DNA of 64,000 bases from Synechococcus sp. KORDI-49. Lineage in GTDB: Bacteria > Cyanobacteriota > Cyanobacteriia > PCC-6307 > Cyanobiaceae. Made by a program: the position numbers and the translations under genes. The notes under the pieces were generated by a model. The model did not search any database and was not told the DNA's origin. It was given only the letters and a program-made list of their open reading frames with translations. Positions 1 through 64,000 of the stretch are shown one piece after another. The stretch lies in assembly GCF_000737575.1 (NCBI RefSeq), contig NZ_CP006270.1, forward strand, positions 2,235,163 to 2,299,162, written 5' to 3'. The stretch's first letter is position 1. Every line of letters begins with the position of its first letter.

Positions 1-180
1 CAACAGGGCCATGACCGGGCCAGGGAGCAGGGCTGGAACGTCACGGACGATGCCTCCCTTTACGAACGCCTCGGCTGGCCTGTGCAGGTGCTGGATGCGG
101 GCCCCTCGAACATCAAGGTGACGACGCCCTTCGACCTGACGGTGGCCGAGGCAGTGCTCCAGCTCAGGAGAGCAGGCTGA
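1..180 (+). CDS. ispD: IspD, 2-C-methyl-D-erythritol 4-phosphate cytidylyltransferase (3' part)
   Basis: Only the last 59 codons are in the window; the gene enters from the left edge in frame 1 and stops with TGA at 178-180. IspD couples CTP to methylerythritol phosphate in the cytoplasmic MEP isoprenoid pathway, which feeds carotenoid, phytol and quinone synthesis. The conserved C-terminal block [19 protein letters not shown] is clearly readable and is diagnostic of the family. The last 17 bases overlap the 3' end of the convergent LD-carboxypeptidase gene. Confidence 0.9.
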
Positions 181-1045
181 GCTGACCCGTGTCTCCGTCG
201 AGGCGTGCCTGACGGCCGAGGGGGAGAGCCGCGTTGCCGGGCTGGTGTCCGACCGGCAGATCCATCACCCTGGGGATGTTCAGATCCGCTGTGCGCTCCT
301 CCAGCACCTGACTCACCGTGAAGTTCAGCTGATCAGGGCGATCGTCCTCGCAGTCGCTGAAGCTTCCGAAACCGAGACCCGCCAGTCGATGCAGGGCACC
401 GCAAAGCCGCCAGTGGGTGAGCATGCGATCGATGCGGTAGGGCGCCTCACCCACGTCCTCGAGGATCAGGATCGCTCCATCGAGATCGGGAATCCATGGC
501 GATCCCAGCAGATGGCTGGCCACGGTGAGATTGGCCACCAGCAACGGACCGCTGGCGATTCCTCCTCCGAGCCCTCGTCCCTGCAGATCCTGCAGAGCGT
601 CTCCGAACAGCAGCTGTCGCAGCCGCTGCTGGCTCCACTCCGGTTCCGAGGACAGGGTGGTGAGCAGGGGGCCGTGAATCCCTCCATCGAAACCGGCGGC
701 GAGCCGACCCCACAGCAGTGCCGTGACATCGGAGAACCCCAGCAGCCAGCCTGGTTGCCAGGGGATAGGCCGCTCCAGCAAACGGGCAGCCCCCCATCCA
801 CCCCTGGCACAGGCCAGCAGGCTGACCGGAGTCTCCTGGAGCAGATCATCGAGCCGCTGCTCATCCCGGCCTGCCAGATATCCCCAGTGACGTCCAACAA
901 CGGAGTGAGGTCGGCAGCGCAGCCCCCAGCTCTCCAGCAGGCTCACTCCCTGATGCAGGCGCTCGGCATCCGCGAGGGCAGAACTGGCGGCCACCACTGC
1001 CATGGCATCACCGGGCCGCAGAGGTGCTGCTGTCTGCTCTGCCAT
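164..1045 (-). CDS. LD-carboxypeptidase (peptidase S66 family)
   Basis: A 293-residue S66 serine peptidase. The family cleaves the terminal D-alanine from tetrapeptides in cytoplasmic murein recycling; some relatives confer microcin C7 immunity. The sequence shows the block [12 protein letters not shown], the nucleophile elbow GFSDVT (Ser105), the catalytic Glu in [16 protein letters not shown] (Glu196) and the C-terminal His in [14 protein letters not shown] (His267), so the Ser-Glu-His triad looks complete. Length matches the family. Its ATG overlaps the TGA of the upstream prenyltransferase gene by one base, which suggests translational coupling. The substrate within murein recycling is inferred from the family. 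Confidence 0.88.
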
Positions 1046-1935
1046 CAGGCGAACGCTCTTCCGAGCATCAGAGCGATGAGCAGGAGTGATCCGAGCTGGA
1101 CCTGGCGACTGAAGTGACGACCGAACACCGCCATGCCTGTCTGGCCCTGCTCAAGCGGCGTGCAACTGGCCTGCATCAGCCAACTGGCGATGGCCCAGAG
1201 CGGCCAGAAGATCCAGCCGATGCCGCTCGCCGCGGCGGCGATGGCCAGCAGGATGCAGGTGACCCCGTAACAGACACGAACCGCAGGCACCGCCGAGCCA
1301 CCCAGGGTGAGAGCGCTGCTGCGCAGGCCAAGCCTGGCGTCGTCCCGTCGGTCCGCCATCGCATAGACGGTGTCGAAGCCGAAGGTCCAGAGCATGGTGG
1401 CGAGCCAGCACCCGAGCAGGGGGGCATCCGCGGTCAGCTCCGCTTCAGCCGCAGCCCAGGGAATCAGAACGGCGAAGCCCCAGCAGAGCGCGAGGACGGC
1501 CTGAGGGAAGGGGAACCAGCGCTTGGCTGAGGGGTAGAGAAGGATCGGTGGCAATGCCGCAACAGCAAGGGCAAGACAGAGCAGCAGGCTCGCCTGCGGC
1601 AGGCTGAGCACCACCAGAAGGCTGAGGATCAGCATGCCGATCAACAGTGCGGCAGCAGTGCTGACCCTCATGGCTCCACGGGCCAGCGGGCGGCTGCTGG
1701 TCCGCTCCACCTCGCCGTCGAACCGGCGGTCCCAGAGATCGTTGGCGATGCACCCGGCTCCGCTCACCGCCAGGCCGCCGACCACGATGCGCAGAACCAG
1801 AGATGCCGATGGCGGTGCAGACGGCATCAGCCAGAGGGCCCAGCCCGCCGGCACCAGCAGAATCAGTCTCCCTGTGGGCTTGTTCCAGCGCAGAAGCTGA
1901 AGCCAGGGCAACGTGCTGGGAGGGTGACTGATCAC
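1045..1935 (-). CDS. ubiA: UbiA-family 4-hydroxybenzoate polyprenyltransferase
   Basis: A 296-residue polytopic membrane prenyltransferase. It carries both Asp-rich motifs of the UbiA family: NDLWDRRFD (residues 65-73) and DTVYAMADRRDD (188-199), which bind Mg-prenyl diphosphate. In cyanobacteria the homologue attaches solanesyl diphosphate to 4-hydroxybenzoate in plastoquinone synthesis; that role is inferred from the family. About eight hydrophobic segments are visible. It is the first gene of a two-gene unit with the downstream LD-carboxypeptidase and is divergent from ppx with a gap of about 50 bases. Chlorophyll or tocopherol prenyltransferases also belong to the superfamily, but the N-terminal RWNKPTGRLILLVPAGWAL favours the 4-hydroxybenzoate branch. 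Confidence 0.9.
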   Translation of the reverse strand: MISHPPSTLPWLQLLRWNKPTGRLILLVPAGWALWLMPSAPPSASLVLRIVVGGLAVSGAGCIANDLWDRRFDGEVERTSSRPLARGAMRVSTAAALLIGMLILSLLVVLSLPQASLLLCLALAVAALPPILLYPSAKRWFPFPQAVLALCWGFAVLIPWAAAEAELTADAPLLGCWLATMLWTFGFDTVYAMADRRDDARLGLRSSALTLGGSAVPAVRVCYGVTCILLAIAAAASGIGWIFWPLWAIASWLMQASCTPLEQGQTGMAVFGRHFSRQVQLGSLLLIALMLGRAFA

Positions 1936-1987
1936 AGGGTCACAGATTTACAAAACCCTAGTCAGGGTCTGTCTGCATCAGCCATGG

Positions 1988-3682
1988 GTGGCAGAGTGGT
2001 TCGACTTCGGGTCGGGGCTGCCGATGCTGGGTGCTGAGTCCACTCCGTCTGCGTCGACCGCCTCTTCGTCCACCCAGCAGCTGGGGGCCAGCAGCGCGGA
2101 GGGCCTGTCCGGTCAGCGGCGGAGAATCGCCGCCATCGATATCGGCACCAATTCCACCCATCTGCTGGTGGCATCGGTGGACACGACCCTGCGGACGTTC
2201 AGCATCGTTCAGGCTGAGAAATCCACCACTCGGCTGGGGGAGCGGGATCCGGAAAGCGGCGAACTGACCGCTGAGGCGATGCAGCGCGGTGTTGAGACCC
2301 TGCGTCGTTTCCGAGACCTGGCGGCCAGCCATGCGGTGGAGCAAGTGGTCACTGCTGCTACCAGTGCAGTCCGGGAAGCTCCCAACGGCAGGGATTTCCT
2401 GCAGCGCATCCAGGACGTTCTCGGCCTCGAGGTGGATCTGGTGAGCGGGCCGGAGGAGGCGCGCCTGATCTATCTGGGCGTGCTCTCAGGCATGTCGTTC
2501 GGCGATCGTCCGCATCTGCTGCTCGACATCGGCGGCGGCTCCACCGAACTGATCCTCGCGGATGGACGTGATGCCCGCGCGCTCACCAGCACCCGGGTGG
2601 GGGCCGTCCGATTGCAGCGGGATTTCGTCAAGGACGATCCGATTCCACCCCAGCGCCGCGCGTTCCTCCAGGCGTTCATTCAGGGATCCCTCGAGCCGGC
2701 GGTGGACAAGGTGCACCGCCGGATCAAACCGGGCGAGATTCCTGTGCTGGTCGCCACCAGCGGCACGGCCATGGCGATCGGTGCGCTGGCTGCCAGTGAG
2801 GACGATCGACCGCCTCTGAAGCTGCACGGGTACCGGGTGTCCCGTCAGCGCCTCGATCGTGTTGTCGAGAAGCTGGTGGCGATGACGCCTGAACAGCGCA
2901 GGGAGCTCTCCCCGATCAACGATCGCCGCGCCGAGATCATCGTTCCTGGCGCGCTGATCCTGCAGACCACCATGCAGATGCTCGGGGTGGACGAGCTCGC
3001 GCTGAGCGAGCGGGCCCTCCGTGAAGGATTGATCGTCGACTGGATGCTGCGTCACGGTCTGCTCGAGGACCGTTTCAGCTTCCAGAGCAGCATCCGTCAA
3101 CGCACGGTGATCCATCAGGTGCAGCGCTTCGCCGTGAATCAGCGCCGCGCTGAGCGCGTCGCTCTTCATGCCCTCAGCCTCTACGACAACACCCATGGCG
3201 TGATGCACCATGACGATGGTCAGGGACGCGAGCTGCTCTGGGCAGCCGCGATGCTGCATTCCTGTGGGCAGCACATCAACCTCAGTGCTTATCACAAGCA
3301 CTCCTGGTACCTGATCCGCCACGGTGAACTGCTGGGTTACTCCGAAGCGGAACACCTGATGGTGGCGGCGATCGCCCGGTATCACCGCCGCAGCCTTCCC
3401 AAGAAGCGTCATGAGTCCTGGCAGGCCATCACCACCCGGGAGCATCGCCGGCTGGTCTCGGAGATGGCACTGCTGCTGCGACTCGCCGCAGCACTGGACC
3501 GACGTCCGGAACCCGTCGTGGCATCGCTGCGCGTTTCAGCTGCTCCGGGAGAACTTCAGCTTGAGCTGATTCCCGAGCGCCTGAACCAGAATCTCAGTCT
3601 CGAGCAGTGGAGCCTCGAAAGCTGTGCTGATGTGGTGTGGGAAGCGTCGGGGATGAAGCTGATGATCAGAGTTCAGGGCTGA
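1988..3682 (+). CDS. ppx: Ppx/GppA exopolyphosphatase with C-terminal HD-like domain
   Basis: A 564-residue Ppx/GppA phosphatase that hydrolyses inorganic polyphosphate and/or pppGpp in the cytoplasm. The N-terminal ASKHA fold shows the phosphate-1 motif AAIDIGTNSTHLLVA near residue 50 and the phosphate-2 motif LLLDIGGGSTELIL near residue 180. The C-terminal half, with HDDGQGRELLWAAAMLHSCGQHI and IARYHRR, matches the HD-type helical domain of long Ppx proteins. The start at 1988 is GTG; an in-frame ATG at 2024 is a possible alternative because the first ~45 residues are low-complexity Ser/Thr/Ala. The 3' end overlaps the next convergent gene by 17 bases. Confidence 0.9.
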   Translation: MAEWFDFGSGLPMLGAESTPSASTASSSTQQLGASSAEGLSGQRRRIAAIDIGTNSTHLLVASVDTTLRTFSIVQAEKSTTRLGERDPESGELTAEAMQRGVETLRRFRDLAASHAVEQVVTAATSAVREAPNGRDFLQRIQDVLGLEVDLVSGPEEARLIYLGVLSGMSFGDRPHLLLDIGGGSTELILADGRDARALTSTRVGAVRLQRDFVKDDPIPPQRRAFLQAFIQGSLEPAVDKVHRRIKPGEIPVLVATSGTAMAIGALAASEDDRPPLKLHGYRVSRQRLDRVVEKLVAMTPEQRRELSPINDRRAEIIVPGALILQTTMQMLGVDELALSERALREGLIVDWMLRHGLLEDRFSFQSSIRQRTVIHQVQRFAVNQRRAERVALHALSLYDNTHGVMHHDDGQGRELLWAAAMLHSCGQHINLSAYHKHSWYLIRHGELLGYSEAEHLMVAAIARYHRRSLPKKRHESWQAITTREHRRLVSEMALLLRLAAALDRRPEPVVASLRVSAAPGELQLELIPERLNQNLSLEQWSLESCADVVWEASGMKLMIRVQG

Positions 3683-4445
3683 GGCGATACCAGCGCACAG
3701 CATCGATCGGGCCGAGGGCAGCCGCTTCGCCGCCAGGTCGTTTCACCATCACCAGATCGGGCCTGCCCGCGTAGATCTCCACGCTTTCCGGGTCGTCGAC
3801 CGTGCGGTCGTTCACCAGAGTTCCCTGGAACTCGAGGTTGCCGTTGCGACGCAGCGCGATCCAGCTGGGTTCGCGACTGCTGATCGTGAGAGATGAAGCG
3901 AGTGGTTCCGAAGGGGCTGCGCTGACGGGTTCCGCTTCGGGAACAGACGGCTTCGGTGCGGGAGTGGCCATCGGCTCCTCCGTCATTTCAGCCGGTTTCT
4001 GCACCGGGGGCATGGACGTTCTGGTGCGCAGAAGCATGGCCCCACCACCGCCGGCTGCGATGACCAGGACGATCGGCAGCATGAAGCTCCAGCGCCCCCT
4101 GGCGGGAGAGGCCGCTGTCGAGGCCGGTGCGGTGATGTTGATGGTGGTGCGCGTTGGAGTGCTGCTGATCGTTCCCAGCTGCTCCGCCAGGGCATCCGCG
4201 TCAAGTTTGAGATGACCGGCGATCCGGCGCACCATCGCTTTGATGAAGACCGGTTCCGGGAGTCCCTGCAGGTCTCCGAGCTCCAGGGAACGGAGCTGCT
4301 CCACGCCGAGATGAAGATTGCCTGCCAGTTGTTCCGCGCTCAGTCCCAGCGCCTCCCTGCGCTCCTGGATGGTCCGTCCGACGTCGACGAGGCCACCTGG
4401 GGCAGTGCCCCCGGAATCAGTATCTCTGTGATCACTGACAGCCAC
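3666..4445 (-). CDS. RodZ-like membrane-anchored helix-turn-helix protein
   Basis: A 259-residue protein with the architecture of RodZ, which links MreB filaments to the cell envelope in rods. Residues ~20-85 form an HTH_25-type domain (VGRTIQERREALGLSAEQLA...VEQLRSLELGD). A linker leads to one membrane helix (about 130-150, FMLPIVLVIAAGGGG), then a Pro/Ala/Glu-rich stretch and a C-terminal DUF4115-like beta domain (SLTISSREPSWIALRRNG). No mreB is in the window, so a cell-shape role is only inferred. It converges with ppx, overlapping it by 17 bases, and lies downstream of tRNA-Val on the same strand. Confidence 0.75.
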   Translation of the reverse strand: MAVSDHRDTDSGGTAPGGLVDVGRTIQERREALGLSAEQLAGNLHLGVEQLRSLELGDLQGLPEPVFIKAMVRRIAGHLKLDADALAEQLGTISSTPTRTTINITAPASTAASPARGRWSFMLPIVLVIAAGGGGAMLLRTRTSMPPVQKPAEMTEEPMATPAPKPSVPEAEPVSAAPSEPLASSLTISSREPSWIALRRNGNLEFQGTLVNDRTVDDPESVEIYAGRPDLVMVKRPGGEAAALGPIDAVRWYRLSPEL

Positions 4446-4564
4446 GAAAAAGGCGAATCAGAAGGATTGGATATGAACGTAATGCCTTTTGGATGATTTG
4501 ACTGTCAAAGTGATGATCAGCATCTGATTCCGATCAAATGTTCGGAAGGAAGTGTTCATTCAGA

Positions 4565-4636
<72 letters not shown>

Positions 4637-4649
4637 GCACAACCCGATC

Positions 4650-5441
4650 TTAAACCACAGGGTTCTGTTGGTTCGGGCGGAAGAGATGATCGTGATCCGG
4701 CGAATAGAGCCTCGATCTCCGTGCGCTGCCGCTGAGTGCGGGGCTGACGATGTAAAGGGTCGTTCTGATCAGTGACCGGGCCTGACTGACCTCTGCCATG
4801 GTCGAGAGCGGAACGACGTCGATCCATTCATCCGGCCAGCTGATCCGGTGTCCGATGCAGACGGGGGTGTCGGCTGGATAGTGACGCAGCAGGATCTCCT
4901 GAACCTCGTCAACGTGTCGGGCACTCAGATACAGGCAGAGGCTGGCCCCCAGAGCAGCGAGTCTGTTGAGATCCTCCCGCTCAGGAACCCCTGTTCGGCC
5001 GCCGGCACGTCCCAGAACGATGGTCTGCACCAGTCCTGGGACGGTGAGCTCCTGGCCGAGCCGGGCAGCGGCAGCCTGGTAGGCGCTGAGCCCGGGAACG
5101 ACCTCCACAGGAACCTCCGCATCGGAGAGCGCGGCGATCTGCTCATGAATCGCGCTGTACAGCGACGTGTCCCCATCATGCAGGCGAACCACCTGATGGC
5201 CTTGCCGGTGCCGTTCGATCAGCACAGGGATCACCTCCTCCAGAGTGAGCGTGCTGGTGCGGATCCGCTCGCAGTGCTCCGGCGCCAGGGCAGCAATGGC
5301 CGGGCAGACCAGGGAATCAGTCCAGACCAGAACGTCGGCCCGTTTGAGCCGCTCGGCGGCGCGGAGCGTCAGCAGATCCGGGGCTCCAGGACCTCCTCCG
5401 ATGAAACAGACCGGTGATCTCAGCATCCCTTCATCATCCAT
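4650..5441 (-). CDS. cobM: Precorrin-4 C11-methyltransferase
   Basis: A 263-residue SAM-dependent tetrapyrrole methylase of the cobalamin (pseudocobalamin) pathway. Visible are the N-terminal SAM loop [21 protein letters not shown], the block [15 protein letters not shown], and [24 protein letters not shown], all typical of CobM/CbiF. It transfers a methyl group to C-11 of the corrin ring. The chosen ATG lies inside the end of lgt (8-base overlap); an in-frame ATG at 5426 would remove the overlap. It is the fourth gene of a petC-petA-lgt-cobM run. A second cobalamin gene, cobK, lies 53 kb away. Confidence 0.92.
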
Positions 5442-6291
5442 TGGAGCCGGAGGGTCCCGTCTGGGATGGCTCCCGATGGGATGGACCGCGGGAGTACAGC
5501 CAGGCCAGGCCGATGCCTCCGGCCACCATCAGCAGGCCGCTCATCAACTGGGCGATTCGCAGGCCGCCCTCACAGGCCGGTGGCAGGGCTCCGATGCACA
5601 GCGGGTCGATGCGAAGTCCTTCGATCCAGACGCGACCAAGGCTGTATCCCATCAGGTAGACACAACTCAGTGCTCCGGAGGGCAGGCGGATGCTGCCTCG
5701 GCTCCCCAGGCGGAACAACACGATCAGAACGAGGAACAACACCAGGTTCCAGATCGACTCGTAGAGAAAGGTGGGATGGAAGAACTCCGAATCGGCATAG
5801 ACCGCCGGCCGATTCGCAAAGGGAATGAAAAGCTTCCAGGGAAGGTCTGTGGGAACTCCGAAGGCCTCGGAGTTGAAGAAGTTTCCCCATCGGCCGATCG
5901 CCTGGCCGAGGGCGACGGAGGGAACCAGCACATCCAGAACATCCCAGAAGGGCTGACGTCTCCAGCGGCAGAAAAGGATCAGCGTCAGGGTCCCGGCCAA
6001 GAGCGCTCCATGGATGGCGATCCCCCCTTCCCAGATGGCCAGGGCCTTGGTCCACTGGTCGGCGTAGTTGCGCCACTCGAAGGCGACGTAATAGATGCGT
6101 GCTCCGATCACCGACGTGAGCACGAGCAGTGGAAGCAGGTCACTGATCAGCCCGTTTTCGAGCTGCCGGGATCTGGCCAGTTGACTGGAGAGGTTGAGGC
6201 CGATCAGCACCGCTAGAGCGATCAGCAGGCCATACCAGCGGAGGGTGAGGGGCCCCAGCTGGATCAGCTCAGGCCCCGGTGAGGTGAACAT
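5434..6291 (-). CDS. lgt: Prolipoprotein diacylglyceryl transferase
   Basis: A 285-residue polytopic membrane enzyme that attaches diacylglycerol from phosphatidylglycerol to the lipobox cysteine of prolipoproteins. The Lgt signature [13 protein letters not shown] is intact, together with the N-terminal [13 protein letters not shown] and the block [13 protein letters not shown]. About seven hydrophobic helices are present. It starts 4 bases after petA on the same strand, so it is very likely co-transcribed with petC-petA. Possible substrates encoded in this window include the lipobox proteins FutA, Psb27 and perhaps PhoX. Confidence 0.95.
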
Positions 6292-6295
6292 CGCC

Positions 6296-7228
6296 TCAGA
6301 TGCCTTCAGCAGCCTGAACCTTCTCGATCTGACGCTTCTTCAGCACCAGCATGATCTGAGCCAGAGCGACCGCGGCGAAGAAGGCCAGCAGACCGTAGAT
6401 CCGGACAGGGTTCTGAAGAACCACCTCGGCATCCACCTGGCCGAAGCCGCCGACGTTGGGATCATCGGTGAGTGCTGCTCCGGCCTCAATGCTGTCGCCG
6501 ACATTCACCAGCAGTGCGGGACCGACGGGAACGGTCTCAGCAACCGAGGCGCCATCGGCACCGGTGATGGTCACCACACTGGAACCGTTGTCGCCGGCCT
6601 CGATGCCGGCGACGGTGCCTGTTGCTGGAGCGGTGTAGACGGCGTTGTTGCTCTTCTCACCGGTGGGATAAACCTGGCCGCGGCCGCGGTTGCCACCCAC
6701 GTGAATCTGGTACTTACCGAAGTGGATGCTGCTGTCGGTGGCGGGATCGGGGGAGAGCACCGGGAAAACGATCTCCTGATGCTGATCACCCGGAATGGGC
6801 CCCACCAGAAGAATGTTGGGTTGGTCGTCGCTGTACTGGCTGAAGTAGACGCCTTCGGTCTCCTCGCGGATCTCGTCGGTCCAGCGGTCCTGAGGGGCGA
6901 GAGTGAAGCCGTCGGGCAGCATCACCACGGCACCGACCTGGAGCGGAACCTGGCTGCCGTCTGCTCCGATCTCCTGGATGCCTTCCTCATAGGGAATTTT
7001 GACGCTGGCCTTGAACACGCTGTCGGGGAGCACCGACTGGGGAACTTCCGCCTGGGTCAGCTTCTGAGCGAGGTGGCAGTTGGCGCAAACAATCTTGCCG
7101 GTGGCTTCACGGGGACTGTCGTAGTTCTGTTGAGCCCAGAAGGGATAGGCCCAGCTGGCGGCCGGTGCGATCAGAAGAGCCAGGCCGAGAACCAGCGATC
7201 CGATCAGGAGGGAGAGGTGGCGACGCAT
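6296..7228 (-). CDS. petA: Cytochrome f (PetA)
   Basis: A 310-residue c-type cytochrome of the thylakoid cytochrome b6f complex, passing electrons from the Rieske centre to plastocyanin or cytochrome c6. The signal peptide [10 protein letters not shown]...APAASWA is followed by mature [28 protein letters not shown], with the axial-ligand N-terminal Tyr and the CxxCH haem site. A C-terminal membrane anchor ([21 protein letters not shown]) follows. The frame stays open for 69 more codons upstream, but the ATG at 7228 gives the canonical signal peptide. It lies 41 bases after petC. Confidence 0.98.
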
Positions 7229-7269
7229 GGAACGGTGTGGGAGGGGGTTCGGGCGAAGGGGGAGGAAGG

Positions 7270-7806
7270 TCAGGCCCACCAGGGCTTGTCGCCCGTGCGG
7301 AAGTCGGTCTCGGTCCACTGGCTGACAAAGACGTTGTCGTTCTCGACGCTGACATTCGCCAGGGCGAGGGACAGGGGGGCTGGGCCGCGGACCACCTTTC
7401 CGGTGGCGTCGTACTGACTGCCGTGGCAGGGGCACATGAACTTGTTCGCGCCACTGTTCCAGGGCACCACGCAGCCCAGATGGGTGCAGATCGCATTGAT
7501 GCCGTAGCTGCCGATGGCGTCTTCACCCTCCACGATCAGATAGGTGGGGTCTCCCTTGAGGCCCTGAACGAGGCTGCGGTCTCCCTCGGGGTGAGACGCC
7601 AGCCAGCCGCTGGCGCTGACGTCGTTCCCGAGTTCATCCTTGGCACTCGTGCCACCGCCGCTGCCGGCGGCTTTGGGCGGGATGAAGTAGTTGGCCACGG
7701 GGTACAGAGCCCCGAGAGCGACGCCTGTGACGGATCCAAAGGTCAGCAGATTCATGAACTGCCGACGACCCATTCCGGGCACATCGCTCGAGGAAAGTTG
7801 GGTCAT
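7270..7806 (-). CDS. petC: Rieske iron-sulfur protein of cytochrome b6f (PetC)
   Basis: A 178-residue protein with an N-terminal Tat-like membrane anchor ([25 protein letters not shown]) and a Rieske [2Fe-2S] domain. The cluster ligands lie in [11 protein letters not shown] and CPCHGSQYD. It transfers electrons from plastoquinol to cytochrome f in the thylakoid. It is the first gene of the petC-petA-lgt-cobM run. The 47 bases upstream contain a plausible -10 hexamer CATAAT on the minus strand, about 30 bases before the ATG, which is divergent from the DUF3067 gene. Confidence 0.97.
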
Positions 7807-7910
7807 GGCGGACGTTCATCCAGCACGGAATGGCGATCATTATGGACGCTTAAGTGCCTGTCACGCTTTGCAACGACTGGCCTTTGCCCCGCCCCGGCGA
7901 CACCCGATCT

Positions 7911-8270
7911 GTGCTTGTGAATCCGTTCGAATCAGCCGACAGTCCCCTCGGGGTGGAGGAGCTGATCAGCTGTCTCCGCCAGCGCTGGAAAGCGACTTAC
8001 GACCTTCAGCTGGTGGTGCGCAGGCAGCGTCTCTACCTGCAGGTGATGTGGGCCTATCTGGAGCAGCAGTCCTTTCCGATGGACGAATCCGCCTATCGGG
8101 AGCACATCGCCGAAGTTCTAGATGTTGTGAATCGTCTTGGTCTGGCCACGGAAGTGCGCCGATGGCTGTGGGATACCCGTGACAAACCTCGTCTCGGCAA
8201 GGCCCTCAGCCTGCATCTGGAGGTGGAGGGACCCGAGGCCCGCAATCTGCTCAGGGAGTTTCTGGTCTGA
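7911..8270 (+). CDS. DUF3067 family protein
   Basis: A protein of about 119 residues of the cyanobacteria/plastid DUF3067 family, recognised from LISCLRQRWKATYDLQLVV, LYLQVMWAYLEQQSFPMDE and KPRLGKALSLHLE. No molecular function is established that I can cite. The frame is open from a GTG at 7854, but homology appears to begin near VNPFESADSPLGVEEL, so the GTG at 7911 (or 7917) is the likelier start. It has no signal peptide or membrane helix. It is divergent from petC and its end overlaps the convergent tatC by 20 bases. Confidence 0.82.
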   Translation: MLVNPFESADSPLGVEELISCLRQRWKATYDLQLVVRRQRLYLQVMWAYLEQQSFPMDESAYREHIAEVLDVVNRLGLATEVRRWLWDTRDKPRLGKALSLHLEVEGPEARNLLREFLV

Positions 8271-9120
8271 GGGATTCCGCCAGGGCCACGAGGGCGACTC
8301 CCACCAGAAACAGTGCGGTGATGGCGCCGGCCAGCAACAGCATCGTGATGGGATCCGTGGAGGGAGTGAGCACGGCTCCTGCCAGCGCTGCGCTGAGCAC
8401 CACCCATCGCCAGGCCCCGAGCATCGCTCGCCAGCGCACGAGCCCGAGCACACCGAGAAGCAGCTGCAGCACGGGCAGCTGAAAGGCCAGACCCGTGGCC
8501 AGCATCAGCAGCAGCACGAAGTCGAGATAGCGCTCGATCGACCAGAGCGGTTCGACCACATCGGCGCCGTAACTCACCAGGAAGCGCAGCGCCGCCGGCA
8601 CGAGGGCCCACCAGGCGAAGGCAAGGCCTGCGACGAACAACACCGCCGAGCCTGCCACCGCGGGAGCGATCAGCCGCTGCTCACGTCGGGTCAGGCCCGG
8701 CAGCACGAAGGCAAGGCCCTGATACAGCACGTAGGGAAGGGCCAGGGTCAGGCCGGCGTAGCCCGCCACCTTGAGGGAGACGAACAGGAACTCGCCCGGG
8801 GCGAGTTGCAGGAAGTGAATGCCGCTGGCCGGTGCCTCCAGCATGCGCACGAGCGGTTTCACCGCCACCAGGCAGAGAGCGGCTCCCACGACAACGGCCA
8901 GAAGACTGCGCAGAACCCGCTGACGCAGCTCTTCGAGGTGGTCCACCAGCGGCATTTCCACCTCGTCCGGCAGATCGCCGGCGTTGGCCCCCCCACCAAT
9001 CCGGATCGGTGGAGGAGGTTTCAGGAGTGGACCGTCGGGACTCTCGGGCAAGGATGGGGGGCGGGAAAAGGTCTGAACATCAGACGCTTGTTGAAGCAAG
9101 GCTAGAAGCCGCGCTGTCAT
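8251..9120 (-). CDS. tatC: TatC, Sec-independent protein translocase subunit
   Basis: The multispanning core of the twin-arginine translocase, exporting folded proteins across the cytoplasmic and thylakoid membranes. The family core begins at EMPLVDHLEELRQRVLRSL and shows six membrane segments and the block LTPSTDPITMLLLAG. With the ATG at 9120 it has 289 residues with a Pro-rich N-terminal extension of about 55; an ATG at 8955 would give only the core. The chosen start overlaps the end of rqcH by 41 bases. Likely clients in this window are PetC (Rieske) and PhoX. Confidence 0.93.
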   Translation of the reverse strand: MTARLLALLQQASDVQTFSRPPSLPESPDGPLLKPPPPIRIGGGANAGDLPDEVEMPLVDHLEELRQRVLRSLLAVVVGAALCLVAVKPLVRMLEAPASGIHFLQLAPGEFLFVSLKVAGYAGLTLALPYVLYQGLAFVLPGLTRREQRLIAPAVAGSAVLFVAGLAFAWWALVPAALRFLVSYGADVVEPLWSIERYLDFVLLLMLATGLAFQLPVLQLLLGVLGLVRWRAMLGAWRWVVLSAALAGAVLTPSTDPITMLLLAGAITALFLVGVALVALAESLRPETP

Positions 9121-10759
9121 GAAGATGCTGTTCGGCCCGATGCGGCTCACCCCAGCGGATTTCGCCGCCGCGATGACGCACCGTGCCTGGGCCGGCTCCC
9201 GGGATGCGTTGCAGCTGCATGGTCGGCACCATCACAACCGCAACCCGGCTGTTGCCGCGCGCACGACTGAAGTGAGCGGCCAGATCCGTGGCGAGTGTCA
9301 GATCGCCGTCCTCGGGCAGACCGCTGGAGGCCTTCAGGACCACATGGCTTCCCGGGCACTCCTGGGCATGGAACCAAAGGTCACCACTGCGCGCCTGGCG
9401 CAGACTGATCCAGTCATTCTGGCGATGGTTTCGCCCCACCTGAATCAGCAGGCCTCCAGGTGAAACCAGCTCCAGCGGCTGCGGCGTGCTCTGACGCTGC
9501 TGGCGCCGCTCCTGCTGGCGGCCTCCGGGATTGAGCAGCTCCTCCAGTTCGCTGCGCAGCTCCTGCAGCGCTGTCAACCGTGGCGCGACCTCCTGCCAAT
9601 GGGCGATCTGCAGGTCTTCGATGAAGGCCTCACTGCCATTGATCAGATCCAGCCGCCGCCGGTGGTGGGTGAGACGTTCCTCCAGAACGGCCACTGATCG
9701 GCGCAGCTTGCGGGCACGCCGATACAGCTTCTGAGCCTGCTCCACCTGCTCCCGGCTGGGGGATGGCAGGCAGAGCAGTGCATCGGCCTGCTGCTGCAGG
9801 TCGTCGCTTCCCGCCGTGGCTGCCCGCCGCTGCATCTGGTCCTCCAGGGCGAGCTCCTCCTTGCCGCGCCACCGCTCGAGGCGCTGGCGCACTTCATCAC
9901 TTCTCCGGCTGAGGGCTCGCTGGTCCAGCTGCTCCCGGTACCAGCGTCCAAGCACCAGGGCCAGGCCGGGCTCCCCGCTGTCCTGGCCTGTTCCCCACAC
10001 CCGATACCGGCCGTCCTCCTGCAGCTGCAACCGAAAGGATTCCTGCTCCAGAGCTTTCAGCCAGCACTGCCAGGAGCGGTGCAACTGCTGCCACTGATCC
10101 GGTTCCAGATCCTGCACGCCGGAATCCGCCAGGCTTCCCGCCAGCTGTCGAATCAGAGGTGGACTGATCCCCTGATAACTCTGCTGAAGGGCTTTGCGGA
10201 GCGGGACCGGCAGCAGTTGCAGACGCTCCCGCCAGCGCTCGTCGGATTCCTGCGGATCCGGAGGCTGACCCTGAAGCGGTGGTGGTGGTGCGTATGCGTC
10301 GCCGGTCCCGATCGGACGTACCCGTGACTGGTGATCGCGCACCTGTCTGCCCAGAGTGATGACCTGTCGCTGGTCATCAAGCAGCAGCAGATTGCTGTGG
10401 CGACCCATCAGCTCGAGCACCAGCACCCGCTGCACCCGTTCCCCGGGGCGTGCCGCCAGACGGAACTCCACAACCCGCTCGAAACCAGGCTGGTGCAGCT
10501 CCACGAGGGCCAGCTGGCGCAGGCTGTGCTGCAGCTGCTGGGCCAGCGTGCTGCCAGCCCCCTGTCTTGCCGGAGGGGGGATCTGGATCAGATGCGGAGC
10601 CTCCGCCAGCCAGCTCAGCTCGACCCAGGTCATGCCACTGAGGCTGCGGAAGCCGAGCTGCAGGCGAGCGGCATCAGGCTGCTGCGCCTTTTCGAAACGG
10701 CTTGGCACAAGTTGTCGGCGCAGATCCCACAGCACGGCCCTGAGGCTGGTGAGATCCAT
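9080..10759 (-). CDS. rqcH: RqcH/NFACT-family ribosome quality control protein
   Basis: A 559-residue NFACT protein (older name: fibronectin-binding protein A homologue). In bacteria RqcH binds obstructed 50S subunits with peptidyl-tRNA and recruits tRNA-Ala to add C-terminal alanine tails. Seen here are the N-terminal [17 protein letters not shown], the block [12 protein letters not shown], coiled-coil helices in the middle and the C-terminal NFACT-R domain ([19 protein letters not shown]...[17 protein letters not shown]). At the position of the catalytically important DR pair it reads FERVVEF, Glu instead of Asp (residue 94). The start ATG at 10759 was chosen from homology; it is divergent from gmk. 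Confidence 0.9.
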
Positions 10760-10835
10760 CAGCTGCAGGCTCGCCGCCGCCATCAGCTGGCATTCAGAGG
10801 TCTTCCTACTCTGCTGGCCGACGCAGATGCAGGGC

Positions 10836-11396
10836 ATGAGCGGCAGTCGTGGCGGCCTCACCGTGATCACCGGTCCCAGTGGAGTTGGGAAGGGGACTCT
10901 GGTCAGCCGTCTTCTGGAACGTCACCCCTCGGTGTGGTTGTCGGTTTCCGCCACAACCCGTGCTCCCCGTGAGGGGGAACAGGACGGCGTCAACTACTTC
11001 TTCCATACCAGGGATCAATTCGATGCCCTTGTGACCCAGGGGGGACTGCTGGAATGGGCTGAATTCGCCGGCAACTGTTACGGCACCCCTCGCGCGCCTG
11101 TCGAGGAGCAGCTGGCGAGTGGCCGGGCGGTGCTGCTGGAGATCGAACTGGAGGGGGCCCGTCAGGTGCGGCGCAGTTTCCCGAGCGGGTTTCAGATCTT
11201 TCTGGCGCCGCCAAGCTTCTCGGAACTGGAGCGTCGCATCCGTGGCCGCGGCACGGATGCAGAGGATGCCATTCGTCGTCGGCTGGCCAGAGCTGAGCAG
11301 GAGCTGAAGGCTCAGGATGAGTTCGATGCCGTGGTGATCAACGACGCTCTCGACACGGCTCTTGCCGAGCTGGAGCGACTGATGGGTCTCAGCTGA
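10836..11396 (+). CDS. gmk: Guanylate kinase
   Basis: A 186-residue P-loop kinase converting GMP and ATP to GDP and ADP. The sequence begins [22 protein letters not shown] with an intact Walker A, followed by the GMP-binding block [19 protein letters not shown] and [12 protein letters not shown]. Length is normal for bacterial Gmk. The frame is open far upstream, but the family start is at the ATG at 10836 (an ATG three codons earlier is equally possible). It ends just before a hairpin that also terminates psaJ from the other strand. Confidence 0.97.
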
Positions 11397-11398
11397 CA

Positions 11399-11424
11399 GC
11401 AAAAAAGGGGCCCAGGGGCCCCTT
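11399..11424 (-). terminator. Rho-independent terminator of psaF-psaJ
   Basis: An 8-bp GC-rich stem (AAGGGGCC / GGCCCCTT, loop CAGG, 11405-11424) is followed on the minus strand by a run of six T (11401-11406). It lies 22 bases after the psaJ stop on the minus strand and 3 bases after the gmk stop on the plus strand. The T-run position supports function for psaFJ; for gmk it would work only as a hairpin without a U-tract. Confidence 0.85.
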
Positions 11425-11445
11425 CCGTAGGGATCTAGACGTCGA

Positions 11446-11565
11446 TCAACCCAGAGGGTGGAAGAGGAGGTCAGGGAAGAATCGGTTCCACTCGATCAGG
11501 ATTCCGGCGGTCAGCGTGAACCAGATGGCGGCGACGACAGGAGCGGTGGTGAGGAATTTCTGCAT
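11446..11565 (-). CDS. psaJ: Photosystem I subunit IX (PsaJ)
   Basis: A 39-residue single-helix photosystem I subunit: it starts [20 protein letters not shown] and ends [12 protein letters not shown]. PsaJ lies beside PsaF in the thylakoid photosystem I complex and helps keep PsaF and peripheral chlorophylls in place. It begins 32 bases after the psaF stop on the same strand, the usual psaF-psaJ operon, and is followed by a strong hairpin terminator. Confidence 0.97.
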
Positions 11566-11597
11566 GAGTTCGGTAAGGGGTGGTGTCGGGATCTGAA

Positions 11598-12074
11598 TCA
11601 GCGGGGGGAGACGGTGACCTTGTTGTCGTCCTCCAGCAGTTTTCCGCTGGTGAACTCGCCGAAGGCGGCCAGAGGCCAGGTGGCGGCGGCCAGAAGACTC
11701 TTGAGGGCGATGGAGAGATCGATCTGGATCTCATTCATGGCGGCGTTCTTGCCACGGGTGGCCTTCAGGTATTCCCGACCGGCCCAGCCGATGCAGCCAG
11801 CCACGTAGAGAAACATGATGCCGGGATAGACGAAGTCGCCTGCATGGCTCCAGCGTCCGTCAACGATCAGGTGGGGCAGGCCGTCTTCACCGCAGGAGGC
11901 CTGGCTGTACATCTCAAAGCGGGCCTTGGCCTGTGGGGTGTCGGCAGCAGCGGCTCGCTGCTGGAAGCGGGCGCTTTCTGAGCAGGGCGTCAGACCGGCC
12001 ACATCCGCCTTGGCGACGGGGGCGAAGCCGAACACCAGGAGGGCCGAAAGCACAACGGCGAAGAGACGACGCAT
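11598..12074 (-). CDS. psaF: Photosystem I subunit III (PsaF)
   Basis: A 158-residue photosystem I subunit with a cleavable signal peptide ([23 protein letters not shown]) for lumenal targeting. The mature part starts [18 protein letters not shown] and has [33 protein letters not shown], conserved in PsaF, then a C-terminal hydrophobic segment. In plants PsaF docks plastocyanin; in cyanobacteria that role is weaker. The frame remains open far upstream over tsaD, but the ATG at 12074 gives the canonical signal peptide. It is divergent from tsaD with 78 bases between the starts. Confidence 0.97.
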
Positions 12075-12152
12075 CGGATCGATTCCTGTGTGGTTAGTTG
12101 CCCAAGGGGGCAGGATGTCACTTGCGGACAGTAGGGGAGGGTCCTGACCACC

Positions 12153-13226
12153 ATGACCTCGGTGCTGGCCCTCGAAACAAGTTGTGACGAGTCGGCCGCG
12201 GCGATCGTCACGCGGAGCGAGAACGGAGTTGTGGAGGTCCGTTCCTCTCGGATCGCCTCCCAGGTCGAGGAGCACGCGCAATGGGGTGGTGTCGTCCCTG
12301 AGATTGCATCGCGCCGCCACGTGGAAGCTCTGCCGCAGCTGATTGAAGCCGTTGTCACCGACAGCGGGATCGGCTTCGATCAGCTCGACGCCGTGGCCGC
12401 GACGGTCACGCCCGGCCTGGCCGGAGCGCTGATGGTGGCTTCCGTCACCGGCCGCACCCTTGCGGCCCTGCACGATCGCCCCTTCCTCGCCATCCATCAC
12501 CTCGAGGGGCATCTGGCCTCCGTGCAGCTGAGTGAGCTGGCTCCGCGTCCCCCTTATCTGGTGTTGCTTGTCAGCGGAGGCCACACCGAGCTGATCCAGG
12601 TCGATCAGACAGGTGCCATGGACCGTCTGGCCCGCAGCCATGACGATGCGGCCGGTGAGGCCTTCGATAAGGTCGCCCGCCTGCTCGGGCTCGGATACCC
12701 CGGAGGACCGGCGATCCAGGAGCTGGCCACCGACGGTGACGCCTCCCGCTTCGCTCTGCCGAAGGGTCGTATCTCGCTTCCGGGAGGCGGGTTTCACCCC
12801 TACGACTTCTCCTTCAGCGGTCTGAAGACGGCGATGCTGCGCAGCGTGCAGACGCTTCGGGCATCGGGGGAACCTCTGCCGCTCGCCGATCTCGCCGCCA
12901 GCTTCGAGGCCGTGGTCGCTGATGTGCTGGTGGAACGCAGCCTGCGCTGTGCCCGGGATCATGGGCTTCAACGTCTTGTGATGGTCGGAGGGGTTGCCGC
13001 CAACCGTCGGCTTCGCCTGAAGATGCAGGAAAGGGCAAAGGCCGTCGGGGTTTCGATCTCCATCGCTCCGCTGGCCTACTGCACCGACAACGCGGCGATG
13101 ATCGGAGCCGCTGCGCTGGAGCGTCTGTCCAGGGGGCGGCGGTTCAGTTCTCCTGAGACCGGCGTTTCGGCCCGCTGGCCACTGCAGCGCGCCGATGAGC
13201 TCTACGGAGACGTGCCGGCTTTCTGA
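12153..13226 (+). CDS. tsaD: tRNA N6-threonylcarbamoyladenosine transferase (TsaD)
   Basis: A 357-residue ASKHA-fold enzyme that transfers threonylcarbamoyl to A37 of ANN-decoding tRNAs together with TsaB and TsaE. The sequence shows [16 protein letters not shown] at the N-terminus, the metal-binding HHLEGHLAS near residues 111-119, VSGGHTELI, and [10 protein letters not shown] near the end. Length is typical. Older annotations call it a glycoprotease (Gcp). It is divergent from psaF and is followed after 36 bases by the Hli gene. Confidence 0.97.
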
Positions 13227-13262
13227 AGAATCCCCTTAAGGTGGCGCAAACGTTCCATCCCC

Positions 13263-13433
13263 ATGGCGGAACAGACCGGCAACGCGACGCAGGAACCTGT
13301 CGGTTCCGATGAACTGAACGCCTGGCGCCGAGGTTTCACACCTCAGGCGGAGATCTGGAACGGTCGCCTCGCGATGATCGGTCTCTCGGCAGGCATCGCG
13401 GTGCTGCTGCTGGTGCGCCTGTTCGGAGCCTGA
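13263..13433 (+). CDS. High-light-inducible protein (Hli/Scp, one-helix chlorophyll-binding)
   Basis: A 56-residue protein ending in one membrane helix with the chlorophyll-binding Hli motif AEIWNGRLAMIGLSAGIAV (ExxNGRLAMxG). Hli proteins bind chlorophyll and carotenoid, associate with photosystem assembly intermediates and are induced by high light and other stresses. The N-terminus (MAEQTGNATQEPVGSDELNA) is soluble and divergent. It lies 36 bases behind tsaD on the same strand and 4 bases from the end of pilT. Confidence 0.95.
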   Translation: MAEQTGNATQEPVGSDELNAWRRGFTPQAEIWNGRLAMIGLSAGIAVLLLVRLFGA

Positions 13434-13437
13434 TGGT

Positions 13438-14577
13438 TCAGCTGCGCCCTCGGAGGGCCTGAGCCAGTTCGTTCGGCCTGAGGCTCACGGCAACCGCCTG
13501 TTCAGCCTCCACACGTCCTGCCTCGACCAGAACCTGCAGCGATTGATTGGTGGTCACCATTCCGTCGAACCCGCTGCGCTCCATGATTTCCTCGACTTCA
13601 TCGAGAGCGCCCCGCTGGATGTAGTCCTTGCAGGCGTCTGTGTTGATCAGGATGTCGTGGAACGCCGCACGCTTGCCATCCGTGGTGCGGATCAGCCCCT
13701 GGGCAATCACCCCGAGCAACGACTCGGAGAGAGACCGACGAATGCTGTCCTGCTCTTCGGGCGGGAACATGCCCAGCACCCGTTCCACCGTCTTGACCGC
13801 CGAATTGGTGTGCAGAGTGCCGAACACCAGGTGACCGGTCTGGGAAGCCTCCAGAGCCGTGGAGAGGGTTTCCCGGTCGCGGATCTCGCCGACCAGGATC
13901 ACGTCAGGGTCCTCCCTCAGCGCGGCCCGCAGGGCGTTGTGGAACTTCAGGGTGTGCAATCCCACCTCCCGATGCCGGATCAGTGATCTCCGGCTTTCGT
14001 GCACGAATTCCACGGGGTCCTCAATCGTGAGGATGTGACGGGTTTCGTTGCGATTGATCCAGTCGATCATCGCTGCCAGGGTCGTGCTCTTGCCGGACCC
14101 GGTGGGGCCGGTCACCAGGATCAGCCCCTTTGGACGCCCCGCCAGCTCCTGCAGGATCGTCGGCAGGTTCAGCTGCTCCATGGTGAGGATCGTCTGGGGG
14201 ATCAGCCGCAGCACCATCGCCGGTCCCCGCAGTGAATCCAGCAGGTTGATCCTGACCCTCACGAACGGAAAGGCATGGGAGCCGTCGAACTCCTTCTCCC
14301 GGAAAAAGGCATCGATCTGCTGCGGCGAGAGGATCTCCCCCAGCCAGCGTTGAAACACGCTCTGATCGGTGACCGGCCAGTCTGTCTGCTGCATCTCGCC
14401 ACGAGCCCGGTACCGGGGAGATTCCCCGACACCGAGATGCACATCGGAATGACCTTCCTCATGGGCCACTCGCACGATCGCTTCCAGGCTGGGGGATCCG
14501 TCCGTGGCTGCCGCCGGTGCGCTCGAGGTGACCGCAGGCCGCGGCGGAAAGCTGGGAGGAAAGACGGGCTGAGCCAC
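13438..14577 (-). CDS. pilT: PilT twitching-motility ATPase
   Basis: A secretion-type hexameric ATPase, the retraction motor of type IV pili. Read from the sequence: Walker A GLILVTGPTGSGKSTTLAAM, Asp box HILTIEDPVEFVH, Walker B LREDPDVILVGEIRDRET, His box LVFGTLHTNSAVKTVERV. The GTG at 14577 (379 residues, starting AQPVFPPSFPP) was preferred because the longer ATG at 14649 would overlap the start of the divergent wecB. No other pilus gene is in the window. In picocyanobacteria pili relate to surface interaction or DNA uptake; the role here is unknown. Confidence 0.92.
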   Translation of the reverse strand: MAQPVFPPSFPPRPAVTSSAPAAATDGSPSLEAIVRVAHEEGHSDVHLGVGESPRYRARGEMQQTDWPVTDQSVFQRWLGEILSPQQIDAFFREKEFDGSHAFPFVRVRINLLDSLRGPAMVLRLIPQTILTMEQLNLPTILQELAGRPKGLILVTGPTGSGKSTTLAAMIDWINRNETRHILTIEDPVEFVHESRRSLIRHREVGLHTLKFHNALRAALREDPDVILVGEIRDRETLSTALEASQTGHLVFGTLHTNSAVKTVERVLGMFPPEEQDSIRRSLSESLLGVIAQGLIRTTDGKRAAFHDILINTDACKDYIQRGALDEVEEIMERSGFDGMVTTNQSLQVLVEAGRVEAEQAVAVSLRPNELAQALRGRS

Positions 14578-14647
14578 GGCAACACCGTTCCGGTGTCTCA
14601 AGGATGCCGACAAACGCCCGTAAGATCCGCACGAACCGTCGACCGTC

Positions 14648-15760
14648 ATGGCTGATCAGCCTCGGGTCACGATCGTTCTGGGCACCCGCCCGGAGGCGAT
14701 CAAGCTGGCACCCGTGATCCGCACATTTCAGGCCTGCGAGGCTCTGCGCACCCGGGTGGTGCTCACCGGTCAGCATCGCGAGATGGTGACGCAGGTGATG
14801 GATCTGTTCGGTCTCAAGGCAGATCGTGATCTGGATCTGATGGCCCCCCGTCAGACGCTCACCCATGTGACCTGTGCTGCCCTGAACGGCCTGCGGGATG
14901 ACTTCCAGGCATATCCGCCTCAGCTGGTGCTGGTGCAGGGGGATACAACGACGGCATTCGCTGCCGGACTGGCGGCCTTCTACGAGCAGATCCCCGTCGG
15001 TCACGTGGAAGCCGGCCTGCGCACCGACAACCTGCTCGACCCCTTCCCGGAGGAGGCGAACCGTCGACTGATCTCCCAGATCGCCAGCCTCCATTTCGCC
15101 CCGACGCCCAAGGCGGAGCTGAATCTGCAGGCCTCGGGTGTCGTGGGGCGCGTCAGTGTCACCGGGAACACGGTCATCGATGCACTGCTGCTGATGGCGG
15201 AATCGGCCCCCGATGTCTGTTTCGACGGGCTCGACTGGCAGACCCAGCGCGTGATCCTCGCCACGGTTCATCGACGGGAGAACTGGGGCGATCGCCTCAG
15301 GGACATCGCCAGCGGGATGCTTCAGGTGCTTGATCGCCATCCCGATACCGCCCTGCTGCTACCGCTTCATCGCAATCCGACCGTGCGGGAACCACTGCGG
15401 GAGATGCTCGGGGATCACCCCCGCGTGGTGCTGACGGAGCCGTTGGATTACGACCGACTGGTGGCGGCCATGAGGGGCTGCACGCTGCTGCTCACTGACT
15501 CCGGAGGCCTGCAGGAAGAAGCGCCTGCTCTTGGCAAGCCGGTTCTGGTGCTGCGCCGGACCACGGAACGCCCCGAGGCGGTGGAAGCGGGAACAGCCCG
15601 CTTGGTTGGAACCGAGCCCTCCGCCATCCTGGAAGAGGCCTCCCGTCTCCTTGACGATGCCGATGCCTACGGAGCGATGTCGCGGGCGGTCAATCCCTTC
15701 GGGGACGGCCAGGCCAGCGTCAGAATCCTGTCTCTCTGCCGCGAGCATCTCGGCGTCTGA
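14648..15760 (+). CDS. wecB: UDP-N-acetylglucosamine 2-epimerase (non-hydrolysing)
   Basis: A 370-residue GT-B-fold epimerase interconverting UDP-GlcNAc and UDP-ManNAc for surface polysaccharides. Conserved blocks are VLGTRPEAIKLAPVI, LVQGDTTTAFAAGLAAFY, HVEAGLRTDN...PFPEEANRRL, VTGNTVIDALL and TDSGGLQEEAPALGKPVLVLR. Length is normal. It is first in a plus-strand chain in which each gene overlaps the next (DUF1643 protein, small unknown, antiporter). No glycan-assembly genes are adjacent, so the end polymer cannot be told. Confidence 0.95.
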   Translation: MADQPRVTIVLGTRPEAIKLAPVIRTFQACEALRTRVVLTGQHREMVTQVMDLFGLKADRDLDLMAPRQTLTHVTCAALNGLRDDFQAYPPQLVLVQGDTTTAFAAGLAAFYEQIPVGHVEAGLRTDNLLDPFPEEANRRLISQIASLHFAPTPKAELNLQASGVVGRVSVTGNTVIDALLLMAESAPDVCFDGLDWQTQRVILATVHRRENWGDRLRDIASGMLQVLDRHPDTALLLPLHRNPTVREPLREMLGDHPRVVLTEPLDYDRLVAAMRGCTLLLTDSGGLQEEAPALGKPVLVLRRTTERPEAVEAGTARLVGTEPSAILEEASRLLDDADAYGAMSRAVNPFGDGQASVRILSLCREHLGV

Positions 15761-16331
15761 GGCGTTCATCAGCGACGACGGTCACTACAGATGGTGGCTT
15801 CGCAGGCGCTGGGAGCAGGGGGATGGCCTGCTGCTGTTCATCGGCCTGAATCCCTCGCGGGCAGATGGCCGCCGCGATGACCCCACCCTGCGGCGACTGA
15901 TCGGTTTCGCCCGGGGGTGGGGCTACCGGGAGCTTCTGGTGCTCAACCTGTTCGCTCGGATCTCTCCATCGCCGGCGGCGCTGCGCCGCGTCCAGGATCC
16001 TGTCGGGGCCAGGAATGATGCCGTGCTGGAGCAGTGGTGCTCAGGCTGGACGCAGCGGCCTGAATGGGATCTCTGGTGCGGTTGGGGGGCCGGTGGATGC
16101 TGGCGGCACCGGGATCAGGCCGTGCGTTCCCTGTTGCTGCCCTGCATGGCGGAACGGCAGAGATGTCATCCGACGGCGTCGGGCCCGTTGACCATCGCTC
16201 TCACCCGGGGCGGTCATCCCCGCCATCCCCTCTATTCACCGTCCCAGGCTGTGCTCAAGCCGTTCGCCTGGGCAGAGGCCCAGATCATCCGTCATCCTGA
16301 GACCACCTCCGCGGTCCGACGACCTCGCTGA
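15663..16331 (+). CDS. DUF1643 domain protein
   Basis: A DUF1643-type protein recognised from ISDDGHYRWWLRR, LLLFIGLNPSRADGRRDDPTLRRLIGFARGWGY and the Trp/Gly-rich middle. The family has no established biochemical function. The only standard in-frame starts near the domain are ATGs at 15657 and 15663, inside the end of wecB, giving an overlap of about 100 bases in another frame and a 37-residue N-terminal leader not typical of the family. A non-standard start nearer 15760 is possible. Its TGA overlaps the ATG of the next gene by one base. Confidence 0.75.
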   Translation: MPTERCRGRSIPSGTARPASESCLSAASISASEAFISDDGHYRWWLRRRWEQGDGLLLFIGLNPSRADGRRDDPTLRRLIGFARGWGYRELLVLNLFARISPSPAALRRVQDPVGARNDAVLEQWCSGWTQRPEWDLWCGWGAGGCWRHRDQAVRSLLLPCMAERQRCHPTASGPLTIALTRGGHPRHPLYSPSQAVLKPFAWAEAQIIRHPETTSAVRRPR

Positions 16332-16576
16332 TGCCCCGCAAACCCCGCCGCTACGCCGTGCATCTCCACCTGGTCGGCGGGCAGACCGAACGGGTCCACT
16401 TCCCCAAACTCGAGACCTTTCAGGAGTGGTACCAGGGCATCGTGAACGCGAGTGGTCAGGCCGGTTTCGTCAACGTTCCCATCAGTGATCTGGAGGGCGA
16501 GTATCTGGTGGTTCGTCCGGAAGCAGTGATCGGCGTCCGTGTTGAACCTCAGTTCTCCTCGGTCGATGACGCCTGA
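16331..16576 (+). CDS. Small conserved-looking protein of unknown function
   Basis: An 81-residue soluble protein, starting MPRKPRRYAVHLHLVGGQTERVHF, with predicted beta-rich content and no membrane segment. I do not recognise a named family. It is linked by a one-base stop/start overlap (TGATG) to the DUF1643 gene and by an 11-base overlap to the antiporter gene, so it is almost certainly translated from the same mRNA. The tight coupling and normal codon use argue that it is real. Confidence 0.7.
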   Translation: MPRKPRRYAVHLHLVGGQTERVHFPKLETFQEWYQGIVNASGQAGFVNVPISDLEGEYLVVRPEAVIGVRVEPQFSSVDDA

Positions 16577-17837
16577 ACGGCTTGGCCTGCTCTGGGGAGT
16601 GACCGTCTTCGCCGGCGCCGGGGCAAGGCTGCTGGCGGCTGTGTCCAAACTGCCTGGAGTGGTGCTGCTTCTGCTCTCCGGACTGCTGATCGGACGCTCC
16701 GGCCTCGGACTGGTGGAGCCGCTGGATCTGGGTTCCGGTCTGGGAACCGTGGTGGGGTTGCTGGTGAGCCTGGTGCTCTTCGATGGTGGACTCAACCTGC
16801 GTTTCCCTGGCGAGACGATCAAGACCACGGTGCAGCGGATCGCTGTTCTGCGCCTGCTGATCTCTCTGGGAGCGGGGCTCATGGCAGCTCACTGGCTGGC
16901 CGGATTGAACTGGTCAGTGGCTGCCGTGTTCAGTGCCATCGTCCTGGCCACAGGGCCGACGGTGGTGACGCCTCTGGTGCGTCAGATGCGTCTGGCCTCA
17001 CCGCTCGGGGACATTCTCGAGGCAGAGGGTCTCGTTCTGGAGCCGATCGGAGCGGTGCTGGCGCTGCTGCTGCTTGAGCTGGTGCTGGGGGATCTGCACG
17101 GCTGGCGGGAGCTGGTGGTCGGTCTGCTGCTGCGCCTCGGCGGCGGGGTGCTGATCGGTGCCGGTGTCGGCTGGCTGCTCTCGGAGATGCTGCGCCGGCT
17201 GAAACCCGATCAGGCGTCCGGTCTGCCGTTGCAGCTCACGCTGGGGATGCTGTTCCTGATGTACGGCGTCAGTGAATGGTTGCTGCCGGAATCCGCTCTG
17301 CCGGCCTCCGTCGCTGCCGGCATCGTCGTGGGCCGACGGCCAGCCACGAACACTGCGGATCTGGATGTTCTGATCCAGGAGCTGGCCCAGCTGGCGATCA
17401 CGATGCTGTTTCCCTTGCTGGCCGCAGACGTCTCCTGGGCGGAGTTGAGTCCTCTCGGCTGGGGCGGCATCAGCTGTGTCCTGGCCCTGATGCTGGTGGT
17501 GCGTCCGATCTCCGTGGGGGTGGCCACTGCCGGACTCCCTCTGAACGGTCGTCAGAGATTCTTCCTGGGCTGGCTTGCACCACGGGGCATCGTCACCGCG
17601 TCGGTGGCCTCGCTGTTCTCGATCCGCCTGGAACAGGCCGGGATCCTTGGGGCCGGCCGACTTCAGGGCCTTGTGTTCCTGACCATCCTGATGACGGTGG
17701 GTCTGCAGGGCTTGACGGCCCAGCCGCTTGCCCGGGCCCTTGGACTGATCGAGCCGGAGCCGGAGCCGGACGAACCCGTGGCCTCAGCTGAGACAGCGTT
17801 CAAGTCTGGGCAGGTCCTCGCCGATCCTGGCCAGTAG
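16566..17837 (+). CDS. NhaP/CPA-type sodium-proton antiporter
   Basis: A 423-residue polytopic protein with about 12 hydrophobic segments and a short acidic C-terminal tail ([14 protein letters not shown]). The blocks [59 protein letters not shown] and [20 protein letters not shown] are typical of monovalent cation:proton antiporters, which export Na+ for pH and salt homeostasis. In the ion-binding helix many family members have an Asp pair, while here it reads ATGPTVV, so ion specificity is uncertain. The ATG at 16566 overlaps the preceding gene; the 3' end overlaps gltX by 54 bases. Confidence 0.85.
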
Positions 17838-19217
17838 CGACCAGGTCGTGAGCAGATCAGGCCCCTGCAGGCGACCGAGCAGCGCGGCACGTAGGGATTT
17901 CATGATCACGCCCTTCTTCACGCCTGCAGCCTTGGCGGCGTCTGCGAGCAGGATCTGCCCCCGTGCCGGGTCATCCCCGTTCCAGGGGGAGGCGTGCAGA
18001 GCGTCCGCCAGGGCCTTGATCGCCGCTGCGGCCCCCTCCACCTCCAGCTGTTTCTCCGCATCAGCCTCCAGGCCAGGGCGTTCAAAGAAGGGGCGGGCCT
18101 GATCGACACCGTCCTCGATCAGGGTCAGGGACGGCCCCAGGAGGGTGCAGAGGTCAAGCCCCCAGTCGGCCGATGCGGGCAGCTGCCATCCGCGCTGCTC
18201 CCAGAGAGGCCTGAGGCAGCTGAGCAGCAGTTCGCTGCTCAGGCCATGCAGCACCTGGGCATTGAGCCAGTTGAGCTTGTCCCAGTCAAAGCGCGCGCCC
18301 GCCTTGTTGACCCGCTCGAAGCTGAACACCTCAGCAGCCTCCGGCAGGGTGAAGCGTTCCTCCATCCCTTCGGGCACGGACCAGCCCAGCAGGGTCATGT
18401 AGTTGGCGATCGCTTCAGGGGTGTAGCCCATCGCGCGGAAGTCGTTGATCGATGTCACACCGTCCCGCTTGGACAGTTTCCGGCCCTCCGCGTTGAGGAT
18501 CAGCGGCGCGTGGGCGAAGGCCGGAACTGCCAGTCCCAGAGCCTGATAGAGCAGCAGCTGTTTGGCGGTGTTGGCGATGTGGTCTTCACCACGGATCACA
18601 TGGGTGATGGCCATGGCGGCGTCATCGACAACCACGACGAGGTTGTAAAGAGGGTCGCCGATCTGATCCGCAGCAGCTCTGCGGGCGATCACCATGTCGC
18701 CGCCGAGGTCGGCTCCGCGCCAGCTCATCGGTCCTCGCACGAGATCCGTCCAGCGGATCTCCGCGGAGTCATCTATGCGAAAGCGGATGACGGCTTCCCG
18801 ACCCTCAAGCTGGAAGGCCTCTTCCTGTTCCGGCGTGAGGTGCCGGTGACGGTTGTCATACCGAGGCGCTTGGTTGGCGGCCTTCTGGGCTTCCCGCATG
18901 GCCTCCAGCTCCTGCTCGCTGGCGTAACAGCGATAGGCGAGCCCCTGCTCGAGCAGGATCCGGATGGCGTCGCGATGCTGCTCCACCCGCTCGCTCTGGA
19001 TCACGGGTTCCTCGTCCCAGTCGATGCCAAGCCACTGGAGGCCTTCGAGGATGTTCTGGGTGAATTCGGGTTTGGAGCGCTCCTTGTCGGTGTCCTCGAT
19101 GCGAAGCAGGAAGCTGCCCTTCTGATTTCTGGCGAAAAGCCAGTTGAAAACTGCAGTTCTTGCCGTGCCGATGTGAAGCGTGCCCGTGGGGCTGGGGGCC
19201 AGACGAACGCGCACCAT
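17784..19217 (-). CDS. gltX: Glutamyl-tRNA synthetase
   Basis: A 477-residue class I synthetase charging tRNA-Glu (in cyanobacteria usually also tRNA-Gln, followed by amidation). Visible are the N-terminal [21 protein letters not shown] with the HIGH-like motif, [16 protein letters not shown], and [10 protein letters not shown] as the KMSKS loop. Charged Glu-tRNA also feeds tetrapyrrole synthesis through HemA and the HemL encoded at 27.4-28.8 kb. The ATG at 19217 begins 21 bases after tRNA-Asp on the same strand. Its 3' end overlaps the convergent antiporter by 54 bases. Confidence 0.97.
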
Positions 19218-19238
19218 GGCGACACAGGATGGTGAGAA

Positions 19239-19312
19239 CGGGACCGACGGGATTCGAACCCGCAACTTCCGCCGTGACAGGGCGGTGCTCTAACCGGTTG
19301 AACTACGGTCCC
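19239..19312 (-). tRNA. trnD-GTC: tRNA-Asp (anticodon GTC)
   Basis: On the minus strand: acceptor stem GGGACCG/CGGTCCC with discriminator G, D arm with GGTT, anticodon stem CCGCC/GGCGG with loop CTGTCAC (anticodon GTC) and T arm GCGGGTTCGAATCCCGT. 74 nt, CCA not encoded. It sits directly upstream of gltX and probably shares its promoter. Confidence 0.97.
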
Positions 19313-19377
19313 AGATCGGCCTCGGAACCGGAGCTCGCCCGGCGAAACCTGAACTGTGTCGCCTGCGCGACATCAGA

Positions 19378-19407
19378 AGTATCGACTGTCGGCATGCCCT
19401 CCGTCAA
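19378..19407 (-). promoter_or_regulatory. Predicted promoter for tRNA-Asp and gltX
   Basis: On the minus strand TTGACG (19402-19407) and GATACT (19378-19383) are separated by 18 bases, matching a sigma-70-type -35/-10 pair at 5 of 6 and 4 of 6 positions. It lies about 65 bases upstream of the tRNA-Asp 5' end in an otherwise gene-free stretch, and no other gene start is nearby. Confidence 0.5.
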
Positions 19408-19465
19408 CACGTTTCAGCACGCGAACGGAGTGTGTCAGCGAAGCCATGTCGACGCCGTTGCAACA

Positions 19466-19495
19466 GAAAAATCCCGATGGCACGGCCATCGGGAT
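19466..19495 (-). terminator. Rho-independent terminator after the small gene at 19524-19712
   Basis: A perfect 11-bp stem (ATCCCGATGGC / GCCATCGGGAT, loop of 3) is followed on the minus strand by TTTTT. It lies 28 bases after the stop codon of the 62-residue gene and insulates it from the promoter of tRNA-Asp/gltX. Confidence 0.88.
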
Positions 19496-19523
19496 CATGC
19501 GTGTGAACGTTGTCGAGCAGACC

Positions 19524-19712
19524 TCAGGGCCTGAATCCAGCGGGCTCGATGAGGCGCACCTGGTTTCCACGGGCCGTGAATTCCCGACCCTGGTCGCTCT
19601 GCACGACCACACGACCACCTGACTTGACGCGGATGACGCGGGCACGGACCCAGCCGAGGGCGGCTGACTCGAGCACCTTCACAACATCACCTGGTTGAAG
19701 ATCCAACTCCAT
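19524..19712 (-). CDS. Small conserved-looking protein, SH3-like beta fold predicted
   Basis: A 62-residue protein starting MELDLQPGDVVKVLESAALG and ending NQVRLIEPAGFRP. The alternating hydrophobic pattern (VVKVLE, VRARVIRVKSG, RVVVQSD, QVRLIE) suggests a small five-stranded SH3- or KOW-like barrel; this is my reading, not a family match. It has its own terminator downstream and follows tRNA-Trp on the same strand by 36 bases. Upstream in-frame codons reach into the tRNA gene, so the ATG at 19712 is the sensible start. Confidence 0.7.
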   Translation of the reverse strand: MELDLQPGDVVKVLESAALGWVRARVIRVKSGGRVVVQSDQGREFTARGNQVRLIEPAGFRP

Positions 19713-19748
19713 GCTCAGAACCGGGAAACTGCACTGGGGGTCATCGGA

Positions 19749-19821
19749 CGCGCCGTGGAGGACTCGAACCCCCGACATCAGGTTTTGGAGACCTGCGTTC
19801 TACCAACTGAACTAACGGCGC
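19749..19821 (-). tRNA. trnW-CCA: tRNA-Trp (anticodon CCA)
   Basis: On the minus strand: acceptor stem GCGCCGT/ACGGCGC with discriminator G, D arm TTCAGTTGGTAGAA, anticodon stem CAGGT/ACCTG with loop CTCCAAA (anticodon CCA), T arm GGGGGTTCGAGTCCTCC. 73 nt, CCA not encoded. It lies between rplS and the 62-residue gene, all on the minus strand. Confidence 0.96.
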
Positions 19822-19884
19822 AAGGCGATGAACCCCCTGACCATCATCAATGTGATGGCGACTGGATTGAACGAGGTCGAAACC

Positions 19885-20352
19885 TCAGCGATCGAAGCGC
19901 TGCTTCACGCGGGTGGCCTTGCCCACCCGTTCCCGCAGATAGAAAAGCTTCGCCCTGCGTACTTTACCGCGCCGCTCAACTTTGATCGAGGCCACCTGGG
20001 GGCTGTGCAGCATGAAGACCCTTTCCACACCGATGCCCTGGAAGATCCTGCGCACGGTGATCGTTTCATTCATGCCGCCATGGCGCTTGGAGATCACCAC
20101 CCCTTCGTAGGGCTGCACCCGCTCCTTGTTGCCCTCGCTGATGCGCACGCCCACCCGCACCGTGTCACCCACGTAGATGTCGGGAAGTTCCGCCTTCAGC
20201 TGGTCTGCCTCGAAACCGCGGATCAGCTCTTCCGGGCTGAGTCTGCGGGCTGGTGCCGCACTGGCTTCCGCCGGCGCCTCGGTGGTCACCACCTCTTCCG
20301 AGGTCTCCGTGCTCTCGTCCGCCACCGTCGTGTCCTTCGGATCGGCTGCCAT
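19885..20352 (-). CDS. rplS: 50S ribosomal protein L19
   Basis: A 155-residue L19. The ribosomal core spans about residues 40-155: [77 protein letters not shown]. It lies at the interface of the two ribosomal subunits. The first ~40 residues are an acidic Ala/Glu/Thr-rich extension absent from the roughly 115-residue E. coli protein and common in cyanobacteria. The ATG at 20352 gives [14 protein letters not shown]; an ATG eight codons upstream is possible. Confidence 0.96.
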
Positions 20353-20380
20353 CCCAGCTCCGCGTTGAATCGCCAAACAA

Positions 20381-20665
20381 TCAGTGTACCTTCCGGCGCC
20401 ATTGCCCGATCAGCATTCCTGCACCGGTCACCAGCATCCAGAGCAGACCGATGGCGTTGAGGAGGACCACCACCGGCTCCAGCGTCGCCCCGAGCCATTC
20501 ACCTTCATGCAGAGCCATCAGCCAGTGCACCTGGTCGCGGCTGGCGCCGAACCAGTCCCGGGCCAGTCGATAGCTGACACCGGAGCACACGGTGATCAGC
20601 AGGGGCAGCACCACAAGGGGGGCGATGCGCCGATGCAGTTCGCGCACGCGCACAAGCAGGCTCAT
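20381..20665 (-). CDS. Small PepSY-like two-helix membrane protein
   Basis: A 94-residue protein with a hydrophobic helix at about 12-30 ([19 protein letters not shown]) and another at about 68-88 ([22 protein letters not shown]). The N-terminal layout [24 protein letters not shown] resembles the first membrane helix of PepSY-associated proteins, and [13 protein letters not shown] fits the short PepSY core. The function is unknown. It lies 28 bases upstream of rplS on the same strand and is divergent from map. Confidence 0.65.
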
Positions 20666-20718
20666 GACTGTCACCGCTTCAATCGCTGTTGATAGCGTGA
20701 CGGATATGGAGTTGGGTG

Positions 20719-21558
20719 ATGAACCTGTTCGCCGAATTGCTCAGCACCACGCAGACCTCCCGTGCCACCGCCACCGGTCCACGCATCCAGAAACGCCGGG
20801 GTGTGGAGATCAAATCGGCCCGGGAAGTGAAGATCATGCGCCAGGCCAGCAGCATCGTGGCCACCGTGCTCCGCGAAGTGATGGCGATGGTGGAGCCCGG
20901 TCAGACCACTGGCGATCTCGACGCCTTCGCCGAACGCCGCATCCGCGAGATGGGAGCCACCCCCAGTTTCAAGGGTTACCACGGGTTCCCCGCAAGCATC
21001 TGCGCCAGCATCAACAACGAAGTGGTGCATGGCATCCCCAGCCCCAAGAGGGTGATTCACAAGGGTGATCTGCTGAAGGTCGACACAGGTGCTTATTTCG
21101 AGGGTTACCACGGCGACAGCTGCGTCACGATCTGCGTCGGGGAGGCCTCTCCCGAGGCTCAGACCCTCAGTCGCGTCGCGCGGGAGTCTCTGATGGCCGG
21201 TCTCGGCCAGATCAAGGCCGGCAACACCCTTCTCGATATCGCAGGTGCCGTCGAAGATCACGTGAGGGCCAACGGTTTCAGCGTGGTGGAGGACTACACC
21301 GGCCACGGGGTCGGCAGGAATCTGCATGAAGAGCCTTCGGTGTTCAACTTCCGTACCGATGAACTGCCGAACCTCACCCTGCGGCCTGGCATGACCCTCG
21401 CGGTCGAGCCGATCCTCAACGCGGGCAGCAAGGTCTGCCGCACCCTCCGGGACCGCTGGACCGTGGTCACCCGTGACGGGTCGCTGTCCGCCCAGTGGGA
21501 GCACACGGTCCTCGTGACCAGTGATGGCTGCGAGATCCTCACGGACCGTGGCGACTGA
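20719..21558 (+). CDS. map: Methionine aminopeptidase, type I
   Basis: A 279-residue dinuclear metal peptidase that removes initiator methionine. The five metal ligands are found in [16 protein letters not shown] (two Asp), [12 protein letters not shown] (His), LAVEPILN (Glu) and QWEHTVLV (Glu). A ~25-residue N-terminal extension precedes the core, which begins with [20 protein letters not shown] at 20719 chosen (a GTG lies one codon earlier). Its end overlaps the convergent SDR gene by 20 bases. Confidence 0.96.
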
Positions 21559-22276
21559 GCGAACGGCTGTACACCCATCGCCCGAGTTCCGTCAGCGGCA
21601 TCAGCACATAGGTCAACGGGTTCGGTGTGACGATCACCAGCCGCAGACCGAGACCGACCTGCATCAGCACCTGGCGCACCACGAACTCCGCTGACATCAC
21701 GCCGATCGGGTTGAGCTCCGATCGGAATGGACCCAGCACCAGCTTGCGGATCACCAGATGCTCCCGCAGGTTCGGGTCGAGGTTGGCGCCGCGCAGGCTC
21801 ACCAGCTGACCGATCAGGCGCTTGCTCAGCTCATAGGCGGGACTCACCGCCGGCTGGATTTCAGCCTCCGAGGTGTTCACCCACACTTCGCGGCGGTTCC
21901 CCCCTGCCGATGCCTTCGCGCAGGCTTCGAACCGCTGCATCAGTCTCCAGGCACTGAGGGCATTGACCTCGATCGCCCGGTTCAAGGTCTCCGGGTCCTG
22001 TGCACCCTGCGGATTGACGCCGTGATTGATGACAAGGATGTCCAGTGCAGCCAGGCAGTCATCAAGTGCCTTCTCCTCCCCGCACCGCCACACCACCCAC
22101 TCGAAGTCAGGAGCGGATGCGGAGGATGAGCGCTCAGGACTGTGGGTGAGGCCGACCACATGGGCCCCACGGGCCTGGAGTTCCAGCCCCAGAGCTTGTC
22201 CAAGCCTGCCCCGGGCCCCGGTGATGCCGATGCGGCGTCCGCTCCAGCGCGTCTCGGATCGCAGGGTCTGGGCCAT
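21539..22276 (-). CDS. Short-chain dehydrogenase/reductase-like protein
   Basis: A 245-residue Rossmann-fold protein. The N-terminal [32 protein letters not shown] has the GxxGxxG nucleotide-binding motif, VINHG corresponds to the NNAG region of classical SDRs, and [14 protein letters not shown] gives the YxxxK catalytic pair. A C-terminal hydrophobic stretch ([21 protein letters not shown]) suggests peripheral membrane contact. The substrate is unknown. The chosen start ([11 protein letters not shown]) is divergent from the next gene with 39 bases between; in-frame upstream codons were rejected because they run through that gene. Confidence 0.75.
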
Positions 22277-22315
22277 GGCATCAGCTTGGGGCATCCTTGG
22301 CTCATCAGTACGCAG

Positions 22316-22696
22316 ATGGCGCCGCGATTGTCTGATGCCGCCCTGCTGGCACTGTTCGCTCCCTACTGCGGAGGCCTCTCCAGGGAACAGGACTTGCAGG
22401 AGGCCCTCCAGGTGATGGCGGGTCGCCGTCTGGACGGCCTGCGTCCCGTTCATGGGGGGCGTGGTCATCGCTTCCGGTTGAGCTGGAGCGCCGTGCATGC
22501 GCCGCTGGAGATCGCGCACTGTGACCTGGCGTTCCCCGATCAGCCCGACATCACGTACCGCTTCGAGCTGCTCACCCATCAGCTCGTGGACTGGCTGATG
22601 GATCGTTCCGATTCCGGGGGGGCAGGCTCGGATCTGCCCGACAGCTTCTGGAGATGGTTGCTGACGGGTGCTGATCCTTCCGCAGCTGACGCCTAG
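22316..22696 (+). CDS. Conserved-looking protein of unknown function
   Basis: A 126-residue soluble protein starting MAPRLSDAALLALFAPYCGG, with no motif I recognise. The middle (RLSWSAVHAPLEIAHCDLAFPDQPDITYRFELLTHQL) looks like beta strands followed by helices. It is 32 bases upstream of the BioD-like/DRTGG gene on the same strand and probably co-transcribed with it. Confidence 0.65.
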   Translation: MAPRLSDAALLALFAPYCGGLSREQDLQEALQVMAGRRLDGLRPVHGGRGHRFRLSWSAVHAPLEIAHCDLAFPDQPDITYRFELLTHQLVDWLMDRSDSGGAGSDLPDSFWRWLLTGADPSAADA

Positions 22697-22728
22697 ATTC
22701 GATACGGAAGGCGGATCGGCATCAGTTC

Positions 22729-23826
22729 ATGGGAACGACTCTGTTGATCGGATCCTGTGAACCCTTCAGCGGCAAATCGGCCCTGGTGTTGGGCATCGCC
22801 CAGCAGCTGATTCAATCCGGACTTCCGATCCGTTTTGGCAAGCCCCTGGCCACCAGCCTCGACTGGGACCCCGACAAGGGACCTCTACCTCAGCCCCTGA
22901 TCGACGATGACGTGCGTTTCGTCGGTGACACCCTGGGGCTGTCCTCCGATCGACTGATCTCCTCGCTCCATCTGCTGTCACCGACGACGGCCACCCTTCG
23001 TCTCGGTCAGGGTCAGCTGAACCCTGGTGAAGGATTCGACCAACTGCGTCAACAGGTCGCGAACGATCCAGGCCTGACCCTGCTGGAGTGCGCCGGGTCC
23101 CTGCAGGAAGGTCTGCTCTACGGACTGAGCCTGCCGCAGCTGGCCGAGGGTCTCGAAGCCAAGGTGGTGCTGGTGCATCTCTGGCAGGACAGCCGCAGCG
23201 TGGAGCCCTTGCTGGCGGCGAAACAGATCCTCGGCGACCGCCTGGTGGGAGTTGTGCTCAACGCCGTCACCCCTGATGAGGTGGAAAGCCTCGAGCGGCA
23301 GGTGGTGCCGGCTCTGGCGAATCTCGGCCTGGTGGTGTTTGGAGTCATGCCCCGCTCGCCGCTGCTGCGCAGCGTCACCGTCGGAGAACTGGTGCGACGT
23401 CTGGAGGCGCGGGTGATCTGCTGCGCCGATCGTCAGGAGCTGCTGGTGGAGACGCTGAGCATCGGCGCGATGAATGTGAATTCCGCCATGGAGTTCTTCC
23501 GGAGGCGCCGCAACATGGCGGTGGTGACCGGGGCTGACCGCACGGATATCCAGCTGGCGGCTCTCGAGGCCTCGACCCAGTGTCTGATTCTCACCGGTGC
23601 TGGAGAACCGTTGCCACAGCTGATCAGCCGGGCAGAAGAACTGGATGTTCCGCTGCTGAAGGTTGAGCACGACACGCTGGCGACGGTCGAGGTGATCGAG
23701 CAGGCCTTCGGCCATGTGCGGCTGCATGAAGCGGTGAAAGCCACCTATGCCTTCCGGCTCGTCGAGGAGCACTGCCGCCTGGATCGTCTGTTCGCAGCAC
23801 TGAACCTGCAGGCAGCAACGGTTTGA
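22729..23826 (+). CDS. BioD-like P-loop protein with DRTGG domain (phosphotransacetylase-like family)
   Basis: A 365-residue two-domain protein. Residues 1-210 form a dethiobiotin synthetase/CobB-like P-loop domain starting MGTTLLIGSCEPFSGKSALVLG with a Walker A-type SGKS. Residues ~215-330 match the DRTGG domain found at the N-terminus of some phosphotransacetylases and pyrophosphatases (ITGADRTDIQLAALEASTQCLILTG). The acetyltransferase domain of Pta is absent. Databases usually call such proteins phosphotransacetylase family, but no catalytic activity can be inferred. Next comes a DprA-like protein after 16 bases. Confidence 0.75.
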   Translation: MGTTLLIGSCEPFSGKSALVLGIAQQLIQSGLPIRFGKPLATSLDWDPDKGPLPQPLIDDDVRFVGDTLGLSSDRLISSLHLLSPTTATLRLGQGQLNPGEGFDQLRQQVANDPGLTLLECAGSLQEGLLYGLSLPQLAEGLEAKVVLVHLWQDSRSVEPLLAAKQILGDRLVGVVLNAVTPDEVESLERQVVPALANLGLVVFGVMPRSPLLRSVTVGELVRRLEARVICCADRQELLVETLSIGAMNVNSAMEFFRRRRNMAVVTGADRTDIQLAALEASTQCLILTGAGEPLPQLISRAEELDVPLLKVEHDTLATVEVIEQAFGHVRLHEAVKATYAFRLVEEHCRLDRLFAALNLQAATV

Positions 23827-23842
23827 ACGTTGCTAGTTTCCG

Positions 23843-24376
23843 ATGAGGACCGGTGGGTTGTCCTTGGGTCAGTCTTTAGATCTTCCTTCTCTTGATCGGG
23901 TGGACACCCTGGCTCAGGAGCTGGCGCTGCTGCAGGACAAGGGAAAGCGCCGCATCGCTGTGCTCGGCAGCCGCCATGTGCCGGTGGTTGCGATCCATTT
24001 GATCGAGCTTGTGGCGCGCTCCCTTGTACAGGAGGGGCATTCGCTGATCACGTCCGGCTCGCAGGGGGTCAATGCGGCCGTCATCCGTGGCGTTCTGGAG
24101 ATCGAACCGTCCCAGCTCACGGTTCTGCTTCCCCAGAGCCTGGATCGTCAGCCGGTCGAAATCCGTGATCTGCTGGATCGGGTGCTGCACTTGATCGAGA
24201 AGCCCGAGCAGGATGATCTGCCGTTGCCGATGGCCAGCAGCCTCTGCAATCAGGAGATCATCAACCGCTGCGATCAGCTGATCTGTCTGGCCTTTCACGA
24301 CAGTGAAACCCTTCTGGCCAGCTGTCGCACCGCCGAGGACATGGGCAAGGTGGTGAGTCTGCTCTATTTCGACTGA
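23843..24376 (+). CDS. DprA/LOG-like Rossmann-fold protein
   Basis: A 177-residue protein with the nucleotide-binding pattern of DprA/LOG-type Rossmann folds: KRRIAVLGSRHVPVVAIHLIELVARSLVQEGHSLITSGSQGVNAA. Annotations for cyanobacterial relatives are often recombination-mediator protein A. It is shorter than DprA and has no winged-helix C-terminus, so a DNA-transformation role is doubtful. It is the last gene of the 22316-24376 run and abuts the convergent MAPEG gene with no spacer. Confidence 0.65.
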   Translation: MRTGGLSLGQSLDLPSLDRVDTLAQELALLQDKGKRRIAVLGSRHVPVVAIHLIELVARSLVQEGHSLITSGSQGVNAAVIRGVLEIEPSQLTVLLPQSLDRQPVEIRDLLDRVLHLIEKPEQDDLPLPMASSLCNQEIINRCDQLICLAFHDSETLLASCRTAEDMGKVVSLLYFD

Positions 24377-24829
24377 TCAGTTGCTGATCAGCGCTTTCAG
24401 TCCCTCGCTGTAGAGAAGCCCGCTGCAGATGAGTCCGCTGGCCCAGCAGAGTCCACGCAGGGGCGGAACATTGCCGACGTAAGCAGCGATGTAGGCCACC
24501 CGAAGCGCTGGGTGGGCGAAGGCGGCAACGATGGCAGCAGCGGGAAGCGCTCCGCTATGGAGGGAGCCGATCAGAGCCAGCAGCGCAGCCGGCGCATGCA
24601 GGGTGAACGCTTCAAAGCTGTTCTGATGAGCCCAGCTGGCCCGCTTCCCCCAGTCCGGGAAGCGTTCGAACATGGCGCGGGGAGCCGCCATGTCCTGGAT
24701 CTCGAAGTCGGCAGCTGAGCGGGCAGCGCCCAGGGGAATCAGGCTGGCCAGCACCGTCCCTCCTGCGAGCACCAGGGACCAGGCGTAGGGCGCGGCATCC
24801 GTGGCGGTGAACAACTGCAGCAGCGACAT
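24377..24829 (-). CDS. MAPEG-family membrane protein
   Basis: A 150-residue protein with four hydrophobic helices. The block FERFPDWGKRASWAHQNSFEAFTLHAPAALLA and AFAHPALRVAYIAAYVGNVPPLRGLCW match the MAPEG superfamily (membrane glutathione/eicosanoid metabolism) as found in bacteria. Its substrate in cyanobacteria is unknown. The ATG at 24829 gives MSLLQLFTATDAA; it is divergent from the YajQ gene, 58 bases away. Confidence 0.78.
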   Translation of the reverse strand: MSLLQLFTATDAAPYAWSLVLAGGTVLASLIPLGAARSAADFEIQDMAAPRAMFERFPDWGKRASWAHQNSFEAFTLHAPAALLALIGSLHSGALPAAAIVAAFAHPALRVAYIAAYVGNVPPLRGLCWASGLICSGLLYSEGLKALISN

Positions 24830-24887
24830 GGAGAGCGGTCCCGTAACAGGAGGGTTTCTAAGCTGAAGAGTCGAGCAAACGCGAGCC

Positions 24888-25385
24888 ATGGCCAGCACCT
24901 ACTCCTTTGATGTGGTGTCCGATTTCGACCGGCAGGAGCTGGTGAACACCCTTGATCAGGTGCGTCGGGATGTGGGAACCCGCTACGACCTCAAGGATTC
25001 CAAGACCGAGATCGACCTCGAGGAGACCGAACTGGTGATCACCACCGCCAGTGATATGACGCTTCAGGCGGTGGAGGACGTGCTTCGCGCCAAGGCGACC
25101 AAGCGCAATCTTTCGCTGAAGATCTTCGACTTTCAGGACCCGGAGAGCGTCGGTGGCAACCGGGTCAAGCAGGTGGTGAAGCTTCGCAAGGGACTCAGCC
25201 AGGAGATCGCCAAGAAGCTGAGCAAGATCGTGCGCGATGAGCTGAAGAAGGTCACTGTGGCGATTCAGGGGGAAAGCGTTCGCATCACCGGCAAGAGCAA
25301 GGACGACCTCCAGGTGGCGATCCAGCTGGTGAAGAGCAAGGAGGATGAACTGGATGTCCCTCTGCAGTTCGAGAACTACCGCTGA
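24888..25385 (+). CDS. YajQ-family nucleotide-binding protein
   Basis: A 165-residue YajQ (UPF0234) protein: MASTYSFDVVSDFDRQELVN, YDLKDSKTEIDLEE, VGGNRVKQVVKLRKGLSQEIAKKLSKIVRDE and VRITGKSKDDLQ are canonical. Members bind nucleic acids or nucleotides; some Xanthomonas and Pseudomonas homologues bind cyclic di-GMP. Its role in cyanobacteria is unknown. Length and start are standard. It ends 6 bases from the convergent secreted-protein gene. Confidence 0.93.
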   Translation: MASTYSFDVVSDFDRQELVNTLDQVRRDVGTRYDLKDSKTEIDLEETELVITTASDMTLQAVEDVLRAKATKRNLSLKIFDFQDPESVGGNRVKQVVKLRKGLSQEIAKKLSKIVRDELKKVTVAIQGESVRITGKSKDDLQVAIQLVKSKEDELDVPLQFENYR

Positions 25386-25391
25386 TCCCGA

Positions 25392-25688
25392 TCACTTCGA
25401 CGGGGTCTCAACGGCCGGCATCGCACCGCAGTACCGGCCGACGGATGGCATCCAGGCCAGCTCCAGCTCGGTTTCCTCATGCTCATCAAGGCTCCTGCCG
25501 ATGGCCATGGCGGTTCGACAGGCATCCCTTTGGTTCCCCTGCTGCTCCAGAACTGCAGCCATGGCCATGAAGTCCTGCCACGTGTCCGGGCCCAGCGTTG
25601 GCCCTGCTTTGACGGTGGGGATGATCAGAAACGTTCCCACCAAAAGCAGGACGGCTCGCCGTCTTGATCTCAGATTGACTTGTGCCAT
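25392..25688 (-). CDS. Small predicted secreted protein, function unknown
   Basis: A 98-residue protein with an N-terminal signal-like sequence (RSRRRAVLLLVGTFLIIPTVKAG) and a helical remainder (DTWQDFMAMAAVLEQQGNQRDACRTAMAIGR) containing two Cys. The helical part resembles a single TPR-like hairpin. No family recognised. It is divergent from the phosphoribosyltransferase gene with only 9 bases between starts, so the two promoters must overlap the coding regions. Confidence 0.65.
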   Translation of the reverse strand: MAQVNLRSRRRAVLLLVGTFLIIPTVKAGPTLGPDTWQDFMAMAAVLEQQGNQRDACRTAMAIGRSLDEHEETELELAWMPSVGRYCGAMPAVETPSK

Positions 25689-25697
25689 GCTCCGGCC

Positions 25698-26093
25698 ATG
25701 AGGCGGCTCACCTGGAACGAGTTTGATCAGGCTGTGCTCGTTCTGAGCAAGCGTTTTCAGGGACATCCTTTCACTGGTGTGCATGGGATTCCACGGGGTG
25801 GACTGTGTCTTGCGGTCGCCCTCAGCCACGCGCTGGAACTCCCGATGCTGTCCACCCCGGATTCGGCATGTCTGGTGGTGGATGAGGTCTATGAAACAGG
25901 GAAGACCCTGGCGGCGATGCGGCAGGAGCTGCCCGATGCAGTCTTCGCGGTCTGGGTCAGCAAGCAGCCAACGCAGTGGTGGGAGGCGGTGGAAGTCACG
26001 GATCGCGATGACTGGCTGGTGTTCCCTTGGGAGAACGCCGAGCGTGCCGGAGTGGACGAACAGGCCTATCGACGGGCTCGTGGACTGGTGTGA
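25698..26093 (+). CDS. Phosphoribosyltransferase-fold protein
   Basis: A 131-residue PRTase-like protein. The PRPP-binding loop is recognisable as LVVDEVYETGKTLAAMRQ (consensus DDxxxTGxT, here with Glu at the second acidic position), and GIPRGGLCLAVALSHAL matches the N-terminal PRTase strand-helix. It is shorter than hypoxanthine or adenine PRTases and its base specificity is unknown. Its TGA overlaps the ATG of the deoxyribosyltransferase gene (TGATG), suggesting translational coupling and a linked nucleobase role. Confidence 0.8.
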   Translation: MRRLTWNEFDQAVLVLSKRFQGHPFTGVHGIPRGGLCLAVALSHALELPMLSTPDSACLVVDEVYETGKTLAAMRQELPDAVFAVWVSKQPTQWWEAVEVTDRDDWLVFPWENAERAGVDEQAYRRARGLV

Positions 26094-26587
26094 TGGCGGC
26101 AAAGACCATTTACCTCGCCTCGCCGTATGGGTTCTCCGAACAGTGGAAGAGACTGCTGCTGCCGGAATTCATCCAGGCGCTTGAAGCCCTTGGGCTGGAG
26201 GTCTGGGAGCCCTTCTCCCGCAACGGTCAGGTGGATCTGGCGGAACCCGGCTGGGCCTATCGCGTGGCCCAGCGTGATGTTCAGGACGTGCGGGATGCCG
26301 ATGCGCTGTTCGCCATCGTGAACGGAACGCCTCCCGATGAGGGGGTGATGGTGGAACTGGGCGTCGCAATCGCTCTCGGCAAGCCGATCTTTCTGTTCCG
26401 CGACGACTTCCGCCGCTGCACGGACTCCGAGCATTACCCGCTCAATCTGATGCTGTTCGCAGGCCTGCCGGAGCAGGACTGGCAGGCCCATGTTCACGAG
26501 AGCCTGGCGTCCATCGGCGATCCCTCCAAAGCCCTTGCACGCTGGGCCCGGAACGACGGATCTCTTTCAACGGCCGCTGTCAGCTGA
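26093..26587 (+). CDS. Nucleoside 2-deoxyribosyltransferase
   Basis: A 164-residue protein of the Nuc_deoxyrib_tr family, which exchanges bases on 2'-deoxyribonucleosides or hydrolyses deoxynucleoside phosphates. It shows TIYLASPYGFSEQWKRLLLPE, DVRDADALFAIVNGTPPDEGVMVELGVAIALGKPIFLFRDD; the catalytic Glu sits in VMVELGVAIALGKP and Asp in NGTPPDEG. It is coupled to the upstream phosphoribosyltransferase and converges on cytidine deaminase (8-base overlap), forming a nucleobase/nucleoside salvage group. Confidence 0.88.
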   Translation: MAAKTIYLASPYGFSEQWKRLLLPEFIQALEALGLEVWEPFSRNGQVDLAEPGWAYRVAQRDVQDVRDADALFAIVNGTPPDEGVMVELGVAIALGKPIFLFRDDFRRCTDSEHYPLNLMLFAGLPEQDWQAHVHESLASIGDPSKALARWARNDGSLSTAAVS

Positions 26588-27011
26588 GACGGAATCCCTG
26601 AGGGATCAACGCTGCAAGGCGGCGGCTTCCGACGCCGTCGATGTGGATCTCCGCATCGCTGGGCAGCAGTTCCAGCATCACCTGCCGGCAGGCTCCGCAG
26701 GGCATGCGCAGGGCTGCGGTGTCCGCCTGATCATCCGTTTCGTCGCTGGCATCGATGCAGCTCACCGCAAGGGATGTGGGCCGCTTTCCCTGGGCAAGAG
26801 CGCTCGTCAGAGCCACCCGTTCGGCGCAGATGCTCAACCCGTAGCTGGCGTTCTCCACGTTGCAGCCATCGACGACGCTGCCGTCAGCACAGAGAACCGC
26901 CGCACCCACCCGGAAATTGGAGTAGGGGCAATGGGCCCGCTGTGCTGCAGAGCGGGCGCGGATCAGCAGCTGTTCAGGATCGGTCAAGGCAGCGACCTGA
27001 TGCTGTTTCAT
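26580..27011 (-). CDS. cdd: Cytidine deaminase
   Basis: A 143-residue homotetrameric-type cytidine deaminase producing uridine or deoxyuridine. The zinc site is NVENASYGLSICAERVAL (first ligand Cys, catalytic Glu) and PCGACRQVMLEL (two Cys). The substrate loop PYSNFRVGAAVLCADG is intact. The ATG at 27011 makes the start overlap the end of the upstream gene by 38 bases on the same strand. Confidence 0.95.
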   Translation of the reverse strand: MKQHQVAALTDPEQLLIRARSAAQRAHCPYSNFRVGAAVLCADGSVVDGCNVENASYGLSICAERVALTSALAQGKRPTSLAVSCIDASDETDDQADTAALRMPCGACRQVMLELLPSDAEIHIDGVGSRRLAALIPQGFRLS

Positions 27012-27429
27012 CCAGACGGGTGAAGGGTGTGTGCTGGCCGATCGCCACCAGCGTGGATCTGTTGCGGAGACTGAACCGCAGATCCGACCCGATGCTCAGA
27101 TCGCCCTCCACGACGGCCTTGGCATCGCGGGGCTGCTGGTTGACGGCGGTGGCGACAGGGCCGATCAGGGCCTGGAATGACCAGCGGTAGCTGACGGTTC
27201 CGTCCTCTGCAACGACCCCGTTCGGTGCGAGCAGGTCGTCGGCCAGCACAGAGAGCCTGCTCTCGATGACGTAGCGGGGTGAAACGTGAACAGCTCCCTC
27301 CCGATGCACCTCAAAGGTCTGGCCCTGCACCACACGCACCCCTGGGATGGGGCCGGGCGACCATCGGCTCTGGACGGCCTCGATGGTGCAGAGAAGCGGA
27401 GGAACCGCAGGAGTCGCCGCCAGAAGCAT
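26974..27429 (-). CDS. Conserved-looking protein of unknown function
   Basis: A 151-residue protein, starting MLLAATPAVPPLLCTIEAVQ, rich in predicted beta strands (GVRVVQGQTFEVHREG, YVIESRLSVLADDLL, SYRWSFQALIGPVA, VVEGDLSIGSDLRFSLRN). No motif recognised. It lies 9 bases after hemL and overlaps cdd by 38 bases on the same strand, an arrangement that fits a hemL-unknown-cdd operon. The N-terminus is weakly hydrophobic but not a clear signal peptide. Confidence 0.65.
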   Translation of the reverse strand: MLLAATPAVPPLLCTIEAVQSRWSPGPIPGVRVVQGQTFEVHREGAVHVSPRYVIESRLSVLADDLLAPNGVVAEDGTVSYRWSFQALIGPVATAVNQQPRDAKAVVEGDLSIGSDLRFSLRNRSTLVAIGQHTPFTRLDETASGRCLDRS

Positions 27430-27438
27430 CGGAAGCGG

Positions 27439-28755
27439 TCAGGCAACAGCCGCGAAGCTCTCGCGGAATGCATTCAGGGTTGCGTCGATGTCTGCGTCGG
27501 AGTGGGCCAGGGATGTGAAGCCCGCTTCAAAGGCGCTGGGTGCCAGATAGACCCCGCGCTCGAGCATGGCGCGATGCAGCTTGCCGAATCGTTCGGAGTC
27601 GGTGGCCTTGGCTTCCTCGAAATTGCGGACAGGGCCTTCACAGAGGAAGAAGCCGAACATGGCGCTGACGCTTCCGCCGGTGATCGGCAGCCCGGCCTCG
27701 GCGGCGGCGGCTTTGATGCCGTTGATCAGGGTCTCCGTGGTGGCCGCGAGCTTCTCGTAGGTGCCTGGCTGGCGGAGCAGTTCGAGGGTCTTGATGCCCG
27801 CGGTCATCGCCAGAGGATTGCCGCTCAGCGTGCCGGCCTGATACATCGGCCCGGCCGGAGCGACCATCGCCATGATGTCGGCCCGGCCTCCGTAGGCACC
27901 GACGGGAAGGCCGCCGCCGATCACCTTGCCCATGGTGGTGAGGTCCGGCGTGACGCCGAAGTGGGCCTGCGCTCCTCCATAGCTGATCCGGAAGCCGGTC
28001 ATGACCTCGTCGAACACCAGCAGGGCGCCGTGCTCCTTGGTGAGCTCCCGCAGCCCCTCCAGGAAGCCGGGCTCCGGCTGGATGAATCCGGCGTTGCCGA
28101 CGATCGGCTCGAGAATCACCCCGGAGATGGCGTCAGGGTTTTCGGCGAACAGCTGTTTGACCGCCTCCAGATCGTTGTAAGGGGCGGTGAGGGTGTTGGC
28201 CGTGGTGCTGCGCGGCACTCCGGGTGAATCGGGCAGTCCGAGGGTCGCCACCCCCGAGCCCGCTTTCACCAGGAACATGTCCGCGTGGCCGTGGTAGCAA
28301 CCTTCGAACTTGATCACCTTGTCCCGGCCTGTGAAGGCCCGCATCAGGCGGAGCACCGCCATGCAGGCTTCGGTGCCGCTGTTCACGAAGCGGACCATCT
28401 CCACGCTGGGGACGGCGTCGATCACCATCTCGGCGAGGGTGTTTTCCAGGGCGCAGGGAGCTCCGAAGCTGGTTCCCTTCTCGATCGCTTCCTGCAGGGC
28501 ACTGATCACCTCGGGGTGGGCATGCCCGCAGATCGCCGGTCCCCAGCTGCCGATGTAGTCGATGTACTTGTTGCCATCCACGTCCCACGCATAGGGGCCC
28601 TTGACGCGATCGAACACGATCGGCTGTCCGCCCACGGACTTGAACGCACGCACCGGCGAGCTGACTCCACCGGGCATCAGGCCCTGGGCTTCGCCGAAGA
28701 TGGCCTGGGAGCGGCTGGTGTTCAACACGGAAGTTGTCACGGGAACCGACGCCAA
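27439..28755 (-). CDS. hemL: Glutamate-1-semialdehyde 2,1-aminomutase
   Basis: A 438-residue PLP enzyme converting glutamate-1-semialdehyde to 5-aminolevulinate, the committed precursor of chlorophyll, haem and bilins. Typical blocks are [57 protein letters not shown] and the PLP-lysine region [17 protein letters not shown]. Length is standard. It forms the head of a minus-strand run with an unknown gene and cdd; about 120 bases separate it from glcD. Confidence 0.98.
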
Positions 28756-28876
28756 GAGGCTGATGCAAACCGTGCAACATCCTGACCCAGGAACGTCCGG
28801 ATGCGTCTGGAGTGTGTCTCGATCGCGGCCGCGGCACCCCGAAGCTGTTTAGCTTGACCCCAGCGCAGGTTGAGGT

Positions 28877-30328
28877 GTGCCCCACGACTGGACAGCGCTG
28901 GAGAGGGATCTCCGCCGTCATCTGCCGTCGCGAGCCGTGTTGGCGAAGCGTCAGGACCTGCTCAGCTACGACTGTGACGGTTTGACACTTGAACGCCATC
29001 GGCCCCCGCTGGCAGTGCTCCCGGAGACCACCGAACAGGTGTCTCACGTGCTGCGGTTGTGCCGGGATCACCAGGTTCCTTTCGTGGCCCGCGGCAGTGG
29101 AACCGGTCTTTCAGGAGGCGCTCTGGTCGATCAGCAGGCCCTGCTGGTGGTGACCAGCCGCATGCGCAGGATTCTTGATCTCGATCTGGAGAACCAGCGC
29201 ATCACCGTTCAACCCGGCGTGATCAACAGCTGGGTGACCCGGGCGGTTGCGGGAGATGGGTTCTACTACGCGCCCGATCCGTCCAGTCAGGTGGTCTGCA
29301 GCATCGGTGGCAACGTCGCGGAGAATTCCGGCGGGGTCCACTGCCTGAAGTACGGGGTCACCAGCAACCACGTCCTCTCCCTGGAAGTGGTGCTTCCCGA
29401 TGGAACGGTGACGCAGCTCGGCAATGGACTGGCGGAATCAGCTGAGCTGGATCTGCGAGGGGCCTTCATCGGCAGCGAGGGCACCCTCGGGATCGCGACG
29501 GCGATCACGCTGCGTCTTCTGCGGGCGCCGGAGTGCGTGAATGTTCTCCTGGCGGACTTCGAGACGATGGAGGCTGCCGGCGAGGCGGTGCGGGCCGTCA
29601 CCGCGGAAGGACTGCTTCCGGCGGGCATGGAGATCATGGACAACGTCACGATCAACGCCGTGGACGATTTCTTCGGCTACGACGAGTACCCCCGCGATGC
29701 GGCCGCGGTGCTCCTGATCGAGCTGGATGGCCAGGTGGCGGAAGTGCAGGCCTCAGCGGAGCGGGCTGAGCAGTTGTGTCGTCATGCCGGGGCCCGCGGC
29801 CTGCGCCTTGCTCAGGACCCCACGGAGTGCGCGGTGCTCTGGAAAGGGCGCAAGTCGGCCTTCTCCGCCGTGGGAAAGATCACTCCCACCTATTACGTTC
29901 AGGATGGTGTTGTTCCCCGCAGCAGCCTGCCGTCCGTGCTGGCCGCCATCGAACGCCTGAGCCAGGATCACGGACTTCCCGTCGCCAATGTCTTTCACGC
30001 CGGCGACGGCAACCTTCACCCCCTGATTCTCTACGACGCCGGTGAGCCGGAGGCGGAGTCGCGGGTGAAGCAGCTGGGCGCCGCCATCCTGAAGGAATGT
30101 CTGGCAGTGGGTGGCAGCATCAGCGGCGAGCACGGGATCGGGGCGGACAAGCGGTGCTACCTCGACTGGATGTTCGAGCCGGACGATCTCCAGACCATGG
30201 CTCTGCTGCGCAGCGCCTTCGATCCGGATGGCCGGGCCAATCCGGGCAAGGTCCTTCCGACTCCGAGGACCTGCGGCGAGTCCGCGAAGCGATCGGTGAC
30301 GCTTCCCACCGGGGTTGAGGTCTTCTGA
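28877..30328 (+). CDS. glcD: FAD-linked glycolate/lactate oxidase subunit GlcD
   Basis: A 483-residue FAD-dependent oxidoreductase of the GlcD type, oxidising glycolate from photorespiration (or D-lactate). The PCMH FAD domain is seen in PLAVLPETTEQVSHVLRLC, VARGSGTGLSGGAL and GGNVAENSGGVHCLKYG. The C-terminal FAD-oxidase domain has FHAGDGNLHPLI and GGSISGEHGIGADKR. The start is GTG at 28877 (protein begins MPHDWTALERDL). GlcE and GlcF partners are not adjacent, so physiological electron acceptor and substrate are inferred. Confidence 0.93.
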   Translation: MPHDWTALERDLRRHLPSRAVLAKRQDLLSYDCDGLTLERHRPPLAVLPETTEQVSHVLRLCRDHQVPFVARGSGTGLSGGALVDQQALLVVTSRMRRILDLDLENQRITVQPGVINSWVTRAVAGDGFYYAPDPSSQVVCSIGGNVAENSGGVHCLKYGVTSNHVLSLEVVLPDGTVTQLGNGLAESAELDLRGAFIGSEGTLGIATAITLRLLRAPECVNVLLADFETMEAAGEAVRAVTAEGLLPAGMEIMDNVTINAVDDFFGYDEYPRDAAAVLLIELDGQVAEVQASAERAEQLCRHAGARGLRLAQDPTECAVLWKGRKSAFSAVGKITPTYYVQDGVVPRSSLPSVLAAIERLSQDHGLPVANVFHAGDGNLHPLILYDAGEPEAESRVKQLGAAILKECLAVGGSISGEHGIGADKRCYLDWMFEPDDLQTMALLRSAFDPDGRANPGKVLPTPRTCGESAKRSVTLPTGVEVF

Positions 30329-30344
30329 TTCCCCTGCTGTCCGT

Positions 30345-31211
30345 TCAGATCAGCAGGTCGTCTTCGTCCTCCTCATCGGCGGGTGGCCAGTCGAGATCGA
30401 CGGACACGGGGGCATGATCACTGGGCTGCTCGTTGCCCCGCTCCTGTTTGTGGATGACGCAGCAGCGTGCCAGTTCCAGCAGTTCATCACACAGATAGAT
30501 GTGGTCGATGCGCCAGCCGCGGTCCCGGTCCCAGGCTCCGGTGCGGTAGTCCCACCAGCTCCAGTGGCCGCTGTCGGGTTCGAAGACCCGGAAGACATCC
30601 TGCAGCCGGTCACCGAGAGCGGCCTTGAGTGCCTCGCGCTCGGCTGAGCTGGCCATGATCCCCCCCGTCAGTCGGTCGGGGTCATGAATATCGCGGGCCT
30701 CCATCGCGATGTTGAAGTCCCCCACCATGCACAGGGGCTCTCCCCGTTCCGCCTGCGCGTCCAGATACCGACGCAGGCAGGCCAGCCAGCTCAGTTTGTA
30801 GGGGTATTTCTCCGATTTGAGCCCTGAACCGTTGGGCACATAGAGGTTCAGCACCCGGACACCGTCAAGCCTGGCGCTGATCACCCGCTTCTGTTCGCTC
30901 AGGGTTCTGGCGTCGGAATCATCGGGAAGCTCGCCGATGAATCCGCAGCGGACGTCCTCAAGCGCCTCGCGACTCACCATGGCCACACCGTTGTAGGCCT
31001 TCTGACCATGGATGCTCACCCGCCACCCCGCCGCTTCAAAGGCCTTGAGGGGAAACTGCGGATCATCCACCTTGGTTTCCTGCAGGCAGAGCAGATCGGG
31101 CTGGTTGGTCTCCAGCCAGCTCAGCACCTGGTCAAGCCGGGTGCGCACGGAATTGACATTCCAGGAGGCGATCTGCACGGCGCTGTGGCGTCTGGTCGAG
31201 ACGCTTAGCAT
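30345..31211 (-). CDS. xth: Exodeoxyribonuclease III
   Basis: A 288-residue (or 277 from the GTG at 31178) EEP-family nuclease acting as AP endonuclease and 3'-exonuclease in base-excision repair. Conserved motifs: IASWNVNSVRTRLDQVLSWL, LLCLQETKVDD (metal-binding Glu), YVPNGSGLKSEKYPYKLSWL, GDFNIAMEARDI, WRIDHIYL and SDHAPVSVDLDW. The short C-terminal tail DEEDEDDLLI is acidic. Because homology starts at VQIASWNVN, the GTG at 31178 may be the true start. Confidence 0.94.
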   Translation of the reverse strand: MLSVSTRRHSAVQIASWNVNSVRTRLDQVLSWLETNQPDLLCLQETKVDDPQFPLKAFEAAGWRVSIHGQKAYNGVAMVSREALEDVRCGFIGELPDDSDARTLSEQKRVISARLDGVRVLNLYVPNGSGLKSEKYPYKLSWLACLRRYLDAQAERGEPLCMVGDFNIAMEARDIHDPDRLTGGIMASSAEREALKAALGDRLQDVFRVFEPDSGHWSWWDYRTGAWDRDRGWRIDHIYLCDELLELARCCVIHKQERGNEQPSDHAPVSVDLDWPPADEEDEDDLLI

Positions 31212-31233
31212 TCAACGATCGTTATCTGCAGGG

Positions 31234-31527
31234 ATGATCCTCCGGTTCACCTCCGTCGCTCTGGTGTTGCTCGCCCAGGTCCCTGCGGTTCAGGCCCAGG
31301 TGGAAACCCAGTACCAGAACAGGGAGGAGCGTGAGATCTACGGAAACGGCGCTCAGGGTTCCGAAAGCGGTTCGATCCTCGATGCCACCAACCCCATGGA
31401 TCTGATCAACCGCATCCGACAGGCAGGTTCTCTCGACGACGCCACACCCCCTGCCGACGCCATCGATGCCGCGCTCAAGGCGCTGGAACTGCAGCCTGTG
31501 GAAGAGAAGCAGGTCGCCCAGCCCTGA
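31234..31527 (+). CDS. Small predicted secreted protein, function unknown
   Basis: A 97-residue protein with a signal peptide (MILRFTSVALVLLAQVPAVQAQ) and an acidic, polar mature part containing GNGAQGSESGSILDATNPMDLINRIRQAGSLDDATPP, a pattern I associate with small periplasmic proteins of marine picocyanobacteria but cannot assign. It is divergent from xth by about 22 bases and its 3' end overlaps the convergent TPR gene by 53 bases. Confidence 0.7.
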   Translation: MILRFTSVALVLLAQVPAVQAQVETQYQNREEREIYGNGAQGSESGSILDATNPMDLINRIRQAGSLDDATPPADAIDAALKALELQPVEEKQVAQP

Positions 31528-32281
31528 TCCGCAGGGCACTCAATCCCCAGGATGAGGCCAGCGTGTCGATGAGCTCATCGGCGTCACCATCGTTGCCTCG
31601 TCTCTCGCGTGCCTTCTCAAGCAGATCACTCACCTCATCCGCCTTCCCCTGTTCCTGGCGCAGCATGGCCAGAGCCAGAAGCGGCCGGGCATCCGTCGGT
31701 GACTCCTCAGCCAGCTGTTGATAAAGCCCGGCAGCGGCGTTGACCTGCCCACTCCGGCGCTGCAGGTCCGCGAGGAGCATTCCCATGTCCCCACGTCGCC
31801 CTGGCCCAAGGTTCTGGAAGCGTTGTGTGAGCAACTGAAGCGCCTGGGTCGTGCGTCCGTCCTGGATCTCCACGAGAACGCGCAGTTTGAGCACCTCCGG
31901 ATGATCGGGGTGCAGCCGCAGCAGTTGATCGAGGTCCGTTCGGGCTCCACGGCTGTCGCCGTTCAGCCGACGCAGGTCCGCCATCAGCAGAGCCAGTCCC
32001 AGGGATCCCGGTTCCTTCTCCAGGAGTGGGTGCAGCACCTGCTGCGCCTCCTGAAGTCGGCCCAGGGCCAGAAGTCTCTCCAGAAGCTGGCGCTGACCCT
32101 CGTCATCGAGTTGCTCATCCCCGAGCTTCTGCATCAGATCGCTGACCTCCCGGTCCACCACCAGACGGCTGCCGCGGGCTGCTGTCTGCGGAGCGAATGA
32201 TGCGGCCGTGAGCCAGCCCACCAGGCCGGCTCCCAGGAGAGCTCCCGCCAGCAGGATCAGGCGGAGCGGGCGGGGCATCAC
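31475..32281 (-). CDS. Membrane-anchored tetratricopeptide-repeat protein
   Basis: A 268-residue protein with an N-terminal membrane anchor (LRLILLAGALLGAGLVGWLTAASFA) and a helical TPR-type region: ERLLALGRLQEAQQVLHPLLEKEPGSLGLALLMADLRRLNGDSRGARTDLDQLLRLHPDHPEVLKL and a further repeat near residues 185-230. The layout resembles the CcmI/CycH-type TPR proteins of cytochrome c assembly, but nothing else links it to that pathway. An ATG one codon downstream (32278) is an equal start. The 3' end overlaps a convergent gene by 53 bases. Confidence 0.7.
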   Translation of the reverse strand: MMPRPLRLILLAGALLGAGLVGWLTAASFAPQTAARGSRLVVDREVSDLMQKLGDEQLDDEGQRQLLERLLALGRLQEAQQVLHPLLEKEPGSLGLALLMADLRRLNGDSRGARTDLDQLLRLHPDHPEVLKLRVLVEIQDGRTTQALQLLTQRFQNLGPGRRGDMGMLLADLQRRSGQVNAAAGLYQQLAEESPTDARPLLALAMLRQEQGKADEVSDLLEKARERRGNDGDADELIDTLASSWGLSALRIRAGRPASLPQAAVPAP

Positions 32282-32369
32282 AGCGCTGTCTGTGAGTGGA
32301 AGTCTGAAGAGGATTCAGGGTGCTGGCTACAGTCGGCCTGCGGGTTTTGCCGCCGCCCCAATCAATTTC

Positions 32370-33017
32370 ATGCGCAACCACCCGATTCCCCCGGTCACCG
32401 AACCGCTGCAGTACCGGGCGATCGGTTTGGTCCGCGGGACTTACACCCCGAAAGAGCCCGAGCAACTGACGCGAGGAGCCTTGCTCGACAGCAACGGCGT
32501 CGAACTGGAGACAGTGGTGCTCGGACGGGTGCTGACCCTGATGCGTCGGCATCTGGCCATGGATCAGTCCCATCTCTGGGTGGTCTACCCACGCTGCAGG
32601 GAGAGCGATCAACTGCACCTGCAGATTGCCGGGATCTGGGAGCCCAGCACCCTCGACCCGGATCAGAGTGATGCCGATGACACCCTGCCGGAAGGGGATG
32701 ACTACTTCTCAATCCGAGGTGAACTGATCTTCACCAAACCCGAAACGGGTGAGCTTGTGGTGAAGGTGCGTCAGCAACCCCGTGCGGATGGAACCCGCCC
32801 GCTTCCCTTCAAGCTGCAGATGAAGGGCGAACTCCCCCTGGAGCATCTGCGTCATTTCGTCAGTCTGGACATCCGCCGGCAGGGGCAGGAGCTGCATCTC
32901 GAGCGTCATGAGGTGATCGCACCGATGCCCACGCGCGGTGGCAAGACCAAGGGGGGGCGCGGCCAGGGGGGGCGGCGCGGTGCGGCGGCACCCCGGAGCA
33001 CCCGGGCCCGCGGCTGA
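32370..33017 (+). CDS. Conserved-looking protein with basic Gly/Arg tail, function unknown
   Basis: A 215-residue soluble protein. The folded part (residues 1-185: YRAIGLVRGTYTPKEPEQLTRGALL, LWVVYPRC, YFSIRGELIFTKPETGELVVKVRQQPR) is beta-rich; the last ~25 residues are a basic Gly/Arg/Ala tail (GGKTKGGRGQGGRRGAAAPRS), which could bind nucleic acid or phosphate groups. No named family recognised. It opens the tight plus-strand cluster to phoX; its TGA overlaps the ATG of the M41-type peptidase gene. The start ATG at 32370 gives MRNHPIPPVTEPLQY. Confidence 0.72.
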   Translation: MRNHPIPPVTEPLQYRAIGLVRGTYTPKEPEQLTRGALLDSNGVELETVVLGRVLTLMRRHLAMDQSHLWVVYPRCRESDQLHLQIAGIWEPSTLDPDQSDADDTLPEGDDYFSIRGELIFTKPETGELVVKVRQQPRADGTRPLPFKLQMKGELPLEHLRHFVSLDIRRQGQELHLERHEVIAPMPTRGGKTKGGRGQGGRRGAAAPRSTRARG

Positions 33018-33661
33018 TGGCGGAGGGCCAGGGATCCACGGGCACCCTCAGGGCCGCCATCGTCGTCGCAGCCATCACGGGGCTCGGTGCCTTCGGCCCG
33101 GTGATGGGGATCTCCCCGGCCTGGATTGTCGTGGTGGTCGGAGGCGGTCTGGTGGCTCTCAGTGTCGATGCCGCCAGCTGGCAGGGGATGGGTGGTCATC
33201 TGCTTGCTGAAGCGATGCCCGGTGGTGAGGGGCGACTGCGCCGCATCGCCGTTCATGAGGCGGGTCATCTGCTCATCGCCGAAGCGGAGGAGCTTCCGGT
33301 ACAGCGGGTGATGGTGGGAACCCTGGCGTGTCTGCGCGCGGGGCTGCGCAGCAGTGGAGCCACGGAGTTCACCGTTCCGGAGAGTGTGCGGATGCCGCTG
33401 GAGGATCTACGACGCTGGAGCCGTGTCCTTCAGGCCGGCATCGCCGCTGAGACCGTGATCTACGGCTCGGCTCGGGGTGGTGCCGATGACAGGGCCCTGC
33501 TGGGCCGCCTCTGGGGGCTCTCGGGGCATGACGTCGCCACGGCGCAGCGGGAGCAGCGTCGCGCCCGCCGCGAAATCGAGCAGCAGCTGCGCCAGGACCG
33601 TTCCCAGCTGGAGGATCGCGTCGGAACGCTTCTGGCGGAGGCTCCGAGGCTCGGACGATGA
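33017..33661 (+). CDS. Stand-alone M41-type membrane metallopeptidase (FtsH-like, no AAA domain)
   Basis: A 214-residue protein with two N-terminal membrane helices (about 12-30 and 34-52) followed by a peptidase-like domain. The zinc motif RRIAVHEAGHLLIAE gives His80, Glu81 and His84. Downstream, QAGIAAETVIYGSARGGADDRALLGRLW aligns with the FtsH block that ends in the third zinc ligand, here Asp157 or Asp158. The AAA+ ATPase domain of FtsH is absent. A proteolytic role at the membrane is inferred; substrates are unknown. It overlaps its neighbours on both sides (TGATG with the previous gene, ATGA with larC). Confidence 0.75.
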   Translation: MAEGQGSTGTLRAAIVVAAITGLGAFGPVMGISPAWIVVVVGGGLVALSVDAASWQGMGGHLLAEAMPGGEGRLRRIAVHEAGHLLIAEAEELPVQRVMVGTLACLRAGLRSSGATEFTVPESVRMPLEDLRRWSRVLQAGIAAETVIYGSARGGADDRALLGRLWGLSGHDVATAQREQRRARREIEQQLRQDRSQLEDRVGTLLAEAPRLGR

Positions 33662-34929
33662 ACGGCTCCCCGCCCTTCCATGGTCGTCCTCTTCACATCG
33701 ACTGTCCGACAGGGGTGGCGGGGGACATGCTGCTGGCGGCCCTGCTCGATCTTGGCGTCCCTGAGGCGGTGATCGAGACGGCTCTGGCGGATCTGGGCCT
33801 CGCCGGTCTCTACCAGCTCCGGAGCGAGGAGAGTCGCAGTTCCGGCCTGCGGGGTCTCCGCATCACGGTGAAGGCTCTCGAGCCGGAGCCCCCCCATCGT
33901 CAGTGGGCGGACATCCGTCAGCGGATCGAGGCAGCACCGCTGACTCCCGCTCTGCAGCAACGCGTGCTGGCGGTGTTCGAGGCTCTGGCGGAGGCGGAGG
34001 CCGCAGTGCATGGCACCAGCCCCGAATCGGTGCACTTCCATGAAGTGGGTGCCATGGATGCGCTGGTGGACGTGGTGGGGGTCTGTGCCGCCATGGAGCA
34101 TCTGGCGCCCCTGCGTGTCACCTGCACGGCACCTCCTGCAGGACACGGCAGCGTGAGGTCAGCCCATGGGCAGCTGCCTGTTCCTGTGCCGGCGGTGCTG
34201 GAGATGGCCCGGCGCCGGCAGATCCCGCTGCGTCATGACGGTGATCTGCCGGCCGGTGAGCTCACCACACCCACCGGTCTGGCCCTGCTGTCGGTGCTGG
34301 TGGATCACTTCTCCCCGCCCCAGCGGCTCACACCAGGGGCGATCGGCATCGGTCTCGGCCATCGGGAACTGGATCGTCCCAACCTGCTGCGGCTTATTCA
34401 GCTGAAGCCCCAGATCCCTGAGCAGGAGCCTGCATTCTCGGGAACCGATGGCTCTGATCCGGTCCCGCGCTGGCAGCCGCTGGTGGTGCAGGAAGCCTGG
34501 ATCGATGATGCGACACCGGAGGACCTCGCTCTGCTGCTGGCGGCGCTGCAGCGGGGAGGTGCCGTGGATGCGGCCTCGACGCCGCTTCAGATGAAGAAGG
34601 GGCGCCCCGGTCAGTCGGTCACGGCTCTGGTGCTTCCGGATCGGGCTGCCGCCCTGCGTGAGATCTGGTTCGGCAGCAGCCCCACGATCGGTCTGCGGGA
34701 ACGGGATCAGGGGCGCTGGCTGCTGCCCCGGCGAAACGGCATCCTTCACACGCCCTGGGGCGCGCTCCGGGCCAAGCAGGTCCGACGTCCGGACGGCAGT
34801 TGCACGGTCAAGCCGGAGGCAGATGATCTGCAGCGGCTCAGTCAGGACAGCGGACAGACCATCGCCGCCCTGCGGGCCTCCCACGCTGGCTGGGCGTTCA
34901 GCAGTGATCAGCCCTGGTCCTGGACATGA
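33658..34929 (+). CDS. larC: LarC, nickel-pincer cofactor nickel insertase (DUF111)
   Basis: A 423-residue LarC. In Lactobacillus LarC inserts nickel into the dithio-carboxylated pyridinium mononucleotide in a CTP-dependent reaction, completing the cofactor of lactate racemase. Seen here: HIDCPTGVAGDMLLAALLDLG, VHFHEVGAMDALVDVVGVCAAM, HGQLPVPVPAVLEM, GELTTPTGLALLSVL, GHRELDRPNLLRL and the C-terminal PLQMKKGRPGQSVTALVL. Both halves are in one frame, without the programmed frameshift known in Lactobacillus. LarA, LarB and LarE are not in this window. It overlaps both neighbouring genes by 4 bases. Confidence 0.9.
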   Translation: MNGSPPFHGRPLHIDCPTGVAGDMLLAALLDLGVPEAVIETALADLGLAGLYQLRSEESRSSGLRGLRITVKALEPEPPHRQWADIRQRIEAAPLTPALQQRVLAVFEALAEAEAAVHGTSPESVHFHEVGAMDALVDVVGVCAAMEHLAPLRVTCTAPPAGHGSVRSAHGQLPVPVPAVLEMARRRQIPLRHDGDLPAGELTTPTGLALLSVLVDHFSPPQRLTPGAIGIGLGHRELDRPNLLRLIQLKPQIPEQEPAFSGTDGSDPVPRWQPLVVQEAWIDDATPEDLALLLAALQRGGAVDAASTPLQMKKGRPGQSVTALVLPDRAAALREIWFGSSPTIGLRERDQGRWLLPRRNGILHTPWGALRAKQVRRPDGSCTVKPEADDLQRLSQDSGQTIAALRASHAGWAFSSDQPWSWT

Positions 34930-35843
34930 GCTGGCTTCGCAAGCCCAGCCTCTGGATCACCCTGGCCAGCCTCGGGTTCATGGCCGTGGCGTTGCATCAG
35001 CAGTCCGGCCAGCTGATGGACCAGAGCCTTGATGGCCGGGGTTGGGCCTGGTTGCTGCTCGGGATGGGCCTGACCTGGGCCAGCATCCTGTTCAACGGTC
35101 TGGCCTGGTGCGTGCTGGTGGCCTGGCTCGGTCATCCGCCGGATGAAGTCGCTCTGGTTCCGCTGTTCGTCCGCAGCAACCTTCTCAAGTACCTGCCAGG
35201 TGGCATCTGGCATCTGCTGGAGCGGGTCCGGGTGCTGCGCGGCTCCATCGGGGCGGGCCCCGCCCTGGCGACGGTGATCCTGGATCCGCTGCTCATCGTG
35301 GTGGCGTCGCTGCTGCTTCTGCCTCTCGGGGGCTGGCAGGGAGGTCTGATGCTGCTGGCGCCGCTGCCGGCCCTGCTGATGCTGCCGCGCTGGCGGGAGC
35401 CGCTGCTGCAGAGACTGGAACGTCGCAAGGCGGAGCAATTGCAGAGCTCTGCCGGTGGAGACCTTGCCGAGCATGCATCTGGAAGCGGGCGCGGCGACTA
35501 CCCCTGGGCGCCGCTGGCTGCTCAGCTGGGATTCGTGCTCACCCGGTTCGCCGGTTTTCTCTGCTGCGTTCAGGCATTTCAACTGCAGCAACCCTCCCTG
35601 CCTGTCTGGCTTGCGGCCTTCGCTCTGGCCTATGCCGTGGGTCTGGTGGTGCCTGGGGCACCTGGAGGACTTGGTGTGTTCGAAGCCACGCTGCTGCTGC
35701 GTCTCGGCAGCACCGTGCCGGAAGCTCCACTCCTGGCCGCCGTGCTCAGTTACCGGGTGATCTCCACCCTGGCGGATGTCGTCGCAGCGCTGTCGGTTGC
35801 CGCCGACAGCGCCCTGCTGCGACGGTTGAAGGCCCATCCCTGA
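34926..35843 (+). CDS. LPG-synthase-TM/flippase-like membrane protein (UPF0104)
   Basis: A 305-residue polytopic protein with about eight hydrophobic segments. The blocks RSNLLKYLPGGIWHLLERVRVLRG and PGAPGGLGVFEATLLLRLG are typical of the membrane region of lysylphosphatidylglycerol synthases and related UPF0104 proteins, which flip or anchor lipid substrates. The aminoacyltransferase domain of MprF is absent. It is linked by a 4-base ATGA overlap to larC and is 8 bases from the phytase-like gene. Confidence 0.8.
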   Translation: MSWLRKPSLWITLASLGFMAVALHQQSGQLMDQSLDGRGWAWLLLGMGLTWASILFNGLAWCVLVAWLGHPPDEVALVPLFVRSNLLKYLPGGIWHLLERVRVLRGSIGAGPALATVILDPLLIVVASLLLLPLGGWQGGLMLLAPLPALLMLPRWREPLLQRLERRKAEQLQSSAGGDLAEHASGSGRGDYPWAPLAAQLGFVLTRFAGFLCCVQAFQLQQPSLPVWLAAFALAYAVGLVVPGAPGGLGVFEATLLLRLGSTVPEAPLLAAVLSYRVISTLADVVAALSVAADSALLRRLKAHP

Positions 35844-35851
35844 TCACTGCC

Positions 35852-36817
35852 ATGGATGCCGCGCCTCCGCTGCCGCTCCCCTGTCCGCTGCAGGCCGGCT
35901 GGGAGCTGGTGCGGACGATCGAGCTGCCCAGGACCCTCGCTGATGGTCGGCCCCTGGGTGGGGTCTCAGCGGCGGCCTACCAGCGGAAGCAGGATCGCCT
36001 CTGGTTGCTCAGCGATGCACCCATGGGGCATCTGGTGCCCTGGGGTGGACTCGCCCAGGTGCTCCGGGGCCAACGGGACCTGCTGCGACCCGGCCGCAGA
36101 GTGCTGCTGAAGGGAGGCGATGGCCAGCCTCTGACCGAGGACTTCGATGGAGAGGGGCTGGTGGTTCAGGGCCGTCAGGCCTGGATCGCCAGTGAGGGGC
36201 GCCGTTCCTTGGAACGTCCGCCCCGGTTGATCCAAATTGACCTCGGCAGCGGTCGGCTGCGGCAGGAGCTGCCGATGCCCGAGGCCTGGCGGGCCACCAC
36301 TGGGCAGGGCCTTGGCTCCAACAAAGGCCCGGAATCACTCACGGCCCTCGGCCCCGGGGACCTTCTGCTGGCGGCGGAGGCGCCGTTGCTGCAGCACCAA
36401 CCCGGAGATGGAATCAGCCTGATGCGCCGCCGTCCCGGTGACGCGATCCGCTCCGCAGGGGCGCTTGATTCGGGTGCCTACGGCCGCCATGACGGACTGA
36501 CGGAACTGCTCGCCCTGCCACTTCGGCAGCAGCTGCTGGGACTGCGGCGGGGGTTTGAGATGCCGGATCAATGGTCGGCCTGGCTTCAGCTGTTCGCCTT
36601 TCCCGATCCGCAGGGTCCTCCATTGCAGCCGATCATCGGCTGGAACCTGCTGGAGGCTGGCCTGCCTCCAGATAACTGGGAAGCCATGGCGGTGGGCCCC
36701 ACGCTGTCGGATGGACGACAGACGCTGGTGTTGGCCAGTGATGACAACTTCAATCCGCTTCAGTCAAGCTGGATTGCGGTGCTGACTCCCCGCCGCACCG
36801 CTGCTTGCACCGATTGA
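35852..36817 (+). CDS. Phytase-like esterase family protein
   Basis: A 321-residue protein of the esterase-like activity of phytase family (beta-propeller). Recognised from LGGVSAAAYQRKQDRLWLLSD, DFDGEGLVVQGRQAWIASEGRR, LGSNKGPESLTALGPGDLL and PDNWEAMAVGP...LVLASDDNFNP. Members are thought to hydrolyse phosphate esters; activity has not been shown for this group to my knowledge. No clear signal peptide is visible, unusual for a scavenging enzyme. It lies 10 bases upstream of phoX, so co-expression and phosphate acquisition are inferred. Confidence 0.83.
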   Translation: MDAAPPLPLPCPLQAGWELVRTIELPRTLADGRPLGGVSAAAYQRKQDRLWLLSDAPMGHLVPWGGLAQVLRGQRDLLRPGRRVLLKGGDGQPLTEDFDGEGLVVQGRQAWIASEGRRSLERPPRLIQIDLGSGRLRQELPMPEAWRATTGQGLGSNKGPESLTALGPGDLLLAAEAPLLQHQPGDGISLMRRRPGDAIRSAGALDSGAYGRHDGLTELLALPLRQQLLGLRRGFEMPDQWSAWLQLFAFPDPQGPPLQPIIGWNLLEAGLPPDNWEAMAVGPTLSDGRQTLVLASDDNFNPLQSSWIAVLTPRRTAACTD

Positions 36818-36827
36818 GGCTTGACCG

Positions 36828-38975
36828 ATGCGCCGTCGTTCCGTGCTCTCCCTGCTCGGCCTCGGCGGAGCCGGTGTGTTGACGGCCAAAGGACTGTCGG
36901 GCTGCATGGTGCAAGGGGGCAACAGCAGTGCGGCCAAAGGATTTCCGTTTCATCCGGTGCGGGTGCCCTTGCCGGTGGACAGTGATGGCCTCAACGCCTC
37001 GGAGCAGCGGGCCACCTACCGGGAGCTGGCGGTGGAGGACCGGCTGACGGTCCCGGAGGGATTTCGGTCCCAGCTGCTGGCGGCATGGGGCGATCCACTC
37101 GGCGACAGCCGCTTCGGGTTCAACAACGATCACCTCGGCTTTGTCCAGCACGGTCCGGACCGGGCATCGATGACGGTGAACTTCGAATACATCAGCGCCG
37201 TGCCCTGGGTGCAGGGCTTCGAGGAGGTGGTGGGTAAGCCTCTGCCCTTCGCAGACCTCGTGTCTGTTCTGCAGCCCAGCGATGGCGTCATCGACTGCGG
37301 TGAACTGCCGGCCGGCGACCGACGTCTGCAGCAGATCCGTGCGGTCGCGGATGAAGCGATGACCGATCTCGGGATCGGGGTGATGACCCTGCAGCGGGAT
37401 GGTCAGGGTCAGTGGCAACGGGCGCAGGGCGCCCAGGATCGCCGTATCACGGGGATCAGTGGTCTTGAGGACCCCAAGCAGCAGCTGCTCAGCACCGGTC
37501 CGGCAACCGCGGTGTTCACGGCCGGTAAACGGCAGGGCTACGACGATGGCCTGGGCGACAGGATCGTCGGCACCTTCGCCAACTGCGGCGGTGGCATCAC
37601 GCCCTGGGGAACGGTGCTCAGCGCTGAGGAGAATTTCCAATCCCAGGTGCCGGAACCGGTTTATGCCGATGGCAGTGCGGCCGCACCTTCACAGCGTCCC
37701 TTGGTCTGCCGGAAAGGAAAACTGGGTGGGCTGGGCAATGTCTACGGACTGGCGGGCAACAAGTACGGCTGGATGGTGGAGGTGGATCCGACCTCGGCTG
37801 GCCGGGCAGCGGTGAAGCACACGTCCCTCGGCCGCTTCCGCCACGAAGCCGTGGCGGTCCGGGCTGAAGCCGGCAAGCCGCTTCAGGTGTATTCGGGCTG
37901 TGATCGCCGCGGTGGGCATCTCTATCGCTTCGTCAGCACGGACCGTGTCGAAACGGTCCAGGACAAGCGGAATTCACGGTTGTTCGAGGCCGGCGAGCTT
38001 CAGGTGGCGCGCTTCCGTGCCGATGGCAGTGGTGAATGGCTGGCGGTGACACCGGAGGCCGAGGTGAATCCTTTCCGTCCAAGCCGTTTCAGCGATGCGG
38101 ATCTCGGCTGTCCTGTGGAGCTGCCCCACAGCGATCGCAGTCAGGCGGGAGCGGAACTCTTCCGGGAGGATGCGGCTGTCGAGGACTACTGCCGCCGTTT
38201 CGCCACCCTGTCGGATCTGTACCGGGGTGAGGGCGAGGCGCTGCAGGGGGCGATTCTGGTGGATGCCCACCTGGCGGCCAGCGCGATCGGGGCGACCCCC
38301 ACGGCCCGTCCGGAGGACACCAAGATCGATCCGATCAGTGGAGATCTGCTGATCGCTTTCACCTCCGGATCCCCCGGATCGACAGGGGGTGCTGACCCTG
38401 CCGTGTTCCAGGGACCCGACGGACAGAGCAGCTGGCCCAACGGATGGGTGATGCGCCTGAGTGAGTCCGGCCAGAACCGCTTCACCTGGCGCATGGCTGT
38501 GACCGGTGGAACCCCCTGGGCCGGCGGTCTCGGTTTCACCAATCCCGACAATGTCGCGCTCGACAGCAAGGGAAACCTCTGGATCGTCACCGACCGTTCG
38601 ATGAAGTCGTCAGCGGGCGATGTGTTCGGCAACAACAGCTGCTGGTTCGTTCCCCGCAAGGGCAGCCAGGAGGAACAGGCGGCCTGCTTTGCCACGGGAC
38701 CGATGGAGTGCGAGGTGACGGGGGTGTGCCTCGATCAGGCCGAGTCGTCGCTGTTTCTGGCGGTTCAGCATCCCGGTGAGGTGAACGGCAGCCGGGCTCG
38801 GGGGGATGAGGAGGTTCAGGCCCACGAGCTGCAGGATCGTGATGGTGGCGTTTTCCAGCAACTGCGCACAGTGCCGCTGGGGTCCAACTGGCCGGCTCAG
38901 GCTCCGGGCCGGCCCCCCCGCCCGGGCGTCGTGGCGATCCGCCGCCTCAACGGTCAGCCTTTGCTGGAGGCCTGA
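36828..38975 (+). CDS. phoX: PhoX-type alkaline phosphatase
   Basis: A 715-residue PhoX (DUF839) phosphatase, releasing phosphate from organic esters outside the cytoplasm. Characterised PhoX enzymes use an Fe-Ca active site. The N-terminus MRRRSVLSLLGLGGAGVLTAK is a Tat signal; a lipobox-like LSGC follows at Cys26. Family blocks: RFGFNNDHLGFVQ, GTVLSAEENFQSQV, YSGCDRRGGHLYRFVS and FTNPDNVALDSKGNLWIVTD. It ends a six-gene cluster and its 3' end overlaps the convergent iron-transporter permease gene by 22 bases. No obvious Pho box lies within the 10-base upstream gap. Confidence 0.93.
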   Translation: MRRRSVLSLLGLGGAGVLTAKGLSGCMVQGGNSSAAKGFPFHPVRVPLPVDSDGLNASEQRATYRELAVEDRLTVPEGFRSQLLAAWGDPLGDSRFGFNNDHLGFVQHGPDRASMTVNFEYISAVPWVQGFEEVVGKPLPFADLVSVLQPSDGVIDCGELPAGDRRLQQIRAVADEAMTDLGIGVMTLQRDGQGQWQRAQGAQDRRITGISGLEDPKQQLLSTGPATAVFTAGKRQGYDDGLGDRIVGTFANCGGGITPWGTVLSAEENFQSQVPEPVYADGSAAAPSQRPLVCRKGKLGGLGNVYGLAGNKYGWMVEVDPTSAGRAAVKHTSLGRFRHEAVAVRAEAGKPLQVYSGCDRRGGHLYRFVSTDRVETVQDKRNSRLFEAGELQVARFRADGSGEWLAVTPEAEVNPFRPSRFSDADLGCPVELPHSDRSQAGAELFREDAAVEDYCRRFATLSDLYRGEGEALQGAILVDAHLAASAIGATPTARPEDTKIDPISGDLLIAFTSGSPGSTGGADPAVFQGPDGQSSWPNGWVMRLSESGQNRFTWRMAVTGGTPWAGGLGFTNPDNVALDSKGNLWIVTDRSMKSSAGDVFGNNSCWFVPRKGSQEEQAACFATGPMECEVTGVCLDQAESSLFLAVQHPGEVNGSRARGDEEVQAHELQDRDGGVFQQLRTVPLGSNWPAQAPGRPPRPGVVAIRRLNGQPLLEA

Positions 38976-40462
38976 TCGAGGCTGGGCACCAGGGCCATCG
39001 ATGCCACCAGCCCCAGCACCAGGATCATCAGTGCCGGCAGCAGCGCTTCCGCCAGCCGCTCGTCACTGGCGTACTGATAGACACGCACGGAGAGCGTGTC
39101 GAAATCAAAGGGCCGCAGAGCGAAGGTCAGCGGCAGTTCCTTCACGGTGTCCACGAACACCAGCAGCAGTCCCACCGTCAGGGGACCCCGCAGGAGCGGC
39201 AGATGCACCCGCTGCAGCACCTGCTGCCAGTTGAACCCCATCCCGGTGGCCGCTTCATCGAGACTGGGGCTGATGCGTTCCAGGGCGGCATCCAGGCCGC
39301 CTTTGGCCACGGCCAGGAAACGGTCGCCATAGCCCCAGAGCAGCAGGACCAGCGGGGCCAGCTGCCAGGGGCCGCCGGTGAGCAGCAGAGCCAGTGCCAG
39401 CACGGTGCCGGGCACGGCGTAGCCCATGCCGGCCAGGAAGGTGAGGCTCTGCAGCCAGCGGGCTTCACTCCAGCGCTTGGCGATCGCCAACAGCAGGGCC
39501 GTGACCACAGCCAGGACGGCGGCGGCCAGCGCCAGCAACAGGCTGCGGAGACTGAGCTGCCAGAGGTCGGCCTCCAGGTTGCCTGCCAGCTGTTCGAGAT
39601 TCGTGGCGGCCCAGATCAGCGGCGTCCCCAGGCTCAGCAAAGGCGGAATCAGAGTCAGCAGCTGGGCCACGAGTGCCCGAGGCCCCTGCAATGTCCAGGC
39701 TGTGGCATCGCCTCCGGCCACACCGTCACTCCAGCGGCGGCTGCGACGCCGCAGCCGCCGTTCGCACACCACCAGAGTCAGCACGATCACCAGGGTGATC
39801 AGGGCCAGGGTGATGGCACCGGTTGGATCGCTTTCGGCCTGCCAGGCCTCCAGGATGCCGGCCGACAGGCTGGGGATGCCGAGGAGCTGAACGGCTCCCA
39901 GCTCGTTGACGATCTCCATGCCCATCAGGGCGACACCGGCTCCGATCGCCGGAAGCGCGATCGGCAGCGCGACCCGCCGAAAGGCGGCCCATGGACCGAT
40001 CCCGAGGCTGCGGCAGGCCTCCAGCTGCCGTCTGCCGCTCATCGCGAAACTTTCTGTGCTGAGCAGAAACACGTAGGGATACGTGGACAGAGCCATGACG
40101 GCGATGCCCCAGGCCAGGCCGTGGATGCGCCAGCCCTGGCGGCTGCCCAGATCCACCAGCGTCGCTGAAAGCAGATAGGCCGGGGTGGCCAGGGGGATCA
40201 GCTGAGCGATGCGCAGCCAGCGACGGCCGGGAAATCGGCAGTTGATCAGCAGCCAGCCGTTGGCGGTGCCGATCAAGGTTCCGGCGATGGCACTGCCCAG
40301 CAGCAAGCTCAGCGTGCCGCGGATCTGAAGGCCACCATCCGGGCCCAGGCTGCCGAGACCGTCGCGGATTCCCTGCAGTCCCTCCCCGATGAGGTTCAGC
40401 AGGGGCCAGATCGCCAGCAGAGCAAGCCCGGCAGCGGTGAGTCCCAGCAGCCGACGACTCAT
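38954..40462 (-). CDS. futB: Ferric iron ABC transporter permease (FutB-type)
   Basis: A 502-residue fused permease with two repeats of about six membrane helices. Each half carries the ABC-permease coupling loop: EACRSLGIGPWAAFRRVALPIALPAIGAG in the first, DEAATGMGFNWQQVLQRVHLPLLRGPLTVG in the second. This is the arrangement of FutB/SfuB-type Fe3+ permeases of the plasma membrane. It overlaps the downstream end of futA by 4 bases (ATGA) and is transcribed after it. The ATP-binding subunit is not adjacent. Confidence 0.93.
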   Translation of the reverse strand: MSRRLLGLTAAGLALLAIWPLLNLIGEGLQGIRDGLGSLGPDGGLQIRGTLSLLLGSAIAGTLIGTANGWLLINCRFPGRRWLRIAQLIPLATPAYLLSATLVDLGSRQGWRIHGLAWGIAVMALSTYPYVFLLSTESFAMSGRRQLEACRSLGIGPWAAFRRVALPIALPAIGAGVALMGMEIVNELGAVQLLGIPSLSAGILEAWQAESDPTGAITLALITLVIVLTLVVCERRLRRRSRRWSDGVAGGDATAWTLQGPRALVAQLLTLIPPLLSLGTPLIWAATNLEQLAGNLEADLWQLSLRSLLLALAAAVLAVVTALLLAIAKRWSEARWLQSLTFLAGMGYAVPGTVLALALLLTGGPWQLAPLVLLLWGYGDRFLAVAKGGLDAALERISPSLDEAATGMGFNWQQVLQRVHLPLLRGPLTVGLLLVFVDTVKELPLTFALRPFDFDTLSVRVYQYASDERLAEALLPALMILVLGLVASMALVPSLDQASSKG

Positions 40463-41502
40463 TGCCAGCCGTTGGCAGCCATCAGCTCGACGGCTTTGGC
40501 ATTCAGCTCACCGAGCCGCTGCGCCGACACCGCTGCCGGCTGGAACGGGCCCCAGGCCTTCACAACAGGATTGTTGCCGAGGTCGCGCAGGGGATATTCA
40601 TGATTGGCCGTGGCGTAGCCCTCCTGAGCCTGATCGGAGCTGAGGAACTCCAGGAAGCGTCGGGCGGCGTCGGGGTTGCGGCTGGCACGGGTCACGCCAC
40701 CACCGGTGATGTTCACGTGGACGGGGTCGGGCCAGCGCACTGACACCTTGCTGGAAAGGGCCAAGTCAGCGTCGCCCTTGTCACCAGCCTGCATGCGGCC
40801 GAGGTAGTAACTGTTGGCCAGAGCGACGCCGCAGTCGCCCTGAGCGACGGCCCGGATCATGGGCGTGTCACTGCTGAACACCGGCTGAGCCAGGTTGGCC
40901 ACCATTCCCTGAATCCATTGAGTCGTCTCCTGCTCCCCGCGGGTGTCCAGCATGAATGCCACCAGCGACTGGTTGTAGACGCTGCGACGGTTTCGCAGGC
41001 AGAGCCTGCCCTTGAGAGCTGGAGCTGCCAGGTCTTCATAGCGGCTCACCTCGTTGGCCTTCACCTTCTCGGCATTGAACATCGGCGCCCGCAGCCGGCG
41101 TGTGAAACCGAACCAGCGGTTCTTGCTGTCGCGCAGATCGGCCGGAACCGACCGGTTGAGCGTTTCCGACTCGATGGGCTGAAAAAGATCCATCCCGGTC
41201 GCGCGATCGAGACGGGCCGCATCCGCAAGAATCAGGACATCCGCAGGGGAGTCCGCACCTTCCTTGGCGAGACGTTGAATCAGGGCGTCATCCTTGGCTT
41301 CCAGGAGCTTCACCTGGATGCCTGTTTCCTGCGTGAAGCGGTCGTAAAGCTGCTTGTCGGTGTTGTAGTGGCGTCCTGAATAGACACCGATCTCCGTCGA
41401 TTCCTTGCTGTCGCAGGCGATCAGCAGGATCGCGATGGACACGGCCAGAGAGGCCTGTGCCGCCGCTTTGCAAAAGCGGTACTTATTGAGAATGAAATGC
41501 AT
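40459..41502 (-). CDS. futA: Ferric iron ABC transporter substrate-binding lipoprotein (FutA/IdiA-type)
   Basis: A 347-residue periplasmic binding protein. The signal peptide ends in a lipobox (ILLIAC), so it is probably membrane-anchored through Lgt. Iron-site residues are visible in VYSGRHYNTDKQLYDRF and the paired Tyr in ANSYYLGR, typical of FutA/IdiA proteins, which bind Fe3+ through tyrosines. In cyanobacteria these are induced by iron limitation; IdiA also protects photosystem II. It is first in a two-gene operon with futB; about 140 bases upstream hold a dyad and a terminator. Confidence 0.94.
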   Translation of the reverse strand: MHFILNKYRFCKAAAQASLAVSIAILLIACDSKESTEIGVYSGRHYNTDKQLYDRFTQETGIQVKLLEAKDDALIQRLAKEGADSPADVLILADAARLDRATGMDLFQPIESETLNRSVPADLRDSKNRWFGFTRRLRAPMFNAEKVKANEVSRYEDLAAPALKGRLCLRNRRSVYNQSLVAFMLDTRGEQETTQWIQGMVANLAQPVFSSDTPMIRAVAQGDCGVALANSYYLGRMQAGDKGDADLALSSKVSVRWPDPVHVNITGGGVTRASRNPDAARRFLEFLSSDQAQEGYATANHEYPLRDLGNNPVVKAWGPFQPAAVSAQRLGELNAKAVELMAANGWQ

Positions 41503-41517
41503 TCGCGGCGTTGCTCT

Positions 41518-41534
41518 TTGCGAACGATACGCAA
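41518..41534. promoter_or_regulatory. Inverted repeat upstream of futA, candidate operator
   Basis: A 17-base dyad, TTGCG-N7-CGCAA, lies 16 bases upstream of the futA start codon, in the position of a repressor site over the promoter or leader. It does not match the AT-rich Fur consensus well. An iron-responsive role is inferred only from its place. Confidence 0.35.
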
Positions 41535-41581
41535 TAGCGATACCCCGCTCCGCGGTCTCTCCGTTCGGCTGTTACACGACG

Positions 41582-41608
41582 AAAAAAATCCCCCGCCAGA
41601 GGCGAGGG
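41582..41608 (-). terminator. Rho-independent terminator of the yjbQ-phhB-cobW-peptide operon
   Basis: On the minus strand a GC-rich 8-bp stem (CCCTCGCC / GGCGGGGG, loop TCT, one G-T pair) is followed by ATTTTTTT. It lies 35 bases after the stop of the 48-residue peptide gene and separates the metal/pterin operon from futA. Confidence 0.88.
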
Positions 41609-41642
41609 AAGAGTGGTGAATCGAGTTGATTGCTTCGAGGAA

Positions 41643-41789
41643 TCAGCGACGCTGGTCGCGAACCGGGATCGGAATCAGAACAGGCTCCCGCAGGCCACCA
41701 CCGCTGTTGTCATCGTCGGAATCGGCCAGCAGCCAGAGCAGCAGACTTGTCACCAGCAGAAGGGCAACCAGGGTGATGGGCTCTGCCAT
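41643..41789 (-). CDS. Small single-helix membrane protein, function unknown
   Basis: A 48-residue protein: MAEPITLVALLLVTSLLLWL is one membrane helix, followed by an acidic turn (ADSDDDNSGGG) and a basic tail ending RDQRR. GGAG lies 9 bases before the ATG at 41789 and decides this start over an ATG five codons upstream. It begins 28 bases after the cobW stop on the same strand and is followed by a terminator, so it is the last gene of that operon. No family recognised. Confidence 0.65.
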   Translation of the reverse strand: MAEPITLVALLLVTSLLLWLLADSDDDNSGGGLREPVLIPIPVRDQRR

Positions 41790-41817
41790 GGGGGTGTTCT
41801 CCATCACGACACACTAG

Positions 41818-42909
41818 TCAGTTCAGCCCGTTTCCGCTCGATCCGGCGGAGGGGTGACCGGCGGCTTCCTCATCCACGCAGGCCTGGAGCTGTTGCCGCA
41901 GGGTGTCGTGATCGATGTCGCGTCCGATCAGCACAAGCTGGTTCTTGCGTTCGCCGGTCCAGTCGGTGTCGTCAATCGAAAAGCGCTTTCCTGCGAGATG
42001 GAACACGTGACGTCGTTCGCTTTCGTTGAACCAGAGAATGCCCTTGGCGCGGAACACCTCAGCGGGCAGCTGATTGTCCAGGAAGTTCTGGAACCTTCGC
42101 AGGGCGAAAGGCCCATCACTCTGGAACGACAGCGACGTGAAACCGTCGACGGCGAGGTGATCCGAGTGGCTGTGGCCGTGGTCGTGATGGCTGTGGCTGT
42201 GGTCGTGGTCGTGGTCGTGGCTGTGGTCGTGGTCGTGGTCGTGGTCGTGATGGTTGTGGTCGTGATGCTCGTCTTGCGTCGACACCTTGTCCGACTCGAA
42301 CAGACCGACGCTGAGCAGCAGAGGCAGCGGCACGTCCCCCTGGGTGGACCGCAGGATGCGGGCATCGTTCTTCACCTCCCGGAGCTGCTGTTCAACGGTC
42401 TGCAACCGCTCCTCCTCCACGAGGTCACACTTGTTCAGCATCAGGATGTCCCCGTAGACCACCTGGGCCCGCCCGACCTGGGTGTCGAGAACGCTCTGGT
42501 CGAAGTTCTCCGCATCGATCAGCGTGATGATCGAGTCCAGTCGCGTCTGATCGCGCAACTCGCTGCCGAGGAAGGTCATCGCCACCGGCAGAGGATCGGC
42601 CAGACCAGTGGTCTCCACAACGATGTAGTCCAAGGCCTCTGGGCGTTCAAGCACCCGCTCCACCGTCTGCATCAACTCGTCGTTGATCGAGCAGCAGATG
42701 CAGCCGTTGCTCAGCTCCACCATCTCCTCTCCTGTGGAGACGATGAGTTCGTTATCGATGCCGATCTCACCGAATTCATTCACCAGCACAGCGGTCTTCA
42801 CGCCCTGCTGATTGCTGAGAATGTGGTTGAGCAGAGTGGTTTTCCCGGCACCGAGGAAGCCCGTGAGAATCGTCACCGGGACCCCAACCGGGGCTGATGC
42901 TGCAGTCAT
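41818..42909 (-). CDS. CobW/COG0523-family GTPase metallochaperone with His-rich region
   Basis: A 363-residue G3E GTPase. Walker [17 protein letters not shown] (residues 16-31), [10 protein letters not shown], the metal-binding CxCC in [10 protein letters not shown] (Cys70, Cys72, Cys73) and [10 protein letters not shown] are intact, followed by a CobW_C domain. Between the domains (about 217-250) is a run of His-Asp/His-Ser repeats that would bind zinc or another metal. COG0523 proteins act as metal chaperones, often under zinc limitation. It is third in the yjbQ-phhB-cobW-peptide run. A cobalt/cobalamin role is possible but less likely given the His-rich insert. Confidence 0.92.
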
Positions 42910-42928
42910 GAGATCTGCCCTGTTGAGC

Positions 42929-43216
42929 TCATGCTGGCAGCAGAGCGTCGATGGCTGCCGAAAGCTCGGCGTCCATCGTGCTCAGGCCTCCCAGATCGTG
43001 GGTGGAGAGTTCGATCTTCACTCGGTTGTAGACGTTGTTCCAGTCGGGGTGGTGCTGACGGGATTCGGCCAGCAGTGCTACGCGGCTCATGAAACCGAAG
43101 GCTTCCACAAAGTCGCTGAACACAACGCTGCGCCGCATGGCGGTGTCGCCCACCTCCCAGGCGGGACGCTCCTGTTGAAGCTGCTGGCGTTGTTCAGGCG
43201 TGAGCAGGGTCGGCAT
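42929..43216 (-). CDS. phhB: Pterin-4a-carbinolamine dehydratase
   Basis: A 95-residue dehydratase recycling 4a-hydroxytetrahydropterin. The sequence has [62 protein letters not shown], with the catalytic HHP motif and distal His. Length is normal. It lies 24 bases after yjbQ and 19 bases before cobW. No aromatic amino-acid hydroxylase is nearby, so its substrate pterin is unclear; in cyanobacteria homologues have been linked to pterin or carboxysome contexts. Confidence 0.93.
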
Positions 43217-43240
43217 GCCGAGAGGGGGATCCTGGTGAGT

Positions 43241-43867
43241 TCATTCTCCTGCCAGGTCGTGCAGTCGGTCCACCAGCAGATCCACCTCCGTGTTGACACC
43301 ACCGTCGCCGGCCCAGGCCTCCGGGTCATGTCGGGCCTGGATCGCTTCGTTGAGCCGCGTGCTGTTGCGACGGGCCAGCAGTGTGGTCGTGTCGCTGGAG
43401 CGGGAAGGCTGCTGCACGTCAGGTTTCAGGGTGCCGATGAGGTGGCAGGCAATGCGGCGCTGATGGGGAGCTCGGCGGTGCTCCCAGAGGTAGACCGCCT
43501 GCCAGGTGCCGAGCAGCAACCGTCCGTTCTCCACGCTGAGACTGAGGGCCTGACAGGTGAGAGCTGTCCGGATGTGCGCCGGCATGTCGTCCGGCCCTTC
43601 ATCGTCGTGGAGGTAAGCCCTGGACTCCGGAACCATGTCATCCATCCAGGCGGCGAGGTCCTTGAGAACCCGGGGGTCAGCGTTCTCGTTGATGGTGAGA
43701 CTGGCACTCGTGTGCAGGCAGGTGAGGTTCAGCACCCCTCGGGCGATGCCACTGGTGGCGATCCAGCGGCTCAGGGCCGGATCGATCCGGGAAAAGCCAC
43801 GACCGTTGGTGCTGAAGTCCAGCGTTTGCAGTGCCTGATGGCTCAGGGGAGTGATTCCAGACGTCAT
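43241..43867 (-). CDS. YjbQ (UPF0047) family protein with C-terminal extension
   Basis: A 208-residue protein whose first ~140 residues match YjbQ/UPF0047: GFSRIDPALSRWIATSGIARGVLNLTCLHTSASLTINENADPRV, HDDEGPDDMPAHIRTALTC and LLLGTWQAVYLWEHR. The conserved His and Glu of the active pocket are present. Some members show thiamin-phosphate synthase activity. The last ~65 residues (PSRSSDTTTLLARRNSTRLNEA onwards) form an extra polar tail not usual for the family. It heads the operon and is divergent from the DCC protein gene, 88 bases away. Confidence 0.88.
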   Translation of the reverse strand: MTSGITPLSHQALQTLDFSTNGRGFSRIDPALSRWIATSGIARGVLNLTCLHTSASLTINENADPRVLKDLAAWMDDMVPESRAYLHDDEGPDDMPAHIRTALTCQALSLSVENGRLLLGTWQAVYLWEHRRAPHQRRIACHLIGTLKPDVQQPSRSSDTTTLLARRNSTRLNEAIQARHDPEAWAGDGGVNTEVDLLVDRLHDLAGE

Positions 43868-43955
43868 GACGGAATGGACATGCTCTCTTCAGCGTGGCGC
43901 TGCTCGCGATCAAGCGCCTGTCTGCTGCAGGCTGGTGCCGTTCCGCACCCCGTCC

Positions 43956-44381
43956 ATGTCCGCATCCACGCCAGCGGATCTCACACTTCTCTTCGATGGC
44001 GGCTGTCCTCTCTGTCTTCGCGAGGTTCACTTTCTGCGTCGTCGTGACCGCGATGGACGCATGGCTTTCGTCGACATCGATGCGTCGGATTACGACCCGG
44101 ACCTTCATCAAGGAGTCAGTTATCGCGAGGCCATGGGCCGCATCCATGCGATCACGGGCGATGGAACCATCCTTCGGGATGTGGCGGTGTTCCGCGAGGC
44201 CTATCGACTGATCGGCCTGGGCTGGATCTATGCCCCCACGCGCTGGCCGTTGATCGGGACCCTGGCGGATTGGGCCTATCGCGTCTGGGCTGCACGGCGT
44301 CTGCAGGTCACCGGGCGCCAGAGTCTGGAGGTGCTGTGTGCAGATCGCTGTCAGCCCTTGAGAGTCGATCAGGCTGGTTAG
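43956..44381 (+). CDS. DCC-family thiol-disulfide oxidoreductase (DUF393)
   Basis: A 141-residue DUF393 protein. The N-terminal TLLFDGGCPLCLREVHFLRRRDRDG has the signature DGxCxxC active-site motif (DGGCPLC) of this thioredoxin-like group. AFVDIDASDYDP and the downstream REAMGRIHAITGDGTILRDVAVFREAYR complete the family. The redox partner is unknown. The ATG at 43956 gives MSASTPADLTLL; 24 bases separate it from the M32 carboxypeptidase gene on the same strand. Confidence 0.9.
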   Translation: MSASTPADLTLLFDGGCPLCLREVHFLRRRDRDGRMAFVDIDASDYDPDLHQGVSYREAMGRIHAITGDGTILRDVAVFREAYRLIGLGWIYAPTRWPLIGTLADWAYRVWAARRLQVTGRQSLEVLCADRCQPLRVDQAG

Positions 44382-44405
44382 GGTCGAAACAGTTGTGGAT
44401 CTCCC

Positions 44406-45932
44406 GTGGCGTCAACGGCCTGGAAGCGCCTGGGTGACCATCTCAGAAAAACCCAGCTGCTCGGATCGATCCAGTCGGCGCTCTACTGGGATCAGAACAC
44501 CCGCATGCCGAGTGGGGGGGCAACCTGGCGCGGTGAGCAGCTCACGCTTCTGGCCAGCGAGCTGCATGCCCGTCAGAGCTCAGAGGCCTATGCAGATCTG
44601 CTGGCCGATGCGCGCTCGGAATGGTCCGGTACCGACGATGTCAACGGCAGTGGCGGGCATGGCCGGAATCTCGATCTGCTTGAAGAGGATCTGAGACGGC
44701 AGCAAGCGCTGGATCCTTCCCTGGTGGCCTCCCTGGCCACAGCGAAGGCCGATGGTTACGCCCGTTGGCAGGTGGCACGCCAGCGCTCGGACTTCAGCCT
44801 GTTCAGTGGAGCGCTTCAAACCCTGATCGATCTGCGTCAGGAGCAGGCGCGTCAGCTGGCGGAGCCTCGCTCCTGCTGGGAAACGCTGGCACAACCGTTT
44901 GAGCCCGATCTGAGCCTTGACCGGCTGCAGCAGCTGTTTGCACCTCTGCGGGAGCGACTCCCGGCACTGATCGACAGTCTGGATCGGGAGCAGCGCCCGT
45001 CCACCGCTGGCTGGGACCTGCCGGAGCAAGCTCAGCAGCGGCTCTGCGAGGAATTGCTGCAGGAGTGGGGACGAGATCCCTCGATCACCTGTCTGGCCCG
45101 TTCTCCCCATCCGTTCTCCATCACCCTCGGCCCATCCGACTACCGCATCACCACCCGGGTGGTGAGCGGTCAGCCGCTTTCGTGTTTTCTGGCAACGGCT
45201 CATGAATGGGGGCACTCGCTGTATGAGCAGGGTCTTCCGAATCAGAGTCATCAATGGTTCGCCTGGCCTCTCGGCCAGGCGACATCCATGGCTGTGCACG
45301 AAAGCCAGTCCCTGTTCTGGGAAAACCGGGTCGCGCGCAGCCGATCCTTCGCGGAACGGTGGTGGACGCGTTTCGCCGACGTGGGAGCGCCGCTGACCTG
45401 TGGTGAAGATCTCTGGCGCTCGATGAATCCACTCGCTCCCGGGCTGAATCGGGTGGAAGCGGATGAACTCAGCTACGGCTTGCACATCCTGATCAGAACC
45501 GATCTTGAGATCGCTCTTCTTGAGCAGGGTCTGAAGGTGGCTGACCTGCCGGCTGAATGGAACCGCCGTTACACCGAGCTGCTTGGTGTCACTCCCGTCA
45601 ATGACGCCGAAGGTTGCCTACAGGATGTCCACTGGAGTGAAGGGCTCTTCGGTTACTTCCCCTCCTACCTCCTGGGTCACCTGATCAGTGCCCAGCTGGG
45701 CGAGGCGATGACCGCTGAGATCGGAGCTCCGGAGGATCATGTGGGCCGTGGTGATGTGCGACCCCTGCTGAGTTGGCTGCGTCAGCACGTTCATCCCGTC
45801 GGCAGAGCCGTCAATGCTGAGGATCTGGTGGAGCAGGTCAGTGGTGCCCCCCTGAGCAGTGCTCCCTTCCTTCGTTATCTCGAGGGCAAGCTGAGCACCC
45901 TGGCAGACAGGGGGGCGATTGCCCTGTTCTGA
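44406..45932 (+). CDS. M32-family metallocarboxypeptidase
   Basis: A 508-residue thermostable-carboxypeptidase-1-type enzyme (M32), mostly helical and cytoplasmic, removing C-terminal residues. The zinc motif is HEWGHSLYEQG (His266, Glu267, His270), and HESQSLFWENRV supplies the third ligand Glu. The start is GTG at 44406 (MASTAWKRLGDHLRKTQ). The third gene position before ppa and the 24-base gap to the DCC protein suggest an operon of DCC and M32, with ppa following after about 60 bases. Confidence 0.92.
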   Translation: MASTAWKRLGDHLRKTQLLGSIQSALYWDQNTRMPSGGATWRGEQLTLLASELHARQSSEAYADLLADARSEWSGTDDVNGSGGHGRNLDLLEEDLRRQQALDPSLVASLATAKADGYARWQVARQRSDFSLFSGALQTLIDLRQEQARQLAEPRSCWETLAQPFEPDLSLDRLQQLFAPLRERLPALIDSLDREQRPSTAGWDLPEQAQQRLCEELLQEWGRDPSITCLARSPHPFSITLGPSDYRITTRVVSGQPLSCFLATAHEWGHSLYEQGLPNQSHQWFAWPLGQATSMAVHESQSLFWENRVARSRSFAERWWTRFADVGAPLTCGEDLWRSMNPLAPGLNRVEADELSYGLHILIRTDLEIALLEQGLKVADLPAEWNRRYTELLGVTPVNDAEGCLQDVHWSEGLFGYFPSYLLGHLISAQLGEAMTAEIGAPEDHVGRGDVRPLLSWLRQHVHPVGRAVNAEDLVEQVSGAPLSSAPFLRYLEGKLSTLADRGAIALF

Positions 45933-45991
45933 CCGTCCCGGGGGCTTGCCGGCGGTCCCCCGTAGGATCCCGGCGCTGTTGACCGCCGTTC

Positions 45992-46579
45992 ATGGCCAAC
46001 CTCGATCAGGCTCCCAGCCGCAGCATGCCCAACCTGCTGCACGTGCTGCCGGCCTTCGCTGACGAATCCGAGCTCCGCCTCAACACGATCGTGGAGCTCA
46101 ACTCCAACACGATCAACAAATACGAGCTGATCACCGAGACCGGGCATCTGAAGCTGGATCGCGTCGGCTACTCCTCACTGGCTTACCCCTTTGCCTACGG
46201 CTGCATACCCCGCACCTGGGACGAGGACGGTGACCCGCTCGACATCGAGATCGTCAGTGTCACGGAGCCCCTTGTCCCTGGTTCGATCGTTGAAGCACGC
46301 ATCATCGGGGTGATGACCTTTGATGACGGCGGTGAAGTCGATGACAAGGTGATCGCCGTCCTGGCCGATGACAAGCGGATGGACCACATCAAAAGCTTCG
46401 AGGATCTCGGTGAGCACTGGAAGAAGGAGACCACCTACTACTGGGAGCACTACAAGGATCTGAAGAAGCCCGGCACGTGCACAGTGAACGGGTTCTTCGG
46501 AACCGAGAAAGCCGTTGAGATCATCAAGTCCTGCGAAGCCCGCTACATGCAGGAGATCGCACCGAAACTGGTCGATTGA
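45992..46579 (+). CDS. ppa: Inorganic pyrophosphatase (family I)
   Basis: A 195-residue soluble Mg-dependent pyrophosphatase pulling biosynthetic reactions forward. The signature DEDGDPLDIEI (metal-binding Asp residues), NKYELITETGHLKLDR and the block KDLKKPGTCTVNGFFGTEKA are present. An N-terminal extension of about 15 residues (MANLDQAPSRSMPNLL) precedes the core, usual for cyanobacterial type. A hairpin follows 14 bases after the stop. Confidence 0.97.
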   Translation: MANLDQAPSRSMPNLLHVLPAFADESELRLNTIVELNSNTINKYELITETGHLKLDRVGYSSLAYPFAYGCIPRTWDEDGDPLDIEIVSVTEPLVPGSIVEARIIGVMTFDDGGEVDDKVIAVLADDKRMDHIKSFEDLGEHWKKETTYYWEHYKDLKKPGTCTVNGFFGTEKAVEIIKSCEARYMQEIAPKLVD

Positions 46580-46592
46580 TCCGGCGGAGCGA

Positions 46593-46612
46593 GGGCGGGG
46601 CTGTCCCCGCCC
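46593..46612 (+). terminator. Hairpin after ppa
   Basis: A perfect 8-bp all-GC stem, GGGCGGGG / CCCCGCCC with loop CTGT, begins 14 bases after the ppa stop. It is followed only by TTCATCTCT, a weak U-tract, so it is a plausible but not textbook terminator. On the minus strand it follows the dioxygenase stop immediately and may serve both genes. Confidence 0.6.
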
Positions 46613-46613
46613 T

Positions 46614-47498
46614 TCATCTCTGATACATGTTCACCAGAACGGCCCGTTCGGCATCGGGTTGCTGAGGCAGCCCGCGATGGGCTCCTCTCTGAGAGGAGAT
46701 CACCATGTCGCCGGCTTTTGCAAACATCGGCAGGGCTTCGCAGCCTCCGAGTTGGCTGTATTCGTACAGCCCGATTTCATTCTCCAGGTTGAAACGACGG
46801 CTCCGCTTCCAGCTGCTTCGATCCCTGTGGGACCTCTTCACATAGCAATAGGGGCCGTCAGCAAGGCTGTTGACCTCGGTCAGGAAGAGAAAGGACTTGT
46901 ACTTGAGGGAGCGTCCATCGCAGTGAAAGCTTCGGGTGTCCTGGACGCCGCGGTTGATGTAGAGGTTGCGGCACTTCACGTGCAGGGGTGTGAGACATGA
47001 GGTCATCACCAGGCGGCGGATGATCGGTTCCTGGAGGCTCGTGGCCACCAGATCCTTGATCTCATCCGATAACCGCTCGGGATGAAAGATATCGATCATG
47101 CCGGCGTCGCTGCCGCTGCGTCCGTCGGCACGCTTGATGCGGTGATTGATCACCGCGCGATCGGCATCCACGAATGTGTTGTAACCCTTGAGCACCCGCT
47201 GATCCGGCAGGTTCAGATACGCGATGTCATCCAGACCCGATGTCTCGTGGTTGGTGATGGCGTCGAGCAGCAGATTGATCTGGCCTTGAAAGCGTTCGAG
47301 CTGATCCGGGTTCAGCACCTCGGAGATCAGGATGATGCCCTGGCGACGAAGGGTCCAGGCTGCCTTGAGAAACAGGCGCCTGCTTCGGCAGATGCCATCG
47401 AACGGAAAACAGATCGCTTCGGTTTCACGTTGGCGGTCCTCGCCGCTCAGCAGGCTCGGCAGTGTCGGCTGCGCGGCCTGGTTCGGGAGAGCTGACAC
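46614..47498 (-). CDS. Phytanoyl-CoA dioxygenase (PhyH)-like Fe(II)/2-oxoglutarate enzyme
   Basis: A protein of about 294 residues with the PhyH-type jelly roll: RRQGIILISEVLNPDQLERFQG at the start of the domain, SFHCDGRSLKYKSFLFLTEV with the HxD metal motif (His192, Asp194), and a distal His and Arg in RGAHRGLPQQPDAERAVLVNMYQR (His274). Fe(II)/2-oxoglutarate hydroxylation of an unknown lipid, secondary metabolite or phosphonate-type substrate is inferred. The frame extends to a GTG at 47582, but that abuts a palindrome, so the GTG at 47498 is my choice. No partner genes nearby. Confidence 0.7.
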   Translation of the reverse strand: MSALPNQAAQPTLPSLLSGEDRQRETEAICFPFDGICRSRRLFLKAAWTLRRQGIILISEVLNPDQLERFQGQINLLLDAITNHETSGLDDIAYLNLPDQRVLKGYNTFVDADRAVINHRIKRADGRSGSDAGMIDIFHPERLSDEIKDLVATSLQEPIIRRLVMTSCLTPLHVKCRNLYINRGVQDTRSFHCDGRSLKYKSFLFLTEVNSLADGPYCYVKRSHRDRSSWKRSRRFNLENEIGLYEYSQLGGCEALPMFAKAGDMVISSQRGAHRGLPQQPDAERAVLVNMYQR

Positions 47499-47583
47499 TG
47501 CGTGGGCCAGGGCGGACGTCCTCTGCCGGAACGGACCTGGGAAGGGTACAGCGTTCTGCGAAGAGCATCGGACGCCCAGCACT

Positions 47584-47598
47584 GTCTCAGATTGAGAC
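47584..47598. promoter_or_regulatory. 15-base palindrome upstream of the PhyH-like gene
   Basis: GTCTCA-GAT-TGAGAC is a perfect dyad (arms of 6, centre 3) in the divergent spacer between the PhyH-like gene and the L,D-transpeptidase gene. A related half-site TTGAGACC lies at 47665-47672. The position fits an operator for a dimeric regulator; the regulator is unknown. Confidence 0.4.
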
Positions 47599-47678
47599 GA
47601 AGAGACCCTTAAGAGTTGCCGAACTGCCCTGAAAATGGCTGGCTACCTCGCCAGTGATGCATAACTTGAGACCAATAA

Positions 47679-47690
47679 GACTCATGAGTC
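47679..47690. promoter_or_regulatory. 12-base perfect palindrome just before the L,D-transpeptidase start
   Basis: GACTCATGAGTC is perfectly self-complementary and ends 6 bases before the ATG at 47697, covering the ribosome-binding region. It could be an operator or, as RNA, a small hairpin limiting initiation. It also contains an out-of-frame ATG. Confidence 0.35.
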
Positions 47691-47696
47691 CTGCAG

Positions 47697-48194
47697 ATGC
47701 GTCTTCCTCTGCTTCTCTCCGGGGTCGCTCTGGCGTCCATCGCAGCGCTCCCTGTCTCCGCGGCAGCGGCTGAGCTGGCCATGCGCCGATCGTCCTCCTC
47801 ATCCCGGGTTGTTCTCGATCTCAGCCGGCGTGAAATCAGTGTCGTCAGCGGAGCCCGCAGGCTCGGCCCCTGGCCGGTGGCCATCGGTGATCCCTCGACG
47901 CCCACCCCACTGGGTGAATTCGCCATCCTCACCAAAAAAGTCAATCCGGTTTATGTGACGCACAAAAATGGACAGCGTCGTGAGTTGGTGGGTCCGTCCA
48001 GCCCGATCGGGGATCGTTATCTGGCGTTCCATCGCAACGGCCGGGGAGAGTTTGGAATCCATGGCACCCCTTGGCCCCACTGGGTCAGGACCCGTGCTGC
48101 GGTCAGCCTGGGCTGTGTGCGCATGCTCAACGACCACGTGCGTCAGCTGTTTGAGGTCGTTGATGTCGGGACGACCGTGGAGATCAGAAACTGA
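47697..48194 (+). CDS. L,D-transpeptidase (YkuD domain), secreted
   Basis: A 165-residue secreted protein with a signal peptide (MRLPLLLSGVALASIAALPVSAAAA) and a YkuD domain that forms or exchanges cross-links in peptidoglycan. VVLDLSRREISVVSGARRLGPWPVAIG opens the domain and FGIHGTPWP...AAVSLGCVRM holds the catalytic Cys and His. The usual SHGC reads SLGC here, a tolerated variant in the family. It is divergent from the PhyH-like gene and abuts the convergent hemC gene without a spacer. Confidence 0.92.
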   Translation: MRLPLLLSGVALASIAALPVSAAAAELAMRRSSSSSRVVLDLSRREISVVSGARRLGPWPVAIGDPSTPTPLGEFAILTKKVNPVYVTHKNGQRRELVGPSSPIGDRYLAFHRNGRGEFGIHGTPWPHWVRTRAAVSLGCVRMLNDHVRQLFEVVDVGTTVEIRN

Positions 48195-49148
48195 TCAGGC
48201 TTCCGGCCGCACGGCTTCAAAGATCTCCTGGAGAATCTCACCGGCTCCCTGCTGCTTGAGAGTGTTGGCGAGGGCCACGCCGATCGGCTCAGGATCAGCG
48301 GCAGGACCGCTGGCTTGATCCCGAATCAGACGCAGTCCATCCAGGCTGGCCACCATGCCGGTCAGGACGAGCTGATCGCCTTCGAACCTGGTGTTGACCC
48401 CGATGGGCACCTGACAGCCCCCCTCCAGTTCCCGCAGGAAAGCCCGTTCCGCCAGGCATCGCTGGGATGTGGGGGCATGCTCCAGCACCTTGATGATCTC
48501 CAGAACTTCCGGCTGGCCTTCCACGCATTCGATGCCGAGAGCTCCCTGGCCGACGGCATGAAGAGAGATGTCTCCAGGAATGAGTTGATGAATGCGGTCG
48601 GCGAAACCAAGGCGACCCAGTCCTGCAGCGGCCAGGATCAGGCAGTCGTATCCACCGTTGTCCAGCTTCTCGAGACGGGTGATCACATTGCCGCGGACGT
48701 CTTTGAATTCCAGGTGTGGGTAGTGATGGCGCAGCTGGGCCAGGCGCCGCAGAGAACTGGTGCCGACGACGGCCCCTTCCGGAAGGGTCTCGAGAGTGTG
48801 ATCGGCATTTTTGGCGTTCACCACCAAGGCATCGGCGGGGTCCTCCCGCTCGGTGATGCAACCGAGCATCAGGCCTTCCGGAAGATTCGTGGGGAGGTCC
48901 TTGAGGGAATGGACCGCGATGTCAGCACGTCCCACAAGCATCTGGGCCTCCAGCTCCTTGGTGAACAGACCCTTGTCACCGATCTTGGCCAGGGCGACGT
49001 CGAGGATCTTGTCTCCCTGGGTCGCCATCGCTTCGACGCTGACGGTGAGCTGGGGATGGGCCTTCTCAAGTTCGGCCTTCACCCAGTTGGTCTGCACCAT
49101 GGCCAGCTGGCTGCGTCGGGAGGCGATGCGCAGTTCGGTGAGGGCCAT
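48195..49148 (-). CDS. hemC: Porphobilinogen deaminase (hydroxymethylbilane synthase)
   Basis: A 317-residue enzyme joining four porphobilinogen units into hydroxymethylbilane for chlorophyll and haem. The sequence has [44 protein letters not shown] and the dipyrromethane cofactor loop [14 protein letters not shown] with the attachment Cys. Length is standard. It is divergent from the next gene, with about 130 bases between. Confidence 0.98.
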
Positions 49149-49281
49149 GGACAGGGCGAATCAGCCCGTCAGACTACGCAGGCAGGGTCACGACTTTCCC
49201 GAATGTGAAGGTGGGGCGACCCATCAGGTGGCGACGAAGGGATCTGAAAACTGCGTAACATTCCCCAAAGCACATTCGGTC

Positions 49282-49752
49282 ATGCCGGGACCAGTGGTGA
49301 GCGGAGTGCGTCAATCGGCTTCCCTGAATCAAAAGCTGATGGATGAAGCGGATTCGGAGACCCATCTCAGCCTGATGTCGGAGGGGAGTATCCGCTTGTT
49401 ACTGCTCACGAGCGGTGATCTGCTCATGGCGCGTCTTCGCAACACCACCGATCGTGATGGAGATCCCGCTTACCAATTGATCCGGCCACGACGGGTCTGC
49501 CTGGCGGATCCAGGACAGCCGTTGCCGTGGCGCCTGGAACCGTTTCTTGAGGGGCTGACGCCTCAACGCAATGTCGTTCTGTTCAAGACAGCCCTGGCGT
49601 CTGTGCTGGAGCCTGATTCCCGGCTCGTCCAGATCTATGCGGAGATGACCGATCAGGAATGTCCGCTTGAAGAGACCCCTGTCGAGCGCCTGAAACGGGC
49701 GTTTCAGGAGTTCACGGAGAGTTTCGACGCAGACCAGCAGGAGCCTGTCTGA
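49282..49752 (+). CDS. Conserved-looking cyanobacterial protein of unknown function
   Basis: A 156-residue soluble protein; in-frame ATGs at 49282 and 49339 (DEADSETHLSLM) are both possible starts, and the second better matches where the structured part begins. SLMSEGSIRLLLLTSGDLLMARLRNTTDRDGDPAYQLIRPRRVCL looks like a small Sm-like or beta-barrel fold, followed by an acidic helical tail (VERLKRAFQEFTESFDADQQEP). No named family is certain. Its role is unknown. Convergent with DUF3303, with a terminator between. Confidence 0.7.
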   Translation: MPGPVVSGVRQSASLNQKLMDEADSETHLSLMSEGSIRLLLLTSGDLLMARLRNTTDRDGDPAYQLIRPRRVCLADPGQPLPWRLEPFLEGLTPQRNVVLFKTALASVLEPDSRLVQIYAEMTDQECPLEETPVERLKRAFQEFTESFDADQQEPV

Positions 49753-49783
49753 GCCAAGCGTTTCACCGTCTGATCGGAGCCTC

Positions 49784-49810
49784 AAAAAAAACCCCGACGT
49801 CTCGCCGGGG
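49784..49810 (-). terminator. Rho-independent terminator after the DUF3303 gene
   Basis: On the minus strand a stem of CCCCG/CGGGG extended by two further pairs around an A-C mismatch is followed by eight T (49784-49791). It lies about 100 bases after the DUF3303 stop (minus strand). The downstream spacer also carries a small hairpin AACCC-CCTATAA-GGGTT at 49853-49869 with no T-run. Confidence 0.8.
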
Positions 49811-49909
49811 CGTGATCTCTTCCGTGTGAGGAGGGCGTCTCAATTCCCTCTCAACCCTTATAGGGGGTTGCCCTGCTGAATGGAAGCAGAAGATGTACTT
49901 ACGTGATTT

Positions 49910-50221
49910 TCAGCCTGCTGCTGCGTAGACGGCTTCCTGGTTGGCGACGAATTCGTCGTCGCTCATCACAGGGTTGATTTCGATCTGAACCTTGAAATGC
50001 TTGATCCAGGGAGCGGTGTGTTGCCAGACCTTGCTGATGTGGTCTGCGCACACAATCGCCGTGCCCCAGCCGCCTTGAGGATCACAGACGCGATATTTCA
50101 CCTCAAATCCGTCGAAACGGTCGGCAGGACTACCGCTTCGGATGTAATCGGCGAAGGCGACTCCGGCGGCCCAGCTGTCTTCCTGGGAGGCGAAGTTCCA
50201 GTTCAGTTGGTAGTGGTGCAT
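49910..50221 (-). CDS. DUF3303 family protein
   Basis: A 103-residue protein: MHHYQLNWNFASQEDSWAAG, FADYIRSGSPADRFDGFEVKYRV, WGTAIVCADHISKVWQHTAPW and FKVQIEINPVMSDDEFV match the small DUF3303 family, a ferredoxin-like alpha/beta fold of unknown function. No signal or membrane segment. It is divergent from cyAbrB across 264 bases and is closed by a terminator. Base composition here is slightly more AT-rich than the flanking genes. Confidence 0.8.
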   Translation of the reverse strand: MHHYQLNWNFASQEDSWAAGVAFADYIRSGSPADRFDGFEVKYRVCDPQGGWGTAIVCADHISKVWQHTAPWIKHFKVQIEINPVMSDDEFVANQEAVYAAAG

Positions 50222-50434
50222 GTTCTGATTGCCATGGCGATCAGATCCTGCTCCCCAAATCAGATCGAATGCGTTGGCGACGCAACGCTGCGCTGTACTG
50301 TCCACAACGCAGCTGGCACGATTTGTTGTCAGGCTGCAGAATGAAGTTGATCGGGGTTGATCTGCGAGCTCGAGAGTTGGAGTCGCAGCGTTTTTGATCA
50401 GTTGGTAACACGCCATATCTGGTGGTTGATCCTC
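50222..50434. other. Gene-free divergent spacer between DUF3303 and cyAbrB
   Basis: No ORF of credible composition is present. It contains a 15-base dyad TGCGT-TGGCG-ACGCA at 50270-50284 and two copies of ATCAGATC at 50240-50247 and 50259-50266. These are candidate regulator sites for the divergent genes; no named consensus is matched. Confidence 0.4.
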
Positions 50435-50462
50435 TGGACAGGCACCAGATGTGATGTATGGT
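50435..50462 (+). promoter_or_regulatory. Predicted promoter of cyAbrB
   Basis: TGGACA (50435-50440) and TATGGT (50457-50462) are spaced by 16 bases and match the -35/-10 consensus at 5 and 4 of 6 positions. Initiation would fall about 17 bases before the ATG at 50486, leaving a very short leader without a Shine-Dalgarno sequence. Confidence 0.4.
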
Positions 50463-50485
50463 TGCGTTATTCCTGCTTGTTTCTC

Positions 50486-50863
50486 ATGTTGACCGGCGCT
50501 GATCTTCTCACCAAGGTCAAGGAACTTGGTGATGTGTCCAAGACTGACCTGGCCACGGCCTGTGGTTATGTCTCCAAGAAAAAGGATGGCTCCGATCGCG
50601 TGAATTTCACGGCCTTTTACGAGGCTCTGCTCAATGCCAAGGGCATTGACCTGGGCGGTGGTTCCGCTGGTATCGGCAAGGGTGGACGCAAGCTCTCCTA
50701 CATCGCCACTGTTCAAGGCAATGGCAACCTTCTGATCGGCAAGGCCTACACGGCCATGCTCGAGCTCAATCCCGGAGATGAGTTTGAGATCAAGCTGGGT
50801 CGCAAGCAGATCCGTCTGATCCCCGTTGGTGGTACCGATGAAGAGGAGACCACCGACGAGTGA
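50486..50863 (+). CDS. cyAbrB-type AbrB family transcriptional regulator
   Basis: A 125-residue protein of the cyanobacteria-specific cyAbrB group: MLTGADLLTKVKELGDVSKTD, FTAFYEALLNAKGIDLGGGS and the C-terminal AbrB-like swapped-hairpin part GKAYTAMLELNPGDEFEIKLGRKQIRL. cyAbrB proteins bind many chromosomal sites and tune carbon and nitrogen metabolism in Synechocystis. It has a short leader and is followed by a strong bidirectional terminator shared with rpoD. Confidence 0.92.
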   Translation: MLTGADLLTKVKELGDVSKTDLATACGYVSKKKDGSDRVNFTAFYEALLNAKGIDLGGGSAGIGKGGRKLSYIATVQGNGNLLIGKAYTAMLELNPGDEFEIKLGRKQIRLIPVGGTDEEETTDE

Positions 50864-50893
50864 GTCTCGTCTGATGGCTGACCACTTCAGTCA

Positions 50894-50935
50894 GCCACAA
50901 AAAAAGACCGCCATTTGGCGGTCTTTTTTTGTGGC
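50894..50935. terminator. Bidirectional terminator between cyAbrB and rpoD
   Basis: A perfect inverted repeat with arms of 19 bases (50894-50912 and 50917-50935) and loop ATTT. The GC core GACCGCC/GGCGGTC is flanked by seven A and seven T, so both strands read as hairpin plus U-tract. It serves cyAbrB on plus and rpoD on minus, ending 26 bases before the rpoD stop. Confidence 0.95.
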
Positions 50936-50961
50936 ATCGAATCCGTGTCAATCGGATCGTT

Positions 50962-52404
50962 TCACTTGATGTATTCCTTGAGAACGCCGTTGCGGTTGGG
51001 GTGGCGCAGCTTTCTCAGGGCTTTTGCCTCGATCTGACGGATCCGTTCGCGCGTCACATCGAAGATCTGTCCGATCTCCTCCAGGGTCTTCATGCGGCCG
51101 TCATCCAGGCCGTAGCGCAGACGCAGCACATCGCGCTCTCTTGGGCTGAGGGTGGCGAGCACACCTTCGAGATCTTCGCGAAGAAGATTCTTGGCCACGT
51201 CCTGCTCTGGATTCTCGATGTCGGCTTCGATGAAATCGCCGAGGCGGGAGTCCTCCTCCTTTCCGATCGGTGTTTCCAGGGAAATCGGCAGCTGAGCGCT
51301 CTTGGCGATGAAACGCAGCTTCTCGATGGTCATCTCCATCGATTCGGCGATCTCCTCTTCTGTCGGTTTGCGACCGAATTCCTGGGACAGCACCTTGGTG
51401 GTTTTCTTGATCCGGGAAATCGTCTCGTAAAGGTGAACGGGAAGACGGATGGTGCGGCTCTGGTCCGCGATGGCGCGGGTGATCGCCTGTCGGATCCACC
51501 AGGTGGCATAGGTGGAGAACTTGTAGCCCTTCTCGTGATCGAACTTCTCAGCCGCACGGATCAGGCCGAGGCTCCCTTCCTGAATCAGATCCTGGAAGCT
51601 CAGGCCTCTGTTCATGTACTTCTTGGCGATCGAGACCACCAGGCGCAGGTTCGACTGCACCATTTTTTCCTTGGCCCGACGCCCCAGCATCAGCCGGCGT
51701 CGGAAACGGATCACTGGCATCTCCACCAGAGCAGCCCATTCCTTGGTGTCGGGATGCTTGCCGTTGTCGCTTTCGAACTGTGCTGCCAACTCCTCGAGAT
51801 GGAGCAAGTCGGCGATCTTGCGCGCCAGTTCAATCTCCTCGTCCGGCCGCAGCAGACGGATCCGGCCGATCTCCTGCAGGTAAACCCGGATGGAGTCTTC
51901 GGTGTAGACCCCCTTCGGACCGATCTTGATGCTGGCCAGGGCCTTGGCTTTGGCCTCCTTTTCCGCAGCAGCTGCCTTCGCTTTCTCCTCTGGAGAAACT
52001 GTGGCTACCGCTTCTTTGGAGGCGGCGTCCTTGGCTTTGGCTGTTGCTGCGCTGGCTTTGGCGCCGGTTTTGCTCTTGGCGGCCGAACTCCGGGCCGGCT
52101 TCGCTTTGGCTGCCGCAGCTTTCGTGGCCGCGGGTTTCTTCGTCGCCGTCTTGGAGGCTGCCTTCTTCACGGAGGTTGACGTCTTGGCGGCCTTGTCGGT
52201 CGAGGCCTGATCGGCTGCCGCCAGCAGCTCATCGGCGGCGGCGCTCAGATCCTTGCTACTGGATTTTGATCGGCTGGTCCGTGCTTTCGCGGGTGCCTTT
52301 TTCGTCTCCGCCTTGCTGACGGATGTCACCTCCTTCAGCTCTCCATTGGCATTGGCCAGCAGGACGATGTCCGGTTGAGCTGTCTTGGTGGCGGAAGGAC
52401 TCAT
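50962..52404 (-). CDS. rpoD: Principal RNA polymerase sigma factor (RpoD/SigA, group 1)
   Basis: A 480-residue group 1 sigma factor. Region 1.2 ([29 protein letters not shown]), region 2 ([61 protein letters not shown]), region 3 and region 4 ([18 protein letters not shown]...[28 protein letters not shown]) are complete. The first ~160 residues are a low-complexity Ala/Lys/Ser/Thr-rich segment in place of a typical acidic region 1.1. The ATG at 52404 gives [12 protein letters not shown]. It is divergent from priA across about 300 bases. Confidence 0.98.
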
Positions 52405-52709
52405 AGCGATGAACAGAAGGCGGAAAAGGTGCTGCGGACTGCTGCACCGGAACACGCGTCATGGCGTGTCGGAACAGGCAAAACCTCTTGGAACCTGAAC
52501 AGCCGTTCAGAGCTGCTCAGGAACCGGTTCGTTGAGTGCTGGAGGGGGCGTTCCGATAAACGGGGCGTCCGAGGGACGACATCCTGACTTGCCCGGGGTG
52601 GTCTCAGACCGGCTGGAGCTGCAGGAAGGTTGTCCTGGCTTCAGACTGCGTGTCTTCCCGCTGGGTCAAGGGCAGGTGTTGGTCAAAACGCACCAACTCA
52701 TTCATGTTA
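52405..52709. other. Divergent rpoD-priA spacer with several dyads
   Basis: About 300 bases without a credible gene. Within 80 bases of each other are ACACGC-N6-GCGTGT (52452-52469), CTGAAC-AGCC-GTTCAG (52495-52510) and GAACCGGTTC (52521-52530); a further GGTCT-C-AGACC lies near 52602-52612. They lie in the rpoD upstream region and are plausible regulator sites or leader-RNA hairpins. No named consensus is asserted. Confidence 0.45.
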
Positions 52710-54962
52710 ATGAAGTTTTCCGATCCGTGCAACATCCTGTCAGCTGACGGTCAGCCGGTCGACGTTTGGCTGGAGGCCGGTCGCGAGGGCCGTGTCTTCA
52801 CCTATCGGGCTGATCCTGACTTGCGTCTGCAGCCGGGCGATCTGGTGCGCGTCCCCCTGCGCAATCGGACGATGCACGGGCTGGTGGTGGGATGCCCCGT
52901 CCAGGCGATGCCTGCAGACAGGCAGGCTGCGCTTCAGCCGGTTGAGGCTCTGCTGCAGCGCGCGGCTGTTCCCTCCGACTGGAGGCAATGGCTCGATGGC
53001 GTCGCTGAGCGATGTCACCTCAGTGCGTTCCGGATGCTCAAGGCTGCTCTCCCCGCGGGGTGGCTCGGCCAGGCCCGGGCCTCGGCCGTTCGCTCCGGTC
53101 GTCGACTGTGGTGGCTGCAGAGAACGACGGCTCAGCCGCTGCCGGATCTCACCCAACGACAGCTGGATCTGCTCGCGTATCTGGATCGTCAGGGCGGAGG
53201 GTCGTGGCAGCGGGGTGTGGAGGCGGCCGGATTCAGTGGCGCTGTTGTGGCGGCGCTCGTCCGCAAAGGCTGCATCGAACGCGAACAGCGTCAGTCGTCA
53301 GCTGACGCTGAGCTGTCGTCCCCCCCTCACCTCGAGTCTCCCCGAGTTCTCACCGAGGAACAGCAGAAGGCGGTGGCGGCGTACCAGACACTGGCTCCAG
53401 GCAAGGGATTGCTGCTCTGGGGCATCACGGGCTCAGGAAAGACCGAGGTGTATCTGCAGCTCGCCGCTGCAGAGCTGGCGGCGGGCCGGCATGTTCTGCT
53501 GCTCACACCGGAGATCGGACTGATCCCACAGCTCGTGGATCGCTGTCGCCGGCGCTTCGGAGCCCGGGTCCTGGAATATCACAGCGGCTGCCGGGACCGT
53601 GAACGGCTGCGGGCCTGGCAGCACTGTCTTGAGCCGGACCAGCCCCTGGTGGTGGTGGGAACCCGTTCCGCGATGTTCATGCCCCTCGATCCGCTCGGAC
53701 TCGTGGTGCTGGATGAGGAGCACGACAGTTCCTACAAGCAGGACTCTCCAATGCCCTGCTACCACGCCCGTGATCTCGCCATGGACCGGGTTCAGCGCTG
53801 CGGGGGCCGCGTGGTGCTGGGCAGTGCCACACCATCGCTGGACAGCTGGGTGCAGCTGAGCCCCGACGGGCCTCTCACCCTGGCCTGTCTACGGCGTCGT
53901 ATTTCCGAGCAGCCCTTGCCTCCGGTGCATGTGGTGGACATGCGGCACGAACTGGCGGAAGGACATCGCCGCCTGATCAGCCGGCCTCTGATGGAACGGC
54001 TCCAGCAACTGCCGGAGCGGGGCGAGCAAGCCGTTGTGCTGGTGCCGCGCCGTGGTTACAGCCCGTTTCTCGGTTGTCGCAGCTGCGGTGAAGTGGTGCA
54101 GTGCCCCCACTGCGATGTGGCGCTCACCGTGCATCGCGGCCATGGAGGACGTCAGTGGCTTCGCTGTCACTGGTGCGATCACCGGGCTGAGATCGAAACC
54201 CGCTGCAACCATTGCGGTTCCACAGCGTTCAAGCCCTTCGGTGCCGGGACCCAGCGGGTGCTCGAGCTGCTGGCAGAGGAGCTGGAGGATCTGCGGTTGC
54301 TGCGCTTCGATCGTGATTCCACCGGTGGTCGCGATGGACACCGCCGTCTTCTGGACCGCTTCGCGGCCGGGGAGGCGGATGTGCTGATCGGAACTCAGAT
54401 GCTGGCCAAGGGGATGGATCTCCCCCGGGTCACCCTGGCCGCAGTGCTCGCGGCCGACGGCCTGCTGCACCGCCCCGATCTGCGGGCGGGCGAGCAGGCG
54501 TTGCAGCTGCTGCTCCAGCTGGCGGGGCGTGCCGGTCGTGGCGAGCGCCCGGGGCAGGTGCTGGTGCAGACCTATTCACCGGAGCATCCGGTGATCCGTC
54601 ATCTGGTGGATGGGCGATACGAGGATTTCCTGGCCCAGGAAATCCAGCTGCGACGGGAGGCTGGACTGGTGCCTTTCAGTCGCGCCTGTCTGTTGCGTCT
54701 GTCGGGAGAGTCGGCCACGGCCACGGCCACGGCTGCGACGGTGCTTGCGGAGCGAATTCGGCCTCTCTGCTCCTCCCAGGGTTGGTGGCTGGTGGGTCCG
54801 GCTCCGGCGCCTGTGGCACGGGTGGCCGGTCGCAGTCGCTGGCAGCTGTTGATGCACGGGCCGGCGGGATCACCGTTGCCTTTGCCTTCCGGTGAAGCGC
54901 TGTGGGAGGGACTGCCACAGGGAGTGGCCCTGGCGGTTGATCCGGATCCTCTGGATCTCTGA
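52710..54962 (+). CDS. priA: Primosomal protein N' (PriA helicase)
   Basis: A 750-residue superfamily 2 helicase that reloads the replisome at stalled forks. Walker A is LLWGITGSGKTEVYLQLA, the DEAH-type box is VLDEEHDSSYKQD, and the zinc-binding cysteines lie in CRSCGEVVQCPHCDVAL and RCHWCDHRAEIETRCNHCG. The C-terminal helicase motifs (GTQMLAKGMDLPRVTLAAVLAAD and QLAGRAGRGERPG) are intact. ATG at 52710 (MKFSDPCNIL) or 52704 are both plausible. It ends 1 base from the convergent DUF3153 gene. Confidence 0.96.
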   Translation: MKFSDPCNILSADGQPVDVWLEAGREGRVFTYRADPDLRLQPGDLVRVPLRNRTMHGLVVGCPVQAMPADRQAALQPVEALLQRAAVPSDWRQWLDGVAERCHLSAFRMLKAALPAGWLGQARASAVRSGRRLWWLQRTTAQPLPDLTQRQLDLLAYLDRQGGGSWQRGVEAAGFSGAVVAALVRKGCIEREQRQSSADAELSSPPHLESPRVLTEEQQKAVAAYQTLAPGKGLLLWGITGSGKTEVYLQLAAAELAAGRHVLLLTPEIGLIPQLVDRCRRRFGARVLEYHSGCRDRERLRAWQHCLEPDQPLVVVGTRSAMFMPLDPLGLVVLDEEHDSSYKQDSPMPCYHARDLAMDRVQRCGGRVVLGSATPSLDSWVQLSPDGPLTLACLRRRISEQPLPPVHVVDMRHELAEGHRRLISRPLMERLQQLPERGEQAVVLVPRRGYSPFLGCRSCGEVVQCPHCDVALTVHRGHGGRQWLRCHWCDHRAEIETRCNHCGSTAFKPFGAGTQRVLELLAEELEDLRLLRFDRDSTGGRDGHRRLLDRFAAGEADVLIGTQMLAKGMDLPRVTLAAVLAADGLLHRPDLRAGEQALQLLLQLAGRAGRGERPGQVLVQTYSPEHPVIRHLVDGRYEDFLAQEIQLRREAGLVPFSRACLLRLSGESATATATAATVLAERIRPLCSSQGWWLVGPAPAPVARVAGRSRWQLLMHGPAGSPLPLPSGEALWEGLPQGVALAVDPDPLDL

Positions 54963-56018
54963 TCAGGACGGCAGTTCAGGGAAGCCGAATCCCAGATTCC
55001 GGCGGATTCCCTGCAGGAGCAGGCTCAGCAACAGCAGCAAGGCGACAGCGATGCTGCCCAGACCCAGTCCGCTCCAGCTCCAGTTGTGACGTTCAGCGGT
55101 CATGCGCTCACCGCCGTGGAGCCTGTGCAGGGTGCTGCCCTCGTCCATGTTCACCAGGATCTCCAGATCAGGGATCTCCGGAAGGGTCGACAGATCCAGA
55201 TCCAGGACCAGGGTCTGCTGCACGCCAACAATCCAGTTGCGCTCCCGCAGCGTGAGGCTTGGTGATGGCAGCTCCATCCCGGCGGATTCCGCGGCGAGCT
55301 GAATCATCCGTTTCAGTTCTGAGCTCACGATCCGCATGGGTTGCGCAGCGGAGACGATGCGCTGCGCGCCAGGTCCCGGGTGGCTCACCTGCAGCTGGGG
55401 CAGGTCGTGATGCAGCTTTTCCTCGAAACGGCTCTGCCAGGGCAGCAGGCGACCATTGCCACTCTGCACCTGCCAGCTCAGGGCGACTCGATCCGGCCCT
55501 GGGATGGTGAGGTCCGCCTCGATGCGGATGCAGCCGCTGAGCAGAAGGGTCAGTCCCAGCAGCACGGCTGTCACCAGCGCGGCGAAGCCGAGGGCCGGTG
55601 CCTGGGTCGGACCTGTCGGTGGCGGCGGTGGTGGGGGTGGGCGGCGCTTGCGTCGCCGAACGGTCGAGGAGGCGCGGCTGCCGGTGGCAGACATCTCCAG
55701 CTGGGGAAGTCGCATGGACCAGCTTTCCGGTCTGGTGAGTGCCGGGGCCTCCAGAATCGTCAGCAACTGCTTGGCCTGCTGACGGAGTTCAGGGTCGCCG
55801 CGGCGAGTCAGCAGACGGCAGGTGGCGATGGCCTCGCTGTCGTTGCCCTGACCCATCCAGGCGGTGACCATCAGCAGCCTGACCCGGGCTCCATGGGCAT
55901 CCGGAAGCGGATGGGACTCCGCCACAGGAGCCAGCAGCTCCAGGCATTGGCCGTAATCGCCACGTTCCAATGCTGCTTCGGCGGCACGCAGATCCAGCGG
56001 TTCGGTCGGGGAGCTCAC
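54963..56018 (-). CDS. DUF3153 family membrane protein with N-terminal TPR-like part
   Basis: A 351-residue protein. Residues 1-90 are helical and TPR-like (AEAALERGDYGQCLELLAPVAE, AIATCRLLTRRGDPELRQQAKQLL). Residues ~118-135 are a basic and poly-proline linker. A membrane helix (FAALVTAVLLGLTLLLSGCIRIEADLTI) leads into the DUF3153 domain, and a second C-terminal helix follows (about 320-340). The LLSGC sequence resembles a lipobox but is internal, so lipidation is unlikely. The family is cyanobacterial with no known function. It is 3 bases from argB on the same strand. Confidence 0.82.
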   Translation of the reverse strand: MSSPTEPLDLRAAEAALERGDYGQCLELLAPVAESHPLPDAHGARVRLLMVTAWMGQGNDSEAIATCRLLTRRGDPELRQQAKQLLTILEAPALTRPESWSMRLPQLEMSATGSRASSTVRRRKRRPPPPPPPPTGPTQAPALGFAALVTAVLLGLTLLLSGCIRIEADLTIPGPDRVALSWQVQSGNGRLLPWQSRFEEKLHHDLPQLQVSHPGPGAQRIVSAAQPMRIVSSELKRMIQLAAESAGMELPSPSLTLRERNWIVGVQQTLVLDLDLSTLPEIPDLEILVNMDEGSTLHRLHGGERMTAERHNWSWSGLGLGSIAVALLLLLSLLLQGIRRNLGFGFPELPS

Positions 56019-56021
56019 GGG

Positions 56022-56903
56022 TCAGCCGCGTCCCACCACCATCGTGCCGATGCCGGCATCGGTGAAAACCTCCAGCAGCAGAGCATGAGGGACGCGGCCG
56101 TCGATGATGTGCGCCGCCGCGACGCCCTGGGCGAGAGCTCGGATGCAGCACTCAGTTTTGGGCGTCATGCCGCCGGCCACCACACCGTCATGGATCAGCT
56201 GGCGCGCCTCCGACAGCCGCAGCTGGCGAATCAGGGACGCCGGATCCGCCCGATCCTGCAGGATGCCTGGTGTGTCAGTGAGCAGCACCAGCTTCTCGGC
56301 CTCCAGGGCTGCGGCAACCTCTCCCGCCACCGTGTCCGCATTGATGTTGTGGGCCTTGCCGTCTTCAGGAGTGGCGGCGACGCTGGAGATCACCGGGACG
56401 TAGCCGCGCTCCAGGAGGGGTTCGAGCACATCAGGGTTGACGCGGGCCACGTCACCCACCAGCCCGTGGCTGCCATCCCCCCAGGGCCTCGCTTCCACGA
56501 GACCGCCGTCGCTGCCGCTCAGGCCGACTGCGCGGGCACCGAGCCGGTTGAGACCATTGACGATCTGCTTGTTGACGCGCCCGACCAGCACCATCTCCAC
56601 CACATCCATGGTGTCGGCATCGGTGACACGAAGGCCGTCACGGAATTCCGCTGGGATCTCCAGGCGCTTCAGCCATTGGTTGATTTCGGGCCCACCACCG
56701 TGGACCACCACCGGCTGGACTCCCACGCAGGCCAGCAGCGCCAGATCCCTGAACACGGCATCGCGCAACTCGGCGTGGGCCATGGCGGCGCCCCCGTACT
56801 TCACCACGATGCGTCGGCCAGCGAAATGCTGGATGTACGGCAGGGCCTCGCTCAGGACGGACACCCTCAGGGCGTCATCCCCGGACTGCTTGGAATCAGC
56901 CAT
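56022..56903 (-). CDS. argB: Acetylglutamate kinase
   Basis: A 293-residue amino-acid kinase phosphorylating N-acetylglutamate in arginine synthesis; in cyanobacteria it is the target of PII. Family blocks: [64 protein letters not shown] at 56903 gives [14 protein letters not shown]; an ATG two codons upstream is possible. Both overlap the end of the DUF2854 gene by 8-14 bases. Regulation by PII is known for relatives and is inferred here. Confidence 0.97.
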
Positions 56904-57438
56904 CGACAACCGGCAGCAGACGCAGATCGAGGCGGTCGTTGTCGAGAGGGGTCAGCTCGGCATGCAGCCCCTTCGAGAAGAAGCGACTGAGACGGTCCTG
57001 GCGTGCCTGCCAGCGCTCAAGTGGGATCGCACCGAGCTGGAAGCGAAGCCGCAGTCCATAGCCCCCGTCTTCGTTCAGTTCCTCGATCTCTTCGAGTTGC
57101 GGTGGATTGTCCTCATCCCAAAGCTTGAGAGCCTCAAGGGATGACTCGAGATGGGCTTTCTGTCCATATCGCCATCGGGTCACATCTGACAGCAGCTTCG
57201 TCAGCTCCGGGGCCGCCTGCTCGCGTTCGTTCTTCAGCGCGGCCTTGGGAGTGACCCGGCGGGCCGGAGGCAGCTCCGAGGACTTCAAAGCAAGCCCCCC
57301 GAGCAGGATCGGAATGCCGTAGAAAATCGTGGGCAGGCTCAGGTTGGCGTTACCTGTGCCGTAGGCGACGGCGCCGACCACCGTGAGCACGCCTCCGGCC
57401 ACCGTGACCAGGCTGCCGGGGGAGAGGAAGTCTTTCAT
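56896..57438 (-). CDS. DUF2854 family membrane protein
   Basis: A 180-residue protein with two N-terminal membrane helices (about 8-26 and 36-52: [35 protein letters not shown]) and a soluble C-terminal domain beginning [23 protein letters not shown]. It matches the cyanobacteria/plastid DUF2854 family, of unknown function. Its end overlaps argB on the same strand, so it probably heads the DUF2854-argB-DUF3153 run. Confidence 0.83.
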
Positions 57439-57482
57439 GGACAGGCCTGAGTGTTCGTCATTGTGACGTCCCGCCCATCAGG

Positions 57483-57701
57483 ATGGAGCGGTTACCGCTG
57501 TGGACGATCGTGAGTGAGACCCCGTCCCCGGATCTCCGGGAACTGCTGCAGCTCCTGGATGCTGATCGGGCCCTGCTGCTGCAGCAGATCGACAGCGGTC
57601 GCTGGCCCGATCTACGGCTGGATCTGGCTGCCCTGGAACGGGAACTCGGTCAGATGCTCACCCGAGCCAGTGAACTGCAGGAGGAGAACGGAGGTCGGTG
57701 A
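57483..57701 (+). CDS. Small helical protein, function unknown
   Basis: A 72-residue helical protein starting MERLPLWTIVSETPSPDLRE and rich in Leu and Asp (LLQLLDADRALLLQQIDSGRWPDLRLDLAALERELGQML). The pattern suggests two amphipathic helices or a short coiled coil. No family recognised. It is divergent from the DUF2854 gene by 44 bases and converges with ssb, 2 bases apart. Coding character is normal but evidence is limited. Confidence 0.5.
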   Translation: MERLPLWTIVSETPSPDLRELLQLLDADRALLLQQIDSGRWPDLRLDLAALERELGQMLTRASELQEENGGR

Positions 57702-57703
57702 GA

Positions 57704-58150
57704 TCAGAAGGGGATCTCGTCGGTGTCCGGCACCAGAGGAGCGGAATTCCAGCTGGTCGTTTCAGGTTCGGGCTGTTTTGCTCTGACGGGTGCGGCAGGT
57801 GCCTCACGGCTGGCCGGAGCCGTCTCCGGAGCAGGGCCTGGCGTCTGGCCGCCGACGGGATGCAGGCGCGCGAGGGTGAATTCAGCCCGTTTCTCTTTCG
57901 TGCCGTCCTGTCTGGGGACGGTGTTCATCCTCAGCCGACCTTCCAGCACGAGCCGCTGGCCCACCTGCACACGGTTCTGAAGATCCTGGGCGAGGTTGCC
58001 CCAGCCCACGACCTTGAGTTCACCCGGGGGATCATCGGCACGCAGCGGATCGAACCGAACGGCCATTTCGGCAATCGGTGTCTGGTTGTCCTGGGTGTAG
58101 CGAACCGTCGGTGCTTCGATCACCTCCACTTCGAGCACGCAGTGGTTCAT
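57704..58150 (-). CDS. ssb: Single-stranded DNA-binding protein
   Basis: A 148-residue SSB-type OB-fold protein: MNHCVLEVEVIEAPTVRYTQ, IAEMAVRFDPLR, LKVVGWGNLAQDLQNRVQVGQRLVLEGRL. A Pro/Ala-rich linker leads to an acidic C-terminal tip ending DTDEIPF, matching the SSB tail that binds replication and repair partners. The strand order and tip are convincing, although the N-terminal sequence is diverged from E. coli SSB. It is divergent from cobK by 14 bases. Confidence 0.9.
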   Translation of the reverse strand: MNHCVLEVEVIEAPTVRYTQDNQTPIAEMAVRFDPLRADDPPGELKVVGWGNLAQDLQNRVQVGQRLVLEGRLRMNTVPRQDGTKEKRAEFTLARLHPVGGQTPGPAPETAPASREAPAAPVRAKQPEPETTSWNSAPLVPDTDEIPF

Positions 58151-58164
58151 GGCCCTGTTCAGCG

Positions 58165-58971
58165 ATGGGAGCCATCCTGATGCACAGCTGCGGGAATCGC
58201 CAGGATCAGCTCTGGCTTCTTGCCGGAACCGGGGAGGGGCCGCGTCTCGCGGCTGCGCTGATCAAGCGGGGCTGGCGGGTGCAGGTCAGTGTTGTGACGC
58301 CATCGGCGGCACGTGCTTACGCATCGCTGGGGTTGGAGTCGCTCGCCGTCGGTGCCCTCCAGGGGGAAGCTGCCATCGCCGCCTTCGTGGGGGAGCGGGG
58401 TCCGTTCCGATGGGTGGTGGATGCCACCCATCCCTTCGCCACGCAGATCAGCGCCGATCTGGAGCAGGTCTGCGGCGGTCTAGGGCAGCCGCTGCTGCGG
58501 CTGGAGCGCCCGCTTGAAACCGGAGGCTCTGCCACGGTCCTGCAAGGGATCGATGATCTGAGCGGTGCCGCTCTGCAGGGGCGTCGGCTGATGCTGGCCA
58601 TCGGCGGACGCCATCTGGCTGCGGCTGCTCGGCTTGCACGGGTCAGTGGAGCGGAGGTCTTCGCCAGGACCCTGCCCTCGGCCGCTGGACTCCGGGGTGC
58701 CCTGGCAGCGGATCTGCCCCAGGGGCATCTGGCTGTGTTGAGACCGCTTCAGGGGGAACCAGCCGGAGGCATCGAGCAGGCGCTTTGCCGGCACTGGGCG
58801 ATCACCGATGTGCTCTGCCGTCAATCCGGTGGGGTCACGGAGCGGCTCTGGCGCCGGATCGCCCTGGAGCAGGGGTTGCAGCTGTGGCTGCTGCGACGAC
58901 CGCCCACGGCTGCTCAGGTGGAGACTGTTCCCAGTGAGTCGGCTCTGCTGGAGCGCATCGCCCATGGCTGA
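58165..58971 (+). CDS. cobK: Precorrin-6A reductase (CobK)
   Basis: A 268-residue NADPH-dependent reductase of the corrin ring. The sequence reads LWLLAGTGEGPRLAAALIKRGWRVQVSVVT, WVVDATHPFATQISADLEQVC, RLMLAIGGRHLAAAARLA and ITDVLCRQSGGVTERLWR, all typical of CobK. An alternative ATG lies at 58180. It belongs to the cobalamin-type pathway with cobM at 4.7-5.4 kb. The end overlaps cutA by 8 bases. Confidence 0.9.
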   Translation: MGAILMHSCGNRQDQLWLLAGTGEGPRLAAALIKRGWRVQVSVVTPSAARAYASLGLESLAVGALQGEAAIAAFVGERGPFRWVVDATHPFATQISADLEQVCGGLGQPLLRLERPLETGGSATVLQGIDDLSGAALQGRRLMLAIGGRHLAAAARLARVSGAEVFARTLPSAAGLRGALAADLPQGHLAVLRPLQGEPAGGIEQALCRHWAITDVLCRQSGGVTERLWRRIALEQGLQLWLLRRPPTAAQVETVPSESALLERIAHG

Positions 58972-59341
58972 TCCTTCAGCGATCTGGCTGGTGCTCACCA
59001 CCGAGGCGGATGCCGATCGGGCCGGGACACTGGCGGAGGCTCTGTTGCAACGCCGACTGGTGGCCTGCGTCAGTCTCACGCCGATCCATTCCCTGTTCCA
59101 CTGGCAGGGGGAGCTGACGCGCGACAACGAAGTGCAGCTTCTGCTCAAGACCAGCGAGGCCTGTCTTGAACCGCTGCGTCTCGCTCTGACGGAGCTGCAC
59201 AGCTACGACACCCCGGAATGGGTCAGCTGGCAGGTGGAGACATCGCCCGCCTATGGCGCCTGGGCACGGGATGCGGTCAGTTCAGATGCGCTGCCGCCAG
59301 CTGTTTCAGAGACACCTGAGAGCGGGCCCCCAGCTGGGTGA
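58964..59341 (+). CDS. cutA: CutA1 divalent-cation tolerance protein
   Basis: A 125-residue CutA1: WLVLTTEADADRAGTLAEALLQRRLVACVSLTPIHSLFHWQGELTRDNEVQLLLKTSE matches the trimeric PII-like fold. The usual SxYxWxGK reads SLFHWQGE here. The last ~15 residues (PPAVSETPESGPPAG) are an extra polar tail. Function in metal tolerance is inferred from the family. The 3' end overlaps the convergent PfkB gene by 65 bases, the longest convergent overlap in the window, which coincides with that polar tail. Confidence 0.92.
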   Translation: MADPSAIWLVLTTEADADRAGTLAEALLQRRLVACVSLTPIHSLFHWQGELTRDNEVQLLLKTSEACLEPLRLALTELHSYDTPEWVSWQVETSPAYGAWARDAVSSDALPPAVSETPESGPPAG

Positions 59342-60290
59342 CGATCTGCCCGGCGCAGAGGGCTCCCAGCTGACCGCAGCGCTCCAGCGACTCCCCCTGG
59401 GTGTAAGCGTGCAGGAAACCGCCGGCATAGAGATCGCCGGCTCCAGTGGTGTCGAGCAGATCTCCCATCCCGAAGATGCCGATGTCCCAGCGCTCGTCAC
59501 CGCTCATCACCACCGAACCGTCTGCTCCTCGGGTGATGGCGACGGTCGAGCAGCAGCTGCGCACCCGATCCAGGGCAACAGCGAGATCGGCGGTCTCATA
59601 GAGCGACAGGATCTCCGTTTCATTGGCGAACAGCACATCCACATGACCGTTCACCAGCTCCAGGAAACTGTCGCGATGGCGATCGACGCAGAAGCCGTCG
59701 GAGAGCGAGAGAGCCACCTGACCACCCGCTTCGCGGCAGGCTTCTGCTGCTGCGATGAAAGCGCGTTTGGCGGCAGGACTGTCCCAGAGATAACCCTCGA
59801 GGTAGAGCACCTTGGTCTCACGCACCATCGAGAGATCCAGATCGTCGGGCTCCAGCTGGGTTGAGGCGCCGAGGAAGGTGCACATCGTGCGCTCCGCATC
59901 CGGAGTCACGTAGATCAGACAGCGAGCCGTCGTGGCGCCGCTGGTGGCTGATGGGGTGTCGAAACGGGCGCCAACAGCACGGATGTCGTGGCTGAAGATC
60001 GTTCCGAGTTGGTCGTCGCGGACGCGGCCGATGAATCCGGCCCGCCCTCCCAGCTGAGCGATCCCCACCATGGTGTTGGCAACGGAGCCACCGGAGGTTT
60101 CGAGTCCTGGACCACTCGCTTTGTAGAGCGCCTCCGCCTGCTGCTCATCGATCAGAGCCATGCCGCCTTTCTGCAGGCCATGAGCGTTCAGGAAGCTGTC
60201 GTCGGTCTGAACCAGCACGTCAACGATGGCGTTGCCGATTCCCACCACGTCAAGGCTGCAGGAGCTGGGGAAGCGGGCGTCGGGAGCCAT
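59277..60290 (-). CDS. PfkB-family kinase, adenosine-kinase-like
   Basis: A 337-residue ribokinase/PfkB protein. The N-terminal DVVGIGNAIVDVLVQTDDSFL, GGSVANTMVGIAQLGGRAGFIGRV and the C-terminal anion-hole motif DTTGAGDLYAGGFLHAYTQ are conserved. Adenosine kinase or a nucleoside kinase is likely because it lies next to purA on the same strand, but sugar specificity cannot be excluded. The end overlaps the convergent cutA. Confidence 0.88.
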   Translation of the reverse strand: MAPDARFPSSCSLDVVGIGNAIVDVLVQTDDSFLNAHGLQKGGMALIDEQQAEALYKASGPGLETSGGSVANTMVGIAQLGGRAGFIGRVRDDQLGTIFSHDIRAVGARFDTPSATSGATTARCLIYVTPDAERTMCTFLGASTQLEPDDLDLSMVRETKVLYLEGYLWDSPAAKRAFIAAAEACREAGGQVALSLSDGFCVDRHRDSFLELVNGHVDVLFANETEILSLYETADLAVALDRVRSCCSTVAITRGADGSVVMSGDERWDIGIFGMGDLLDTTGAGDLYAGGFLHAYTQGESLERCGQLGALCAGQIVTQLGARSQVSLKQLAAAHLN

Positions 60291-60332
60291 GGAGAAGCGG
60301 TTGAGGGCCCGCAGTATGGCCTCCCGTCGTGA

Positions 60333-61652
60333 TCAGGCGCTGAGCAGAGCCCGCTTCGGACCATGGATCGGATCCTCCACCACGATGGTCTGGTCACGGC
60401 TGGCGCCGAGGGAGACGATGGCGATCGGCACCTCCATCAGATCCGCGAGGAAGCGCAGATAGGCCATGGCTGCCTCGGGCAGATCCTCCAGTTTGCGGCA
60501 GTCCTCGGTGGAGCACTGCCATCCAGGCAGGGTCTCGAAGATGGGCTGGCAACGGGCGAAGTCGTCGGAGCTGCTGGGGAAGTGATCGATCCGTTCGCCA
60601 TCCAGCTCGTAGGCCACGCAGACCTGAATCGCATCCAGTTCATCCAGCACATCCAGCTTGGTGACGGCGAGGCAATCAAGACCGTTCACCTGAACGGCGT
60701 AGCGACCGATCACCCCGTCGAACCAGCCGCACCGCCGGCGCCGGCCGGTGGTGGTTCCGAATTCACCACCGCGTTCCGTCAGCTGGTCGTTCAGGCTGCC
60801 GCTCAGTTCGGTCGGGAAAGGCCCTTCCCCGACTCGGGTGGTGTACGCCTTGGCAACACCGATGACCCGGTCGATCAGGGTGGGTCCCACCCCGGCACCA
60901 ATGCAGGCACCTCCGGAGACCGGGTTCGAGGAGGTGACGTAGGGATAGGTGCCGTGATCAAGGTCCAGGAGGGTTCCCTGGGCACCCTCGAAGAGAATGT
61001 TCTTGCGTTCGCGGGCGGCCTGGTGGATGGCGCGGGTGCAGTCGACCACATGGGGGGACAACCTGCGGCCGTAGTCGAGGTACTCGCTGATCACTGCGTC
61101 GGGATCCAGGGGCTCCACCGCGTAGATCGTCTCGAGCAGCTGATTCTTCTCCTGCAACGGCCCTTCCAGACGCTCCCTGAGCCGCTGCTCGTCCAGAAGA
61201 TCGATCACCCTGATCCCGCTGCGCTGGGACTTGTCGGCATAGGTGGGGCCGATGCCGCGCCCGGTGGTGCCGATCCGACGGGCACCGCGCTGCTTCTCCA
61301 TCGCCTGATCCAGCAGGCGGTGATAGGGCATCGTCACGTGAGCCGTCGAGGCCAGTTGCAGCCCCGAGATGTCGATATCGTTCTCCTTCAGCATTTCGAG
61401 TTCGCCGAGCATCACCCTCGGGTCGACCACGGTCCCTGAGCCGATCAGGCAGATGGTGTCTGGATAGAGAATCCCGGAAGGGATCAGATGCAGCTTGAGA
61501 ACGCGCTCATCAACAACGATCGTGTGGCCTGCGTTGACGCCGCCCTGATAGCGAACGACGACATCAGCGGACCGGCTCAGAAGATCGGTGATCTTGCCTT
61601 TCCCCTCGTCACCCCACTGAGCTCCGATGACGACAACGTTGGCCAAGGACAC
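60333..61652 (-). CDS. purA: Adenylosuccinate synthetase
   Basis: A 439-residue enzyme of AMP synthesis, joining IMP and aspartate with GTP. The N-terminal [48 protein letters not shown] and the IMP-site [23 protein letters not shown] are canonical. Length is standard. It is followed by the PfkB kinase gene after about 40 bases, forming a purine group, and lies 84 bases downstream of psb27. Confidence 0.98.
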
Positions 61653-61736
61653 TGCGGCCCGAAGCCGCGAATCTGCACAATCCGGGAGTCTCTCAGATGT
61701 GGTGTCCGGCCGTCAAAGAGATGAAGCCGGATGGGA

Positions 61737-62162
61737 TCAGCTGCCGCGGACGGCGGACCGTTCTGCCTTGGTGAGTTCCTTGGCGATGCGGTCGTGCAGG
61801 TCCTCCGGGAGGGGACGGTTGGCGTAGCCCGCATAGTGACCGGCCAGGGAGTTGAGAGCGGTCTGCATGGTGGTGAAGGAGGTGAGGCCATTCACCCTGG
61901 ACTGCGGCCTGTAGCGCGACATGTAGTCGTTGATCAGTGCTCGGGCCTCGACCTCGGCTTCGGCATGTCCTTCGGCATCCTGCGGCAGATCGATCACCTC
62001 GAGCAGGCTGCGGGAGACCGCGACGGTGTCCTCGACGTAGTCACCGCTGAGACGGGCTTCGGCATCTCCGCTGCAGGCGCTGAGAAGCAGGCAGAGAGAC
62101 AATCCGAGGGCGATGGTCACTCGGGAGAGAGGCTTCAGCAGACGTGCCAGGGCGGAGAGCAT
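61737..62162 (-). CDS. psb27: Photosystem II assembly lipoprotein Psb27
   Basis: A 141-residue lumenal lipoprotein binding CP43 in photosystem II assembly and repair. The lipobox LLLSAC follows a signal peptide, and the four-helix body carries SGDYVEDTVAVSRSLLEVIDLPQDAEG, INDYMSRYRPQSRVNGLTSFTTMQTALNSLAGHYAGYANRPLP. It lies 25 bases after proS on the same strand and upstream of purA. Confidence 0.95.
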   Translation of the reverse strand: MLSALARLLKPLSRVTIALGLSLCLLLSACSGDAEARLSGDYVEDTVAVSRSLLEVIDLPQDAEGHAEAEVEARALINDYMSRYRPQSRVNGLTSFTTMQTALNSLAGHYAGYANRPLPEDLHDRIAKELTKAERSAVRGS

Positions 62163-62187
62163 CGATCCGTTGTGACTGGGTGGGACT

Positions 62188-63969
62188 TTAAGGGCGAAGG
62201 GCGCTGATCAGAGCACTGAGGGCTTCGCCGTGGTGAAGCTTGCTCACCTGCCGTCCACGGCGCTGAACCAGTTCCACCAATCCGTCCGCCGCATCGCGTC
62301 CCACCACGATTCGCCAGGGGATTCCGATCAGATCCGCATCTTTGAATTTCACACCTGCCCGTTCGCGGCGGTCATCCAGCAGTGCGTCGACCCCTGCTTG
62401 CAGGAGGCTGTCGTAGAGCTGCGTGCCAAGGGCGGCCTGGCCCTCGTCCTGGATGTTGGCCACCACCACGATCGCCTCGAAGGGGGCCATCGCTTCCGGC
62501 CAGCAGATGCCGGCCTCATCGTGATGCTGTTCAACGGCGGCCTGGGCCAGGCGGGAGATCCCGATGCCGTAACACCCCATCCAGAAGGGTTCCTCCTGCC
62601 CAGCCTCGTTTGTGAAACGGCTCTGCAGCGCTGTGGAGTACTTGCGTCCGAGCTGAAAGATGTGCCCGACTTCGATGCCCCTCCTTGCCTCCAGTCGTGC
62701 CTCGGGGTTGTGCACACAGGCTTCGCCCGCTCTGGCGGTGCGCAGGTCGACGGCCGCTGGTGTGCCTCCCAGCTCAGCCCAGGTGCAATGGCTGCGATGC
62801 ATGTCCGGCTGATTGGCTCCGCAGCAGAAGCTGTCCAGGGTCGTGGCCGTCGCGTCGGCAAGGCGCAGGAAGCGCGTTCTCCAGCTGGAGGCCCCGGACA
62901 GCAGCGCATCGTCCAGATCCGGACCGATCGATCCGAAGGGGATCCCGCTCAAGCCCTGGCGGCTGATGTCCTCCGTTGTGATGCTTCGGCAGTCCAGCAC
63001 TCCTGCACCCAGTTCAACGCTCAGGGCGTTGATGAGTTTCACGTCATTGAGCTCCTGATCACCCCGCAGGCTCAGCAGAACGGGTTGCTCCTCGCCGTCC
63101 TCGAGCCTCGCCACCAGCAGCAGCACTTTGACCATCTGTGAGGGGTGCCAGCCCTGCGTCTCGCAGACGGCCGCGATGCTGGTCTGGCCTGGGGTTTCCA
63201 CCAGTGTCATCCCAGCCGTCTGAAGCGGTACTGCCGGAGACGGCAGCGAGACCGCCTTCTCCTGGTTGGCGGAATACACCCCGTCGTCGCTGATCAGAAT
63301 CAGATCTTCACCGGCATCCGCCGTCACCATGAACTCCTGGGACGCGGCTCCTCCGATCGCGCCACTGTCGGCATCCACGGGAACAGCCTCAAGGCCGCAG
63401 CGCTCGAAGATGCGTCGGTAGGCCTGATCCATGCGCTCGTAGGTGGCCCGAAGATCCGCCTCATCCGCATGGAAGGAGTAAGCGTCTTTCATGATGAATT
63501 CGCGTCCCCGCATGAGCCCGAAGCGAGGGCGGATCTCGTCCCGGAACTTGGTCTGGATCTGATACAGGTTCACCGGCAGCTGTCGGTAGGACCGGAGCAG
63601 ATCGCCGGCAAGGCTCGTGATCACCTCTTCGTGGGTGGGTCCCAGTCCCAGCTGGCGACCCTGGCGGTCTTCGAGGTGAAACATGATTCCTTCGCCGGCG
63701 GTGTAGCCCTGCCAGCGCCCGCTGCGTTGCCACAGTTCAGCCGGATGCAGCTGCGGGAGCAGCGATTCCAGAGCACCAGCGCCGTTCATCTCCTCCCGGA
63801 CGATGGCTGTGATCCGCTGCAGGACCCTCCACATCAGAGGCAGATACGCATAGATGCCGGATCCGACACGCCGGATGTAGCCCGCCCGAAGAAGCAGTTG
63901 GTGAGATGTGATCTCCGCTTCGGAGGGAACATCCCTGAGCGTCACCAACATCAGGCCGGAGACGCGCAT
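62188..63969 (-). CDS. proS: Prolyl-tRNA synthetase
   Basis: A 593-residue bacterial-type class II synthetase. The motifs LLLRAGYIRRVGSGIYAYLPL, GPTHEEVITSLAGDLLRSYRQLPVNLYQIQTKFRDEIRPRFGLMRGREFIMKDAYSFH and GCYGIGISRLAQAAVEQ are present, with the insertion (INS) editing-type domain between motifs 2 and 3. The start ATG is at 63969; 31 bases remain to the window edge, so its promoter is outside or at the boundary. It heads a minus-strand run with psb27, purA and the PfkB kinase. Confidence 0.97.
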   Translation of the reverse strand: MRVSGLMLVTLRDVPSEAEITSHQLLLRAGYIRRVGSGIYAYLPLMWRVLQRITAIVREEMNGAGALESLLPQLHPAELWQRSGRWQGYTAGEGIMFHLEDRQGRQLGLGPTHEEVITSLAGDLLRSYRQLPVNLYQIQTKFRDEIRPRFGLMRGREFIMKDAYSFHADEADLRATYERMDQAYRRIFERCGLEAVPVDADSGAIGGAASQEFMVTADAGEDLILISDDGVYSANQEKAVSLPSPAVPLQTAGMTLVETPGQTSIAAVCETQGWHPSQMVKVLLLVARLEDGEEQPVLLSLRGDQELNDVKLINALSVELGAGVLDCRSITTEDISRQGLSGIPFGSIGPDLDDALLSGASSWRTRFLRLADATATTLDSFCCGANQPDMHRSHCTWAELGGTPAAVDLRTARAGEACVHNPEARLEARRGIEVGHIFQLGRKYSTALQSRFTNEAGQEEPFWMGCYGIGISRLAQAAVEQHHDEAGICWPEAMAPFEAIVVVANIQDEGQAALGTQLYDSLLQAGVDALLDDRRERAGVKFKDADLIGIPWRIVVGRDAADGLVELVQRRGRQVSKLHHGEALSALISALRP

Positions 63970-64000
63970 GATCGATCCCTGAAGTCGGCGAAAAGTTATC

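Follow-up and report, generated by a model that had tools for sequence, protein, structure and literature searches.

We analyzed a window of 64,000 nucleotides (the whole stretch of DNA under study, positions 2235163-2299162 of the 2,585,813-base genome of Synechococcus sp. KORDI-49, one contig). With a probability of about 0.7, its locus of phosphatase, nickel-cofactor and iron-uptake genes is read as an old convergent arrangement built around a variable slot, in which a phytase-like gene (phyt) and phoX are carried as cargo. The backbone genes (an OB-fold protein, a peptidase-like protein, a step of nickel-cofactor synthesis and a flippase-like protein) would then be housekeeping neighbours, while futA and futB would have a promoter to themselves, probably under iron control. 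PhoX, going by what is known of its family, would be exported and would free phosphate from organic phosphate using iron and calcium, and because of its position phoX may be read together with the backbone genes in this strain.

Gene layout and protein families

The initial annotation described a run of six plus-strand genes joined by overlaps or gaps of at most 10 bases, on which futB and futA converge, and the coordinates bear out both the junctions and the convergence. The features are as follows.

32370..33017, plus strand: BAS, 215 aa, first gene of the block, predicted to have two OB folds and a low-confidence basic tail
33017..33661, plus strand: M41L, membrane protein like the FtsH protease domain, without the AAA part
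33658..34929, plus strand: larC, for the nickel-insertion step in making the nickel-pincer cofactor (PF01969, TIGR00299 and NF052512, all above cut-off)
34926..35843, plus strand: LPG, lysylphosphatidylglycerol-synthase-type transmembrane domain protein, synthase domain absent (PF03706)
35852..36817, plus strand: phyt, phytase-like beta-propeller, probable slot cargo (PF13449)
36828..38975, plus strand: phoX, Fe/Ca alkaline phosphatase by family, predicted exported, probable slot cargo (PF05787)
38954..40462, minus strand: futB, iron-type ABC permease (PF00528, two stretches)
40459..41502, minus strand: futA, iron-binding lipoprotein (FutA relatives in PDB)
41517..41538, minus strand: conserved palindromic motif 5' of futA, Fur-box-like (pattern match)

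The overlaps are 1 base (BAS and M41L), 4 bases (M41L and larC), 4 bases (larC and LPG) and 4 bases (futB and futA), the gaps are 8 bases from LPG to phyt and 10 bases from phyt to phoX, and the 3' ends of phoX and futB overlap by the 22 bases that had been claimed. An earlier start of BAS is possible, with an open frame from 32208 beginning at GTG; the alignment of its relatives begins at the ATG at 32370. Counts of promoter-like sites (none, 1.0 expected) and terminator-like sites (three, 5.0 expected) between 30000 and 43000 are uninformative; one terminator-like site lies at 41609-41589 on the minus strand, between cobW and futA. The arrangement is not a chance one, since its order recurs in many genomes.

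Seven of the eight gene-family assignments made earlier stood up, with M41L falling below the cut-off of PF01434, and the gene called a basic unknown (BAS) matching no family. Neither BAS nor M41L had a Pfam match at 1e-3. The AlphaFold2 model of BAS has a mean pLDDT of 81.6, with residues 190-215 under 50, and its best Foldseek match is Thermus SSB (E 3.5e-4, TM 0.39/0.41, rmsd 8.8). As BAS was matched in 115 of 244 genomes of the phylum, with at least two misses from the same class among the rows listed, it is predicted to be a class-wide OB-fold protein. A role for BAS as user of the nickel-pincer cofactor was considered and set aside, given the two OB folds of the model and the spread of the gene in the class. 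For M41L the best family is Peptidase_M41 (PF01434), which matches 22 of 22 relatives at E values up to 1 and gives 18.7 bits to the window protein against a cut-off of 29.9. HEAGH and GGxDD are invariant across these 22 sequences, so the HExxH zinc motif is kept. A sequence search brought no convincing solved relative of M41L, FtsH appearing only at E 0.02-0.1, and triosephosphate isomerases, its top matches in a profile search (best E 0.007), were taken as chance.

The identity of LarC holds, with 191 bits against 90 for TIGR00299, 105 against 50 for NF052512, both LarC1 and LarC2 domains present and a match to PDB 12bi at E 3.5e-61. LPG reaches 45.7 bits against 33.4 for PF03706 and only 37.3 against 600 for the full bifunctional MprF model, of which just the transmembrane part matches. 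With the known Lar system (LarA, LarB, LarC, LarE) the locus and its relatives share LarC and LarE (TIGR00268, 8 of 8 genomes); they differ from it in lacking LarA (PF09861), which was found in none of the 8 genomes by a search whose control matched in 2 of 14, so the racemase of that system was not recovered. This agrees with the report, in the available text of PMC11796402, that the nickel-pincer cofactor is made in many cyanobacteria for a protein not yet identified. No link between this cofactor and phosphate was found in our analysis.

PhoX belongs to the family that had been proposed, since PF05787 (295.1 bits against 24, residues 69-650) and PDB 3zwu, a PhoX (E 3.4e-48, metal-site motifs aligned), agree; its Fe/Ca activity is predicted. 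The blocks NCxxGxTPWGT..EEN and GRFxHE are shared with the PhoX of Pseudomonas fluorescens (3zwu/4a9v) and of marine Synechococcus, and the N-terminus, which starts MRRRSVLS and contains LSGC, looks by eye like that of a Tat lipoprotein.

The phyt product gives 147 bits against 27.6 for PF13449, and its AlphaFold2 model is confident and all-beta (pLDDT 91). The closest structure is the propeller of E. coli YjiK (Z 22.6, rmsd 2.4, 226 aligned), followed lower down by the calcium-activated nucleotidase SCAN (Z 16.4, rmsd 3.6, 241 aligned); PhoX is absent among the structural matches listed, and a sequence search gave no convincing solved relative. Nine Asp/Glu positions are invariant in 28 phyt sequences, and by eye a signal peptide is present in several freshwater relatives and absent from the window protein and its nearest relatives of genus code g1. 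The propeller fold by itself shows no function; we infer a propeller hydrolase, probably Ca-dependent and perhaps cytoplasmic here, which would act as a second hydrolase in the pathway of PhoX.

The backbone and the slot between LPG and futB

larC was found in 137 of 151 sampled genomes of the family and in all 95 of the good ones. Its surroundings were compared in 109 larC-LPG loci (window excluded), a chosen, non-random set made of most genomes of genus codes g1 and g34, selected genomes from other genera and two named loci added on account of phoX, part of the set being picked for a nearby phoX. BAS is present in all 109 loci, M41L in 86, and a convergent futB follows LPG in 96, so the claimed iron-transporter neighbourhood is indeed frequent beside the larC block. 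BAS-(M41L)-larC-LPG is thus shown to be an old backbone on one strand, with futB opposite in most of the family loci examined. The pair is not universal: among the 13 loci lacking futB two reach the contig end and 11, of freshwater type, have none in the stretch fetched, which slightly lowers the support for the favoured reading. Nineteen of the loci fetched come from small genomes of roughly 1.6-2.0 Mb, presumably those of Prochlorococcus and its kin; in them LPG and futB are spaced 35-588 bases apart, with no recognised gene inside. larC and futB do not need phoX, as they stand together without it in most of the loci fetched.

The junction between LPG and futB is a variable slot, which holds phyt and phoX, phyt alone, a metallophosphatase, other genes or nothing. 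Across the 96 futB loci, 27 have no more than 150 bases between LPG and futB and nothing recognised there, 19 have phyt alone, 16 have phyt with phoX, 14 have the metallophosphatase, and the last 20 have a junction longer than 150 bases with other genes or none that is recognised; duplicates of one genome were removed from this census. The conservation of gene order beyond the strain, on which the earlier proposal had been made to depend, was found, as 20 genomes spread over four genus codes have phoX at this junction (7 in g1, 10 in g34, 2 in g48 and 1 in g54); these are the 16 counted above together with the window, G108, G166 and G195, the last placed across two contigs. The metallophosphatase is a calcineurin-like protein of 330 aa (PF00149), unrelated to PhoX, whose N-terminus MLLSRRRMLQ looks Tat-like by eye; 13 genomes that form one clade have it, as does G158, with the phoX-bearing G160 branching between, and in G168 and G171 it occupies the slot while phoX lies elsewhere. 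The slot can also hold an MFS transporter, a cation-diffusion facilitator or, in G054, a Fur-family regulator. Since three of the slot contents are phosphatase-like, the slot may be selected for function, which counts against a reading of pure neighbourhood.

A tight join of LPG to phyt was seen in 5 of the 20 slot-phoX genomes, the window strain and four relatives, and one transcript is feasible there, which also counts against the favoured reading. In G166 phyt is absent and LPG and phoX are 37 bases apart, and in the remaining slot-phoX genomes LPG is followed by at least 150 bases, another gene or an opposing gene.

Like the flexible gene slots and small genomic islets known from picocyanobacteria, the slot has fixed flanks and variable, niche-related content; what sets it apart is its small size, its convergent flanks and the repeated presence of phosphatase-like genes. 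It is not mentioned in the available portions of PMC11098088, PMC3610870, PMC9846622, PMC11126600, PMC5839243, PMC11796402, PMC3865332, PMC10119275 and PMC9361551, and the descriptions of PhoX in them, as far as accessible, name neither this slot nor a phyt partner.

Spread and lineage of the phyt-phoX pair

PhoX-like matches, some of them partial, were obtained in 59 of 151 sampled family genomes (48 of the 95 good ones), in 10 of 34 genomes within the genus (good genomes 6 of 19) and in 11 of 31 in the genus of G034 (good genomes 10 of 24). This agrees with the patchy presence in marine picocyanobacteria reported in the text at hand of PMC10119275. Phages gave two weak records and plasmids 121, all below 60% identity and including Synechocystis pSYSG, where no adjoining gene is annotated as phytase-like.

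After removal of duplicates, phyt lies immediately 5' of phoX in 53 of the 96 phoX loci having at least 1100 bases upstream, including 17 of 17 slot loci; no other orientation was seen, and the other 43 have no phyt there. As this pairing occurs at several sites, the association that holds is that of phyt with phoX and not that of larC with phoX.

Explaining slot phoX on a 61-row backbone tree takes at least 7 changes, and the futA of the locus takes 6. G195 and G199, on two contigs each, were set by hand, and G161, G166, G167 and G188 were left out as they have no usable larC locus. In the phyt tree the slot lineage has 40 rows, of which 38 lie at the slot (with one genome counted twice) and 2 have moved; it splits with support 98 from 32 others, in which phyt lies beside phoX elsewhere. 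In the PhoX tree a single 27-row clade with support 96 takes in every one of the 19 slot rows (18 distinct), and its 8 other rows have moved or stand on contigs too short to tell. The trees were made by a quick method with no bootstrap; in the gene trees duplicates of one genome were removed, except that L079 and L109, from one genome, were both kept, and length filters dropped the split phoX of G181 and partial genes.

The simplest reading of these trees is one slot lineage, which would have been inherited in place and often lost, with few moves or transfers, gain and loss looking alike. It is also conceivable, though rather unlikely, that the junction is an insertion hot spot which phyt-phoX reached through repeated transfer and not by inheritance in place. 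The patchy presence, with its seven or more changes on the backbone tree, would fit this, the window PhoX is nearer to those of G112 and G147 than the backbone suggests, and transfer does happen, since the pair of G034, at another site, is 86% and 83% identical to that of the window where glcD is only 70%. Against repeated entry, there is a single supported lineage for slot phyt and another for slot PhoX, both spanning four genus codes, and phyt alone keeps the same place in its 19 loci. The moved pair of G034 stands behind PstS (TIGR00975 above cut-off) and the chromate transporter ChrA, with PhoH upstream, and that of G154 stands between housekeeping genes.

Iron supply, regulation and the single-unit proposal

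FutA was correctly named, as it matches the iron-binding PDB 8c4y at E 2.3e-92 and keeps, in alignment with solved FutA, the tyrosines of YSGRHY, VYNQS and SYY, which we take to be FutA ligands; the iron specificity of futB is inferred from its futA partner. Compared with known FutABC/IdiA uptake, the window futA matches solved FutA of the Prochlorococcus and Synechocystis types; the locus type shares only 43-48% identity with the marine IdiA type, and no FutC ATPase was found between futA and cobW in the window (this locus only). The marine IdiA type sits elsewhere in most marine genomes, and the window genome carries both kinds.

The palindromic motif 5' of futA is the only match in the window with at most 3 mismatches (0 expected) and is found in all 9 searched genomes with locus-type futA and in none of 3 without it. 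It resembles a Fur box; a strict Fur 7-1-7 consensus pattern has no occurrence in the window (1.33 expected), and the motif does not fit it.

The genomes that have futA of the window kind (67-75% identical) next to futB are mainly those with slot phoX. Locus-type futA was judged in 59 of the 61 tree rows (G158 and G190 left out); 13 of the 16 rows that have slot phoX carry it, as do 2 of the 43 that lack slot phoX, which exceeds what pure neighbourhood would lead one to expect and so counts against the favoured reading. Over seven independent pairs, five go in the same direction, one is opposite and one shows no difference (sign test p=0.22), so the link between FutA and PhoX is not significant over these pairs and is only suggestive. 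From this association one may propose an iron-phosphate coupling block, in which the iron requirement of PhoX, served by FutAB during phosphate stress, would hold phyt-phoX and locus-type futA together; we regard this as distinctly unlikely. The need of PhoX for iron and calcium (PMC11098088, in its accessible part) speaks for it, as do the tie of phosphate shortage to iron limitation through PhoB in Synechocystis (PMC11126600, available text), the occurrence of the co-occurrence in both g1 and g34 and two slot-phoX genomes of g48 that also have futA beside futB. The independent pairs tell against it, and so do freshwater-type loci, where futA (52-61%) lies beside futB with slot phoX absent, the slot-phoX genomes G054, G155, G166, G186 and G202, which have no locus-type futA, the motif of futA's own upstream and the phoX copies that are unlinked elsewhere. 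A related view is that the junction is a phosphatase exchange slot, kept beside an iron importer on account of the iron in its main cargo, PhoX. In marine Synechococcus phyt-phoX and the FutA of the locus would then be gained and lost together as a functional block, while relatives hold the metallophosphatase (14 loci) or nothing; this too seems unlikely.

The initial annotation went further and took all these genes for one metal-linked phosphate-scavenging unit. As a co-regulated operon of nickel-cofactor, membrane, phosphatase and iron genes, such a unit is highly improbable. The tight junctions across six genes here and the similar LPG-phyt spacing in four relatives fit it, but the larC block occurs without phoX in 47 of the 95 good genomes (by count), both this block and futB persist without phoX, and phyt-phoX moves without the block and is found elsewhere, once behind pstS. 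The tight LPG-phyt join is confined to a quarter of the slot-phoX genomes, the first gene is a predicted class-wide OB-fold protein, LarA is missing, futA has a motif of its own, and the independent pairs give no significant link.

A crude scan for Pho boxes (consensus with an 11-base register, no shuffles) found none that stands out in the window, whose 12 best sites are not 5' of BAS or phyt; among the other loci the higher scores belong to L186 (G155, a candidate 87 bases 5' of phyt), L138, L181 and L122. Published data on PhoX regulation have opposite bearings: according to the portions available, the PhoX genes of Nodularia are strongly induced under phosphate limitation (PMC9846622), and the WH8102 protein called PhoX is scarce and unchanged at low phosphate (PMC3865332).

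Separating the conserved block from its strain-variable phosphate cargo keeps the co-location of phoX with LarC and FutB from being mistaken for function. The neighbourhood of larC is fixed in cyanobacteria which lack LarA, and the locus offers a concrete test case for whether iron supply and iron-dependent phosphatases co-evolve in the ocean.

First backbone gene and larC

The following features of the backbone were recorded in the window.
32370-33017, plus strand: BAS, first backbone gene, a widespread cyanobacterial protein with no Pfam family
33658-34929, plus strand: larC, nickel-pincer cofactor gene

The predicted structure of BAS consists of two OB folds, and the protein is likely to bind nucleic acid. 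BAS and the lysylphosphatidylglycerol-synthase-type gene (LPG) are the fixed neighbours of larC. LarA was absent while LarC and LarE were present in all 8 of the genomes searched.

Occupants of the LPG/futB junction

35852-36817, plus strand: phyt, phytase-like beta-propeller gene

The phyt genes of the window and of loci L079, L114, L124 and L163 were compared by eye; those of the window and its near relatives seemingly have no signal peptide, and one is apparently present in several freshwater relatives. At this same slot a calcineurin-like metallophosphatase replaces the phyt-phoX pair in 14 loci (for example L195, 9631-10623). In genome G054 LPG and the phyt-phoX pair are separated by a gene for a Fur-family regulator (L078, 7765-8244).

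futA motif and futB/cobW gap

41517-41538, minus strand: palindromic conserved motif of 22 bases, upstream of futA

A second, weaker match to this motif was found elsewhere in genome G182. In genomes of genus g1 without a futA of the window's kind beside futB, the gap between futB and cobW is often filled by an ABC ATPase gene (L186, 16144-17811; L195, 12341-13429), for which every NCBIfam model fell below cut-off, "futC-like" being our own label; a ferritin gene adjoins it in two genomes (L185, L186). The locus futA of G167 (L232) is broken.

Moved, damaged and other phoX genes

The phoX of G181 (L207) is split into two reading pieces. The Synechocystis PCC 6803 relative of PhoX (53%) is carried on plasmid pSYSG and adjoins a recombinase gene (L286). 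Cyanobacterial-type phoX also occurs in records titled Bifidobacterium breve and Gracilibacteria (L159, L180), which are probably mislabelled or contaminated metagenome bins. In G168 (L230) as in G034 (L082), the moved phoX has PhoH and a lysine-decarboxylase-like gene in its vicinity; phyt accompanies it only in G034, and this may be a second recurrent phoX site.
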